Below are positions 1 to 64,000 of a stretch of DNA of 64,000 nucleotides, one piece after another. Made by a program: the position numbers and the translations under genes. Positions within the stretch are counted from its first letter, which is position 1, and each line of letters begins with the position of its first letter. This DNA comes from Tilletia caries (Eukaryota; Basidiomycota; Exobasidiomycetes; Tilletiales; Tilletiaceae), in the NCBI GenBank assembly GCA_032718865.1, contig JALUTQ010000030.1, forward strand, positions 248,001 through 312,000. The letters are read 5' to 3'. Under the pieces are notes generated by a model. It had not been told where the DNA came from. It did not search any database and saw only the letters and a program-made list of their open reading frames with translations.

Positions 1-224
1 GCGGCGGATACGAGTGGCAACCAGTGAGTTCAGACTTCAGCCCCGCCCAAAAGCCCGAGTTGTTTTTCCCTTACCCGCTTACCATTTCGCCCAAACCCTT
101 TCCCCAGGCAGCTGATGATGCGCAAGCGAAGCTCACATGCATCGACGGCACTGTACTGCGCGCGAGCAAGACGGAGGTCGAAGTGCTTCACGATTGGGCT
201 GATAAGGTCGGGGTTTGGCGCTGA
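1..224 (+). CDS. 3' end of an unrecognised gene (partial at window start)
   Basis: The last two exons of a gene that starts outside the window. Bases 1-23 read GGYEWQP in the only phase that joins the next exon. A GTGAGT donor follows at 24 and a CCCCAG acceptor ends at about 108. The final exon then gives about 38 residues rich in charged and hydrophobic positions, ending in DKVGVWR and a TGA at 222-224. Coding nature rests on the consensus splice sites and the compatible phase. The fragment is too short to assign a family, and I do not recognise it. Confidence 0.55.
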   Translation, partial: GGYEWQPVSSDFSPAQKPELFFPYPLTISPKPFPQAADDAQAKLTCIDGTVLRASKTEVEVLHDWADKVGVWR

Positions 225-1046
225 AGAACGTCCCCTATCTGTCGGCTGCGCGTCGCGTCTTTTTCCGGTGTTGGCACCGGAAGTCAGAAGATCTACCTTA
301 TGGTTTGACCATTCGGACCTGCACCAGGGTCGCTTCAATGAATCTCGAAAGGCAGCGCTACCAGCAGGGCCCAGCCGGCCGGCGGGCAGCCCCCAGGACC
401 CAGATCCGCTCCTCTCTTTCCCTATCGGACCCCCGTTACCCTGTGTTTCTCGCGAACTTTATCCTTCACTTATTCAGGCATTTGCAGCCGTGGTGAGCTC
501 AGCGTTCAGGCGTTCATCGTTCATCGTTCATCGTTCATCAGGCGCGCAGGCCTCAGGCGATGAGTGTCTCCGAGCATTACTGCCGTTCCAGATTCCCGGC
601 TTCCAGATTCCAGATTCCCAGCACGCAGCAGCGACGGCGTGAATTTGGGACAGTGGGGGGGGGTAGGGACAGAGCCGACAGGGCGAAACCGGAGCAGTTG
701 TCAAGCGAGGTACCAGCGGCCAGTAACAATTGCCAGGGCGCAGTCAATATAACGCCTCTTCCGGATGAATTGGATTGCTTCCACTACTACTTCTTGCTGC
801 AAACTTCTCGGCTGTCGACGGCGGGCGTACCTTCCGGCTTCTTTCCTTCCGCGCCTCTGTCGTCTGACCTGCTGCCAGTGGACAGCGTGAACGGTAACAT
901 AAATAAAAGGAGTGTTCCTGCTGACTTTTCCCCCCTCTTCAGCATCTGCTTATACTTCTCCTCTTCTATTCATCCCAGCCCTATCACTCTCCCCAGTCTT
1001 CCTCTACATATACCCTCATCCCCCACCCACCAACAAAGCATCAACC
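225..1046. other. Intergenic region with a TATA-like promoter
   Basis: About 820 bp without a gene I can support; the ORFs here are short and compositionally unlike the neighbouring genes. An AT-rich TATA-like stretch (ATAAATAAAAGG, about 899-910) lies some 140 bp upstream of the ATG at 1047 and is followed by a pyrimidine-rich leader, as expected for a strongly expressed fungal gene. Four copies of a GTTCATC-type octamer occur at about 510-540. Confidence 0.45.
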
Positions 1047-1383
1047 ATGCAGTTCAAGCTCGCCGCCCTCTTCGTCGCCCTCGTCTCCGCCACGGCCGTC
1101 ATGGCCACCCCTTCGCCTGCCCCCGCTGGCTCGCTGGCCCAATACGACGCATCCCTCACGGGCGGACTTGCGATTATTCGCGACTGCCACGTTTGCCGAG
1201 AATGCTCGTACGTATTTTCCCGGAATCCTTGAGGGGCTCGTTATGTGACCATGTTGGATGATATGACGCGAGGGGCTGCCGCTGACCACCTGTGCTTCTC
1301 CTTTCCGCTGTCCTTTCTCTCACAGGAACGGCTCATCGTGCTGTGGTGGCTGCTCCAAGCCTAACGGGTGCTGCCCTGCTTGA
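1047..1383 (+). CDS. Small secreted cysteine-rich protein (72 aa)
   Basis: Two exons, 1047-1207 and 1326-1383, joined through a GTACGT donor and a CTCACAG acceptor, give 72 residues. The first 20 or so (MQFKLAALFVALVSATAVMA) form a clear signal peptide with an alanine at the expected cleavage site. The mature part is short and ends in a cluster of seven cysteines, including CHVCREC, SCCGGC and GCCPA. No enzyme domain is visible. The combination of signal peptide, small size and paired cysteines is typical of fungal secreted cysteine-rich or effector-like proteins, but function cannot be read from this. A second gene of the same type lies convergently at 2096-2569. The ATG was chosen because it starts the signal peptide and has a pyrimidine-rich leader. 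Confidence 0.8.
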
Positions 1384-2095
1384 AGGGGAGGATCGTCCAC
1401 GACCGACTCCTCGAAGATCTGTTCGTCTCCCTCTGCCGTCACCGCAATCGAAGCAACCACCGACGCTGCCACTCGTTCCTTCCTCCCGCCTGGCTGTTGT
1501 GCCAAAGTTCTCAACTTGAGCGAGACCTACCATGTCCGCCTTCCTTCGCCTCACGGCCTGGATTTGATGCTCGTGCGGCTCTCAGCCACACCTTCCTGTC
1601 CCGTTTCTTTTCCGACCGACAGAGCGCGCAGAGTGTTGACCGATCCTCCACTGGCGGGGTCCCCTGCAGCCCTGATCCTAGTCGCTATTACAGAGGAAGG
1701 AGAGCGAGCGAGAAAGGCCTACACTTCCATACAACAAGCCGAAGCGGTTTGCTGAGGTACTCCTTTCACTTCTCGTTGTCAAACAGCACGCGGCGATGGG
1801 CCGATCTTAGCACGAACAAGATGTGCATTATTGAAGGATCTGAGAGATGGGGAGGTGACGGCGACGGATAGAAGCAGAAGGGGGAGAACGAGGTGGAGGG
1901 ATTGCTTGTTACGCGAGTGCCTGTGCCAAGTCACAAGGCGAAAAAGGACGGACACAAGCGATGCTCGAGGTTGAGTGGGGCCTGGAAGCGTATTCGGAGC
2001 GCGTTCGCTCGCAAGGGTGAAGCGGTTGCCGAACTTTGGGACCATGCGTGCGGGAGCCGTGTCATAGGGTGCGGACCGACGAAATAAGTCCCTCT
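1384..2095. other. Intergenic region between two convergent secreted-protein genes
   Basis: About 700 bp holding the 3' flanks of the two convergent cysteine-rich protein genes. Overlapping ORFs exist in several frames but none has a signal peptide, a domain or convincing splice structure. I see no gene here. Confidence 0.5.
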
Positions 2096-2569
2096 TCAAT
2101 AGCATGATCTGTTGAACTTGGGGCAGCACTGGTTCGAGGAAGGGCAGCACCTGTCGTGGCACTGGGTGCAAGAGATGCCGCAGGCACTTTCGGCTTCGCC
2201 TTCGTCACCGCAAAGAGTCTGGCAGTCGATTGCCGCGCCAGTTTTCTAGGTGAGAATTGAGGACAAGGTTTCAATGAGCGAAAAGGGAAGGGTGGATACG
2301 TCAGTCATGTGCTATCGATCACCGGTTGACCTTAGATGATCGCGTACCTGATCGACAGTCCAACCACATCCTCCGCCGCCGCCACATTCCCTGCGATTCT
2401 GTAAGGCCATAAAGATGGGTGAGCGATTCAACCAGGTGATGTTCGGGGCCATGGAGTGGATGAAGAGTTGGTGACTCACGGCCCTGGCGTCACTTAACGA
2501 CGAGTGCACTCCGGGGACGATGGCAATGAGGGCCAAAGAAGCGAAGACGAGAGCGATGGAGAACTTCAT
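2096..2569 (-). CDS. Small secreted cysteine-rich protein (96 aa)
   Basis: Three exons on the minus strand: 2569-2480, 2398-2348 and 2245-2096. All are in phase 0, with GTGAGT and GTACGC donors and TACAG and CCTAG acceptors. The 96-residue product starts with a strong signal peptide (MKFSIALVFASLALIAIVPG, then VHS). The mature part has a glycine run (ECGGGGGCGW) and then a cysteine-dense tail with twelve cysteines overall, including two CC pairs. The 49 residues of the last exon hold ten of them, which makes the spliced frame much more convincing than the alternatives. A TATA-like CATAAAACGG lies about 125 bp upstream of the ATG. The family is unknown; it is effector-like or a secreted peptide by architecture only. 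Confidence 0.8.
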
Positions 2570-3325
2570 GACTGCTAGAGTTTGGTGGGTGAAGGTGGGT
2601 ATTGAGGTAGTGAAGGTAGCGGAAGTGGACCGTTGAGGTGCTGAAGTTAAGGAGGGAGCGCTGAACTGGGTCAGGCAGCGACCGAAGCGGCCGTTTTATG
2701 CCCTTTGCGGGGGGTTACAAGGGGGGGAAGAGGCGACGCTATGTGTTATCAGTGATGGGATCATTGATGAGGTGCGGCTGAGAGTAGTTCGCGTTGCCGT
2801 GGCCGGAAATGGAATGCGTCTCAGCCCGCCTCCATCACTGACTTCCGCCTTCCACTCGTGTCGCTTCATCAACTCTCTGCACTGTGCCTGACGCCAGAAC
2901 TGCCCCAATTTGCTCACGTCTCAACGCTCAACCTGTCACTCAACGCCCTGGTCGCAAGTTTGTCTCCTTCTGGGCTCTGGCTGTCGACGGCCTCATCTCT
3001 GGCAACATTTGCAGAAACCCGTCAGTCCTGCTTCTCCTCCCCGACAGCGGCTGCTGCTGCTGACCCGCTTGATCCCTGCTCACTCCCTTCCTCCCTCCTT
3101 CTCCTCGTGCATGTATGCGCGTTGCGAGACGCGTGACATGCGTGTGCAACATGACATTTGGCATGAATGACATCGACGCGCGCTTCGACATGTCGACATG
3201 TCGTGAAATGCATTCCCCCGCTGGCCTCTGGGTGAGCGATGAGAAATGCATACCCCGTTTGACTTACGGCTAACATGCCCTCAACGCCCTCAGCCCATGA
3301 TCCCATTCCCTCTGACTTGCCCATT
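2570..3325. other. Intergenic, no gene recognised
   Basis: Holds the promoter of the minus-strand cysteine-rich gene next to 2569. The remaining 600 bp contain only short ORFs in several frames and no recognisable domain, RNA gene or repeat. Confidence 0.4.
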
Positions 3326-3944
3326 CACAGGAGAAATGGCCCTCCCAATCTCTTTGTCAATCCTCCGAATAGGTACAGCTATTGGGCAAGATTGGGATTT
3401 GTCAATACCTTAAGGGTATTGTCGTACCTATTGCAGGTTCAGGGATTTTGGACCTATTTAAGCGCAGAAGACCACCAGACGAGTCTCACCTCACCCGTGT
3501 TTGGAGTATCTTCGACGCGACGACGCGTCAAGTCACGTGCTCAGTCCTGACCTTACAGATGCTCGGGCCCAAACGCGGCAGGATCACCGCGGGCATAGGC
3601 CCATTGAATTACGCTTGCCTGATATACTCTCCTCGCGGAACGGCAGGGCGGGGGGTGGCGCACTCATCGCGTGGCCACGCTCCCAGCGTCAGCATCCTCC
3701 GCGAGCCGGGGCAGGTGTCCAGACGACCGCCACCCATCCAGATCGCCTCCAGAAAAGGGTAGCGGGTTGGGATTGAGACTCTGAAACTTTTTAGCGTCAA
3801 AACCAAGTTTCAATTTAAAGGGATTGGGATTTCACAACAGCTTGTCAGGCGTATCTCTCATTGACAAGGCTATTGGACCCCCCCCAATAGCATAGCTGTT
3901 GTATAGCTATTGCTCTAAACAATCCTAACCCCCTTTCTCCTGTG
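3326..3944. repeat. Possible small inverted-repeat element
   Basis: CACAGGAGAAA at 3326-3336 and its exact reverse complement TTTCTCCTGTG at 3934-3944 bound 619 bp. Inside are several imperfect palindromes around AGCTATTGGG and CAATAGC, and repeated GGGATTTG-like words. I see no coding sequence and no clear target-site duplication. An 11-bp match at this spacing could arise by chance, so this is tentative. It is kept because the next element starts 11 bp away. Confidence 0.3.
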
Positions 3945-3954
3945 TGTGTCCTTG

Positions 3955-4256
3955 AGGGAGTTTCAAAGTCCGGCAAAATATATCATGATATGTCCAAAGT
4001 GTGAGATAAAAAGTGGACTTCTCACGATGTGTCTATGATGCCCCCTGGGGTTAAGGTGTGAGTTGTGTGAGTTTTGGTGAAAAGTAGGTCGATGACGTAG
4101 GTTTTCCAGCTTCTCACACTGGGGGTTCCCACTTCTCATGGGTTTGGGCGGAAGAAGTCTCCTCCATAGTAAAATTGCCATCGTGATATCACAAACGTGA
4201 GAAGTGGGGTCAACTTCTCATCATCTCACGGTTTTTTGGGGACTTTGAAACTCCCT
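3955..4256. mobile_element. MITE-like element with 17-bp terminal inverted repeats
   Basis: AGGGAGTTTCAAAGTCC at 3955-3971 is repeated exactly in inverted orientation at 4240-4256, bounding 302 bp. The interior is more AT-rich than its surroundings and contains several copies of the word ACTTCTCAC and its complement, so much of it can fold on itself. There is no coding capacity. This is the structure of a non-autonomous DNA transposon. I could not identify an unambiguous target-site duplication (flanks TTG and TTG/GGG), so the superfamily is open. Confidence 0.6.
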
Positions 4257-4856
4257 TTGGGCCACGCTCGGACAACCGCTGGGCTCGCCTGCTGCTCAAT
4301 TGCGTTGGGTGATGTCCAGAAATGGGAAAGCGGCCGTCTCTTTTTTCGTCGAACGGAAGTCGGTCAGCACCTATGAGGCGCAGAATAGTGGATGCACGCA
4401 CCCCAGACCCCAGTCCCCCAGCTGTCACTTGCCGCCCCAGTCGTCGATCGACAGCGTGCTGGCTGTGCTGTCGAGTGTGTGTGCTCCCTCCGAATTGTCA
4501 CACGAGGCAAGCCAGGGTCCAAATATTGAATGAACGAAATAAGGTTGTAGGTCCATGCTTTGTAAGCAGGAGCGATCGATTTCAAGTTCACGTTCCCACT
4601 TCCCACGCTCGCGGGTGCCCCTCGGCCCTCCTTGTCATGGTCGCACGACGAGATGATAATGTATCCTGGGGCTTCGGTCGCTCCTCCTGCCTATTTCTCG
4701 ACCAGGTCGATGAACGTGTACACCACACTTGTGGCTTCGCTGGCGGTGGACGGCTGTTGCAGGGGCAACTCAGCGGTGCAACAGCCTCGGCTTTTGGCTT
4801 TGGGAGCGATCATTCTGCAGAGCTGCAGACAGCACGTGGTTCGTTCGTGCATGTGA

Positions 4857-4886
4857 GATAAGATAAGATAAGATAAGATAAGATAA
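4857..4886 (+). promoter_or_regulatory. Six tandem GATAA motifs upstream of APC10
   Basis: Six perfect head-to-tail copies of GATAA lie 138 bp upstream of the APC10 start codon. GATAA is the core site of fungal GATA factors (established for nitrogen, iron and light regulators). The array could be a regulatory cluster or simply a pentanucleotide microsatellite, and sequence alone does not decide. No gene was recognised in the rest of 4257-5024. Confidence 0.4.
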
Positions 4887-5024
4887 CAAACAAACAACCT
4901 CCTCATTTCGCTCGCTCGCTCTCCCTCACTCCCTCGCGAACAAGCATCTGTGCGCTCATCAGCAGGTCTTCAACACTCGAACAACTTCCCACTGCAAATC
5001 GAAGTAAACAGAAGTTCAGACAGG

Positions 5025-6326
5025 ATGGCCTCCAACCCGGGAGCTAGTTACGCTCACCCTCACTACCAGCAACAGCAACAGCAACAGCAACAGCATCAAC
5101 AGCAACAGCAACATCCACATCAACATCAACATCAACATCAAGGAGGGATACCGCATATGCCATCCGTCCCACCCGGTCCCTCACTCGCAACAAGACTCTT
5201 CGACGTCCGAGGTAAGCAAGAAAATAGAACCGCTCCCTCCATCATGAGGGAATTTCCCCCTTTTCTGACCCCATGTTATTTCTGAAAACAGATCTGACGA
5301 CAAAGTCGGATGCGGGAAGACAGCCGGGCGTCAAATGGAGCTTGAGCTCACACAAGCCTGGGAACGGCGTACAGGATCTTCTGCACCCGGATATATCCAG
5401 ACTTTGGCAGTACGTTCAATGGCCTTTCGTGTCTCCTCGAACGTTTCTCATTGCACATTTCTGTCTTTGCTTTCCCCCATCTTGGATTTGCCTTCCCCTT
5501 CGCCAGGAGTGATGGGACACAACCTCACTTCATCAACATCCAGTTCCCCAAGCGGACCGCCATCACAGTCAGTTTCCCCTTACTCTTTCTCTCTCTCACG
5601 GACAGGACACCCTTGAAACTGACTTCCCCCCTTTCCCCATCTAAACAGCACGTCTCCATCTACCTCGACCACAAACTAGACGACAGCTACACGCCCACCA
5701 AGATCCTCATCAAAGGCGGGACCTACTTCCACGACCTCGTCGACATCCGCTACCGCGAACTCACCGAACCCTCCGGATGGAAGACCTTCATCCTCGTCAA
5801 ACCGAACGCTCGCCTGCCCGAGGAGGCCGAGATGGAGTCGTACACCGTCGCGGGTGCGCCTACTCCCGCCCCTCCTTCGACAATGGGTGGGACGACGACA
5901 ACGCACCCAACGCCACTCATGCCTATCCACGCCTGGCTGCTCCAGATTTGCATACTGGGCAACCATCTGAACGGGAAGGACACCCATGTGAGGGGGATCT
6001 ACATCTTCGGTCCACCTGCACAACTGCCTTCCTTCCTGCCCGGTCTGCAACTCGCTAAGTTCACGGGGACGCTGGATGACGTCCTTTACGGTGATCGCCG
6101 TCGTCGTAAGGAGGCGGCTGGGGTGGATGATGAGGAGGAGGACGAGGACGAGGATGGAGACTTAGATGACCCTTTGATGCAATTGGGCATGGGAGGTGGA
6201 GTGGGTGGGATGGCGGCGGCGGCGGCGGCGGCGGGTGGGAGATCTTCTGGGTACCCAAACCGACAGGACGAGGAACTTTTGCCACCGCTCAGTCGACACA
6301 TCATGATGGGGTCCTCGGTACGGTGA
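5025..6326 (+). CDS. APC10: Anaphase-promoting complex subunit 10 (APC10/DOC1)
   Basis: DOC-domain subunit of the anaphase-promoting complex, the nuclear ubiquitin ligase that degrades cyclin B and securin; APC10 helps bind substrate degrons. Four exons (5025-5211, 5292-5409, 5507-5567, 5649-6326) keep phase and give 347 residues. The diagnostic DOC features are the WSLSSHKPGNGV segment, the WQSDGTQPHFINIQF segment made across an intron, YTPTKILI, EPSGW and the terminal CILGNHLNGKDTHVRGIYIF. Unlike the roughly 185-residue human protein, this one has a poly-Gln/His N-terminus (about residues 17-45) and a C-terminal tail with an Asp/Glu run, a glycine stretch and an Ala run. These tails look like low-complexity additions. 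It is convergent with the chitin synthase gene. Confidence 0.95.
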
Positions 6327-6519
6327 CCGTGTCCCCGCCTCCCGCCTCCCTGCAATCCAGACCAACATCATCAACCAAGCTCTTCTCCAACGTAGCGCTG
6401 CAGGACTTTGGGAGGAGATGGGACCCATTGTTCATTGCAACACGCTGTTAAAGAGAGGGGGAAAGGGAAGCAGAGAGGGAGATAGAGAAAGGTGAGGACA
6501 GAACCGGAATCAGGGTCAC

Positions 6520-6662
6520 AGAGACAGGGAGAGAGAGAGAGAGAGGGAGAGAGAGGGATAATATCAAGTAGTAGGTGATTGTCCGGACTGACAGCGACAG
6601 AGAGGATAGTATACGTTGAATCCTCCGCCCGTTCGTCAGAAACCAGTGGAGTGGAGAGCGTC

Positions 6663-6709
<47 letters not shown>
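6520..6709. repeat. GA/AG microsatellites between convergent genes
   Basis: Two purine tracts: an interrupted GA repeat at about 6525-6556 and an almost pure AG repeat at 6664-6709. They lie in the 500-bp gap between the convergent APC10 and chitin synthase genes, where I see no other feature. Confidence 0.8.
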
Positions 6710-6713
<4 letters not shown>

Positions 6714-6827
6714 TCCGAGAATGGGGGAAGCCGGAAAAGGGAGGACCGGATCTTGCGGAGATCGAGAGTTGCTTGGGACCCTTAAACAGAGGAGGAGGGA
6801 GGATGGGAACCCGAGAATTTGCCCAAT

Positions 6828-9800
6828 CTACTGGTGGAACGGATCATCAACCAGCGCATCCAAGATCGCCTGATTAATAAACGCCTTCCGCGCCGACAAG
6901 TCCGCATTCGGGAACGCAGCCACAACAGCCTCCCTCACCGTCCGCTTCGTGACCGAGTTCAGATCATGATGCTGCGCGATATACCCCCGAACCGCACGCT
7001 GGATGTCCGCGTCGGACGGGTTCGTAGCTGATCCCATACTGACCGGCATCATCCCTCCACCGCCCATGGTGCCCATCGAGAACCGACTCGGGTCCAGCTC
7101 CATCTGCGGCGTCGGCATCCCATACTGCCCACTCGCACCCACATCATGCGGCAAGAAGTTCGTCGAGCCCAACGGCTGCATCGTCAACGAGTGCGTCGAG
7201 CCGCCCATGGCCGCATAGCCAGAGTGGCGCATGTACGGGTTCATGCCGCCCATCATGCCGAAGTTGCCGTTGCCGTCTTGGGACATCGGCGTGCCGACGT
7301 CCATGCCCATCACAGACGCGGAGTAGTGCGAACCGGGACGGGAGGCCATCTGGGCTTGGGAGGGGAACATCGGGTTCTCCCGGATGTCCGGCGAAGTTTG
7401 ACGGTTCCAGAGCTCTTCCTCCCATGCTGCCCAGGTCATCAGTGGGATCTCATCCTGCCAGGGTGGGGAGGGAAATTCTCAATTCGTGTGAGTATTTCAA
7501 ACAAGAACGCGGGGGAAAGATTCGGGAAGAGGTGTTTGCGGGACTACGTACGGGTGAGAATTTGCCCTCGTCGTGGATGACAAGCTTTTGACCAGCTTCA
7601 CCGACAACGACACGCGTCGTACCCCAGGAGAAATCCTGTGTAAGAGAGAGAGAAAGTAAGCATGGGTCAGTTCGGACTGCTTCTCTTCCCCCCTTGCAAC
7701 ACATCGTTAACGACGGCACTCACGTCCATGTGCCAGAAGGCGTAAAGAGGAAGGAACAACGACCACACGGGCAAACCGCAGATGTAGACCAGCATCCAAC
7801 CAATCATCTCGAACTTCCGGTTCAGCAAGAAGATGATCGCCTGCAAACCGTAGATGGCCGCCAACATGACGATGGACAGCACCGGGACGGTGAGATCGGT
7901 GGTGGAAACCAAGACGATGAGGTAGACCAGGTAGACGACAGTGATCGGTCTGTGGGATGTAAGGAAAGAAGTTTAGTTGGTGAGCAACTCCTCGATCGAC
8001 TGAACAACGGATTTACAAATACGTACGCAATGATGGTCGACAGCAAATCAATCATGACCACGAATCGCATCGAGAAGCAGCAGAACCCACAGAGCCCAGG
8101 CGTGAAGATGAGCTCAAACAAGTTATGCACCGTAGAGTTGATCCAGCGACGACGCTGAGAGAGCAAGACGCTCCACTCCTCCGGCGCAGCCGTCTTCGCC
8201 TTCCCGTCCCTCACAAAGATCGTCTTATAGTTCGGGAAATGCTTCAGCACAAGCGTGGTCAGGTACCGATCCTCACCGAGGTGCAGCAGATTCTTGCTGT
8301 GCAGCGTGTCGACCCGGTTCTCCGCGTACTCGTCCACGATCTGGTTCGCGATGAAGAGCGGGCGGTGGGTGTCCGGTGTGCGGATGCGGAACATGGAGAA
8401 ACAGCCGGGAAGACAGGTGACGGAGCCGAAGAGACTTTCGAACGCCTTGGCCAGGTAATGCGAAATGTAGTACTCGTAGACCTATCATCAAAATACAAGT
8501 AATGGACGTCAGTGCGAATTTGCCATGAAGAGCTAGAATCTGTCATTTGGGGACTTACCTGCAGCATCGTAATGATCGACTTCTTAGCGTTCGACAACGA
8601 GGTCTCCCCACAGAGCCCAATAACCTTCTTGTCATTCGCAAACGCAGAGATGAACCGGTTCAGACAGAGCGGGTCGACCTCCGTATCGGCATCGACCTGG
8701 AGCAGATACTCGTAGAAGCTCGGGTTCACACCAATCACGTTCTTGATCTGGTGGTACATCTCCAGCTCCATCGGGTTCATCGGCAGACCGAAGTGCACCT
8801 TGTTCAAGAAGCGCATCAGAACCAGCTGGGAGTCTCGCTTGCCGCGGTTACCGGGTCGCTGACGTTCCGTAGGCTTGCCGCACTTGACGACGACGAGGTA
8901 CGGCACGACGTGGCCACCAAACTCGTAGAGACCGCTGTAGACCTTCGCCATGTTGTGCTGCTTGCTGCCTTCACCAAGCGAGAGCAAGCTGAGCGGCTCC
9001 GGGTCGATGTTGGGGTCGGCGCCGAGGATGTCGAGCACAATCCGAGGCGTCGGACGATCGTTACCAGCACCGACAATCATACCGTCACAAATGATGCACA
9101 GCAGTTTCCGCTTGTCGTCATACTTGAGCGCAGCCAGCGAGTTGATCGTCTTCCGCATCGAGTCTTCGTCCTCCGTGTAACAGGGAACCTGGCAGATAAC
9201 AAACTTGTCGTGCTCCTGAGGCTTGCGCTTCTTCGCGAATTGCAGCGCGGCCAAGAACTTGAAGGCGATGATCGAGACCATCATGATACTGAGGATCAGA
9301 AGCAGGTATTGCGAGAACTGGCATTGGGCCGAGTTACGGCCGTCCGTCTTGCCGATGAAGAACAAGTTGCGCATGCAGATTCGCTGCCGTTGCAGAACCT
9401 CCGATGGCAATCGAAGTCCGTCGAACAAGTTGGTGATGTCCTGGCCGGTACGCTGGGTGATCAAGCTGATGATCGCATCGTCCATGAACTTGGCATCCGT
9501 GTTCGGGGGCGCCTGCAGATTGTCCGGGGCCTTGACGACACCCTTGTTACCCTGCTGCACGTAGTCAGTCACGTCGTAGACACCGCCGCGGTAGACCGCA
9601 ACGGACCGTCCATCGTCGACCAAATCTCGGATTCCGTCCGGTGTGTAGCCCATGAAGCCGACACGGTAGTTGGACCGCATCAACCACATCGACTCGTAGT
9701 ACCAATCCGGGCGGACGTCGTTGACCCGGACGGCACGGAAGTCGTGGTACTGAGCATTGACGTCACTCTCGTTGTTGCTGTTCAGTTGGACCCAAGGACT

Positions 9801-12800
9801 GACACTGCCAGTCACACCGTTGCAGAGCGCGTTCACCTGGACAGGGAAGATCCCAGTCGCGTCGAATCCAGCGTACTTCTTCAGCGCACTGTCGGGCACG
9901 ACCTTGATCGAGTTCACATGGAAGTCCGTCAGTTTCTCCAAGTCGAAGACCTCACCCCGGATCGAGGTGTACCCATTGCTGCGGAACTCCTCCCGGCTGT
10001 AGACGTGCTCCTTGGGACAGATCAGGTTGCCCATGAAGACAATGACGAACACCGCACACGCGCACGTGAACCAAATCATGAAGTTGATCGCCAACTTCTC
10101 GCGCCACGCCATCCGGATGTCCGGACGCTTCAACGCAGGGAAAAGCGCAAGGATCGGCGAAGGGATGAACCAGGTCAGCATCCACGTGATGGCGACCCAC
10201 TTCCGACGGGCCGACGTGACCGGCAGCTCCTCAGCCACCTGACCCTCCTTGTTCTTGAGCCCATCAACAGGCCCAGAGAACGGCACAGGTCCACCGCCCT
10301 TCTCGTTCATGCCGCGACCAGCATTGGCACCACCGTCGGCAAACATGTTGCGAGAGGGCGCATACGCCTCCGACCCGATAATCGAAGGCGCCGTCGTGCC
10401 AAAGCCGCCACCATAGCTTCCCCGATTGGCATCCATGTGACTCAGGAAACCCGAGTACGCGCTCTTCGCATCAGCGTCGTCCGGATCCCGCGAGCCGACA
10501 AGGGGAGCCCTGGCGCTCGAGGCATCCTTGAACGGATCTCCATAGCGTCCCACAAGATGGGCACTGCCCGGACTCGCCAACTCTCCACTGGCCATCAGCC
10601 CACTCTTGCCACCACCCTCCGCCGAAGCGCCAAACGGCGAGAAGAAGTCGGAATCGCCCCGCAATGCCAGATCCGTCTCGAGCGCAGAGCGTTTCTCGTT
10701 CGCCTTCACCTCGTCCACATCGGCTGTGCGCAGCTCATCCTCGAGCTCGCGGAAGGCCTCGTGGGAGAGGAACACCTTCGTCCGCCCACTGGCCGCCTCC
10801 GCGTCCGTCCAGGTCATGACCTCCTTCGACAGCGCAAACTTCTGCATCGCCTCGCTTCCCGTCGCACCCGCGAGCCCAACAGCGATCAGCGTCGGCGAGT
10901 CGGCGTACCGCTGGCAGAACTCCTCAAAGGTCATATTGACCAGGTACTCGTTCGTCAGCTTGCGCGCCATCTCCGCCAGCCCGTACGCCTTGATCTGCTG
11001 CTTGACCACCCGGGCCTCGCACTGGTTCGGCAGCTGGTTGTCGTTCGGCCTGAGACCAACGACGAACCAGGCCTTGGTGTCCTCCAGCGTCTCGAAGAGG
11101 GTGTCGACCGCACTGCGGAAGTCGCCAGCCACGCACCGGATCGCATTCTTGTTCTTCTTCCCACCTCCAGCGCCACCATCTTCGCCGCCATCGTCGTCGT
11201 CGTCCGAGTCGCCACCGGCGTCTCCGTCGCCATGACCCGTGCTTGACTTTTTGGTCGCAGCTCTGCGAAGCGTACCGCCCCTCCCACCGACCCGTCGTGT
11301 GCTCGGGGCACGAACGGGCTTGACGCTCTGCTGAGCCGAGACAATGGTTTGCTCGCTGCGCGGGTGCGCCTGCATCTTGAGAGCGCGAGTGTTGAACAGT
11401 CCCCGAATGAAGTTGAGACTCGAACCAGGGAAGAGAGCTCCGCTGCCCATGTCCTGAGATTCGCCCTTGCCAGAAGAGGAAGCAGGCGACGAGCCACGGA
11501 GAAGGGAGACAAAGTCCGGGCTGATCGCCTCCGTATTCCGCTCCAGCATGTCTTCGCTCGTGTACGTGACGGAGCCAGAGAAGTGGCTGACTGTGAAGGT
11601 GGCGTATCCGCTCCGGTCAGACGGGCCGACCTTGAAGCTCGGGTGGTTTCCCCACCGCTTCCCGAAGGCCTCAATCATGGTGTGATCCGTCTTCTTGGGC
11701 ATCCGACGCGCCTGGTCGTCCAAGATGTGGATCAGGCCACCGGGGTGGTTCGTGATGAGGCGGACGACATCCGAGTTGTCAAAGTAAGGTACTTCAGGTG
11801 AGAGGAAGGTGAGCTTCTCGTTCACAAAGTCCTCGCGCGTGCGCTCAAAGACGTCCTTGAGCATGCAATTTTGCAGCTTCTCGGCCGCAAAGTTGACGCA
11901 GAACTGGTCGAGACTGTTCTGACTTCTGCTGAGGTTCTGCGGGCCGGGGAAATCGAGCAGACCGATGAAGGTCTCGAAATCGTCCTTGCAGAGCTTCTCG
12001 TTGATGTGCTCTGCGAGCCATGAGAAGAGGAGGGAGTACAGCGATTTGGCGAGGTCGTCTCGGTTGGCAGCGGCGCCGTCGGCGTCGAGAAGAATAGTGC
12101 AAATCTCGTTCTTGATCATCTTGGTCTTGTATGTCAAGGATTCTTCCAATGACTTGGTCTCGATGCCAAGGAACTCGGCAACAGTGGCGAGTAGTTCGGG
12201 GTTGCGGACCGAGGCAGAGTCCTGTGTGCGGTGTCGGTCTTGGTAGAACTCGAGGTTGCCCAGGTGCAGAATAGCGGCGAGCACCTGGCAGATGGAAGCG
12301 ACTTGCCGCTTCGTCAGGCCGATGTTCTTGAATGCGGACTTCAGCCGGCCAAAGCTGATAGCGTCCTCGTGGGCGGTGTCCTTCCATGCTCGGGAGTTCT
12401 GACCAAGGTAGCGGAAGGTGCTGGCGTCTGTGATCTTAAGGAACTCCTTCTCTTCAGCACTGGCGCCTGCGACAAGGTAGTAGAAGGCGTTGAAGGTCCG
12501 CTCGGAGGCAGCAGCGGTTATGACGCGTGAGCGCTCAAGGTAGTAATCGAGAATTTTAGCGCCGACCAGTCTGCCTGCCTCGCCGAATTGGAGTTCGGTG
12601 TATGAGCCGAAGCGAGAGGCGTTGGCGTTGTCGAGCGTGCGCGCGTTTCCGAAGCTGTTGAGAACAAATTCAGCGGACGGGATTTGGAAGGCGAGTTTTG
12701 AGCCCTTCTTCCCCGGTGCGGTGGCGCTAAGGTTGATGAGCTCTCGGACGGCGAGTCGACGGAGTTCGGTCTTGCCGCTACCTGTCTCGCCGCTGTGATG

Positions 12801-13206
12801 TGAAGATAGAGTGGGAAGAAAAGAGTGAGATCATGGAGCTTTGAAGGTGAAGGCTGTGTGGCGGAAGACCAACTCACCTGAAGAGGATGCTCTGGTCCTG
12901 CCCTGTCCGTTGCATGTAGAAGTATGCATTGCAGGCGGTGCCAAAGATGTGCGGGGGAAGGGGCATGCCGCGAGCGGCGCGATTTGTTTGACGATACTGT
13001 GCTGCATACTGCCGTAGTTGCTCGTCTGTGTTTCTATTTCCTGCCGAGCCGAACGGGTTCACGCTGACCAGGACGGAGTCGGAGAGGGCTGTGTAGGATT
13101 GGTGGGAGAAGAATCGGTCCCTGAGGACGGAGAAGATGGAGTCGGGGGAGATGGCGATGAGCGAGCTCAGGCGGGCGACGTCTTCTGGGGGCGGTGAGTC
13201 GGTCAT
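6828..13206 (-). CDS. Chitin synthase with N-terminal myosin motor domain (class V/VII type)
   Basis: Membrane glycosyltransferase that makes chitin from UDP-GlcNAc, fused to a myosin-like motor that helps deliver or hold it at growth sites. Six exons (13206-12878, 12792-8559, 8481-8027, 7949-7724, 7635-7552, 7454-6828) sum to 5,955 nt, exactly 1,984 codons plus stop. In order: myosin head (about residues 1-700) with P-loop GETGSGKT created across intron 1 and switch I NANASRFG; an acidic/low-complexity linker; membrane segments and a cytochrome b5-like region; the chitin synthase 2 domain with [14 protein letters not shown] and the catalytic QRRRW near residue 1,630; further membrane helices; and a C-terminal DEK_C domain. 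Switch II reads DFPGPQ instead of the DxxGxE of conventional myosins. The start is the first ATG of the motor frame. Confidence 0.96.
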
Positions 13207-14288
13207 GGTGAAGGATGCCAGAGTGGGAAGTGAGTGGTGAGTGCGCAGGGGGTGGCTAGGGGAAGAAAGGGGGGAGGCAGTGGTTGAAGGGAGCTGATTT
13301 TGAGGCAGAACGGCAGGATTGTGGTAGTGATGCGTCTCTGAGTATAGCGGGTGCCCGTCCAGATGGTTCCTTTTATGAGTAGGAAGCCGTGATCCGAGAC
13401 GTGGGCAAGCGCAACGCAGAGGGGTGTGCTGTAGAAGGTGCCGCAGGAGGTGGAAGAACGGCGAGAGCGAGAAGAGTGAGAAAGTCCACTGTGCCGCTTG
13501 AGCTGATGAGCGCGCTGGGGACACCCTTGAGCTTGAGCTTGAGCTTGAGCTTGAGCTTGAGCTTGTGTGTTGAGGCCGTCGCTGTCGTCGTTGCTGCTGA
13601 GGAGAGCGAAGCCAAGAGCGAGGGCGGTCAGAGGTGGCAGCAAGAATCAGCAGACAAGCAAGGCGAGCGACAAGCGGAAGGTGTCACGGCGTTTGCTGCT
13701 TGCTGCTTGCTGGGGCTCCCCGCTCCACCCAAATGCCGACAGACTTCTTTTCCATGTTTTTGAAAATACCCCCTTTCCTGGCCTGAAGCCTGAAAGCGCT
13801 TTTGGGGAGAGACGCGCGCAAGAGCAAGCTGGAGATCAACACTTCGAACCGGCAACCATTCCTCCTTGCCTCGCCCATCCGCACTCGCGAGCAGGGACCC
13901 ACGACTCAAGAGTCAAGACCGTTGAAGATCCAACTCGCCCCCTCCCCCTCCTGCTGCTGCTGCTGCTGCCGCTGCTGCTGCCGACGCGCCTCGCTGCTCT
14001 CCGCACATCAAAATACATCACAACACCAATCAAACCAACCAACTTCTCACCCCAAGGAGGCCTCCGCACTGAGCACCAACGCACGCGCCCACACAACTTC
14101 CACCTGCAGCCATTCGGCCATTCGTTGCAGTCTCATCTTCTGCAAGTCATCGGAAGCAGCCCTCTCATAAACCGTGCGACAAGCGTGTGGGACAAAAAGC
14201 TCATCATTAACAGCGGCGGACGAGATCCACTCCCTCTCACGCTTCCATACGTTTGCACCCGCCCGCCGACCCAACACGCTCACATACA
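13207..14288. other. Divergent promoter region between chitin synthase and LIS1
   Basis: Shared upstream region of two divergently transcribed genes. It contains a hexanucleotide microsatellite (TTGAGC, about six copies, 13527-13564) and a CTG-rich tract (about 13951-13981) in the probable LIS1 leader. ORFs here are repeat-derived or GC-driven, and no third gene is supported. Confidence 0.6.
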
Positions 14289-16111
14289 ATGACCTCCAAC
14301 CTGTCCGATAGGCAGCGCGATGAGCTGTGAGTACTCGGTCCCTGCTCTCCTATCCCGTCTTCGCACATAAACTGACTCGTACTTGCACCCCAGGCACAAA
14401 TCCATCCTCGACTACTTCAATGCGGCCGGCCTCACAAAGTCGTACGAGACCCTCATGTCCGAAGCAGAGCAAGACGGCTTCGTCCCAGATCCCAAAGCGA
14501 AATACGCAGGCTTGTTAGAGAAGAAGTGGACCAGTGTGATCCGACTCCAGAAGAAGGTGAGTGCGCAGTTTCTTCTTGGACCCTAGCTATATGCGGCCTT
14601 TTCTCACTCGCCCATGTTCGCTCTCACTTGCACATACTTAGATCCTCGATCTAGAATCCCGCAATGCTCAACTCACAGAAGAACTCGCTGCCGCACCCAC
14701 CTCCAAACGGTCCGCGAGCATTACAGACTGGGTACCTCGGAATCCACCACGGCACACCCTCTCCGGACATCGCCAGCCCCTTACACGCGTCGCCTTCCAC
14801 CCGCTCTTTTCAATCATCGTCAGCGCGAGCGAGGATGCAACAATGAAGGTCTGGGACTGGGAAGGTGGGGAGATGGAACGGACTCTCAAGGGGCACACCA
14901 AGGCGGTCCAAGACATCGACTTTGACAGCAAGGGACAATATCTGGGTGAGTCTCTTCTTCACTCGTGGCCGCAACGTACACAAGAGCTTACCTTTCAGGA
15001 CGCGTGGGACATGCTTACCCTCCATGCGCAGTATCATGCTCCTCTGATCTCTCCATCAAGGTCTGGGATACGACCAACGACTGGAAAAACACAAAAACAC
15101 TCTACGGGCACGATCACAGCATTTCGAGCGTGCGCTTCATGCCGGGCGACGACCGAATAATCTCTGCAAGTCGGGATCGCTCCGTGAAGCTGTGGGATCT
15201 GTCGAGCGGGTGAGCCTCTAGCCCGAGAGATACTGATTCAAAGTCGATAAATGCTGAACCAAGGTTATTATCCTCTCGTGAAGGTATTGCACCCGAACAA
15301 TCTCAGGTCATGCGGAATGGGTGCGGGCGGCCATTCCGGCGGAGGATGGAATGCAATTTGTAACGTGCAGTAACGATCAGGTACGTGAAAGCGAGCAGAG
15401 TGATAATGCGCCGCTTTGAAAACTGACGCGCGGGACCTGATTTCTGCAGACGAGTCGGATATGGGACGCATCATCGGGGGAGACAAAGATGGAGCTGCGG
15501 GGACACGACCACGTCGTAGAATGCGCCATCTTCGCGCCAACAGCTGCATATGCTGCTATCAGAGAACTCGCAGGGATTCAGGTATGTTGGCTACGGTACT
15601 TGCCGCATATCATGCTATCTGTGACGGGCTGGCTCACCCTCGCGCGTGTTTGATTCAGGTGAGCGCAAAGGACGAGCGCGCACGGCTACCGAACCAATTC
15701 GTAGCAACAGGGTCCCGAGACAAGACGATCCGACTGTGGGACGCGACCTCGGGCCAATGCCTGCGCACCCTGCACGGCCACGACAACTGGATCCGCGCGC
15801 TCGTGTTCCACCCGAATGGGAAAATGCTCCTCTCGGCCTCGGACGACAAGTCGGTGAAAGTGTGGGATCTGGCGACGGGCCGGTGCACGCGCACGTTGGA
15901 TGCGCATAATCACTTCGTCACGCATCTGGCGTGGGGGCGGGCGAGGGTGGATACGGGGGCTGCGCCGGCGCCTGATGGAGTTGGGACGGGAGTAGTTGGG
16001 AATGCGAACGGGAATGGGAATGGGAATGCGGCGGGCGGTGGGGAGAAGCGGTTGGTCAATGTGATTGCGACGGCCAGTGTTGATCTTACGGTTCGGATCT
16101 GGACGCCGTGA
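14289..16111 (+). CDS. PAC1: LIS1/PAC1 dynein regulator (LisH + WD40)
   Basis: Cytoplasmic protein that binds the dynein motor domain and is needed for nuclear migration and microtubule-based transport. Seven exons (14289-14326, 14394-14556, 14642-14945, 15032-15209, 15284-15380, 15450-15581, 15659-16111) sum to 455 codons, giving 454 residues, a normal length for the family. The N-terminal LisH helix ([17 protein letters not shown]) is followed by a coiled coil ([12 protein letters not shown]) and seven WD repeats with typical ends such as [48 protein letters not shown] and RIWTP. Between the sixth and seventh repeats is a Gly/Asn-rich insertion of about 25 residues (GNANGNGNGN) not usual for the family. 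Several introns interrupt the WD repeats. Confidence 0.95.
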
Positions 16112-18768
<2,657 letters not shown>

Positions 18769-20069
18769 ACGCCCTGCCCAGGACCGTTGTTGGGACACTT
18801 CCTGATTGAGTATCATGACGATGCCTCGTGATGCACTCACAAAAATCGTAATGCATTTTTGCCCCTAGAGTCACCCAAAGATGAAGGCATCAAGGAGATT
18901 CGGACTTGGGAGCTCAAGCAAGAACAAGAAGTTGTCGGAAGACTTCTTTGGCTCCCTCTCCCAAGGGACCGGAGTTGACGCGCATCGAATAGCTGTTTGT
19001 TTCCATTCACTTGCTTTTCTCTCTACATCCAGCAGAATATCTCCCATCCTGCAATGTCGCACCACCACGACCAGGTCAAGTCTGGGTCGGCCGCTCAACA
19101 AAACTTCAAAAGGTGGGTAGAATCGCGTGTTTTGGCCGCGGACCCCTCTGCTTCGTGACGGCCCGCCCCCTTCCTATTTCCCAACCTCGTCCACGGCCAT
19201 CAGGCTCGATGTCATTGTTCTCCAAGTCTTGAGCCCTGGGTCCAGCAATTCCTAAGCTGCGGGGGGAGAAGAGCACATAGTGCCATACGTCCCCTGACTC
19301 GACCCCCAATTTACTTAGAGTCCCCTTGTGCTTCATTTAGCCCGTTCACATGACGATCGGAGCAGGATTATTTTCCGTGGCTTGGCCCGGGTTTTCCACG
19401 ATCGGGCGGGACGGCAAACATCCCTGTGACTCGGAGGGAGGGATTTGGGAGGGGAGTGGTTCTTTGCGATGGGGGTCTACGGGCTGGCCGGGCACTTCCA
19501 AACTTTTCCGCACACTCAGTTCCGGTGACTGACCCCCCCCTCTGTCTCTCGTCTTACCTTTCCCTCCTCATGCTTTCGACAATCATTTCGCCTCCCTGTC
19601 CGGCCTATCGCCTGCGTTCGTTTACTTCAAAAAAGGTGAGCTTCGGTGCTGTTCTCGTGTGCTCGTCCGTCACTTGTTCAACGCGGGCTGTATTCTTCCT
19701 CTTCCACGCACGCGTCGACATCACATCGCAGTCCTCCGCTGCGATCGGCTTATTTGTTTGCTGTGCCTGACGGTTTCAAAGACCTGCGACTCCTGACTTG
19801 GGGCCACCTATGTAGAGGTCCGCATGGCGCTTCAGGCTTCAGATGTTGGGCTGGCAAGAGCACCATGAGCGTCTCCAGCGGACAAACGACCTGCACACCG
19901 CCGCTGATGCTGCACCGCGTCCGAAGAACTCCAAGCCGATTGGCCAGGACTTCAAGCGGACCGACTGGGGAGCGAAATGGGGTGGGGTCATCCGATTTGC
20001 AGGGCATGATCTGATTGGCTCGTTGGGCGGAAGGGTGGCATGGTGAAATGAGGCGAAGGGCAGAGCCGA

Positions 20070-20234
20070 GGGGTATAAGAGGGCTGATTTTTTCTCCTTC
20101 GTCTCCTTCCCCCCTTCCATCACAACTGCTCGTCTTCCTGAGTTCCTTGGCCCTCTCCCCTATTCCTTCTCTTCCTTTCACCTCTTCATCAAGACAGCAG
20201 ACCTTCCACGTTCCACCTCACGATGCAGTTACGA
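20070..20234 (+). promoter_or_regulatory. TATA box, pyrimidine leader and possible start exon
   Basis: GGGTATAAGAGGG at about 20070-20082 is followed by a CT-rich leader of about 135 bp and ATGCAGTTACGA at 20223, then a GTGAGT donor. This resembles the promoter and first exon of the secreted-protein gene at 1047, which also starts MQ. I could not assemble a convincing downstream protein, so this may be a decayed gene or the start of a non-coding transcript. Confidence 0.35.
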
Positions 20235-21280
20235 GTGAGTAGGAATTCGTGTTTCGTCGCAGCTCTTCGCGCCATAGCCACCCCCTCTCCCCTTTCCCCT
20301 ACACCCACGGACGCTGCTTCCCGATGTCACGCTCTGTCTGAGTTCTGGACTTGGGCCCAAGGCGCAGTGCGCAATCTGGCCTTGGGAGCATCAGCCTTGG
20401 GGGGTTACCGTCATCGTTCGCCGCAGTGCCATCTCGTTCATTCATTCTGGACCCTTCGTCCATCTCCAGTAGCCACTCCGAACAGCACCGCGTTGCTTGT
20501 GGACGCCGCGTGAGCTTGACAGGGGGGAGATGTGGGGCTGGGGGTGGCCTTGGTAGGGGCTTGCTGGCGTTGCACTTCTTCTTTCCCTCTCACTCAGTAT
20601 TCCGCATAGTACTGACCTCTCTCTCTCTTCATTTTCTCCCTGTTTGTCTCTCCCCCTTTCCTTCCGACCGGCCTGCCCCTTTGGTACTGCAAATGCAAGG
20701 TCGGATCACCATGGGCTCTCTTGCACAAGCAAAGGTGCGTGACAAAGTCCTCTGCAGCCGCAGTCCTCTTTGCCGCTTCCCTTCCCCTCTCGTCTCCCTA
20801 CCCGCGACATTGCGTCCGGGATATCGTGCACAAGCATTGGGGTACCAGCAATGGCTCCTCACGGAGGTCCATTTGACTCATCCGGTTTTGAGACCGCCAT
20901 ATCGACATCGCCATTTTGAGGCTGATGCTCGCTCGCACAACCCAATTCCCGGCATGAGACTGGTGGCGACTCGGGCCGAGGGGCAAGAAGGTGGAGCTGG
21001 CCTTGCGAGGGAGGGCTTGCAGGCTTGGGGGATCCAAAGCCTTGTTGCGCACTCAGCTTTTCTTGGCTGACCTTCCATCGCTCTTCTCTTCCCTGCCCTT
21101 CCTGTTCCGGCTTCGCTGCAGGCTTCTGTCCTCGCGATTGAGTCGCATCAAGTTTGTGAGTAAGGAAGTCCTATTTTTGTCGCAGCCCCGATGGCTACAG
21201 CCACCCCCTCCCTTCTTTCCCACGGCTCCCTAGTGGAACGATGTTGCGTATACAGAACGGTCTCTGCGCGGCCCACGCCC

Positions 21281-21413
21281 TTGACCGACCTTAACGTCCC
21301 ATGGATGGGGCATCGTGTGCAGTGAATTGCCTGGCAGCGATCTCATGCAGCTTCAATGCTGTGCCTTTGCCCTTGACCGAACTTAACGTCCCATGGATGG
21401 GCCATCGTGTGCA
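21281..21413. repeat. Tandem 92-bp duplication
   Basis: A 41-bp core starting TTGACCGA at 21281-21321 recurs at 21373-21413 with two mismatches, and flanking words (CTTCAATG, TGCCTTTGCCC) recur too. The period is 92 bp. Confidence 0.75.
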
Positions 21414-21584
21414 ATAATTGTCGGCAGACTTCTGGGTGCTTCCAATGTTGTGCCTTTGCCCCGAACGTGGTGGTGGACGATTCGTGACTCGGGATGGAGA
21501 TATGGAAGATGGGGGTGGCTTGGTGCGGGCATGCTGGCTTAACAGGGCAAGCTTCCCTTCTCACTCAATGCCTTTGCCAAGCAT

Positions 21585-21587
<3 letters not shown>

Positions 21588-21645
<58 letters not shown>
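21588..21645. repeat. TC microsatellite
   Basis: About 29 uninterrupted CT/TC dinucleotides inside one unit of the surrounding diverged repeat array. It expands the CTCTCT pyrimidine tract present in the other units. Confidence 0.9.
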
Positions 21646-21648
<3 letters not shown>

Positions 21649-22631
21649 CCTGCCCTTCCCCCGTGTCCAGATACATCTCAAGGCAAGGTCAAATCATACC
21701 GGACTCGAATCGGAACGGGTTCTCTCCTGTCTTGAAAAAAAGGTGCGTGGGAAAAGTCCTCTTTCAGTCGCAGCCCTCCCTACCACCTCCCTTCCTCTCT
21801 CCTCTCCCGCCCCACGACCCAGCAGTCCTCTCCATGGATGGGAGGCCGTCTGGTCGATATCACCACCGGCTAGCCTTGGACGATGAGGTACGAGCATATG
21901 GGTCGTCAGGCGTTCAAAAGGTGTCCGAACGTCTGGCGAGAAAGCCCCGCTCTACCTTTGTGGCAACGTCTCGATTTGAACACAATTTGGACCCCGAGAC
22001 ACTATACGAGTTCGGAGGCGAGACGCCATAAGAATAAATCGTTCAAGCCTCGATTGTGGGAGAATACGATGCAACAGCCCCGCACTCGAATTGGAAAAGC
22101 GCAGACACAGCGCGAAATGGATGCAATGGTGTCTGCCACCTTTGGGGCTTTCGACCATTGCTTTTCGCCCGTTTACGTGGAATGGATTCGGATGCTGAGC
22201 AACGCTGGGTTTGGAAACGCAACTTGCGCGACGATTGTTTCTTGTGGGCCCCTTTGGGGGCCTACGAATTACTCTCGCCTCATTGCGTATGCCGAATCGA
22301 TGCGGCGCGGAGGTGTATTTCTGGTGGGAGTGGGTTACGAGGAGGAGGTGGTGCGGTCCGGGGGCTTGCGTGCTGGGAGGTTCATCACGATTCTGCGCAC
22401 TCAGTCCTGCAATAATGACTGACCCTCCTTCTCTCTCTCCCTCTTCCCTCTTTTTACCCCTTCCCTCCCAATCCCGACGCACTCCTCCAGAGCTTGCCGA
22501 TGTCCCCAAGATCTTTCAGCTCGTCACGCAGGAATGCAACTTTTGTACATGGATTAGATCTTGCACTTGGAATTGCTGCCAACTTGGAGAACAGAGGAGA
22601 ACTGGTGGATTCCGAAATTGTATATCGATGC

Positions 22632-24262
22632 TCAGTGCCCGGCCGCGAGCTCGTCTGCGCTCGAGAAGTAGCGGGAGCGTCGGAAGCCAGCAGCGTCTCG
22701 GAACGGATCCTGCTTGGGCATGTTTCCATAGACAGGAGCCTCCAGATCTGCAAACACAGTACAATCAGTGCCGGGCATCCACAGGAAGAGAAAAGAAGGA
22801 GTGCTCGGGGCAGAGAAACTCACGAAAGACGTCCCGATATATGCTCTCCACAACCGGCTCGTTCTTCTTATCGCACACCTGTCGGAAGAAGTGAATGCCA
22901 ACAGGCTTGAGGCCGTGCGCCTCGATGTACGCATGTATCGAGTCTGGCGTCAGACTTCGGCTGGGCAGGGCCGATGGTGACGAGCCGGCCGGTTGCTCGA
23001 GAAGGAGGAGGGTGTATCGGTGGTAGGATGATCCCTTTTGTGGGTGGGGTGGGAGGTAGGAGTGGGAGACTGTGGACAATTCGGATGAGATTGTTGAGCT
23101 TGTGGCGGAGAGAGGGATGTCGGTCCTAAGGTAGGAGGCAGATATCAGCGGTAAGTTCCTTGTGGAAAGAACAGTTTGGATAGGATTGGAAGGAGCGAAC
23201 TCACAATTGCCAATGGACAAAGGTGCTGTAAGACATCGACAGCTCATCTGGCACGTCCGGATCGACCATGAGCAATGTGTACTTGCGCTCCTCGGGATGG
23301 AACGTGGTCGCTGTCACCCGCGGAGTCTCCACAGTCTACGAGGTTCGCGCGAGGGAGAGTTCCTCGAGATCAGCAACTTTAAAGCAGCGCTGCGAACGAT
23401 TTAGGCAGTCTACAACTCACCTTCGCAGTTTCCAGAAAGACGCCAGGCCAGACGTCTCCACCGTTCCCACCGTGATCGCCAAAGCCTTGGCCTTCCCCGT
23501 ACGCAACTTGAACATCAACAGTCGGTGCAATGGTGGGGACAACGTCAGGGACGACTTTCATCAACCGTACGCGCTCCAGCTGCGAAGATTTACCGTTCTC
23601 AATGTCAGCCAATTCTGCCCAGCCGAGCGACAGGCGTGAATGCCGAGGTGTCACTCACGAGACGGTCGAGTGCGCCATTCTTTCGCCATGCCTGTTCTCG
23701 CAGGAACCGGAAGACGGGCAGGGAGAGGTCAACTGCAAACGGGAATATTGTCAGCAAAGCCTGCCAAGGGAAGCAGAGTCAGGATTCCCCTAAGTGAGAG
23801 AGAAATGGACTAACCCTGTCCATTTGAGAAAAGCCAGCGAGTCTGCGGATCATCCACATTCCCCTCCACCAGTATCTTGTCCGCCTGCGTCGCCTGACCC
23901 TTGCTCCGGAGCGCCTCGGCAGCCTGTACCTTGGCCTGCTTGTGCTGACCGAGGAAGGCTAGTGCGGCGTCGTAGGCGGGCTCGAGACCTGAAGGAAGAG
24001 CAGGCTGCCAGCTTGTAGACTTGGACATGGTAGAGGCGGAAGAGGAAGAGGTCTCCGCTGATTTGCGCTCCCGTTTGCTAGGTGTTAGGTCTGTGGAGGA
24101 CCCTTGGGCTGCGTTAGGAGCCGACGTGCTCGTCCAGCGCGATCCGCATGCGCCGCTGTTCGAAGCCGTCGCCGCCGTCACCGCCCCGACACGGGCTGGG
24201 CTGAGCAGAGAGCGCGCGCTGCTGCGTGCTGCTGTTGCTGTTGCTGTTGATAATGAAGCCAT
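22632..24262 (-). CDS. MRPL35: Mitochondrial large-subunit ribosomal protein mL38 (PEBP-like)
   Basis: Component of the mitochondrial large ribosomal subunit, homologous to yeast MRPL35 and human MRPL38, containing a phosphatidylethanolamine-binding-protein fold. At least six exons run from the ATG at 24262. The N-terminus is a Ser/Ala/Arg-rich mitochondrial presequence without acidic residues for about 45 positions. The PEBP part shows PTVDVQVAYG, then MVDPDVPDELSMSYSTF with HWQL across an intron, then YHRYTLLLLEQP, and a C-terminal helical extension ending in AGFRRSRYFSS, as in fungal mL38. Exon 1 ends at 23815, exon 2 is 23732-23659, and later boundaries are approximate. The symbol is by homology. 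Confidence 0.88.
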
Positions 24263-24414
24263 CGTTCGCTGAGGAGCTCAAGATGATGGTCGTCGTGCTT
24301 CCCTCTGCTGCTGCTGTTCTGACTTCTTCTGATCGCCTGGGTGGGACCCGGGAAGACCGGGCCGGAAATCCGCGACAATCCCGTAGCCGCGAATTCCGGA
24401 ACCCCCCACTCATT

Positions 24415-24600
24415 TAGCCTCAGAAACTCAGGCTGCCTGCGGTGTGTCACGTGTGTGCTTGTCGAGCCGACTTGAAATGGAAGTGACAAGCGGCTGAAGC
24501 CGTGCCGCAGGCAGCCTGAGCGCAAAGACAAGGACTCACCTTGACCGACAGCCAGATCCGCAACTTAAGCAGAATTCACCGAAATGCACTCACCACAGCC
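24415..24600 (+). repeat. Extra copy of the hairpin terminus (left-end type)
   Basis: Starts TAGCCTCA and then carries a perfect 16-bp inverted repeat (24427-24442 with 24505-24520, CCGCAGGCAGCCTGAG) around a 62-nt loop that holds GAAATGGAAGTGA and a nested stem. A CAACTTAAG word follows at about 24561. The first 23 bp are identical to the left end of the element at 25028, and the sequence after the hairpin is diverged but alignable. I take it as a solo or remnant end of a second, related element. Confidence 0.7.
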
Positions 24601-25027
24601 AGCAGCGTCACCATAGGATCCTCAATCATCCATCACGCTCGAGCATCAAACACCTCCTGGTCGTACCCTCGCCTCGCAAGTTACTCGATGACCATCCCTT
24701 TGTGCACGAGCGCGCTCATTGCTGGCAGCCGCACAGGTCTCTGAAGCTGACCTCTTGACTCCACAGCTCACTTATTTGGGCCTGTTGAGTGGGTATATCT
24801 GGTACAGCGCCATTGACTTCTTCTTGTCCAAATCACACAATGAGACAGTAACTTAAACGGTTTGAATCACCGGCGAAATGCCCTAGGATGATGGCTGATG
24901 CTGATTACTGAGTGTTGGTGAAGCTGCCTGCTGCTGGCTGCTGTGGTGAGTGGCGAATTTGGTGAATTTCGCTAAGTTGCTCATCGGGCTGTCGGTCAAG
25001 GTGAGTCCTTACATTTGGCATCAGGCG

Positions 25028-25225
25028 TAGCCTCAGAAACTCAGGCTGCCCAGAGAGCGGGCCAATCCCCGAAGCAATGAAGATCGGCGTTTAGGCTTTC
25101 GGCCGAAATCGAAATGGAAGTGAGAGCAAAAAAATGCCCGCTCAGGGCAGCCTGAGTACAAGTGTAAGGAGAAAGGTCGAAAAGCTCCGAACGGCCAACT
25201 TAGAGAATTTCAGGCACTCACCACC
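25028..25225 (+). repeat. Left hairpin terminus
   Basis: The stem pairs CTCAGGCTGCCC at 25040-25051 with 25145-25156, continued by GAGCGGGC at 25055-25062 with 25136-25143, for about 20 paired bases around a 73-nt loop. The loop carries TTCGGCCGAAATC and GAAATGGAAGTGA. GGCCAACTTAG follows at about 25190. The motif order matches the right end. Confidence 0.75.
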
Positions 25226-25272
25226 GCTTGAACGCGGAGCACCTCAAGACCTCAAATCATTCCTCAGCAAGG

Positions 25273-28200
25273 ATGGCTTCACTCAGCTTCCCATTGCCCG
25301 ACAGCTCTTGGCGCCTTGTCGGCCCTTTCCTCAGCCGACCTCCCAGCTTCAGCCTCAGCCAACCGGAAGCACATCGAGGCGATCCGGCATCCGACGCCGT
25401 CAACAGGACGTCGCCATCGAGCCAGCCTCCAACATCCTCGGTCTGCGCTGACATCATTCGGGATCTTGAAGAGCTACTGGAGGACGAAGAGGAGGAGGAA
25501 GTGGTGGTCCCGAGCTCGGACTCTCTGATGGAAGATGTTGACAGTGAGTGATCCATGTCCCTACTTACTAGAACGACAACTCGGCTGACACCATCTTTCA
25601 TTCACTTTGCAGTCACTCTCCAGCCGTCCCCCGTCAAGGCAATCAAGCGCAAGCGACGCCAGTCGATGTCGGACAGGGACGCACGAGAGTTCCTCCGCTT
25701 CATGTCGCGCAACCAACTCGGCATCGGCGCGGTTCTCGAGCTCTTCTTTCCTGGCCCAGATTCCGATAGCAAGGCCGCCATCCCAGGCGACGATCTGCTC
25801 TCTTCCGGATCCGACTTGACGGACAAGACGTCATACTCCCACACGATGCACTTTCTTCGGAACGGGACCACACGGTGGTTCAACAAGGTTGGAGCGGTCT
25901 CCATTGCGCTCAGGTACAAGGCAGCGCCACAGCCCTTGCTCGACTTGGTGCTGGAAATAGTCAAGAAGGAGTCCAAGAACGCCTCCAGGAACGAGTACTT
26001 GTGCGGCCCACCAGCAGGCAAGACCACCATCTCCGATTTACGCGACTTCGATCCCGAGGAGTCCGCTCAACTCGTCAGGCGAGACATGCCCACGGTCAGC
26101 ACAGTCTTGTCGGCAATCGCGGGAGTGCGGGACGATGAAGCGGAGGAGACTGAGGTCACCCGCGTGGAGGACACCGAGGGGGCGGGGGACGAACCTATGG
26201 TCGAACAAATAGACCCTCCGGGACGCGTCAAGGCTGTCAGGATTCTTCGGCGGTACGGTCATCGGTCAAGGTCCGCAGTCGTAACATCGGCGGTCCACTC
26301 CCTCCTCTTCGCCCGCAACCAGCAGTGCAACAGGTGGCCGTTGCAGCTCGGCGTCGATCTGCTCGGAGCGCGCGTACCTCGTCGCTCCTGTGAGCTGCTC
26401 TCTCGGCTCGGGTTAGTTGCTTCATGGCCGACATCACAGCGCGTGTTCGACAGTATGGCGAAGGACGACCATCGGAGGAGCCTCGAGCTCCTTGCGCTTC
26501 CGTCAACCACCTTCAGCATCTCCTACGACAATGTCAATTGGATGCGAGGAATACGGGACAAGCGCGTGGAGAAGAAGGCCGTCATGATGGCAGCTGTGGC
26601 GGGAATGGCGTACATCCTCAACTATCAAGCCCAGTACGACCCCGATACACCCATCTGCTCCGAGAGACTCTATGAGTCGACATTCGGCTCGGGGCTCTTG
26701 CGGCCGACGACGACAGAGCCGATGGAAATGAGTCCTGTGGACGCTTCCGGGAAGTCCATCGCCATGCAGCGCAACCCTCGAGACCAGCTTCGAACAAAGG
26801 CTGCTCCGGCCGGATTCAACCCGGCTTCTCTTCTCCCTGGCGTGGCGGACGAGGAGCAGATGCTGGAGGTTATCATTTCGCATGCTGTGCGTTCATGGGT
26901 CGACTCGCATCCACGGTCCGGTATTCAGCAGTCCGACATCGCACCGCCCCCTCAAGTCCTCCCTTTCCTTCCGCGTCGCACACAGACGTTAGGCCTACCC
27001 ATACTCAGCCTCGATGAAGGCTCAGTGGCTGGAAACATTGCGGTCATCAAGGCCTACTGCAAGTTCCTCGGCATCGACACGGAAGCGATCTCTGAAGAGC
27101 GGATGCTGATCATCGTCGCAGACGCCTTCACGATTCTTCATCTGCGCTCTGGGCAGGCACGTCGGCTGTATGATCGCTCGAAGACACCGGCGCTCGACAA
27201 GATGCAGGGCATCCAGCTTTGGTCTGCTCTCTTCCATCTGCAGTACACCTTTCAGAAGTACTTCCTTGACGCCCACAGCGGTACCGTCGCCAATCAAAGT
27301 CAAATCAGCGCAAGAGTTCTATGCGACAAAGTCGGCATGAAGAACCTGTGCTCGGGGAACACCGACTTCCACGAGGCAGACGCGTTCATCAAGATCTTGT
27401 TCCCAGCTTTGGTCGACGCGATCCTTACCCCGGCGCTGGGTGAGCAGGTCTCAATGGATGCGGATGGTGGAGGGGATACCAATGCGGACGATCCGGAGCA
27501 ACCATTCGTCGACATTCCCGTCGACACAGTCGTATCCAAGGCACGAGCGCTGCTAAAGAATCTCCTGCACGGCGATGCGGAGTCCGTGGCTCTTCGACAC
27601 GGGGACGAGGACAAGGCCGACTTGTTTTTTCTTCAAGGTCGGAAGATGCTGAGGGACGCAGCTATCTACCTCGAGCTGAAGGACTCGGTCAAGAAGGGTG
27701 ACCCAGGACGCCTTCTTGTGGCGGCCAAATTTACCGTCCCTCGGTTCGCAGCGACCGGGCATCATCGGTACGTCTCCGAGGTTCTGGAAATGCTCCATCA
27801 GGTCCGACACGAGCTTCCTCCAGCGTTGGCGACCACCATAATGTCGGCGTCACTTGTGAATCACTCCGGTCGTTCCGACACCTGGCTTCCTGCGGACCTT
27901 GACATCGAGCATCAAGTGAATGAGCTGAAGAATGTCTTTAAGGTGACAGCATCGTCAGACGCCGTACGAAACGGACACATCGGTCAAATCATCAACATTC
28001 TGCGGGAACAACGACTCCGATGGTACCATGCTGTGGGTATCAGCAGCCGAAACTCCAAGCACTCCGAGCGGTCAACGCACAGAAGCATCCAGCTACTGTC
28101 CCGCCACGTCATCGAGCAAGCCGTTTTCCAGTGGACTTCTGGACGACGGTGCCAAGCCTACGAGCTCAACCGGGGCGACGATGTTCAGCGTCGGAAGAAG

Positions 28201-28509
28201 ATGAACGAACGCAGTCCAAAGCAAGCCAAGGGGCTCGCGACTGACTTCCACGTCTACGGATTCGCTCGGCTGGTTGGTGGGGGAGGACAAGCTGGCATGC
28301 TCTCGGATTGGATGTCGCGCCGAGGACGAGATATGGGAAAGGAGACAGAGGCCACCAGCACAAACGACGCGACCATGGCTGCGCAGCCCGATGAGCTTGA
28401 GGAGGCCGATAACCTCGAGGATCTTCTTGACGACAGTTACTTCCCTGAAGTCGACGTTGACGCTCTCATGGGTGGCTTCGTCATGCTTGAAGATGAAGAG
28501 AACATGTAG
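25273..28509 (+). CDS. DUF6589 family protein, probably transposon-encoded
   Basis: Two exons, 25273-25543 and 25613-28509 (GTGAGT donor, TTGCAG acceptor), give about 1,055 residues. After an acidic, Ser-rich N-terminus the body carries the segments I associate with the fungal DUF6589 family: FSISYDNVNWMRGIRDKR, a stretch of about 200 residues, PILSLDEGSVAGN, MLIIVADAFT, QGIQLWSALFHLQYTFQKYFL, and a C-terminal acidic tail. Asp residues at the ends of predicted strands (SYDNVNW, VADAF) recall an RNase-H-like nuclease, but that is inference. The molecular function of the family is not established. The ATG at 25273 is the first in frame, 45 bp downstream of the left terminus, so the promoter would lie in the terminal repeat. 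Codon use is like the host's, with a single intron. Confidence 0.75.
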
Positions 28510-28532
28510 GACGAGGACTGAAGGGGGAAGGA

Positions 28533-29440
28533 GAGTGGAGACACATCGCACACACGCTCCCTGACTCGCTCCTCATCGACACCGACGAGCCCACGCTGGG
28601 CGAACGCATCAGGACCACCACAGCCAAGCCAAGGCGCATCCAAAACGGACACCACCACCACCACGATCACGATCACGAGGATGACCTCCCCAACGGAGTC
28701 ACCAAGACGAATGCACAACCCAACCAAGCCGAGCACGCAGACGGAGACGAGATCACGCCCTTCCCGCTACCCGCAGCCGTATCCGGGAACCCACCAGCCT
28801 CCTCCCCCGCCCTCTCCCACGCACTCACACAAGCCCTCCACTCGGCCGACAAAGCACTGCTCTCCTCCATCCTAGCACACTACGACCCGCTCCTCATCCG
28901 CTCCACCGTACAACGTCTCACCGGCGCCCAGGCACTCTCCCTCCTCGAGCAGCTCGTCGCCAGACTCGTGGGGCCTCGAAAGATGGGCAGGAGGAGGTGC
29001 GGCGGCGAACGACGCGCTCGCCAGGGGAAGCTCGACGGGTAAAGTACGGACTACCATCGAGTGGATCCGATCTGTGCTCCTCCTGCACACCTCGTATCTC
29101 ATGGCCCTCCCGCACCTCACCACCCGACTCGCATCGCTCCATATGGCACTCTCGTCCCGCCTGGCCTCCCATACCAAGTTGCTCGGCCTCCAGGGCAGGC
29201 TCGAGTTGGTCTTGAGTCAGATCGAGATCAGGGCTGCCTATGCTGCTGTGGCGGGCAGGGGGGCACAGGGGGTAAAGTCGCGCTTGGCTAATGCGGGCGC
29301 GGGGGCTCCGGCTTCGGGATCGAAGAAGAAGGGTGCGAAGGGTCGCGGTCGCGGTCCTGCTGATGATCCGACGCGATGGATCAAGCCGAGCGATGATGCA
29401 GATGACGATCACATGAAGCAGCAGACACAGAACACAGAGG
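28533..29440 (+). pseudogene. UTP5: Truncated UTP5/WDR43-like gene: C-terminal Utp12 domain only
   Basis: UTP5/WDR43 is a t-UTP subunit of the nucleolar small-subunit processome. Here only its C-terminal part is present. Frame one gives DTDEPTLGERI, a His/Asp linker, then the Utp12 helices (SHALTQALHSADKALLSSIL, STVQRLTGAQALSLLEQLV). A one-base shift near 28990 moves to a second frame with TTIEWIRSVLLLHTSYLMAL, HTKLLGLQGRLELVLSQIEI and a basic Gly/Lys tail. The WD40 repeats that should precede this are absent, no ATG heads the frame, and the DUF6589 stop codon is only about 25 bp upstream. I read it as a captured or residual fragment inside the mobile element. The Utp12 assignment is from family memory. 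Confidence 0.65.
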
Positions 29441-29683
29441 CACAGAACACAATACACATGAACCATTACACAATGATTTACTGCTCAACATACTCATCGG
29501 CCCATCCAGTGAGTAGAGTATATTCACGTGTCTTGTGTGCAACCGCGTAGAGTCCAGCTAAGCTAACACTATTTCCTCTCCTTCAACAGTCTGGTCGGGC
29601 ATCGGAGCCATTTAGCTGAAGCAAACACAATGATGGTGTGTGTGAGCAGTGAGTGTGACTCCGATTATGCAAAGTTCTGAATG

Positions 29684-31900
29684 CTAACCTGTGTGTCCCA
29701 ATGGAATCAGTGGTACTGCTTGTGGGTTCGCTGCGTTCCAATCCCTGCAGGCTTTGCAGGAGTATGTCCTCGGTCGAGACTGTGAAAGTGAGACAATCAG
29801 GTAAGAAATGAACATGCAGCCGACCGGATGTCCATGTTCACTCGCTTTACTTACCGCGCTCCCACTCCCCGTTCCGCTACCTTCAGCCGTACCACTTCCG
29901 CTCGCTACTGCACTGCCTCCAGCCGTACCATTTCCGCTTGCCGCTGCCTGTGAAGCCCTCTGTGCTTTCTTCGCAGCACGCTCCTCGGCCCGACTTCTAG
30001 CGCGTTCATCGGCACGACGATCAGCTTCTGCCTTCTGCTGTTCGCGCTCCTTTTCGCGCTCCGCATCGTACGTTCCAATGTTCTCCTTCAGCCATGCCGT
30101 CAACTCAGGCTGCACAACTGACTTCGCTTCCATTTGCACGTAGTCCCCAACAGCATCGTCCTGTCCAGCTCCGAGGGCCTTGTCGATTTTGCCGAGGTTC
30201 TTCACGACTGAAGCCACATCCTCGGATCGGAAGAAGTAGGCAATACCGAGCCACGAAGGTACGCCTTCCACCTTCGACCAATGTTCCTTCCATCGTGTTT
30301 GTCGCCACTGACGGAGCTTGGGCTCGATAAACTCCTGCAGTTTTGTGATCCCGGTCCGAGCTCGACCTTCTTCGACCTTCTCCGGCAGCAGAGCGTCAGG
30401 AACCTTCGGCAGCTCCTTCGGATTGCAGACGCAGCAGCACGGTCCATCTTTTGCGATGTTGGGACCGAAGATGTATTCTGCCGACGGCACATTTTCGGGC
30501 GAAGGCTGGCCCAAGAAGTCATTGATCATGGTACGTATGCACCCTTTCCGCAGGAGCGCATGATGAGCGACCTTGACGATTTGTTCGTCTGCCGTTGTAT
30601 TCAGCCTCGTCGAGACTGCCTCCGGCTCTGCGGCTCCCGCTGGTACCTCCTCGTCAACTTCACCCACCTCGGCCGCGAGCAAAGCATCAGCTTGGGCTTG
30701 AGGTGCGGCCATCGCCGCAGGAACGGCCCAAGGATCGGCAAGAATGACACCCAGGGCATGGCTTCGCGGATTCCGACCAGCGCGACCGAGGCGCTGCATA
30801 ATTGCTGCAAGTGAGTCCAAGATCCGCCACTGAATGACCCTCAGGATTCTTTGCAGGTCTGCTCCCATACCAAGTGCGCTTGTGCTGATCACACACAAGA
30901 TCCTTCCCGATTCCAGAAGATCCTTTACCTGAGCGCGATGAGAATCGCTCATGTCTGCCGACACCAGGAGAACGACGTCCTCCAGTCCGAGCCGTGAGTA
31001 CCAAGCCTGGACTTTACGGAACATCTCCAGCTGTTGCGTTTTGTTATTGTTGTAGATGATCGTCGGCTTGCACCTCTCCTTCAGTGCCCGCATCTCCGCG
31101 TCGTTCGCCGGCTTCGTTCCATGCAGCTCGGGCAGCCACGCCAGGATGTCGCGAAAGGAAGCAAGCGGGTATCGGATCGGCGCGACGACATACTCGATGT
31201 TTGGCCGATCGACACCGATATCAAGGACAAAAGGGTCGTTGAGCTCAAAGTGGCGGAGGACCTCCTTCCGATAGTTGGCAGGAAGGGTCCCGCTCATCGC
31301 GAGCCCGGGGATGTCGGCCTGTGGAGGAATCAGAAGGGCATGAAGATCAGCATACATTGACTCGGTGAGTACGTCTGCGCTCAGTACGCTCTTACCAGAT
31401 GTCTGAGGATGCTGACGTCTTTGATCCCCTTCCGGAACGTGGAGTCGACAGCCCAGTCCTTCAGGACCTGGCACTCATCGAACACAATACCGCCCAGGGA
31501 TGCCTTGAAGTTCGAATCCAGCAGGACCTCTTTAAATGCGTTTCCGATGGCCATCTCAGGCGAGACGAATACCAGGCGGAACTTGCCGGCCTTGATCTCC
31601 TCGAATAGCTTGGGCGTTCGATTTTCCGCATGTATGTAGACTGCCTCCTTGCCCATCCGGGCCGCAAGTTCTTCTAGCAGACTCTGAAGCGGTTCCATGA
31701 CAACGAATGTCTTATCAGGAAGCATGTGGAGGAGTAAGTTGAGGATATAGCCCTTGCCAGAGCCAGTCGGCGCGATAACAAGTCCATCCTGACCTCTTGC
31801 CAGGCCTGCCACCGCATCCTTTTGGCCATTGTTTGGGGTAAGGGAGTCCTGGCTCAGCTGCAGCCCAATCCAGCTCAACGTTGCTGTAACGAGATAGGCG
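29684..31900 (-). CDS. RecQ-like superfamily 2 DNA helicase of the mobile element
   Basis: ATP-dependent DNA helicase. Motif 0/I: FTPN-like SLTPNNGQKDAV and IAPTGSGKGY. Motif II: VFDECQVLKDW (DECQ in place of RecQ DEAH/DECH). Motif III: AMSGTLPANYRKEVL. Motif V: STSALGMGADL. Motif VI: QRLGRAGRNPRS. A C-terminal region holds a cysteine pair (CCCVCNPKELP) and a charged Glu/Arg/Lys coiled coil, then Gly/Ser repeats. Introns are likely after ILRHL (about 31395) and near the 3' end. The N-terminus is unclear: the reading frame with the Q-like motif and the frame starting MSASTQDTQ differ, so either a short intron or a frameshift lies near 31850. It reads inward from the right hairpin end. Similar RecQ-like genes are known as telomere-linked helicases and on fungal transposons. 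Confidence 0.8.
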
Positions 31901-32019
31901 AGGGCGTTTCCGTGCTGGCGCCGCAGCTTGCGTGTCTTGTGTTGATGCGCTCATGCTGTCTGAGTCTGGTGAGATTGGCGCGGGCAGGGACGGTGTTGAT
32001 GTATGCAGTATGAGATTTC

Positions 32020-32186
32020 GGGTCAAATCCACTAAGTTGGTCCGTGGATGGATTTCAGCCATTTTGAATGAGTTTGTGATCAGGCGTGCTGTCGCACCAA
32101 AATCGGAAGCTTCACTTCCATTTCGTTCTCGGATCTCGGCCGAGAAATTCTCCACACTGCACAGCACGCCTGATACTATGAGGCTA
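32020..32186 (-). repeat. Right hairpin terminus
   Basis: The perfect 14-bp stem ATCAGGCGTGCTGT at 32079-32092 pairs with 32161-32174. Read on the minus strand from 32186 it gives TAGCCTCA, TCAGGC, TCTCGGCCGAGATC, GAAATGGAAGTGA, GCCTGA, ACAA and then CCAACTTAG, the same order as the left end. Stem bases differ from the left end while pairing is kept, which suggests the fold matters rather than the exact sequence. Confidence 0.75.
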
Positions 32187-33540
32187 GATGGACACCGCAC
32201 CACCATGGCACCATCCGCACGCATTCGCCAATCACCACATCAATCCATACAAGCTCGTTCAGGTTCAGGCCTTCAGCTCCAGCTCTGCTCACTGCTTCGT
32301 GAGTTCCGTCGTGGCTCGTGCTGCTCCCTGATGTCCTCTTGCTCATGTTCTCACTGCTTTGCCCTTGTTCACCTCTGCTACTCTTCACGCATACACAGTC
32401 TCGCTGCTTGCCACTACCTCGTCCGGTATTCACTCTTCCCCTCAAGGCAGCTGCTTCCTGCAGCTCTCCCTGGTCTCCCCTTCTCGGTCTTCGGCCTCCG
32501 CTCTCCGTCGGGCTCTTGGATTGTTGTGTGGACACGCGCGTCCCACGGCTCGCTCAACCTTCTCTGCCTCGCGCCTCGCGGCTCAGCCGCTCAGGGCCTC
32601 AAGCCCTCAAGAAGCAGCAGACATCCGATCTCTGGACTCTGAACAACGCCGGTATGTACTTCCATCTTCCCCCACCTGCTCTCTCCTAATTCCTCCACCT
32701 TGTAGCCTTGTTCAGTGTTCTCACATCGAATCTTTCTTCGTTTTCAATCTCTCCAGAGTCCAGACGGCAGCATCAGGTGTCGGCTATCGCCGACAGCACG
32801 GGCGCACGGAAGCGAGGAAGAGGGGTGCATTTGTGTGGTACATGGTGACTTGTCAGTACTATCCTTATTCCGATTTCGCTTTCAGTCTTTCCTATTCACT
32901 TCTGGGCTCTGGCCATGCCACTGACATTTGATGATGCCTCTTTCATTCTCCAGTGACGAGGAGGGAGCGACCGCCGACCACCGTGAGACAGCAGGCACCT
33001 CTCAGGTCGGCGCCTCTGGCCTCAGCCCTCAGTCACGTCGTCCGGCTCTCGTTCAAATTTCCATTCTCAGACCAGAGCAGTGAGTGATGCAGATGTCAAT
33101 ACATATACACTAATCCACCTCGCCTTTGCTTCTAGCTTCTGTCGTCGCTCGTTTCCGTTGCCCCGCCCCCGCTGCCTCTGTCCAACTCCACCGCTACGCG
33201 CGCAAGGACCTCGAGTTGCCCCCCAACTGCAGACTTTACCACTTTGCCATCGTGACAGATATCCAGTATCTCTGACATGCAGCTTGCTCCTGCTGTGCTC
33301 GTCCTTGGTTTCTGTCGAAGCTACATGATGTACTTGTACTGCCAATATTGTGTGGTCGGCGCTCTAAGTCTACCTGTCTACGTACATTTACTAGTGGAGA
33401 ATTGCTCTTAGTGTACTAATGAAGATGTTCCCAGCCCCTCGGTGCGGAGGTCAAAGACTGTCAAAGTTCGGGCGACCGGTCCGTAACTGGCGAATGGAAT
33501 TCATAAGCACGTGACCGCAGGGTAGGGGCTGGGTACGAGC
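32187..33540. other. No gene recognised
   Basis: About 1.35 kb to the right of the candidate element. Short plus-strand ORFs with serine- and cysteine-rich translations change frame often, and several GT/AG pairs could be drawn, but nothing forms a domain. It may be a decayed gene. Confidence 0.35.
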
Positions 33541-33565
33541 CTACACCGCCAAATGAGGTCGAGCT

Positions 33566-34229
33566 CTCGGGAGATACTCCGGCGAAAATAGCTCGGGAAG
33601 GGTTACACAGAGTCTCAGAAATATATTCCCGAATAACTTCTCGCGAGTGTTTCCTGAGCATGGCTCCGGAGTATTCGGGAACCCCAGGCTCCGGAGCACA
33701 GTGAGAGCGCTCGAGAAATTTGCGACTGCAACAGGCTTGACTTCGTCTGGGTATTCTGTCCTCTCCGCTGCGTGCGACTCAATTCCATGCACGCATTTCA
33801 TTGTTTCCGACTCTTGAGCAACAAAGTTTTGGCAGCAGTGGTATATAATTTACATTCCAAAATTGATTAATGATGAAAACCCCCGATCGTATAGAGGCTA
33901 TGATGTGTGACTAAAAAAGCCTCAGGTCTGGGGTTCGCGGCTCACAGATGTCAAACCTTTTTTGTTTAAATCTTTTTTTTTGATTTCATTTTATCGCTGG
34001 AATCTCATCGCCCACCTCGCAGCACCTTTCTGCGACGCTGGGAATTCCCAATTTGCTCCATGTCATGCTGTCCAGATCACTCCCATGATACTCGGGAGTA
34101 TTGCTCTGGAGCATTCCAGAGAATTCTGCTCCGGAGTGCTCCCGAAGACCGCAGAAAATACTCGGGAGTGACTCTGAGAGAAGTTGTCTCCACTCAGACC
34201 CCGAGTCACTCTGGAGTACTCGGCCGAGT
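33566..34229. repeat. Cluster of short GC palindromes (CTCNGGAG)
   Basis: Perfect or near-perfect 8-bp palindromes of the form CTCGGGAG, CTCCGGAG or CTCTGGAG occur at 33566, 33664, 33689, 34091, 34104, 34129, 34161 and 34209. A 12-bp palindrome ACTCGGCCGAGT lies at 34218-34229, with many single-mismatch copies between. They form two groups on either side of an AT-rich core. No coding sequence is evident. Confidence 0.6.
33880..33990 (+). other. tRNA-like sequence followed by T-runs
   Basis: CCCGATCGTATAGAGGCTATGATG resembles the 5' half and A box of a fungal tRNA (His/Asp-like), and TCTGGGGTTCGCGGCT about 30 nt later resembles a B box (GGTTCG). Runs of T (TTTTTTG, then nine T) follow as pol III terminators would. 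The acceptor and T stems do not close, so this is at best a tRNA-derived relic or a short interspersed element head. It is shown as a lead, not as a tRNA gene. Confidence 0.3.
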
Positions 34230-34334
34230 CTTCCTGAAAGACTCGGGCAGTCTGGTGGTGTAACTCCAACTGAGGCTCCCCCACCTCGACGCTTGCGCTG
34301 CCCATCTCCCAAGTTCCCCCCCAACGTACCGAAG

Positions 34335-35591
34335 ATGCCTCACGCGTCGATCATCGTTCCGTCCGTGCTCGGTGCTGCCGCTGCCGCCGCCGCCTTCGAG
34401 GTCAGCGTCTTCAGGCCCTGGCGCGAACGCAACGCCCCGCAAGGTCTCCACGTCCTCCTCTCCGACGAATTCCAAAAGCTCGGACGCACCGCCGAAGCCT
34501 TTGGCAGACAGATCGGTCAACAGGCTGAAGAGGTCGGCAGGCATGTCGGACAGCAGGCCGATGAGCTCGGCGGGAACATTCGCACTCAGCTCAGGAAGGT
34601 CGGCGAGGACGTTCAGCATGCGGCGTCGGAGGTCAGGGAAAGCTTCCTGGAGCTCACTCAGGCGGGTGGCAGTGACAGTGGCGGTAGCGGTAGCGGGTGG
34701 GGTTCCCAAGATGGCGACCATAGAAACCGTCACGGACGCTGGGGTGACGACGGGCAGGAACGCCGTGGTCTCATGCGGGACGAAAGCTGGCCGGAGTCCT
34801 CAAGAACCTCGGCCCTCGATCGACCGATGTATGCGCCTGCAGAGACCGACTACGACCCAGACGATGAGCAGACGCTAGCCTCGCTCCAGCGGAATCGGCG
34901 TCGGACAGCGGCAGGAGCAGCACGCGACGACGCGGACAACATCACCCTGCGCGATTCCTCGTACCGCCACCAGCCGCAACACGACGAGGACGAAGGCACA
35001 GCCGCCTTCCGCGCCCATCGCTCGCTGATCGGTCCCTTCTCAGACACCGAGGCACAATCAGCAGATCCCAACCCGCACTCGACCATCTTCGACTTTGACG
35101 ACTTCCAAGCCACGCGCGACGCCTTTGGCATCGAGGAAATTGGCTCGGCTCACCACGCCCTCGGATCGCCCAGTGTCGCCGCGTCCGAAGGCAGGGCCGC
35201 AGAAGATGACGACTTCTTCTCGAGCCGCGACCGTACAGACGAACAGGACGCTCCCCATCTCGACGCGAGCACGCTCTCCCTTGCCTCTTCTGGATCCCTC
35301 GCCCCAGCCCCCGGTTCATCCGCAGAACCAAATTCGAAGTCCGGCCCTGCTTCCGAGTCGAGCTCGACTTCGGATTGGCACCGGCCTTCCACTGGCGCGC
35401 CCTCGGTCAATGGAAGCACCTTCAGCGACGACGGTGAGCTTATCTCGGCCGCTGCGAGCGAAGCCGGTCAGGCTTTTTCGACGTTTAGCGGTTCGGAAGG
35501 CGGTTGGGTCGATCTCGCACCGAGCTCTCCGGACAATTTCTCGCCGCCCTCATCACCGTCTCGCGCTTCTCAGCCTCGTCTCGTCCAGTAG
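34335..35591 (+). CDS. Unrecognised protein (418 aa), low-complexity with helical N-terminus
   Basis: A single open frame from the ATG at 34335 (MPHASIIVPSVLG) to a TAG at 35589-35591. The first 25 residues are hydrophobic and Ala-rich, possibly a membrane anchor or targeting helix. Residues of about 45-100 form amphipathic 11-residue-like repeats (RQIGQQAEEVGRHVGQQADELG) resembling apolipoprotein/LEA-type helices. The rest is acidic, Ser/Pro-rich and likely disordered, ending in GSEGGWVDLAPSSP. I recognise no domain. Its last about 190 bp are duplicated at 58.5-58.7 kb. The large excess of synonymous-type GC3 positions in this frame supports coding. Confidence 0.6.
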   Translation: MPHASIIVPSVLGAAAAAAAFEVSVFRPWRERNAPQGLHVLLSDEFQKLGRTAEAFGRQIGQQAEEVGRHVGQQADELGGNIRTQLRKVGEDVQHAASEVRESFLELTQAGGSDSGGSGSGWGSQDGDHRNRHGRWGDDGQERRGLMRDESWPESSRTSALDRPMYAPAETDYDPDDEQTLASLQRNRRRTAAGAARDDADNITLRDSSYRHQPQHDEDEGTAAFRAHRSLIGPFSDTEAQSADPNPHSTIFDFDDFQATRDAFGIEEIGSAHHALGSPSVAASEGRAAEDDDFFSSRDRTDEQDAPHLDASTLSLASSGSLAPAPGSSAEPNSKSGPASESSSTSDWHRPSTGAPSVNGSTFSDDGELISAAASEAGQAFSTFSGSEGGWVDLAPSSPDNFSPPSSPSRASQPRLVQ

Positions 35592-38500
35592 GTCATCTCG
35601 TCGGGAACACTATGGAGCCACCATTCCCTCGTCTTCGTCAAGTCTTCCACGCATACACGACCGACTGACCTTTCTTCAGCACTTCTTCCTTTCACCACTT
35701 CTGGTCCGTTCGCCCGCATTCCTCATCGTCCTCGCCCACATTCGTCCTCGTTCGTCTTCTCTCGCTCACTTGTTGTACCCTAATCCGCGTTGTACTCTCA
35801 TCCTCACGTCTCTATCCTCAATCTCAATCTCAACCTCATCCTCGACCTCGTCTCCATCACCTCTTCTGGCTGACACGGCAACATCTAACATCGAAGCTCG
35901 ACATTCAGACTCAGACCATGAACACGAAGGAGGAAGCGAAAGTTGAAGAACAAAAGAAGATGTGATTGCGCGCGCGAACGAGAAAGAAGAGACGCACAAG
36001 TGGGAAGCCCCCACTGTACGAACTCTTATGGTGTAGAAAAATTCGGGGGCACCGGCCAAGGTTGCCCCATCGTTGAGTGCAAGGGTACGAGCTGCCACTC
36101 CCGTCCCTGCTGCGGCCGTGGTTGTGAGTGTATCCCCGACAGGACATAGCGCCTCTATGCTGTCGATGTGGCAGACGGGGTAATACCTTGATGGAGGAAC
36201 GGGCCATGCTTACCCCATGTGTATGCGAGGGAAGGTCCAACCACGGAAACCGATCCGACCTCGCGGGAGATGGGCCCTCGGTCAGGTCCCAGCTGGTGCT
36301 GGGATCCCTAAGACGACTCTGGAAGGGGGGCGGAAGGAGAGAAGAAAGGCAAAGGGAGGGGACTCGAACCCCCCACACATCGCAGACTCCGAACCGCCCC
36401 CCGCCGTCCCCCAGAACTCGTAAAAGCTGGGCCGCCTCGAAAATGCTTGGTCGTCGTACCCCGGTGATGGTGGAGTGGGGACCAGACGTTAACGAAGACC
36501 CCAGAGTCAGTCTACGTCCCGAGGGGGAAGAGACTTTGCCCTCCACCCAAAGGAAGGCGCCTGAATGGAGGATGAAGAAGGTGCTGTGCAGGTGTGGATG
36601 ATGAAGCGATGAAGTGTCAGAGGGAAGGGAGTGGGGGGAGACGAGTGGGCTTACCCCAGATGAATGATGAGAGGGTGACTCTGTGCTGTTGAGGCTTGGT
36701 GTGAATTGGAATGTGTTGCTTGTCGATGACAGTCGGCGGGGACGTGAACGTGAGAGCCGCCGTCGTAGGAGGCCTCGGAGCCGGAGATAGACGTGTTGTC
36801 GTCCTCGAATGCGTGCAAGGGAGTTGTTGGTGATGATGCGTTGACCATGGTAGTCAACCCAGCCTTGATGTGAGACTCGATGCGAGTTTCCAAGCGGAGT
36901 CGAGCCGTGCAATACTGCCCGTACTCGTTCATTGCCTCCGCAAAGAGGCACATCGGGTCCCGAATGACCCCAAACTCGGCCTTGTGTTGGTCGAGTAGCT
37001 GAGGAACGCCTGGGATCGTCGTGATGTCGACGCCACCGCCGAACGTTGTGGGGTTCCAACGATGCTCGAAGGTACGCTTTCCGTTCTCGTCGCGCTTCTT
37101 GAACTTTGTGATGAGGTTGTCCACGATGTATTCGAGGAGATCCATCTGCCGAGAGCAGGTTGGACGGGTATGCGTTGTAGTCAGAAGTTCTTCGGTACTG
37201 CTTGAGCGCCTCGGTCCCTCCACGGACAGTGGTCACGCCGACACCGCCGCAGATCTTGGTAGGGTCCCAGTTGTCTCCTTGCTGAATGAAAATGCGTTGA
37301 GATTTCCTGCGGGAGGGGGAAGACTTGGGTCAAAGGTGAGAATAGGGCCTCGTTATATACCTTTGACCCTGCCTCGATAAGCTCACCATTTCTGCCTTCT
37401 TCTCGCCGCTGGACAGTGCCCATCTGCCCATTCACCCTTGTCGAGATTGGGATCGAGCCTTGCCGTCCAGCACGCCATACACAGGCGCAGAGCGCAGCGA
37501 TATCCAAAGGTAAACAGATTGGGATTTCGGCCAAGAGTTTGCCCTGGACCCATGGCGTAAGGGAACGCTGGCCGGGACCCTGACGACAGGCAGAGGCTGA
37601 TGCTGGCGCGTGACGAGATCGAGATCGAGATAGGCCTGCGTGTGCAGTGTGCACCGTACACGGCGTCGAAGTGCCATGGAGCATGCGCTCCGACAGGCAG
37701 ACCGCAGGCGAAGGCTGGACTCTCGATCTGGACGGACATCTTGGCCTTCGCCCTCCTTGCTGCAAGATTCGAGACCTGGAACGCCTCGTGCCCCTCGTCC
37801 TGGCCGCCCGGCACGCTCAGGAGTCGGCAAAGATGGGGTTGCAAACATCCTGGAGGCAGGATCTGCACGGCTGCACGGAGCTGAGGGGTCAAGAAAGATA
37901 ACAAGAGGTCAGCAGGTCCTGGGGCATTTGCGCTCGTTCCCTGTCGCTGTACAAAGTCTATACTGAAACATGATCCCTTTCCCTTCCCGGCAGGACGTCC
38001 ACGCTCGGTTGAATAGATGAGTGGTCCTGTCGAGCGTGTTGATTGCGTTGTCGTGCCTGCGCGACCTCCTGAAGTTTCCAGTTTCCACAGTCGCCACGGC
38101 CTTTTCGTCAGCGACTAGCAAGGCACGAGAGCAGAGGGCTCGAAGGTCGACGAGCCGGCAGAAGGACGACCACCGGGCTCTTTCGATCATGCTGGATGGA
38201 ACGGGAGGCAAATGAGAAGGGATGGGACGGGGAGAATAGGATGGAGACGGAGGCAGACGGAGCAAAAGAATGTGATGTGAATGCGGTGAGTTCAGCATCG
38301 CAGATGGAAGCAGCGAGGGCAGCGCAGCCAACACCGGCATCACCGTGCAAGAAAGGCTCTCAAGGTCGATATGCCCGCGGATGTGTAGACCTTGTGCCGC
38401 GTGTGGTGCGCGGCCGTTCGAGACCTCTGTGGAAGTGGAAAGGGCGGCGGTAGACCCGATCGAGTCGAAGACCTTGCATCGCGATCCGTTCTATGTGGGA

Positions 38501-38866
38501 AGGGGGGAAGGCAAAAGAAAAGGATATGTTGTATACAGCTCAGATCTAGAGATGTGCAAGAAGTAAGGAATATTACAGAGGTGATGAAGAAAGGTAAGAG
38601 AAGAGAAGTGGGCCGGGAGAAAGTATGGCGTCCGAGGAAGATCGCACCGGAAGAAGACGATCCCTACCACCGCACCGGCGGCGGCGGCGAGCAGTGGAAC
38701 ACAGGCACCAGCCTAGCCAACTCCCGCTGTTCCTCCTCGCTCACATTCACGCAGTCCGTGAGCATGATCGACAGGATCGGCCGGAAGGGCGGCAGCATCG
38801 GTTCGGCTTGAATGCGTTGTTGCGCGTCGACTAGCATCGCGTCGTCCTCGTCGATGCCGGTGCCTC
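35399..38866. repeat. Segmental duplication, copy A
   Basis: About 3.47 kb that recurs in direct orientation at about 58507-61983 (offset about 23.1 kb). The copy starts inside the 418-residue gene and ends inside the 3' end of the F-box gene, and both genes are complete here, so this looks like the source copy. Identity is uneven: parts such as 35970-36600 are nearly identical, while 37900-38600 is clearly diverged with indels. Confidence 0.9.
36651..37223 (-). CDS. Unrecognised duplicated gene (copy A)
   Basis: The best-supported frame in this region gives about 190 residues with a convincing globular stretch from MDLLEYIVDNLITKFKK through HRWNPTTFGGGVDITT to RIESHIKAGLTTMVN. A likely intron (GTACCG to CTCGGCAG, about 53 nt) lies just upstream of MDLLEY, and a GTAAGC donor ends this exon at about 36652, so the gene probably has more exons on both sides (upstream sequence reading ICGGVGVTTVRGG has a related look). 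I do not recognise the family. The start is uncertain. The homologous frame in copy B is stopped by a nonsense change. Confidence 0.45.
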   Translation of the reverse strand: MEGPRRSSSTEELLTTTHTRPTCSRQMDLLEYIVDNLITKFKKRDENGKRTFEHRWNPTTFGGGVDITTIPGVPQLLDQHKAEFGVIRDPMCLFAEAMNEYGQYCTARLRLETRIESHIKAGLTTMVNASSPTTPLHAFEDDNTSISGSEASYDGGSHVHVPADCHRQATHSNSHQASTAQSHPLIIHLG

Positions 38867-41044
38867 CCGAAGACAGGGCCTGTCGAGAGTTGAGATAATG
38901 TGGTGAAGTTGACGTGGAGTTAGGTGGGCCCGTCGAGAACTTCAGTCGAGCCTGGACAAGTCCGATCAATTGCCTTCCCGTAACCGGACTGTTGACGAAC
39001 TTGAGCGACCGCAACCTCGAGAGCGGCGCCGAGTACCCACTCGCATTCGCAGGCACCGAATTCGACAGACTGATCAAGTTGTCCAACAGAAGATTGGGCA
39101 ACACCGATCGTCCGTGCCCCCCAGCCGGTGTCCGCATCTCGAGTACTTCGAGTTCCGGGGCGAGATGCAGCAGGTAATTGAGTGCCATCTCCGCCACTTT
39201 CTCGTCGTAGATCTCTGTGATAGACCAGGTCCGGACCCTGAAGAGACAGAAGCCGACGAGACAGTGTGGCACGGTCGTGACGATCTCGGCCTCCCTGACG
39301 TTGGACATGACGAACCGGGTATTGATGGCTTGTGCACAGGTGCCCCATTCGGAGAAGTCGGCCCGGAGCTCGGTCAAGTTCTCGAGGATGATGGGCGCGA
39401 TGAAGGGGTCGCCCCTCTTCACGGCCGAGCTTGCACCAGGTGGACACCAGATTGCATCAGAGACTGGGCACGAGAGTTGGTACTTGATCAGCGAGAGGCG
39501 GGCGGCGCGAAGGAACGCCAGGACCCAGGTAATGCTGACGTCCTCCGAGACATCCCTAACGAGCGCAAAGTCCTGCACGTGGGCGAATCGTTGTGCGACG
39601 TCATTATCAAAGTCGACTTCGCATTCGGGGATGGAGAGATGGACTTTGCGAAGCGGGACTGGATTTGGGTCGTCTGTGAGAAGACTGAATCGGAGCGGTT
39701 CGAACTCGTCGTCGGGGTCCTTGCGCGGTTTGGCGTCATAATAGATGACGAGGTTGGTTAATTTGGCGCATGTACGAAGCACGTGTGCGAAGTTCGCTTT
39801 TGCGTGGATGTCTTGCCATCCGATACAGAGAGCGAGGGAGTCGAGGTTGGGTGCGATTGTTTGAAGCATGGCCCAGCATGACTCGGCGTAGGTATCCCGA
39901 TAAGAGCCTCGGAGGTCGAGGCTAACCGACTTGACGTTTCCGTTGGTGTACCGGATGGATGAACGAAGCGCATAGATCGCATTGACCAGCGCAGTCCGCG
40001 GAGGCGGCAGCTGGCACTCTGGTTCGTCAATCACGTAACCCCGGGCGGGCAAGCGGTGTGGTTTCCAAAGCTCGACCGCCTTCCAGAGGCGTGGACAGCT
40101 CTGAATCGCGATCTTCCACTGTCTGGATACGCGCATACATTGTGCCGTTTGTCGAACGTCTCCGATCAGAGCGAGGCAGGCCTGGATGAGTTCGATGGGC
40201 ATGGCTGCGAAGCCGGACGGACGGAGGCGCGCCTCGACTTCGTAGACGTCGCGTAGTAGCGGAAGGTCGTCCTCGCCAGCGCTAGCGGGTTCGAAGGAGT
40301 GCGCAAATCTGGGTGAATTGCTGGAGTAGGGTGGAGTCAGTGTGCCGTGGGAAGGTGATGTGGGATGATGATGGCAGCCATATTGGTGATGATGTTGCAG
40401 TTGCGGTTGCGGTTGTAGCTGGTTGTGGATGAGGAAGGAATGGCCGATATTGAGCTTGAGGGCGAGGAGAGTGCGAGCCTTGACAATAAAGGCGTAGGCT
40501 CGGCCGGACATGCCTGCGGTGGTGAGTGCCTTGGCGACGGGAAGGCATGCGTGCGGATTGCGCTCTGCGAGAGCCTGGCTTGCGAGAGCGTCTTGCGCAG
40601 CGTGGTGATGAATGCCGAGGTCCGAGTAGGATATTGATCGGAGAGCGAGAGCGATAGCCTGCTCGGTCGGCGGCAGACCTGATTGGAGGAGCTGTGATCA
40701 AAGATGGGAAGGAGGTGGACGGGATGAGCATGCCGACTGGGCGAAGGGGGGAACATGATAATGGATGAACAACGTACCGCGGAGGCCTGTTTGATAACCT
40801 GGTCGTGATCTTGTCTGTCGAGCAGCTGTTGAAGCCGCGCGACGGCTCCGGACACCGAGGAGGAGTGCTGAAGACGTGCACGCTTGGCAGCGGGGGCCGC
40901 AGCCGTGTCATGGCTCGACACTGCGCGCGTGTTGCTGCTGTCGGCGTCGCTGTTGTCGCTGCCCATGACGACATCGCAATCTTCGTCGGAGGCCGCCCCG
41001 GACGACGAAGTGGACGGCGAGAGGGTGCGGCGGAGGGGAGACAT
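38664..41044 (-). CDS. TPR/F-box protein, Dia2/Pof3-like SCF substrate receptor
   Basis: Two exons, 41044-40778 and 40691-38664 (GTACGT donor, CACAG acceptor), give 764 residues. After a Ser/Asp-rich N-terminus, about residues 70-170 form TPR-like helices (QALAERNPHACLPVAKALT, AYAFIVKARTLLALKL). An F-box follows: MPIELIQACLALIGDV, VSRQWKIAIQ, CPRLWKAVEL. The C-terminal 500 residues contain irregular leucine-rich repeats (LDSLALCIGW, LTNLVIYYD, LENLTEL, LEVLEMRT, LRSLKFVNSPV, LSIMLTDC). TPR plus F-box plus LRR is the architecture of yeast Dia2 and fission yeast Pof3, which act in SCF ubiquitin ligases in genome stability. The orthology is inferred from architecture only. Confidence 0.75.
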
Positions 41045-41623
41045 GGTGCGGATCAGATATCAGAGAGGGACAGATGGTGGTCAGCAAGGAAAGACGGTCA
41101 GCAATCCTCTGGCTGCCCTTGTCCTGCAGCACAATGAACAGTCCAATCAACCAGTTAGTCCATGAACGACATCCAGCGTCTTTATTAGCTCGCCCAGTGT
41201 GGAAGCGAGGTTGATGAACTTCCTTAGACAAAAAGAATGAATAATGCGAGCATTATGCCCAATCAACGATGATCCGTGCGCTCTGACAGCACTCACTCAC
41301 TCCTCTTTCCTCGACGACGCAGCAGCCAGTAAGATGCATCGGCAGCCCATAGATCCCTACGCCGAAATACAAGCCGGCGCCTGGGAGTAGTTGGGATGGG
41401 CAGTGGTGAGGCGGTGAGCGGTGAGGGCCGCGTCCTGGTCACCTATCGAAATCGAGTGTACTGGCTGGGCGGCTGGGGCGGGGGCGGAATCCAGATTTTA
41501 CCACAGAAAAGAGTGAGGGGAGCTCGGTGATAAGATTTGTGCACCCACGTGGTCTCACACTGACACGAGCACCGTGGGCCCACATCAACCACGTGGTTGC
41601 TGGTTGAGCACCACCTCAACTCC
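41045..41623. other. Promoter region between F-box gene and retrotransposon
   Basis: About 580 bp holding the F-box gene upstream region and, before the retrotransposon inserted, most of the VPS37 promoter. GC-rich near 41440-41640; no gene is seen. Confidence 0.5.
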
Positions 41624-41628
41624 GGACT

Positions 41629-41859
41629 TGTCAGAATCGGTGCCGCGTTCCAAAATCCTGCCACTGATCGAGGATGATCATCAGCAGAGCCTTCCCTTCA
41701 CCCTCCTTTGTCTCGTGTGCCTGTAGACGTAGAACAATCATCGTCAATCCCACACTCACTGTTATCCCTCAAGTACAACGTACCCAGGGCTGATTGAGTA
41801 GGTGTTGCACGAATATCTGCTAGCAAGAAAAGCAGAAGTCTTCAGACCGAAATCTGACA
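41629..41859 (+). repeat. 5' LTR (231 bp) of the Copia element
   Basis: Starts TGTCAGAATCGG and ends ACCGAAATCTGACA with short inverted termini TGTCAG/CTGACA. It lacks a 6-bp segment (containing CATGG) present in the 3' LTR. Confidence 0.97.
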
Positions 41860-43628
41860 TGGTAGCTCCGCCTTCCGTGCACTCACCACAGATCCTCAAC
41901 ATGCCTCCCAAGCAAACCACCGAGGGACAACCCCCTGCCGGCGACGCCGCGTCCGGCTCCCCCACGCGCGCCTCGACCCAGCCGACGATGTCCGATCTGG
42001 CGTTAATGCTCGAACGCATGGAGCTCAAGGTCGACGGTCTCCAAGAGACGCAGGCCGCTGCCGACGCGCGCATTGCGGGATTGGCGTCGAGGATCTCGAC
42101 CGTCGAGCGTAGCCGCGACCAGCGCGCACCGAGCCCGGACACCCTCCGTCGCGACCAGGTCGAGTCGAGCACGGAGTTTGTTGCCGGCCGACAGCTTCCG
42201 GCACCGATTGCCCGCGTGCTGCCGCCGCACCTCACGTCGGTACTGCAGCCGATTGCCGAGGACAGCTTTGCCGATCAGAGCCTGTCGCAGCGGCTCATCG
42301 ACCCCGGTGTTCCCGACAGCGACCGGATGCGCATCCTCGAGGAAGACTTCGAGGAACAGGCTGCTCGTGGCGGCCGCAAGGTCGAGAACGACGCTCTTTG
42401 GCGCGCAGCCGACGAGATCGTCCGTCGCGACAACCCGGGCGTCAACCGAGCGGAGCTCTTCCGCCTCGCTAAGGCCATGGTCGACGAGCAGTCTCTCAAG
42501 TTCGCGGCCACAGCTTCGCCACCCCCACGCAAGTTCGGCGCGGGCAGCGACAAGGAAGATCGGCTCATCAGTCTCTCCGGCCTCCAGCGCATCACACAGC
42601 TGGCCGAGGACACCTACGAGGCATGGTCGGACGACCTCTGGAGTTACCTCAGCTCCAACCCCAAGGCACGCGCGATGGTCTTCAACAACTGCAGCCTTGG
42701 TTACGATCGTCGCCTTGACGACGAGCTCGGAGGTCTGCTCGGCCTCACGGTCGACAACTACTACAAGAAGACGACAATCACCGTCCTCCGCAAGCAAGGG
42801 GAGACTCGCGGCACCGTCATCTTCGCGCAGCTCAAGGCCGATGTCAATCGGGACAGCGTGTCGCGTCGCAGTCTCCTTCGACAGAAGATGCTCGCCACGG
42901 TTCAGAAGTCGGCCGAAGGCATCCAGGAGTACGCCGAGCGGCACCGGACTCTCTTCGCGCAGCTCGGCAACATCGACGACACGCTCAACGAGCCCGAGAA
43001 GGTCGAGGCCTTTCTCAAGGGGCTCACCCCGGCGTTCTTCGGCCTGAAGGAGGCTCTCTACACTTCGCAGTTCACCTCTGGACGAGCGCTCACGCTCAAC
43101 GAGACGGTCAACTTCATGATGACGATGGAGGAAAAGCGCACCTTGGGCGTCATGACCGCGCCTCCTCAGGTCCTTCCCCGATTCGGAGCGCGTCAAGCTG
43201 CTGTGGATGTGGATAAGGAAACCCCGACCACTCTCCAGCTCGAGCATCTCACCGAGGAAGAAGCACACGCTTTCGTTGCCCGTTTCAACAGCAAGTTCCG
43301 TCCCGGTTCGCGCCCTGGATTCGGTACTCGACTCGGCCCCCCATCCGGTCACCCACAGGAGGCCGATTGGTTTGCGGGGGAATGCAACTTCTGCCTAAAC
43401 CCCGGGCACCGCGAAGCGCGATGCCGCATGCGCGCACGTCTTCTCGACGGCGCCGGGCCCGGCTCCAAGTACGACAAAGATGCCAAGCCGGCCGCTCATA
43501 CTGCTTCCGGCGAGGACGTCATGGAGGAGGTTGACGCTCGCCTCGCGCAGCTATTTCCCCAAAACTATGGGAGTGAGAGTAAAGTTGAGGCTAGGGTTGG
43601 ACAAATTCTCTCGGGCAATCTGGAATAG
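41859..43628 (+). CDS. Copia Gag
   Basis: Nucleocapsid/capsid protein of the retrotransposon, about 589 residues from the ATG at 41859 that straddles the LTR edge (an alternative ATG is at 41901). The N-terminal half is coiled-coil and disordered (LMLERMELKVDGLQETQ). The middle is the UBN2/gag-like helical domain (TYEAWSDDLWSYLSSNPKARA, EYAERHRTLFAQLGNIDD, FLKGLTPAFFGLKEAL). A CCHC zinc knuckle (CNFCLNPGHREARC) lies near residue 530. It ends at a TAG at 43626-43628, and the following pol frame is the same frame, so this single stop is the only break between gag and pol. Confidence 0.93.
   Translation: MVAPPSVHSPQILNMPPKQTTEGQPPAGDAASGSPTRASTQPTMSDLALMLERMELKVDGLQETQAAADARIAGLASRISTVERSRDQRAPSPDTLRRDQVESSTEFVAGRQLPAPIARVLPPHLTSVLQPIAEDSFADQSLSQRLIDPGVPDSDRMRILEEDFEEQAARGGRKVENDALWRAADEIVRRDNPGVNRAELFRLAKAMVDEQSLKFAATASPPPRKFGAGSDKEDRLISLSGLQRITQLAEDTYEAWSDDLWSYLSSNPKARAMVFNNCSLGYDRRLDDELGGLLGLTVDNYYKKTTITVLRKQGETRGTVIFAQLKADVNRDSVSRRSLLRQKMLATVQKSAEGIQEYAERHRTLFAQLGNIDDTLNEPEKVEAFLKGLTPAFFGLKEALYTSQFTSGRALTLNETVNFMMTMEEKRTLGVMTAPPQVLPRFGARQAAVDVDKETPTTLQLEHLTEEEAHAFVARFNSKFRPGSRPGFGTRLGPPSGHPQEADWFAGECNFCLNPGHREARCRMRARLLDGAGPGSKYDKDAKPAAHTASGEDVMEEVDARLAQLFPQNYGSESKVEARVGQILSGNLE
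41860..41872 (+). promoter_or_regulatory. Primer-binding site
   Basis: TGGTAGCTCCGCC directly abuts the 5' LTR. The first seven bases TGGTAGC match the complement of the initiator methionine tRNA 3' end, as in Ty1 (TGGTAGCGCC). Confidence 0.65.
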
Positions 43629-45329
43629 GAATTCGCGGCAGTGATGGATATCTCTCAGAGTCATCCAACATTGCCACCAGATATATTACAAAAAGGCGGC
43701 GTGACGTGCAAGTGTGATGGGCTGCTCTCATGCCATCTGCGTCACCCCGGGTACTGCAACGCTAGCGCGTCCCTCGCTGCTGGCTCCAGCAACGCAGAGC
43801 ACGTTGGCCGGGAAACCGGACAGGGCCGCGCTACTATCGGGGTGAGTCCACCTCATCCACCCGTTGCTTGTCACGATAATGACTCCGCTCTGTTTGTTGC
43901 AGGCGCCGTGCTCCAAGCACAGCAGCACAGCATTCAAGAGAGGGAGTGCACGGTGGAAGAGCGGTGGATTCTCGACAGTGGCGCAACGCACCATATGACT
44001 GCTTCGGCGTCATTCATGCGTGGCACTAAGAGGTCCGCCGCTGGGGTCATGGTGCGGGTTGCGGATGGAAAGAGCGTTCCAGCTACGCATGTAGCAGACG
44101 TGTCCGCCGTCCTCCGAGGCCAGGATCGAGCTCAGCACTGCGTCGCTCTTCTGAACAACGTTCTGCTCGTCCCCAGCCTCGACGCCAACCTGTTATCCAC
44201 CCACCAGCTCGCACGCCAAGGGTTCATCACCATCATCCTCCGCAACAGCACCGTGCTTGTCTCGCCGTCCGGTCTCGTCATCCAGGCGCAGATCGATCCT
44301 TCCACGCGAGCAGCGTACTTCCTCATCCAGCCTGACCACTTCCAAGGTTCAGAGGAGGTACATGCGAACACGGCAAGTGTTTCGCAGCAGTCAGGAGACG
44401 GTGTGCCTGATCAGGCAACTATGGACCCAAGGGCGGAGCTTTGGCATAGGCGGACTGGTCATGCAGGATGGGCTAAGCTGAGGAAGTGGGTGGAGCTCGG
44501 CCTCCTGGTCGGCAAGGATGCACCGACCATGGCGAGCATCGGTAGTCACCTCAAGTGCGGACGAGTCTGCGACGTGTGCGTAACGGCAAACCAGAAGCAT
44601 GCGCCGTACCCAGATCGTGCACCGTCCAGAGCCGATACACCGGGCAAGCTCGTGCATTGCGACTACATGGGCCCGTTCACCGGCCACCCCAGCTTTGCAT
44701 GGATCCTGACGCTCGTCGATGACTGTACGCGCAAGACTTGGGCATTCTGCCTACCGGACCGTTCTGCCGAGACTCTCACGGCAACCCTCGACGCCTGGGC
44801 ACAGCAAGTCGAGGTTACCATCAGCCAGCCCGTCGTGACCATAAAGACCGACAACGGGAAAGAGTTCGTGTCGGATGAGCTTCAAGCATGGGCAAAGGAG
44901 CGTGGCACGACGTGGACGTGGACGGCTCCGTACTCCTCGTCGCAGAATGGGGTGGCGGAGAGGCGCAACGGTCTCCTCGAGGAACGGATGCGTGCAATGC
45001 TCCGTGGTGCACGCCTCCCTTTCGGGTTCTGGCCTTATGCAGTCCAGTACGCGGCGTACGTGATCAATCGCACCCCCAGCACCAGTCTAGAAGGTCGAAT
45101 CCCACAGGCGCTCTGGTCCGGCAAGCCCGTCGACATCACGGCACTTCGGACTTTCGGGTGCCTCTGCTGGACGCTCATTTATCCAGAGCAGCGCCAGGAA
45201 GGGAAGCTTTCGGCGCGGGGCCTTCGCGGGATCTTCTTAGGAGTAGGTGAAGAGCGGCGCGCTTGGTTGATCTTTTTGCCCAGCATCTCCAAGCAACTCG
45301 CTTCGATGGTCACGCTCGGTTGTATTTGA
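43629..45329 (+). CDS. Copia Pol part 1: protease and integrase
   Basis: Continues in the gag frame after the TAG. The aspartic protease active site is WILDSGATHHM. The GAG-pre-integrase zinc-binding region has ELWHRRTGHAGWAKLRKW and CGRVCDVCVTANQ. The integrase core has catalytic Asp in HCDYMGPF, Asp in KTDNGKEFVSDEL and Glu in QNGVAERRNGLLEERM. The frame is lost near 45285, where the expected SKQTRFDGHARL-like sequence is found in the next frame, and it terminates at 45329. Translation would need stop readthrough and frameshifting, so this copy is probably defective. Confidence 0.93.
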   Translation, partial: EFAAVMDISQSHPTLPPDILQKGGVTCKCDGLLSCHLRHPGYCNASASLAAGSSNAEHVGRETGQGRATIGVSPPHPPVACHDNDSALFVAGAVLQAQQHSIQERECTVEERWILDSGATHHMTASASFMRGTKRSAAGVMVRVADGKSVPATHVADVSAVLRGQDRAQHCVALLNNVLLVPSLDANLLSTHQLARQGFITIILRNSTVLVSPSGLVIQAQIDPSTRAAYFLIQPDHFQGSEEVHANTASVSQQSGDGVPDQATMDPRAELWHRRTGHAGWAKLRKWVELGLLVGKDAPTMASIGSHLKCGRVCDVCVTANQKHAPYPDRAPSRADTPGKLVHCDYMGPFTGHPSFAWILTLVDDCTRKTWAFCLPDRSAETLTATLDAWAQQVEVTISQPVVTIKTDNGKEFVSDELQAWAKERGTTWTWTAPYSSSQNGVAERRNGLLEERMRAMLRGARLPFGFWPYAVQYAAYVINRTPSTSLEGRIPQALWSGKPVDITALRTFGCLCWTLIYPEQRQEGKLSARGLRGIFLGVGEERRAWLIFLPSISKQLASMVTLGCI

Positions 45330-47656
45330 TGAGAGCCGGACGTATGATCAGTCATTGGCGCTAGAAGAACCCAAGCCAGTACAGCCGCGCAATGACGATC
45401 ATGTGGAGATGCAGCTCATACCTCCAAAACAGCGTCAACGCGGTAAACGGCAAGTACCATCGTCGCAGCCATCAGATGCCGTGCTACCTACTGGAACCCC
45501 CAGCGATGAGGACTTGCAGCTGCAGGAGTATAAGTTGGCGGGCGAGACTCAAACCCTCGAACCTCCCAGTTCTGTGCTCCCACGACCGGAAATCGAAGAG
45601 TACGTCTATGAGCTCGACCCCAGTCGCGCCCCCCCCCAATGCGGCAGATGGGATCCTTCCGCTCTGGGAACCGTTTGCGACGGATCCGGGCGGACCACAG
45701 TCCGAGATCGACCTCGCCACGCGCATTCGCCAATTGGAGCGCGTATGGGATGGAGACTCGGCAACGCCGTCAACGATCATGAACCTCGATGACCTTGGTG
45801 CCCTGCTCGATGAACAGGAACAAGGACCTCCGCGCGCATCCACGCCTCCACCATCGCAGCAGCTCCGCCGGAGCTCGCGCATCCGTGCAGGGGCACGCAT
45901 GGCGCATGGACTCTCGGAGACATTCGATCGAGACGAGGCGGCATACGACGAGCGGCTGGCGGTAACTCAGCTGGTTCACGCAAGGTCCGCCATGTCCGTG
46001 CTCGGTATGGCTTTGCATTGGGCTTGCACCGCCGCAGCTCATGGGACTAGTGCAGACGGATCACCTCTTGAGCCCGTCAACCTCAAGCAGGCAAAGAACC
46101 GACCGTCTGCTGAATGGGCTCAATGGAAACAGGCGATGGACGAGGAGGTTGCGTCGCTGACGGAGATGGGCACATGGGTATTGGTTGAGCCCCGATCAGG
46201 ATACAACATCGTTGGATCTCGCTGGGTATACAAGCTCAAGCTGGATCGCGACGGCAATGCGGCGCGATACAAAGCGCGTTTAGTGGCTCAGGGCTTTACG
46301 CAGCGGGAAGGGATCGACTTCAAGGAGACATTTGCTCCGGTCGCCCGGCTTGTCACAGTGCGCCTGGTGATTTCTGTGGCGCTCGCCCTCGGGCTGCACC
46401 TTGGATCGATCGACATCAAGACTGCCTACCTGAACGGCAAATTGCACGAGGAGGTTTACATGCAGCAACCACCGGAGTACGATGACGGAACGGGTCGCGT
46501 TTGCCTGCTCCGCCGTGCCATTTATGGCCTGAAACAAGCTGGACGCGCTTGGTTTGACACCTTGAAGGGCAAGCTGATCTCTGTGGGGTTCTCACGGGTG
46601 CAGAGTGAGCCCTGCCTGTTCGTTCGGTTCGGCGCCGGCGGACCAGTCATCCTCGCGGTGTATGTGGACGATATCGTCATCGCTGCGCGAGGAGCGGAAG
46701 GAGTCGCGAGGGTCAAGGCAGAATTCGGCTCGTGGTACAAGATCACAGACAACGGGGATCTCTCCTTCATTCTTGGCGTCAAGATTGACTACGACCCCGT
46801 TCGCCGCACGGCTCACCTCAGCCAGGGCGCATACATCGACGGGCTGCTTCGCAAGTATGGAATGGAGAAGGAGGATCCGGTGCCAACGCCGATGACGGAA
46901 GCGTCACAGCATCTAGGACCTAATCTGGCAGGCCAGGCGAGTCGGTCAGCAGTGCATGACTTCGCAGCCATGATTGGGAGCTTCCTGTGGGGCTCACAAG
47001 GGACCAGAGGGGACATCGCCTTCGCTGTCGGGCACCTCGCTCGGTTCATGAGCAACCCGGGTCCGGCGCATTTCCTCGCGGCAAAGAGAATACTTCGCTA
47101 CCTGAGCGGCACTCGTGACTACGGTCTTAGCTACTCGGGCGGCAGCCAAGTTCCGATTGCAGGGTGGTCCGATTCCGATCACGGAACTGACCCCTCCACG
47201 CGACGGAGTGTGTCTGGCTACTTCTTCCAGGTGTACGGCAACACCGTCTCGTGGCGCTCGCGGCTCCAGGCCACAGTGGCGATGTCTTCCACCGAGGCAG
47301 AGTACGTGGCATTGTCGGAAGCGGCCCGGGAGGCCAAGTGGCTCAGGTCAGTGCTGGGAGACCTCAGCATCAAGCTCAGCCGCGCCACGGACATCCTTAC
47401 CGACTCAAAGGGAGCGGAAGCGATTGCGCGCGACCCGGCGGATCATTCTAAGACCAAGCACATCGAGACGCATCACCATCTAGTTCGGCAAATGCAGGAA
47501 CGCAAGGAGGTCTGCGTTGGACGGGTTCACACGGACTCTAACCCTGCAGACATGCTGACGAAGGCAGTTGCGCGGGAGAAGCTTGGAAGCTTGAGTGGGA
47601 TCATCAAGCTGGGAAGAGGAGAATCTATTCGGGAGGGAGTGCAGTTCAAGAGTTGA
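45330..47656 (+). CDS. Copia Pol part 2: reverse transcriptase and RNase H
   Basis: After a linker readable at 45334-45630 (DESRTYDQSL, ALEEPKPVQ) the frame changes again at a run of nine C (45629-45637). It is then open to 47656. Reverse transcriptase motifs: GSRWVYKLKLDRDGNAARYKA in two parts, ETFAPVARL, DIKTAYLNGKL, GLKQAGRAW and the catalytic YVDDI. RNase H: GWSDSDHGTD, SSTEAEYVAL, TDSKGAEAIA and a terminal HTDSNPADMLTKAV. The C-run is a typical place for a slippage or assembly error, so the true genome could be intact here. Confidence 0.93.
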
Positions 47657-47663
47657 ACGCGTC

Positions 47664-47672
47664 AGGAGGGAG
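47664..47672 (+). promoter_or_regulatory. Polypurine tract
   Basis: AGGAGGGAG immediately upstream of the 3' LTR, the expected plus-strand priming site. Confidence 0.8.
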
Positions 47673-47909
47673 TGTCAGAATCGGTGCCGCGTTCCAACAT
47701 GGAAATCCTGCCACTGATCGAGGATGATCATCAGCAGAGCCTTCCCTTCACCCTCCTTTGTCTCGTGTGCCTGTAGACGTAGAACAATCATCGTCAATCC
47801 CACACTCACTGTTATCCCTCAAGTACAACGTACCCAGGGCTGATTGAGTAGGTGTTGCACGCATATCTGCTAGCAAGAAAAGCAGAAGTCTTCAGACCGA
47901 AATCTGACA
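47673..47909 (+). repeat. 3' LTR (237 bp) of the Copia element
   Basis: Same termini as the 5' LTR. It differs by a 6-bp insertion containing CATGG near position 28 of the LTR and by one A/C difference in the GCACGMATATCTGC segment. Confidence 0.97.
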
Positions 47910-47956
47910 GGACTTGCCTGCCGCAGAACCACAACAGCGAAGCGCATCTAGGCAAC

Positions 47957-48859
47957 ATGAGCGCAGATCAACATCAATATCAACAGTATGCTGCTCCATC
48001 AGGGTCGGCGCCAGGCGGGGGCCCTTCCACGCCCGGGCCTGGGCCCATGTCCGCGCCCGCAGCCGCAGCTACCGCCCCTCTGCCAGACACACCGCTGGCA
48101 CGCGACTTCCCACACATCGCCTCCCTCCCACGACACAGCCTCGAAGACCTCGCAGCCAACAAGGACCCACAGCTCTTCTCAGCCCTGATCCACACCGAAC
48201 CCACCATCGCATCATTGCTCCAGCAACGCTCCGATCTGCTCAACCGAGTCCGTGAGCTGGCCAAGAGGAACGATGAACAGCTCCGACCCCCGCTCGAGCG
48301 CGTCCGGGAGGATACTCAGCGTTACTTTGCACAGGCGCGCGAGGCGGAGGAGGTCCAGTGGAAACTGGAAGAGCGCAAGCTGGCGGAGGCTCACCGGGTC
48401 AGTCTTACCTCATTCTCTCACATCTCCGTGCAGCTGTAATTGAACCCTCGCCTCTTTTTTCTTCTTTTTCCAGAGATTCGCCCCTCCTGCTCTTCTGGCG
48501 CAGCTCCAGCAATCAACAGCAAAGATCTACGAACAATCAGAAGACCTGGCAAACGCACTCGTCGAGGGCAGACAGCTGCCTCCTTCCCTCTTGGCCGCAG
48601 CTAGAGAGGTGTCTCGTTCAAATACTGCTGCGGGGTCTTCGTCATTAGCTCTCGAAGCTGACGCAGAAGTGAGCCAATGTCCCTTTTCTTCTCAAATCCC
48701 TGTGACAGTCGTTAGCTCACCCGCTGTTGTGCGCTACAGGATACAAGTACCGCAGATCCCATCCAGACTTTCACCAAGGCTTTCCTCAGCCTTCGCATAG
48801 CATACCATCGCAGAGCCATGCTCGAAGAACGATGGCGCAGAGACACCATTCGCATCTGA
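47957..48859 (+). CDS. VPS37: VPS37-like ESCRT-I subunit (Mod(r) domain)
   Basis: Subunit of ESCRT-I, which sorts ubiquitinated cargo at endosomes together with VPS23 and VPS28. Three exons (47957-48397, 48474-48668, 48740-48859) keep phase and give 251 residues. A Gln/Pro/Ala/Gly-rich N-terminus is followed by the Mod(r) region: PHIASLPRHSLEDLAANKD, LLQQRSDLLNRVRELAKRN, a long coiled coil (YFAQAREAEEVQWKLEERKL), LAQLQQSTAKIYEQSEDLA and a terminal helix SLRIAYHRRAMLEERWRRD, which matches the usual VPS37 end. The Copia element sits 43 bp upstream of the ATG, so transcription may now start in the LTR. It is convergent with the methyltransferase gene. Confidence 0.85.
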
Positions 48860-48998
48860 TAGCGCAACCTCTATCTTCCCTTCTCAAGTCTCAACGTCCT
48901 CCAGCCCCTTCTCACACATTCAAAGCTGTACCATATCATCCCAACTGCAATCCAACGTCAATTTCAACTGGACTCCAGATGAGTTCGGCAAGCTTGGC

Positions 48999-51219
48999 TC
49001 AAGAAGCAGATTGCGAAAGCGCAGTCCATCGACTCTTGACATGCTGCGAGAACGAGTCAAAGACAGCCCGGGAATGACCAAAGGTCCTTCGGAAGTCAAC
49101 TACACTTCCACGTCGAGCCGACTCTTTAGCTGTCACCTCTGCTGACACCGTAGTGCCCTCCCCCTCTGCGTTCTCCTCCGCCCCGGATTCAGACAGGGCT
49201 CGAACAGTCGCCTCGACGCAGAGGACCGCCTCTTTCTTCTCTTCATCGTCTGGCGCTGCATCTTCACCTCTCTCCCTCGCCCTTCGCGCCGCCCGCGTCC
49301 AGCTCTGCATCCAAACAACAATCTCCAACCGAATTACCTTATCCTCCTTCTCCATCACCACGAGCCCCGCGTCCACCACCTCAACACCCGCAATGCCTTC
49401 CATGACTCGTCCAAGAACAGCCCTAGCGGAACCGACGTCCCCGGCATGTATGAGCCAGTCCGTCTTGAGGATACCCGGCGGACGATGTCGAGCGAGCGTC
49501 GTGACAGTCGTACCGCCGAACTCAGGACCCGTATCCGCAATGTGAACGCCCATAAAGCTCCACGCAAGGACCCACCGCTTCGTATGCCCCTGCACGAGCT
49601 CATGAACCACCCACGTCAAATGACGCGCTGTTCCCTCTCCCTCCATGCCCGCTTTACCCTTCTTCTGAAGATCATGAAGGAGCGTATCCACACTGCCCAG
49701 TCGGCCGAGCATCGAGGTGAACCACCACACCAGATCCCACTTCTCCATCGAGTAACTCTCCTCAATCATCCGCCGCACGAAACCGACTTCGCCCCCTTCT
49801 CCTTCCCCGCCACCACCCTTCTCAGGCTCGAACACCATCTCCCGCTCCGTGCCCGTACAGACCGCAGGAGGCTTACGCGCTTTGCCCCGACTGCTCTCGG
49901 ACATCTCCTCTTTCGAGGCGTAGAAGGGAGGATTGCACATGGTGATGTGGAACCTTGGCTCTTTTGCCTCCGCGTGATCGACAGCGCTCGGGATGGAGAA
50001 GAAGGGGTCGTCGGGACGTTTGAGGACCGTTCGAATCCGGGTGCGAGGGTGGAGATGGGCATTAAAGGGGTGAGCGAGGATGTCGTTTGCGTGAGCAAGG
50101 GAGGTTTCGTCGATGTCTTGTCAACAACAAGGCCGAGTGGGGGATGAAGAAGAAACAGGGCTGGACAGTGAGTTTCGTCCTCCGAAACTCTTGGGGCAAC
50201 AGGGACGGGGGGTGGACGGCTTACCGGTGCCAACCATATCAGCGCACGGGTCTGTCGCACACATCAAGAGCGGATAGATCGTCGACGCTCCCGTTCCACT
50301 ACATGCCATCAAAACAAACGGGAGGATCATAAATGTCAATCCCTACGCCCCCGTCCTTCGGCGATCGAAGCAATCACAGCTTTACTCGAATAACGCACAT
50401 GTCAAGACCGCGGAGCGAGGGCCGACGAGGCTGTATGTTCTCGTACTCCCGTCGCGCCCTCTTCGCGGGTCTTTCAGACGAGTCGCCGCCGTTAAAAAGG
50501 AGGGTCGAATGGGATGACGAGGGAATCCTGTGCGCCAACGCCAGGATACGCCTCGTCTCTGCTACGACGTCTTGCAGCCAAAGCACGTAGTTGAGCCTGT
50601 AGTTAAGAGAAGCGATGTGAGAAGGTCCAGATCAAGGTGTAGAGGAAAGAGAAGAGATCCGACCAGCAACCTTCCTCACCTATTCGGCACCTGTTCGGCA
50701 AGAGCTGAAGATGATAAGTCAACTGACTACTTGGTCCTCAGCATACGTGGCACGAAACTCACCATGGGGCAGAGTCGATCCGGGGCCTGCTCAGCCACGA
50801 TCTTGAAGTCGGCCAACAGAAGGACTTCGGTGAGTGCCCTGGATGAACAAGAAAAAGGAAACCATGTAAATTTATATCGCCAATTCGAAGTCCCCCTTGC
50901 TTCACTTTGGGACATACCTGACCGCGTCTGCATCCTTGAAGTCGATGAAGGAAATTCCATCCTCTCCTACTTTCACACTGCACCGCGGGCGGGATAGTAG
51001 ACATAACACATCGAGTCAGCCGTTCCGTCTGGTGCAATCCAAGGGGACTGTCGAACTTACTGTTGGCCGAAGTTGGGATGATCTCGGGCGAGCGAGGCAA
51101 AGTCGGGAGGAGCCTTGGCATACGGACTGCGTGCTGCGGACACAAATATTGATCAGAAAAGCGCGTGTCCCTTCTTCCAAATCCCAGGTCGCTGCTCCAC
51201 GGTCACACTCACGATGCAT
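48999..51219 (-). CDS. METTL16: METTL16-type RNA N6-adenosine methyltransferase
   Basis: SAM-dependent methyltransferase of the METTL16 family, which places m6A on U6 snRNA. Exons begin 51219-51213 (only 7 nt: ATG CAT C) and 51133-51061, and later ones follow. The assembled N-terminus reads MHPRSPYAKAPPDFASLAR then HVKVGEDGISFIDFKDADAV, matching the conserved METTL16 start. Next come RALTEVLLLADF, LNY-type RLWLQDVVAE, the SAM-binding LDIGTGASTIYPLL (made across an intron), the catalytic MCNPPFYASKEEM, EKWDLVWWFTSMLGRL and KRWVLAWSF. The C-terminal 110 residues are acidic and specific to this protein. The last exon runs to a stop at 48999. Boundaries of exons 4-6 are approximate. Confidence 0.9.
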
Positions 51220-51448
51220 CGTTCAGAGCTGGTCGCTGGCAAGGCGTGCGAAGGCAGCGAGGCGGACGAGTTTCGAGGGATAGGGCCGCAGTCAGATCTT
51301 GTTCTTTTGGGTACGGTGTGGTCGTTCCTCTCTTGTCACCGGCAACCTGTACTTCCACATCACGATCCTCACCACAAAACTTGACCTTCCACACACTGCT
51401 ACCACTCATCACCGCAAGGCCCTTCTTCATCAGTTTGCACATAGCAAA

Positions 51449-53246
51449 ATGCCACCAGGCAGTCAACGAAAGAAGCAAGCATCCAAGGGTTCGTGCCATT
51501 GCTGCTTTCCGTGACCTAGGAGCTCGTAGATCTGACTCCCTTTTTGATATGCCCTCCTCCCATCAGCTTCCACAACTTGCAGCCTCTGCACGCACAGCAC
51601 CTCAAGCTGCACCTGCTCTGAGCCCTCTCCTGCTGCGCGTGAGTCCCTGTCCTTACTGTTGCGCTCCCCCGGTTTCTTCTGACTCATGCACGTCTTGATT
51701 TCAATTGCAGCTTCTTCTACACGTCCGCAGCCCCGCACCCGCACGCGCACCAGAGCTGGTGCTGCGGCAGCGGCTGCTGCGCCTCCCGGACTTTCCCCTG
51801 CGGCGGCTCCTGGTCCTGCTGCTGCGCCTGCTCCGGATCCTGTGTCTGCGGCAGCTGTTGCGGCTTCTGGCTCTGCTGGTTCGCCTGCGGCAGCTGCGCC
51901 GCCCTCGGGGCCAGGACCTGCCGCGATTTCTGGCTCTGCTTCTGCGCACGCAGGCCTGCAGCTTGCTACTTCTTCTGGCCCTGCTGCTTGGCCTGCGGCA
52001 GCTGCTGCGTCGCCGAGCCCTGAGCCTGCCGCGTCTTCCGGTCCTGCTGCTGCGCGGCCTGCGCCCGCCGGTCCGGCTGCCACGCCGCTCCATTCGGCGC
52101 CTGCGACGGCGGCTGCGGAGGCGGTAGAGGCGGCGACGGCGGCTTCTACGCTTACGTTCTCGGTATGTATTTCTCATGCCCCCTTCCTCACCACGCATGA
52201 TCTTCAATAATAATCATTCAGTGCCTTTCTTTTTACTCGAGGACCATTGCAGCCCCATTTCATGCCCGGATCAGTGCTTGCCTCTTCTTCCTCCTCCACA
52301 GCCAATCAACACCCTTCAGCGCCTGACCTGCCCCCTGCTTCAAGGGATGAAACACCAGATGCGCCAGTTCAACCGGAAGCCGGGGGGGAGGTGGAGGGTC
52401 GCTCACCAATGCCGGGAAAAAAAGGAAGATAACGACGGAATGTTCTGGGGACGAGGGCGATGAACAGGAAGATGAAGATGATGAGACGGACGGAAAAACA
52501 ACGTTCAGTGAGAGCAAGTCTAGACATCTATGGCGTGAGTACTTCCACATGCTATCTTCTTTGCTCTGTCTATCACGCGAACTGTACTGACTACTGATGC
52601 CGTGCATCCTTCTACCTCAGTGTCCACTGTAGATGCTTTGAATCACGTCAAGGGTTCCCCGAAATGGCAATTCATCGATGACGATCGGAAGCGAGCGCGA
52701 GTTGTTCGGGAGAAGTATTGGAGACTGGTGAAAGAGGTGAGAGCTGGTCTATGATCTGGATCGAGATGCGAGCTAGGATGATTAGGTGGTTACTTAAGTG
52801 CCTATAATCGTTCCTTTCTCCCATGTCCTATACAGGCTGCTATCCTTTCGAATCGCACTGGCATCCATATCTTCCTCGCGACCGGGCGATCCGATCGCGT
52901 GACCCAAGGACTCAAGGAACACGTCTTTGTTAGCGAAGAGCTTTGCAACCCCGCCAACAAATGCCTGCACGATACGGCACATGCAATGGCACTTTCTTGG
53001 TCGAGTGGCCTGGCGGCGTACCGTGAGACTCTGATAGCTCAGAATAAGGCCAAGGACGAACTACTTCGACAGCATCAGGCACAATTCTTGGCCAACCAGC
53101 GACAGCTTCAAGAAAAGGAAGCGGCACTTACGGCCGCCTTAGCAGACGCTGCGGCTATGAGGGAAGAGCTCGATCAGATTCGGGCGACGAATGTGGCGGG
53201 CTCAACGTCTGCGGGCGGTCCTTCCCTGGCCCCTGAGTCGACGTGA
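51449..53246 (+). CDS. Unrecognised low-complexity/coiled-coil protein, frame broken at an A-run
   Basis: A multi-exon plus-strand gene starting MPPGSQRKKQASK at 51449. A GC-rich exon (about 51711-52160) is an Ala/Pro repeat in one frame and Leu/Arg in another. The exon from 52252 reads SSSSTANQHPSAPD to SPMPGKKGR and a stop. Adding one A to the seven-A run at about 52417-52423 would continue into KITTECSGDEGDEQEDEDD, STVDALNHVKGSPKWQFIDDD and EKYWRLVKE. The last exon (about 52837-53246) has a coiled coil (NQRQLQEKEAALTAALADA). No domain is recognised. It ends about 80 bp from the convergent KDZ-type gene and may be that element's partner gene. It is either a pseudogene or affected by a sequence error. 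Confidence 0.5.
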
Positions 53247-53328
53247 TTGGCACTTGGCAGTCTGTCCTGTTCTATCCTTCTTGTCGAGCTTCAGAAATGG
53301 AACCTCATTGCATTCAACGTCCATAGGT

Positions 53329-56300
53329 CTATTTCTTTGACATAAGTAGATTGATCTTCCGACGATTCCAAAGCGAAAGAAACTGTGCGGTCATTGCAAT
53401 GGCATGGGCAGCGGAAGAGTAAGAAACCGATTTCTTGATCCTACTGAGACCAGCATTCCCACATTCGGCGGCGCTACTGTTGAGGTGCCGCAGCTCAGGA
53501 TCATTTGCCATGTATGTCGACAGCCAGGAGGATGGAGTGCACGATGAATGACCGTGTTGGTGTAGCTCGTCGACGACAAAGAGTGTGTTGGCAAAGAACT
53601 CTGGCTCTCTGGCAACGCAATAGCTTGCGAGCTGACATCCAAAGTCGTACACAACGACCGATGGAGCTTTGGCCCACCGAGTGAAGAGAGCTGAGAACAC
53701 GTCGTCCCGACCTTCCGCAGAGGGCATGCAATGGAACCCGAGAGCAATGGCGTGGCGACACCAGAGCGCCATGATTCCTCCAGTGCGTCGGGAAACCACA
53801 TAGTCGCTGTAATATTTGTTGCATGAAACTGTTTCGGAGGAGGCCTCGACACGGTTGGGTTGACTACGGCCAGACCGTTTGTCCTCCTTCAGTCCTGGGT
53901 ATAGGGAACGTTGTCGAACCTGAGGTGCTCCGTATAGAACCCCGTCAGAGAGGACTGGCTGAGGGATATCATTCCTGGGGACCGGGGTCGGGTGCTTATT
54001 GAGGAAACCGACGTAATCTTGAACACTGGTGTGTATTGCCCGCCATAGCGTACGCACAGCCTCCGGTATGAGTATCTGGGGCTGCGCTGGAAGAAGCAAA
54101 AGGGTAGAGGACATTCGAGGAGAGAGTAAAAGAGGGGGAGAGTGCGGGAGGCAAGAGAGAATGTCAGCCTGTGTTAGAACCAGTACCACAGTCTTCAACA
54201 CGGTTTGTCATCCTACACACAGGCAAAATAGCTTGCCAAATTCCCCAGTGCTGGTGCTGAGACGGCTAGTAGACTCGCGTGGACGGCAAAGGTGGGATGC
54301 GAGGACGCCAGAGAATCGTCCGAAATGATTTGAAGGGAAGGGAGGCAAAGCGGCCGACACAACTGAAGTTGCCCCTCCTCTGCCGCAAGCTGTCGAAGGA
54401 GAGGAGCGAAGTAGACACGGCCGCCCTCCACGACGTGATGGTTGACCTTCTCCGATACCAAAAGACGCACTGCTTCCACAAGGCTTCGCGTGGCAGGCAA
54501 GGTCTTTTCTTCGTCTATGACCAAAGCCAGCTCCTTGATACAAGAAGAATTTGTCAGTACCATAACTAGCTTCGCACCAGGATAGAGAAGCTCGCCTGCC
54601 AAGGCGCGCATGCTGAGCCGCAGTGTCCGTGAGGGGAAGAAAGGACGAATCCGACCTGGTTGCGGCTTGGTATTGTGGTCGGGGCCGGGGAGAGTAGGTG
54701 GACGAAGAGCGTGATCGTTCTTCAATGTGTGAGCAAGGACCACCCCATCTGCTATTTGCTATGACAACATCAGGGGTTGTACCACACACTGGGCATTCGA
54801 ACGAGTTGGGAAGGCGCTGAAGTTGAACGAACAGGAAGAAGACGCGCAAGAACGTTGTCTTGGGAAGGAAGGGTTCTTTGCAGCCGTGCTCAAGGTACAA
54901 GTCGCTTGTCGTTTGTTGGAATGCCGTCAAAGGAGTGGAGGATCGTAGCATTTGGGAAGAGTATGCGTTCAGGACGGAGTGGCAGACAACGATTTCGTTG
55001 TTGAAGTTGAAGAGGCCTAATGATCGAAGGTCCGGGCCAATGGTACGCCCCTCTCCTCCTCGCATACGTTTCCGACAGATGCACCTTCGGACCTCCATTG
55101 TTGTCTTGACCATGCCCAGAGCCAAGAAAACGCGCACGGTACGCAACTCCACAACGTCATGCTCGTTTCTCACGTCTGTCTCGCCGCACGCATAGCATCG
55201 ACTGTGGTCGTCCAATCGCAGAACCGGAGGCAGAGATGTGACGGACACTGCAGGAGGTTCGGCGTGCTCATCTGGCAGCAACGCAAAGCGAGGAGGAGAG
55301 ATGGGTAGATGCGAAACCGCGCGTCGTTGCAATACGATGCCCGGACATCGTTGAAGCTCTGTGAGATCCTCTGAAAGCAGCAGTAAAATAGACACATCAT
55401 CCATCAATACTCAACATGCACACAGGGCACACCACAGTACACAATGGCACAACGACTTGGCAGACTCTGGAGTCTGGATACATGAAGCTCACCTGCTGAA
55501 AGCTCGTGATAAGAAGAGAGCATGCTATCACCGTGGAGGCCAATAACGTACGCTTTCGCCCGACCTCTGTGGATGCATTCGGAAGCGGGCTTGCGACCAC
55601 GAGGACAGGATGGAGCGTTGCATTCCCACTCATCCAAGCCGCACGAGCTGACAATGCAGCGCTTGTGCAATCCAGGTGCTGCTGAAGTCTGGTGCTCGTT
55701 TTGAGCAAGAACAGAGAGCCAGTGAGGTCGTCCGTACAGAGCGACCGCGATTTCAACGACTGTAGGAGACCCTATCATATCAAATCAGATTATCAGCATG
55801 CGTGGATCACTTGGATGAAATCAACATGAACCACTGCTTGATTCTGCATGAAGTCCAAGACTCTGAAGCTCACCAGCAGGATCCAGGCATTGCATAGCAT
55901 CAAACAACGTCCAATTCTCGGAGCAGAGCTTGGTGTGGATGCAATCAGATCCGCTCCTGGATCGTGCACAGTCGCAGCTGAGAAGGAAGCGTTCTGGTAG
56001 CTGAATGATGCTGACATGGTAGAAGCATCCCACCTGAGAAATGAAATGATGATCAGCGTATGTGGGAAGGGAAGTAAGACACTGTTCCCACTTCCGAATC
56101 ATTCTCACCTCCGGTTCACCCTTGTTCCATCCTTCCAGCGTCCAAATATTGGACGTGACACGCTCGCATCGGATATCGAAGAGATCGAAGATGGCCGCTT
56201 TGTACGCTTTGAGATCGTCGTTGACATCGATGATTTCAGGACTTTGAGGGACGAAAGGCACTGCCAAACCTGGCTCGTCACCGTCGTCAAACTGGATCCA

Positions 56301-56573
56301 GTCATCGAACGTATGGTCCTCAGATTCGAGAGTCGCTCCATCTGGCTGGGCTGGGACCACGTCGTGGTCGAGAAATCCGGTTTCCCAGGTAACCGCAGAG
56401 GACTGTGATGAGGATGCCTTCTGACTTCGACTCCCAGTTGGACTTCGTCCCCGTCCGATCATTTCCGCATGCGGCCGCTTTTGGGGCCTTGAATCGTGTT
56501 TCTGCTTCTTGGCATGCTGCGCAGCCAGAATGCCTCTGAGAGATGTGGATGCTTTGGGTATGGAAGGTATCAT
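53329..56573 (-). CDS. KDZ-type transposase-like protein with SWIM finger and cysteine clusters
   Basis: A multi-exon gene of the family annotated in mushrooms as cysteine-cluster proteins associated with KDZ (Kyakuja-Dileera-Zisupton) transposases. From the N-terminus (ATG 56573, MIPSIPKASTSLRG): a disordered acidic region; a SWIM-type zinc finger (FLLSCDCARSRSGSDCIH); a second Cys/His cluster (CIVSSCGLDEWEC to ECIHRGRAK); and a CxC5/CxC6-like part (SRCYACGETD, RRCICRKR, ECPVCGTTPDVV). The catalytic core has Asp in VVVYDFGCQLASY, Asp in FVVDELHQHGHSSC and Glu in LNSSAAECGNAGL, followed by RIKKSVSYSSA. The three acidic positions are all present, though the usual EQ next to the Glu is EC. Introns at about 56100-56040, 55870-55770, 55480-55380, 54760 and 54240-54200 are inferred. 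Confidence 0.78.
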
Positions 56574-56917
56574 CGTGTGAGAGAAAAGGGCGAGGACGGA
56601 GCTGCACCAGAATACGGGTCGAATGATTTGTTTCTGCCTGCGGCGGTCCAAATCGGCAGTGAAAGTGTCGCTGCACGATAGACACGCTCAGGCGGCGCTT
56701 TTAGATGACAGAATGCAGTCAAAGGGCTTGTGAGGAGATCTGGACGGAGCTGGGGACCATTGGAAGAAACGACGTCGTGGTCGTTCTTCGTTGGAACGAG
56801 AAGTATGAGATTTACAAGCACGCTCGGAGGCTTTTCATGGGCACGATCTCATCGTACCCTTTTTGACGGGATTCAAGTCAGGCACTGCCCCAGTTTCGAG
56901 GTCGTTTGCAAGTAACC

Positions 56918-57646
56918 TGAATGTCCCGATCTATGGTCGATTCGCCCCGAGCATGAGGCGATTGGCCCCGTAAGCGTTTTTTGAATTGAGCCCGTAAGAT
57001 GAGGCGATTCAGCCCGTAATTATCGGCGACTGAACCCATAAACAAAGGCGATTGAGCCCATAAAGATGGTCGATTGGCCCCATAAGGCAGGGCACTGGCC
57101 CCATAAAAATCTCAAATCGCCTTTGGCGACCTTCCCTGCTTCCAAATCTTCCAGATAAATTATTCTACAGCGGCCAGGGTGCCTGAAGTAACTGTACTGA
57201 GCTTCCAGGGTCATATCCGGTCATAGGCGGGCCGGGATGGCGGTCTTCGGCGACGTAATTCACTTTGAGAGCTCGTCGACGGGCGGAAACGCTTCACAGA
57301 AGCTCGACTTGTGTGTGAGTTGAACCCTCTTACATACCTGAAGGCCCGACCGGTCGTTTGGACAGTGTTAGTACACACTACCGCTCTATCCGGCTGAAAT
57401 AGACATTACGGGCTCTGTCCACCATCTTTATGGGCTCTGTCCACCATCTTTATGGGGCCAATCGACCATCTTTATGGGTTCAATGTACTAATCTTACGGG
57501 GTCAATGCACCAAAATTGCGTTTTTTTACGGGCTCAATCGACCATCTTTATGGGGTCACATGACCATCTTTATGGGGTCACTCAACCATAGATCGGGGTC
57601 AGTGCCGGGGTGCTCGGGGCGAACCGACCATAGATCGGGACATTCA
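56918..57646. mobile_element. 729-bp non-autonomous element with 22-bp iterons (unit 1)
   Basis: Ends are inverted repeats starting TGAATGTCCCGATCTATGG (56918) and its complement at 57646. From each end about ten degenerate 22-bp iterons (core CCCATAAAGATGGTCGATTG or complement) run inward to about 57110 and from about 57415, enclosing a 300-bp unique core. There is no coding capacity beyond repeat translations. The design resembles subterminal transposase-binding sites of DNA transposons. The core contains GGGTTCAACTC, a B-box-like word, on the minus strand. A second inverted copy starts at 63440. Confidence 0.7.
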
Positions 57647-57778
57647 CCCGTTCTCGAAGGGCGGAAGGGGTGGTGATCCGGTGATGAAGCGGTAACCACT
57701 TCGCTGGCGGACGATGATGAGATGAAGGATACCGAGCTGCGCGATACCCACATGCCGCCGACGAGGGCTTCGGCAACC

Positions 57779-57790
57779 GATATAAGAAGG
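57779..57790 (+). promoter_or_regulatory. TATA box of the ten-cysteine secreted-protein gene
   Basis: GATATAAGAAGG followed by a C/T-rich leader of about 110 bp that leads to the hydrophobic segment of the gene at 57902. Confidence 0.5.
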
Positions 57791-57901
57791 CCCGTCATCT
57801 CTCCCCGCCCCCCGCCCCCCTCTCCCCCCCTCCTTTTCTCTTTTGCTCTTCCACAACCACCAGCTGTAACATCCTCGAATCCGAATACTCCGACCAGACC
57901 A

Positions 57902-58442
57902 TATAAGGCCAACACGATCGTTCTACTGCTTGGTGCACTTGGTGCCATCAGTACCGTATCCGCAATCGTGAGTTTGCGTCGCTCGCTCCAGCTCAAACTT
58001 TGACAAGCACAACTAACCGTCACCTTTCGAATCCTTCTCAGCCCCAATCCCAGAGCTCAATTACAAAAGTGTGCCACGCTAACGCAAATCGTTGCAAGGG
58101 TCATGTGGACAAGGCTTTTCAGGTACGTAAATGTCCTACAGCATGACACGCGGTCGAGTCTCTCTGCTGACGCATGACTTCCTTGCCTTCCACTATGTAC
58201 AGGCCTGCACGTGCCAAAGTTGGGCGAGGAAAGGAGGCGGCGTAAGTCCTGAAGCTATGAGCAATATCAGCGTCGCGATTCTGATCACTGATACTGGAGT
58301 CTCGACACTTCTGCAGAATTGCCGAGAGGGATGCGTCAAGGACTTCACCGCCAACCCACAAACTTACCGGACTGCGGCTAAGGTCTGTGAAGACTACTGC
58401 CATCAGAAGGACACGTGCGATGACTATCCTACGGACTGCTGA
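57902..58442 (+). CDS. Secreted ten-cysteine protein, start codon missing or non-canonical
   Basis: Four exons, about 57902-57960, 58042-58122, 58203-58241 and 58317-58442, all phase 0 with good GTGAGT, GTACGT and GTAAGT donors. The first exon encodes a signal-peptide-like helix (KANTIVLLLGALGAISTVSA), but where its Met should stand the DNA reads CCATATAAGG, giving Pro-Tyr. The only upstream in-frame ATG is at 57722, before the TATA box, and would add 60 Pro/Ser-rich residues. The mature part has ten cysteines (KVCHANANRCKGH, CTCQSW, NCREGC, KVCEDYC, TCDDYPTDC), consistent with five disulphides. It is effector-like in form with function unknown. It may be a recent pseudogene. Confidence 0.6.
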
Positions 58443-58506
58443 GTGTTCATCGATCACCGTTGGAGACTACACACGGCATGGCGAACTGCGACACCCCTTC
58501 CCACGT

Positions 58507-58700
58507 ACCGCCCTCCGTTGACGACAGGAAGAGCGACGATGGCAAGCTCATCTCGGCCACCGCAAGTGAAGCCGGTCAGGCCCTCTCCACTTATCAGCGG
58601 TTCGGAAGGTGGCTGGGTCAACCTCGCACCGAGCTCTCCGGTCCACCTCTCGCCTCCCTCGTCCCCGTCTCGTGCTTCTCAGCCTCGTCCCTCCCAGTAG
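58507..58700 (+). pseudogene. 3' fragment of the 418-aa protein gene (copy B)
   Basis: Corresponds to the last about 190 bp of the gene at 34335-35591: the frame reading GSEGGWVNLAPSSP to SPSRASQPRPSQ matches the end of that protein. It is frame-shifted relative to the preceding GKLISATASEAGQAL segment and has no 5' part. Confidence 0.75.
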
Positions 58701-59927
58701 GCCGTCTCGTCGGGAACGTCATCAAGCCCCAAGCCCGACCAGAATGTTCCCTTCCATGTCTTCCACGCACACACGCACGACCTTTCTTCAACAAATCCTT
58801 CTCCCCAACATACCTGCTTCCTCCGCCGCACTCTCAATCGCCCTCGCCTTGTTCCGTCATCGTTCGTCTTCTCTCCTTCGTCTGTTCCACCCTAATTTGC
58901 GTTGTACTCTTGTGCTCACGCAGTCGTGGCCCTTCTCTACGATCTCAATCTCAATCTCAATCTCAACCTCAACCTCTTCTGCCTTACACGGCAACACCTG
59001 ACATCGCGAAGCTGGGCATTCAGACTCAGACCATGAACACGAAGGACGAAGCACAGAGTAAGATGAAAGAACAAAGCAGATGTGATTGCGCGCGCGAACG
59101 AGAAAGAAGAGACGCACAAGTGGGAAGCCCCCACTGTACGAACTCTTATGGTGTAGAAAAATTCGGGGGCACCGGCCAAGGTTGCCCCAACGTTGAATGC
59201 AAGGGTACGAGCTGCCACTCCCGTCCCCTGCTTCGGCCGTGGTTGTGCGTGTATCCCCGACAGAACATAGCGCCTCTATGCTGTCGATGTGGCAGACGGG
59301 GTAATACCTTGATGGAGGAACGGGCCATGCTCACCCCATGTGTATGCGAGGGAAGGTCCAACCACGGAAACCGATCCGACCTCGCGGGAGATGGGCCCTC
59401 GGTCAGGTCCCAGCTGGTGCTGGGATCCCTTGGACGACTCTGGAAGGGGGGCGGAAGGAGAGAAGAAAGGCAAAGGGAGGGGACTCGAACCCCCCACACA
59501 TCGCAGACTCCGAACCGCCCCCCGCCGTCCCCCAGAACTCGTAAAAGCTGGGCCGCCTCGAAAATGCTTGGTCGTCGTACCCCGGTGATGGTGGAGTGGG
59601 GACCAGACGTTAACGAAGACCCCAGAGTCAGTCTACGTCCAGAGGGGGAAGAGACTTTGCCCTCCGCCCAAAGGAAGGCGCCTGGATGGAGGATGAAGGA
59701 GGTGCTGTGCAGGTGTAGATGATGAAGCGATGAAGTGTCAGAGGGAAGGGGGTGGGGGGAGACGAGTGGGCTTACCCCAGATGAACGATGAGAGAGGAGG
59801 TCTGTGCTGTTGAGGCTTGTTGTGAATTGGAATGTGTTGCTTGTCGATGACAGTCGGCGGGGACGTGAACGTGAGAGCCGCCGTCGTAGGAGGCCTCGGA
59901 GCCGGCGATAGACGTGTTGTCGTCCTT

Positions 59928-60344
59928 TTATGCGTGCAAGGGAGTTGTTGGTGATGATGCGTTGACCATGGTAGTCAACCCAGCCTTGATGTGAGACTCG
60001 ATGCGAGTTTCCAAGCGGAGTCGAGCCGTGCAATACTGCCCGTACTCGTTCATTGCCTCCGCAATGAGGCACATCGGGTCCCGAATGACCCCGAACTCGG
60101 CCTTGTGTTGGTCGAGTACCTCAGGAACGCCTGGGATCGTCGTGATGTCGACGCCACCGCCGAACGTTGTGGGGTTCCAACGATGCTCGAAGGTACGCTT
60201 TCCGTTCTCGTCGCGCTTCTTGAACTTTGTGATGAGGTTGTCCACGATGTATTCGAGGAGATCCATCTGCCGAGAGCAGGTTGGACGGGTATGCGCTGTA
60301 GTTGAAAATTCTTCGGTAGTGCTTGAGCGCCTCGGTCCCTCCAC
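59928..60344 (-). pseudogene. Copy B of the unrecognised duplicated gene, nonsense-truncated
   Basis: Nearly identical to 36651-37223 over the MDLLEYIVDNLITKF to LTTMVNASS segment, with a few amino-acid changes (for example PQLL to PEVL, LFAEA to LIAEA). The codons that read HAFEDD in copy A read CATAAAAGG here, so the frame stops after LHA. The loss of about 50 C-terminal residues suggests no selection on this copy. Confidence 0.55.
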
Positions 60345-61756
60345 GGACAGTGGTCACGCCGACACCGCCGCAGATCTTGGTAGGGTCCCAGTTGTCTCCT
60401 TGCTGAATGGGAAAGCGTTGAGATTTCCTGCGGGAGGGGGAAGACTTGGGTCAAAGGTGGGAAAAGGGCCTCGTTATATACCTTTGACCCTCCCTCCATG
60501 TGCTCACCATTTCTGCCTTCTTCTCGCCGCTGGACAGTGCCCATCTGCCCATTCGCCCTTGTCGAGATTGGGATCGAGCCTTGCCGTCCAGCACGCCATA
60601 CACAGGCGCAGAGCGCAGCGATATCCAAAGGTAATCAGATTGGGATTTCGGCCAAGAGTTTGCCCTGGACCCATGGCGTAAGGGAACGCTGGCCGGGACC
60701 CTAACGACAGGCAGAGGCTGAGGCTGGCGCGTGACGAGATCGAGATCGAGGTGGGCCTGCGTGTGCACCGTACACGGCGTCGAAGTGCCATGGAGCATGC
60801 GCTCCGACAGGCAGACCGCAGGCGAAGGCTGGACTCTCGATCTGGACGGACATCTTGGCCTCCGGTCTCCTTGCTTCAAGATTCGAGACCTGAAACGCCT
60901 CGTGTCCCTCGTCCTGGCAGGCCCGGCGCAATCAGGAGTCGGGTTCCAAACATATCAAGAGGCTGAGTCCGCACGAATGCTAAGGGGGAGTCAGGAAAAG
61001 TGACGAGAGGTCAGCAGGTGTATCTGGGGCATTTGCGCTCGAACCTTGCCGCCGCACGAAGCATATACTGACACATGATCCCTTTCCCTTCCCGGCATGA
61101 CGTCCACGCTCGGCTGAACAGATGAGTGGTCCTGTCGGGCGTGCTGGCTGTGTGATCGTTTCCTCGTATCTGCGACACCTCCTGAAATTTCCACGATCGC
61201 CACGACCTTATCGTCAGCGAGGCACGAGAGCAAAGGGTTGAAGTCGACGAGCCGGCAGAAGGACGACCACCGGGCTTTTGCGATCATGCTGAAGAGGTAC
61301 GGAAAGCAAACGAGAAGGGAAGAGAAGGAAGGAATGGGAAGAATGGCAGCAGGATGTTGAGGGAGGCAGGATGCAGCAAAATAGTATGATGTGAATCTGG
61401 TCAGTTCAGCATCTCAGATGGAAGCAGCGAGAGCAGCGCAGCCAGCACCAGCATCACCATAAAAGATAGGCTCTCAAAGTCGAGGTGCTCGCGGGGATGT
61501 GGGCCGCGCCGAATGCGGTGCGTGGCATTCGAAACCTCTGTGGAAACGGACAGGGCGGTGACAGATCCGATCGAGCCCGAGTTCTTGCATCGCGATCCGT
61601 TCTATGTGAGAAGGAGAGGGGGATGCAAAAGAAAAGGGTATGTTGTATACAGCTGAAGTCTAGAGATATACGATAATGAAGAGGATTGTGGTAGTGACGA
61701 AGAAGGCGGAAGAGAGTGGCGGCCGACGGAGTTCAACGCCCTCTTGGCCGTAGCCC

Positions 61757-61983
61757 GAAGAGGCGGACCTACCACTGAACCGGCGGCGACGGCGATCAAC
61801 GGAGTGCCTAGACACCAGCTGCTGTTGTTCTTCGCTCACTTTGACGCAGTCCGCGGACAAGATCGACAGGATCGGCCGGAAGGGCGGCAGGATAGCTTCG
61901 GCCTGTGTGCGCTGTTCGGCGTTGACGAGCATCGCGTCGTCGTCGTCGTGGACGTCGCGTCGTTTGCGGCACGGGATTGACGA
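61757..61983 (-). pseudogene. 3' fragment of the TPR/F-box gene (copy B)
   Basis: Encodes DDAMLVNAEQRTQAEAILPPFRPILSI in two parts and then VKVSEEQQQL, matching the C-terminal 60 residues of the F-box protein at 38664-38866. No upstream part of the gene exists here. Confidence 0.8.
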
Positions 61984-62041
61984 GGGAGGCGAGAAGAGAA
62001 TGTCGCCAAGCTCGGTGCGGCCCAGAAGTCGCATTTTCCGG

Positions 62042-63301
62042 TCACAGAGACATCATTCCTCTTGCCCACAGCTGAACCCCCTTCCAATCTTCTACCTGTC
62101 CAACGCGCGATGAGCCGGAAGCGACGAGCCTGGCAGTGGGATCCGCGCCAACGCGAAAGAGGAAAGGGCGTGGTGGTATTGGGAGATTGGGAAGCGCAAA
62201 TGCCGAGAGTTCATGCCTTGTGCCGGTGCCGCCTTGTCTTGAGAGGGTAAGGCCGAGTTGAGGACGCAGCATGGGTCGAATCACAATCTGTGTAAGACAC
62301 AATCCGGTATTCAGCCACAGCACACGAGTCTTCAATGTCAAAGGTTGACAGACGGAGATCTCACCTCGCCATCGCAGTCCTTCGCACGCCCGCTCCGAAG
62401 CCCCCGGATCTCCACCCACATGTCTGGTCCAGCCGAAGTTACGAGATGGCGCAGCAGATCGTCGTCGGTCGTATCTTGCGCATTCACATCCGCATATAAC
62501 GAGGTGGCCGACGCATGCTGTAGCGTACATAGAGCAGCACCGTTCTGCAAAGTCAAGGGAAGGGAAGGGAAGAAGGATCAATGAGCAAAGCCAGGGCCTT
62601 CCGAGAGCGCTGTGGATCGAAAACTCACCTCCTCAATCACGATGCGAAGGGCACGAATCCATCGACTCAGCCGGTCAGCGATTTTGGCTGCATCGCTGGC
62701 AAGTGACCAGGCCAAGGTGGTAATATCGTCGACAACGACCAACGCACGAGCGGGGAGTACGCTACGGGTATCGGCGGGCTGTGTCACATTCGACCCGAGC
62801 GACGATCGTACGGCTTCGAGAAGCTCCTTGAGGCCCGTTTCGTTCGAGTGCAGGAGTATCTCCGCTGTATCGATGTACTTGAGCCGCGTCTGGGCTTGAG
62901 CGTTGATCCCCTTCTCAACGCGAATTTGGTGGAACGATGGAAGGCAACATAAACGTGTTCAGCCAGGCGTATACGAAGACGTGAACAGTCGGACAATTGG
63001 AAGAACTCACTGCTTTCCGAAGGAGAGTCCTCCAATGCACTTCGCCACTCCCATCACATCCAACCCACACAACCATACCGGGAGATTCATCCTCCACAGA
63101 CGAAGACGAAGAAGCAGTTCCCATCATTCCCGCGCTCGACGAACCTCGCGAAGCCGTCAGAAGCATCGTCCGGGCAAGCGAGATTGGAATGAAGGACCCG
63201 GACGACGCCAGGGTGTCCGTCACCGCGATATAGGCCGACACGGGTGGGAGCGGGGAGCTGGCGTCGCTCCCGAAGGAGAGCAGGCTGGAAAGCGAGTTCA
63301 T
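62042..63301 (-). CDS. ELP6: Elongator complex protein 6 (ELP6)
   Basis: Subunit of the hexameric RecA-like ELP4-5-6 ring of Elongator, which modifies wobble uridines in tRNA. Exon 1 is 63301-63012 (ATG, MNSLSSLLSFG), with the RecA-fold start AYIAVTDTLASSG, a Ser-rich insertion and MVVWVGCDGSGEVHW. A middle exon (about 62905-62630) carries the Walker-B-like ARALVVVDDITTLAWSL. The next exon (62556 downward) has ADVNAQDTTDDDLLRHLV and WVEIRGLRSGRAKDCDGEV, and the last ends WKGVQLWARGMMSL at 62042. The order of strands and the RPLRSGRA-type motif fit ELP6, and P-loop residues are absent, as is normal for this subunit. Exact internal splice sites are approximate. The iteron element starts 139 bp upstream of the ATG. 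Confidence 0.8.
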
Positions 63302-63439
63302 CTTGCCTCTTTCCCTTCTTCGCAGGTGGTCTCTCGGATCGTGGCATATCGAAGCCAGCGGGTGGCAAGGTGTTAACACCGAGAACTGAGGCGATACCGC
63401 TTCTGCACCGCACATGTCCCAAACGACCTCGAGAACGGG

Positions 63440-64000
63440 TGAATGTCCCGATCTATGGTCGGTTCGCCCCGAGCACCCCGGCACTGACCCCGATCTATGG
63501 TTGAGTGACCCCATAAAGATGGTCATGTGACCCCATAAAGATGGTCGATTGAGCCCGTAAAAAACGCAATTTTGGTGCATTGACCCCGTAAGATTAGTAC
63601 ATTGAACCCATAAAGATGGTCGATTGGCCCCATAAAGATGGTGGACAGAGCCCATAAAGATGGTGGACAGAGCCCGTAATGTCTATTTCAGCCGGATAGA
63701 GCGGTAGTGTGTACTAACACTGTCCAAACGACCGGTCGGGCCTTCAGGTATGTAAGAGGGTTCAACTCACAGACAAGTCGAGCTTCTGTGAAGCGTTTCC
63801 GCCCGTCGACGAGCTCTCAAAGTGAATTACGTCGCCGAAGACCGCCATCCCGGCCCGCCTATGACCGGATATGACCCTGGAAGCTCAGTACAGTTACTTC
63901 AGGCACCCTGGCCGCTGTAGAATAATTTATCTGGAAGATTTGGAAGCAGGGAAGGTCGCCAAAGGCGATTTGAGATTTTTATGGGGCCAGTGCCCTGCCT
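63440..64000. mobile_element. Iteron element unit 2 (inverted, cut by window end)
   Basis: Inverted copy of 57646 down to about 57086 with only scattered differences (one seen at the CACAGACAAG/CTTGTGTGTG position). It starts TGAATGTCCCGATCTATGG at 63440 and, if full length, would end near 64168. Together with unit 1 it makes a long inverted repeat enclosing 5.8 kb. Confidence 0.8.

What the first reader, a model, noticed from the sequence alone, without database searches (positions are those of the whole stretch)
25028..32186. Candidate undescribed transposon: DUF6589 gene and RecQ-like helicase between inverted hairpin ends
Seen: inverted ends with the same ordered signature (TAGCCTCA, TCAGGC, a hairpin loop with TCGGCCGA and GAAATGGAAGTGA, GCCTGA, ACAA, CCAACTTAG), and two genes reading inward from them. 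Stems differ in sequence at each end but still pair, so structure seems to be kept. Known: DUF6589 proteins are numerous and of unknown function in mushroom-type fungi, and RecQ-like helicases ride on subtelomeres and transposons. Inference: DUF6589 is the recombinase-like partner and the helicase assists, perhaps acting on hairpin or single-stranded ends.
Basis: partly seen in the sequence, partly recalled or inferred. Interest (0 to 1): 0.92.

Follow-up and report, generated by a model that had tools for sequence, protein, structure and literature searches.

The report
Helicase-carrying DNA transposon in bunt fungus
This is a real jumping gene of a wheat-bunt-type fungus: it carries a protein of the unexplained DUF6589 family, probably the cut-and-paste enzyme, plus a RecQ-like helicase between hairpin-forming ends, and it most likely belongs to the already described AcademH group rather than to a new kind of transposon.

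The parts
25028..32186 (.). DUF6589-RecQ DNA transposon, 7159 bp, termini TAG...CTA; this copy lacks a target-site duplication
   Evidence: the copy at C1:519211-537343 matches in three pieces at 97-100% identity, carries two nested inserts and has TSD CTTGTTTTC
25028..25155 (+). Left end: TAGCCTCA, then subterminal hairpin (5' arm from 25041 TCAGGCTGCCC.., 3' arm ending at 25155 ..GGCAGCCTGA)
32080..32186 (-). Right end (inverted): TAGCCTCA, then hairpin (TCAGGCGTGCTGT ... ACAGCACGCCTGA) with different stem letters
25273..28509 (+). DUF6589 gene, exons 25273-25543 and 25613-28509 (1055 aa by my model); DDE transposase candidate, triad D325/D523/E785 counted in the 984-aa ORF 25555-28509
   Evidence: PF20231 E 1.3e-56; gene model; folds and triad
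29684..31878 (-). RecQ-like SF2 helicase gene, in open frames 31381-31878 (DEAD) and 29684-31474 (Helicase_C); 5' end and exact introns not resolved
   Evidence: PF00270 E 2.2e-10, PF00271 E 7.3e-12; most of the solved relatives listed for frame 29684-31474 are RecQ, WRN or BLM helicases
28546..29408 (+). Captured fragment of a host Utp12-family gene lying between the two transposon genes
   Evidence: 94.6% identical, 23 gap positions, to part of C7:230325-231192; host frame hits PF04003 E 4.4e-15
24415..25027 (+). Short non-autonomous relative, 613 bases matching a 715-bp intact relative; the main element sits in its right hairpin arm (..CATCAGGCG|TAG)
   Evidence: 96% identical to C35:1338275-1338883 over 1-613; the C35 copy (1338169-1338883) has exact 9-bp TSD ACTCTATAC

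Best explanation
A cut-and-paste (DDE) DNA transposon, most likely a Tilletia family of the AcademH lineage. The DUF6589 protein is the transposase: it recognises the TAGYCTCA terminus and the repeated GYCTGA/TCAGRC motifs of the subterminal hairpin, cuts at TAG/CTA, and joins the ends to target strands cut 9 bp apart (10 bp in a sister clade). The convergent RecQ-like helicase is a regular partner. My inference is that it opens the element's own hairpins during end assembly or during repair and copying after excision. Shown: the ends, target duplications, linkage and one related empty site. Predicted: the DDE fold and triad. Inferred: end recognition and the helicase's role.
Confidence: 0.85

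Rival explanations
1. A separate, undescribed superfamily: DUF6589 elements that only resemble AcademH in TSD length and helicase.
For: No Academ reference sequence could be compared. DUF6589 occurs in 0 papers of the library. No passage that I saw describes covarying hairpin ends.
Against: TSD length of 9 or 10 bp, a helicase and fungal hosts agree with the AcademH description, and both TSD lengths occur here.
Confidence: 0.11
2. KolobokH: the other fungal DDD/E element with a RecQ helicase.
For: [quoted passage not shown]
Against: Kolobok shares the C/DxxH motif between second D and E; no such column passes 50% in A2 or A3. Kolobok duplicates TTAA (recalled); here the duplications are 9-10 bp of varied sequence.
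Confidence: 0.02
3. Helitron-like or other single-strand, hairpin-using element in which DUF6589 is cargo and the helicase drives movement.
For: Hairpin ends and a helicase gene.
Against: TSDs of fixed length, inverted ends and a conserved DDE triad. The Pfam scan of the window's DUF6589 and helicase frames listed no Helitron domain.
Confidence: 0.01
4. Host DUF6589 and RecQ genes that happen to lie between unrelated inverted repeats.
For: RecQ-related genes lie close to telomeres in the smut Ustilago maydis (passages in PMC7593156).
Against: 31 of 34 loci linked, shared ends with TSDs around both genes at several sites, related empty site.
Confidence: 0.01

Closest known systems
AcademH (Academ superfamily; Kojima 2020 Mob DNA 11:15, paper not held, known from citing passages and recall)
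   Same: DDD/E transposase plus a helicase (RecQ-like type recalled; DEAD and Helicase_C named in passages); 9- or 10-bp TSD; Basidiomycota; terminal inverted repeats (recalled)
   Different: No tested difference. Sequence homology of DUF6589 to Academ transposases, and whether AcademH ends carry the covarying hairpins, could not be compared here
KolobokH
   Same: Fungal DDD/E transposon with RecQ helicase
   Different: No C/DxxH column here; TSD not TTAA (TTAA recalled)
hAT (Hermes)
   Same: Best-scoring solved fold: RNase H core with helical insertion (description of the fold recalled)
   Different: 9-10 bp TSD instead of 8 (8 recalled); no C/DxxH column; helicase partner
KDZ (Kyakuja-Dileera-Zisupton)
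   Same: Fungal transposase family; an insert with a marginal KDZ match sits in the C1 copy
   Different: The window DUF6589 protein does not hit PF18758

Membership tests
AcademH | TSD of 9 or 10 bp | tested here: met
   27 of 40 pairs exactly 9 bp, 1 exactly 10, 1 of 13, 11 without an exact one; 0 of 1,560 controls within one mismatch; 10 bp in sister-clade copies at C27 and within C28; AcademH value from a passage in PMC10045372
AcademH | Encodes a helicase (DEAD and Helicase_C domains) | tested here: met
   the domains are named for AcademH and KolobokH together in PMC10799480
AcademH | Encodes a DDD/E transposase | tested here: met
   Predicted fold ranks DDE transposases first in two models, at modest Z; conserved D, D, E. 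A prediction, not an assay
AcademH | Transposase homologous to Academ reference transposases | not testable with these tools
   No Repbase or Academ profile held; the Pfam match is DUF6589 only
AcademH | Found in fungi including Basidiomycota | tested here: met
   Every homologue with a named organism is Tilletia, a basidiomycete; AcademH range from a passage in PMC10799480
KolobokH | C/DxxH motif between second D and E | tested here: not met
   No such column above 50% in A2 or A3; motif from a passage in PMC9587614
KolobokH | TTAA target duplication (recalled) | tested here: not met
hAT | 8-bp TSD (recalled) and C/DxxH motif | tested here: not met
   fold resemblance alone is seen
KDZ | KDZ transposase domain PF18758 | tested here: not met
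   One search lists only PF20231 for the window protein (E up to 0.1)
Helitron | No TSD (recalled); Helitron_like_N/PIF1 domains | tested here: not met
   TSDs present; no such domain in the four frames scanned

The most novel reading that the evidence does not exclude
The subterminal hairpins are functional structures kept by selection, and the RecQ partner exists to melt them. Excision repair of the donor site tends to abort at the hairpin 3' arms, creating minimal elements of 211-222 bp, unless the element's own helicase helps. DUF6589-RecQ elements would then be a hairpin-gated class of DDE transposon, perhaps distinct from Academ.
Probability: 0.12. Interest if true: 0.72.

Novelty: new member of a known kind. 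Interest (0 to 1): 0.45.

Why it matters
DUF6589 is a Pfam family without assigned function and is named in no paper of the library; I recall that it is large in mushroom-type fungi. Assigning it to the DDE transposase of helicase-carrying elements would reclassify those genes as mobile-element genes. The data also make a mechanistic question testable: why some DNA transposons carry a RecQ-like helicase. One genome here offers autonomous copies, several non-autonomous families, minimal derivatives, two TSD lengths and a captured host-gene fragment to work with.

Tried and rejected
Foldseek against the PDB gave no significant match (214 rows at E <= 10, none at E <= 0.001; Hermes 2bw3 at rank 8, E 0.73); VIA-align on Foldseek's candidates was needed. 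A profile search of solved sequences gave nothing relevant for DUF6589 (2 rows, E 0.041 and 8.6). Three large protein searches returned 7, 7 and 8 hits, Tilletia wherever an organism was named; each scored only the best-matching 8,000 or so candidates, so I have no homologues from mushrooms and no other species' ends. I looked for a TSD at the window copy with termini shifted by up to 3 bases, and with the short element as left border: none. The expected remainder of the short element is not at the right flank, and in the window CATCAGGCG and CCACTCATT do not occur to the right of the element; I suppose a later deletion or recombination, untested. The ungapped stem search did not beat the best of 100 shuffles at 14 of 21 ends, perhaps because many stems have bulges; 4 of 27 ends gave no 3' arm. 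My RecQ 5' exon search failed. One Pfam call had wrong coordinates and was redone. My fourth checkpoint note says 6 ends lacked an arm; one search shows 4.

Full report
What is there. The window lies in a 38.1 Mb genome of 40 contigs. Its DUF6589 protein is 97% identical to a 573-residue Tilletia controversa protein (77% of the query region covered) and 52-54% to T. indica and T. maclaganii ones, so the source is a Tilletia near T. controversa. At 25028-32186 lies a 7159-bp element with TAGCCTCA...TGAGGCTA ends. Each end carries a hairpin (TCAGGC ... GCCTGA, from position 14) with stem letters that differ between the ends but pair within each. A DUF6589 gene reads in from the left (PF20231, E 1.3e-56) and a RecQ-like helicase gene from the right (DEAD E 2.2e-10, Helicase_C E 7.3e-12). 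Most of the 24 solved sequences listed for the helicase's longer frame are RecQ, WRN or BLM. A two-exon model of the DUF6589 gene (25273-25543, 25613-28509) gives 1055 residues.

It is mobile. The left end has 6 matches and the right end 5 in the genome, the window included. The copy at C1:519211-537343 is the same element (three pieces, 97-100% identical) interrupted by two inserts: an LTR element with 277-bp repeats, and a 5.2-kb insert with a KDZ domain match just above Pfam's cut-off (26.7 against 26.6 bits). Its outer flanks hold CTTGTTTTC on both sides. A general end pattern gave 99 genome matches against 6 for its reversed control. I formed 40 end pairs, 30 from neighbouring pattern matches and 10 from fetched loci; solitary matches were not tested. 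27 of 40 have an exact 9-bp duplication directly outside TAG/CTA, one has 10 bp, one 13 bp, and 11 have no exact one, of which two differ by one base in nine. Mismatched left and right flanks gave 0 of 1,560 within one mismatch. The 9-mers vary in sequence. The window copy is among the 11.

Related empty site. The element C40:1919166-1926805, which carries both genes, sits inside a copy of a 1.2-kb non-autonomous element and has CTGACAGCT on both sides. The C36 copy of that short element has a single CTGACAGCT at the same point; the joined C40 flanks align to it as one stretch (94.3%, 29 gap positions, as many as with the right flank alone). This fixes the borders at TAG/CTA and the duplication at 9 bp.

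Two genes, one element. All rows (54; 57) were clustered into 34 DUF6589 loci and 47 RecQ loci. 31 of 34 DUF6589 loci have a RecQ match within 8 kb, 30 of them convergent; about 0.67 would be expected by chance. One of the 31 (C13:497426) is 7.5 kb from a RecQ match that already pairs with another locus. 17 of 47 RecQ loci are unlinked; some are probably host RecQ genes, and one (C3:1359730) lies in a RecQ-only derivative with ends and a 9-bp duplication. A distant sister clade with ends TAGTCTGGTCACACCAGACC has the same layout; by eye its C27 copy has a 10-bp duplication and its C4 copy none.

Hairpin ends. A motif-free, ungapped search put the 5' arm at position 11-14 in 18 of 21 ends, but only 7 of 21 stems beat the best of 100 shuffles. 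With arms taken by motif, 23 of 27 ends gave both arms, the 5' arm at position 12-14 in all 23. At stem positions 7-13, beyond the fixed TCAGRC, 5.13 of 7 pair, against 3.31 of 7 with arms swapped between ends; choosing the best motif match favours the true pairs somewhat, and two of the 23 are the ends of a 222-bp element whose partner arm is the other terminus. The terminus, the 5' arm and the 3' arm carry nearly the same six-letter motif in the order forward, reverse, forward (GYCTCA, TCAGRC, GYCTGA), so they may also be transposase binding sites. The pairing is suggestive of structure, not proof.

Mechanism. Shown: precise borders, fixed-length duplications, and regular pairing of the two genes. 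Predicted: DDE chemistry by DUF6589. Inferred: recognition of the repeated motifs, and a helicase role at the hairpins. A clue: in two minimal elements (C28 without its nested insert, 211 bp; C3:643983-644204, 222 bp) and in a third at C5 that holds about 720 bp of further sequence, the two termini are joined at positions 90-100 of one end and 119-122 of the other, which is from 2 bases before to 8 bases into the hairpin 3' arms, six of six breakpoints. Repair synthesis aborting at the hairpins after excision would do this, and a helicase that melts them would prevent it. Three cases are few, and they were found because they are short.

What is known. AcademH makes 9- or 10-bp duplications and encodes a helicase (passage in PMC10045372); it is reported from Basidiomycota, Ascomycota and Mucoromycota and named with KolobokH as a source of DEAD and Helicase_C domains (passages in PMC10799480); Academ is listed among the DDD/E superfamilies. 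Both TSD lengths occur here. I could not read Kojima 2020 or compare with Academ sequences, so membership is strong by features and untested by homology. Searches for DUF6589 (0 papers) and for two accessions (PF20231 only in an optics paper, IPR046496 in none) found no statement linking DUF6589 to Academ in this library.

Gene capture. Window 28546-29408, between the two genes, is 94.6% identical (23 gap positions) to part of a host gene at C7:230325-231192 whose open frame matches the Utp12 family (E 4.4e-15). The C1 and C30 copies carry it too. I infer that the element captured a host-gene fragment before these copies spread.

Verdict. The claim of a new transposon type is not supported; a Tilletia member of AcademH is the best reading.

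Noticed in passing
28546-29408: Captured fragment of a host Utp12-family gene, 94.6% identical to part of C7:230325-231192, shared by the C25, C1 and C30 copies.
   Followed up: yes
24415-25027: Short non-autonomous relative cut by the main element at its right hairpin arm; the intact relative is C35:1338169-1338883. The missing end is not at the right flank of the main element.
   Followed up: partly
L012 4338-9503 (C1:519338-524503); L017 (C28:389713-390213): Other transposons have landed in hairpin arms of this family: an insert with a marginal KDZ match and an 8-bp duplication GCAGCCTG, and an element with sister-clade-like ends and a 10-bp duplication GCCCTGAGCG. With the window copy that makes three such cases.
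   Followed up: partly
L120 (C3:643983-644204), L017, L015/L016: Minimal elements (211 and 222 bp, and a third with further sequence) whose internal junctions lie at or just inside the hairpin 3' arms.
   Followed up: partly
L121 (C3:1358617-1358865): Three end-pattern matches at 115-bp spacing, apparently tandem copies of a terminal hairpin unit, at one end of a RecQ-only element with a 9-bp duplication.
   Followed up: no
C5:160385-169352: Copy with extra bases near both termini and a 13-bp duplication instead of 9.
   Followed up: no
L019 (C30:1332800-1336056): Decayed copy at the end of contig C30, with several stops in the RecQ part and one in the DUF6589 part; possibly subtelomeric.
   Followed up: no
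C27:1141692-1148722, C4:400304-407329: Sister clade with near-identical copies (99.2%), a 10-bp duplication at C27 and none at C4; recently active by its look.
   Followed up: partly
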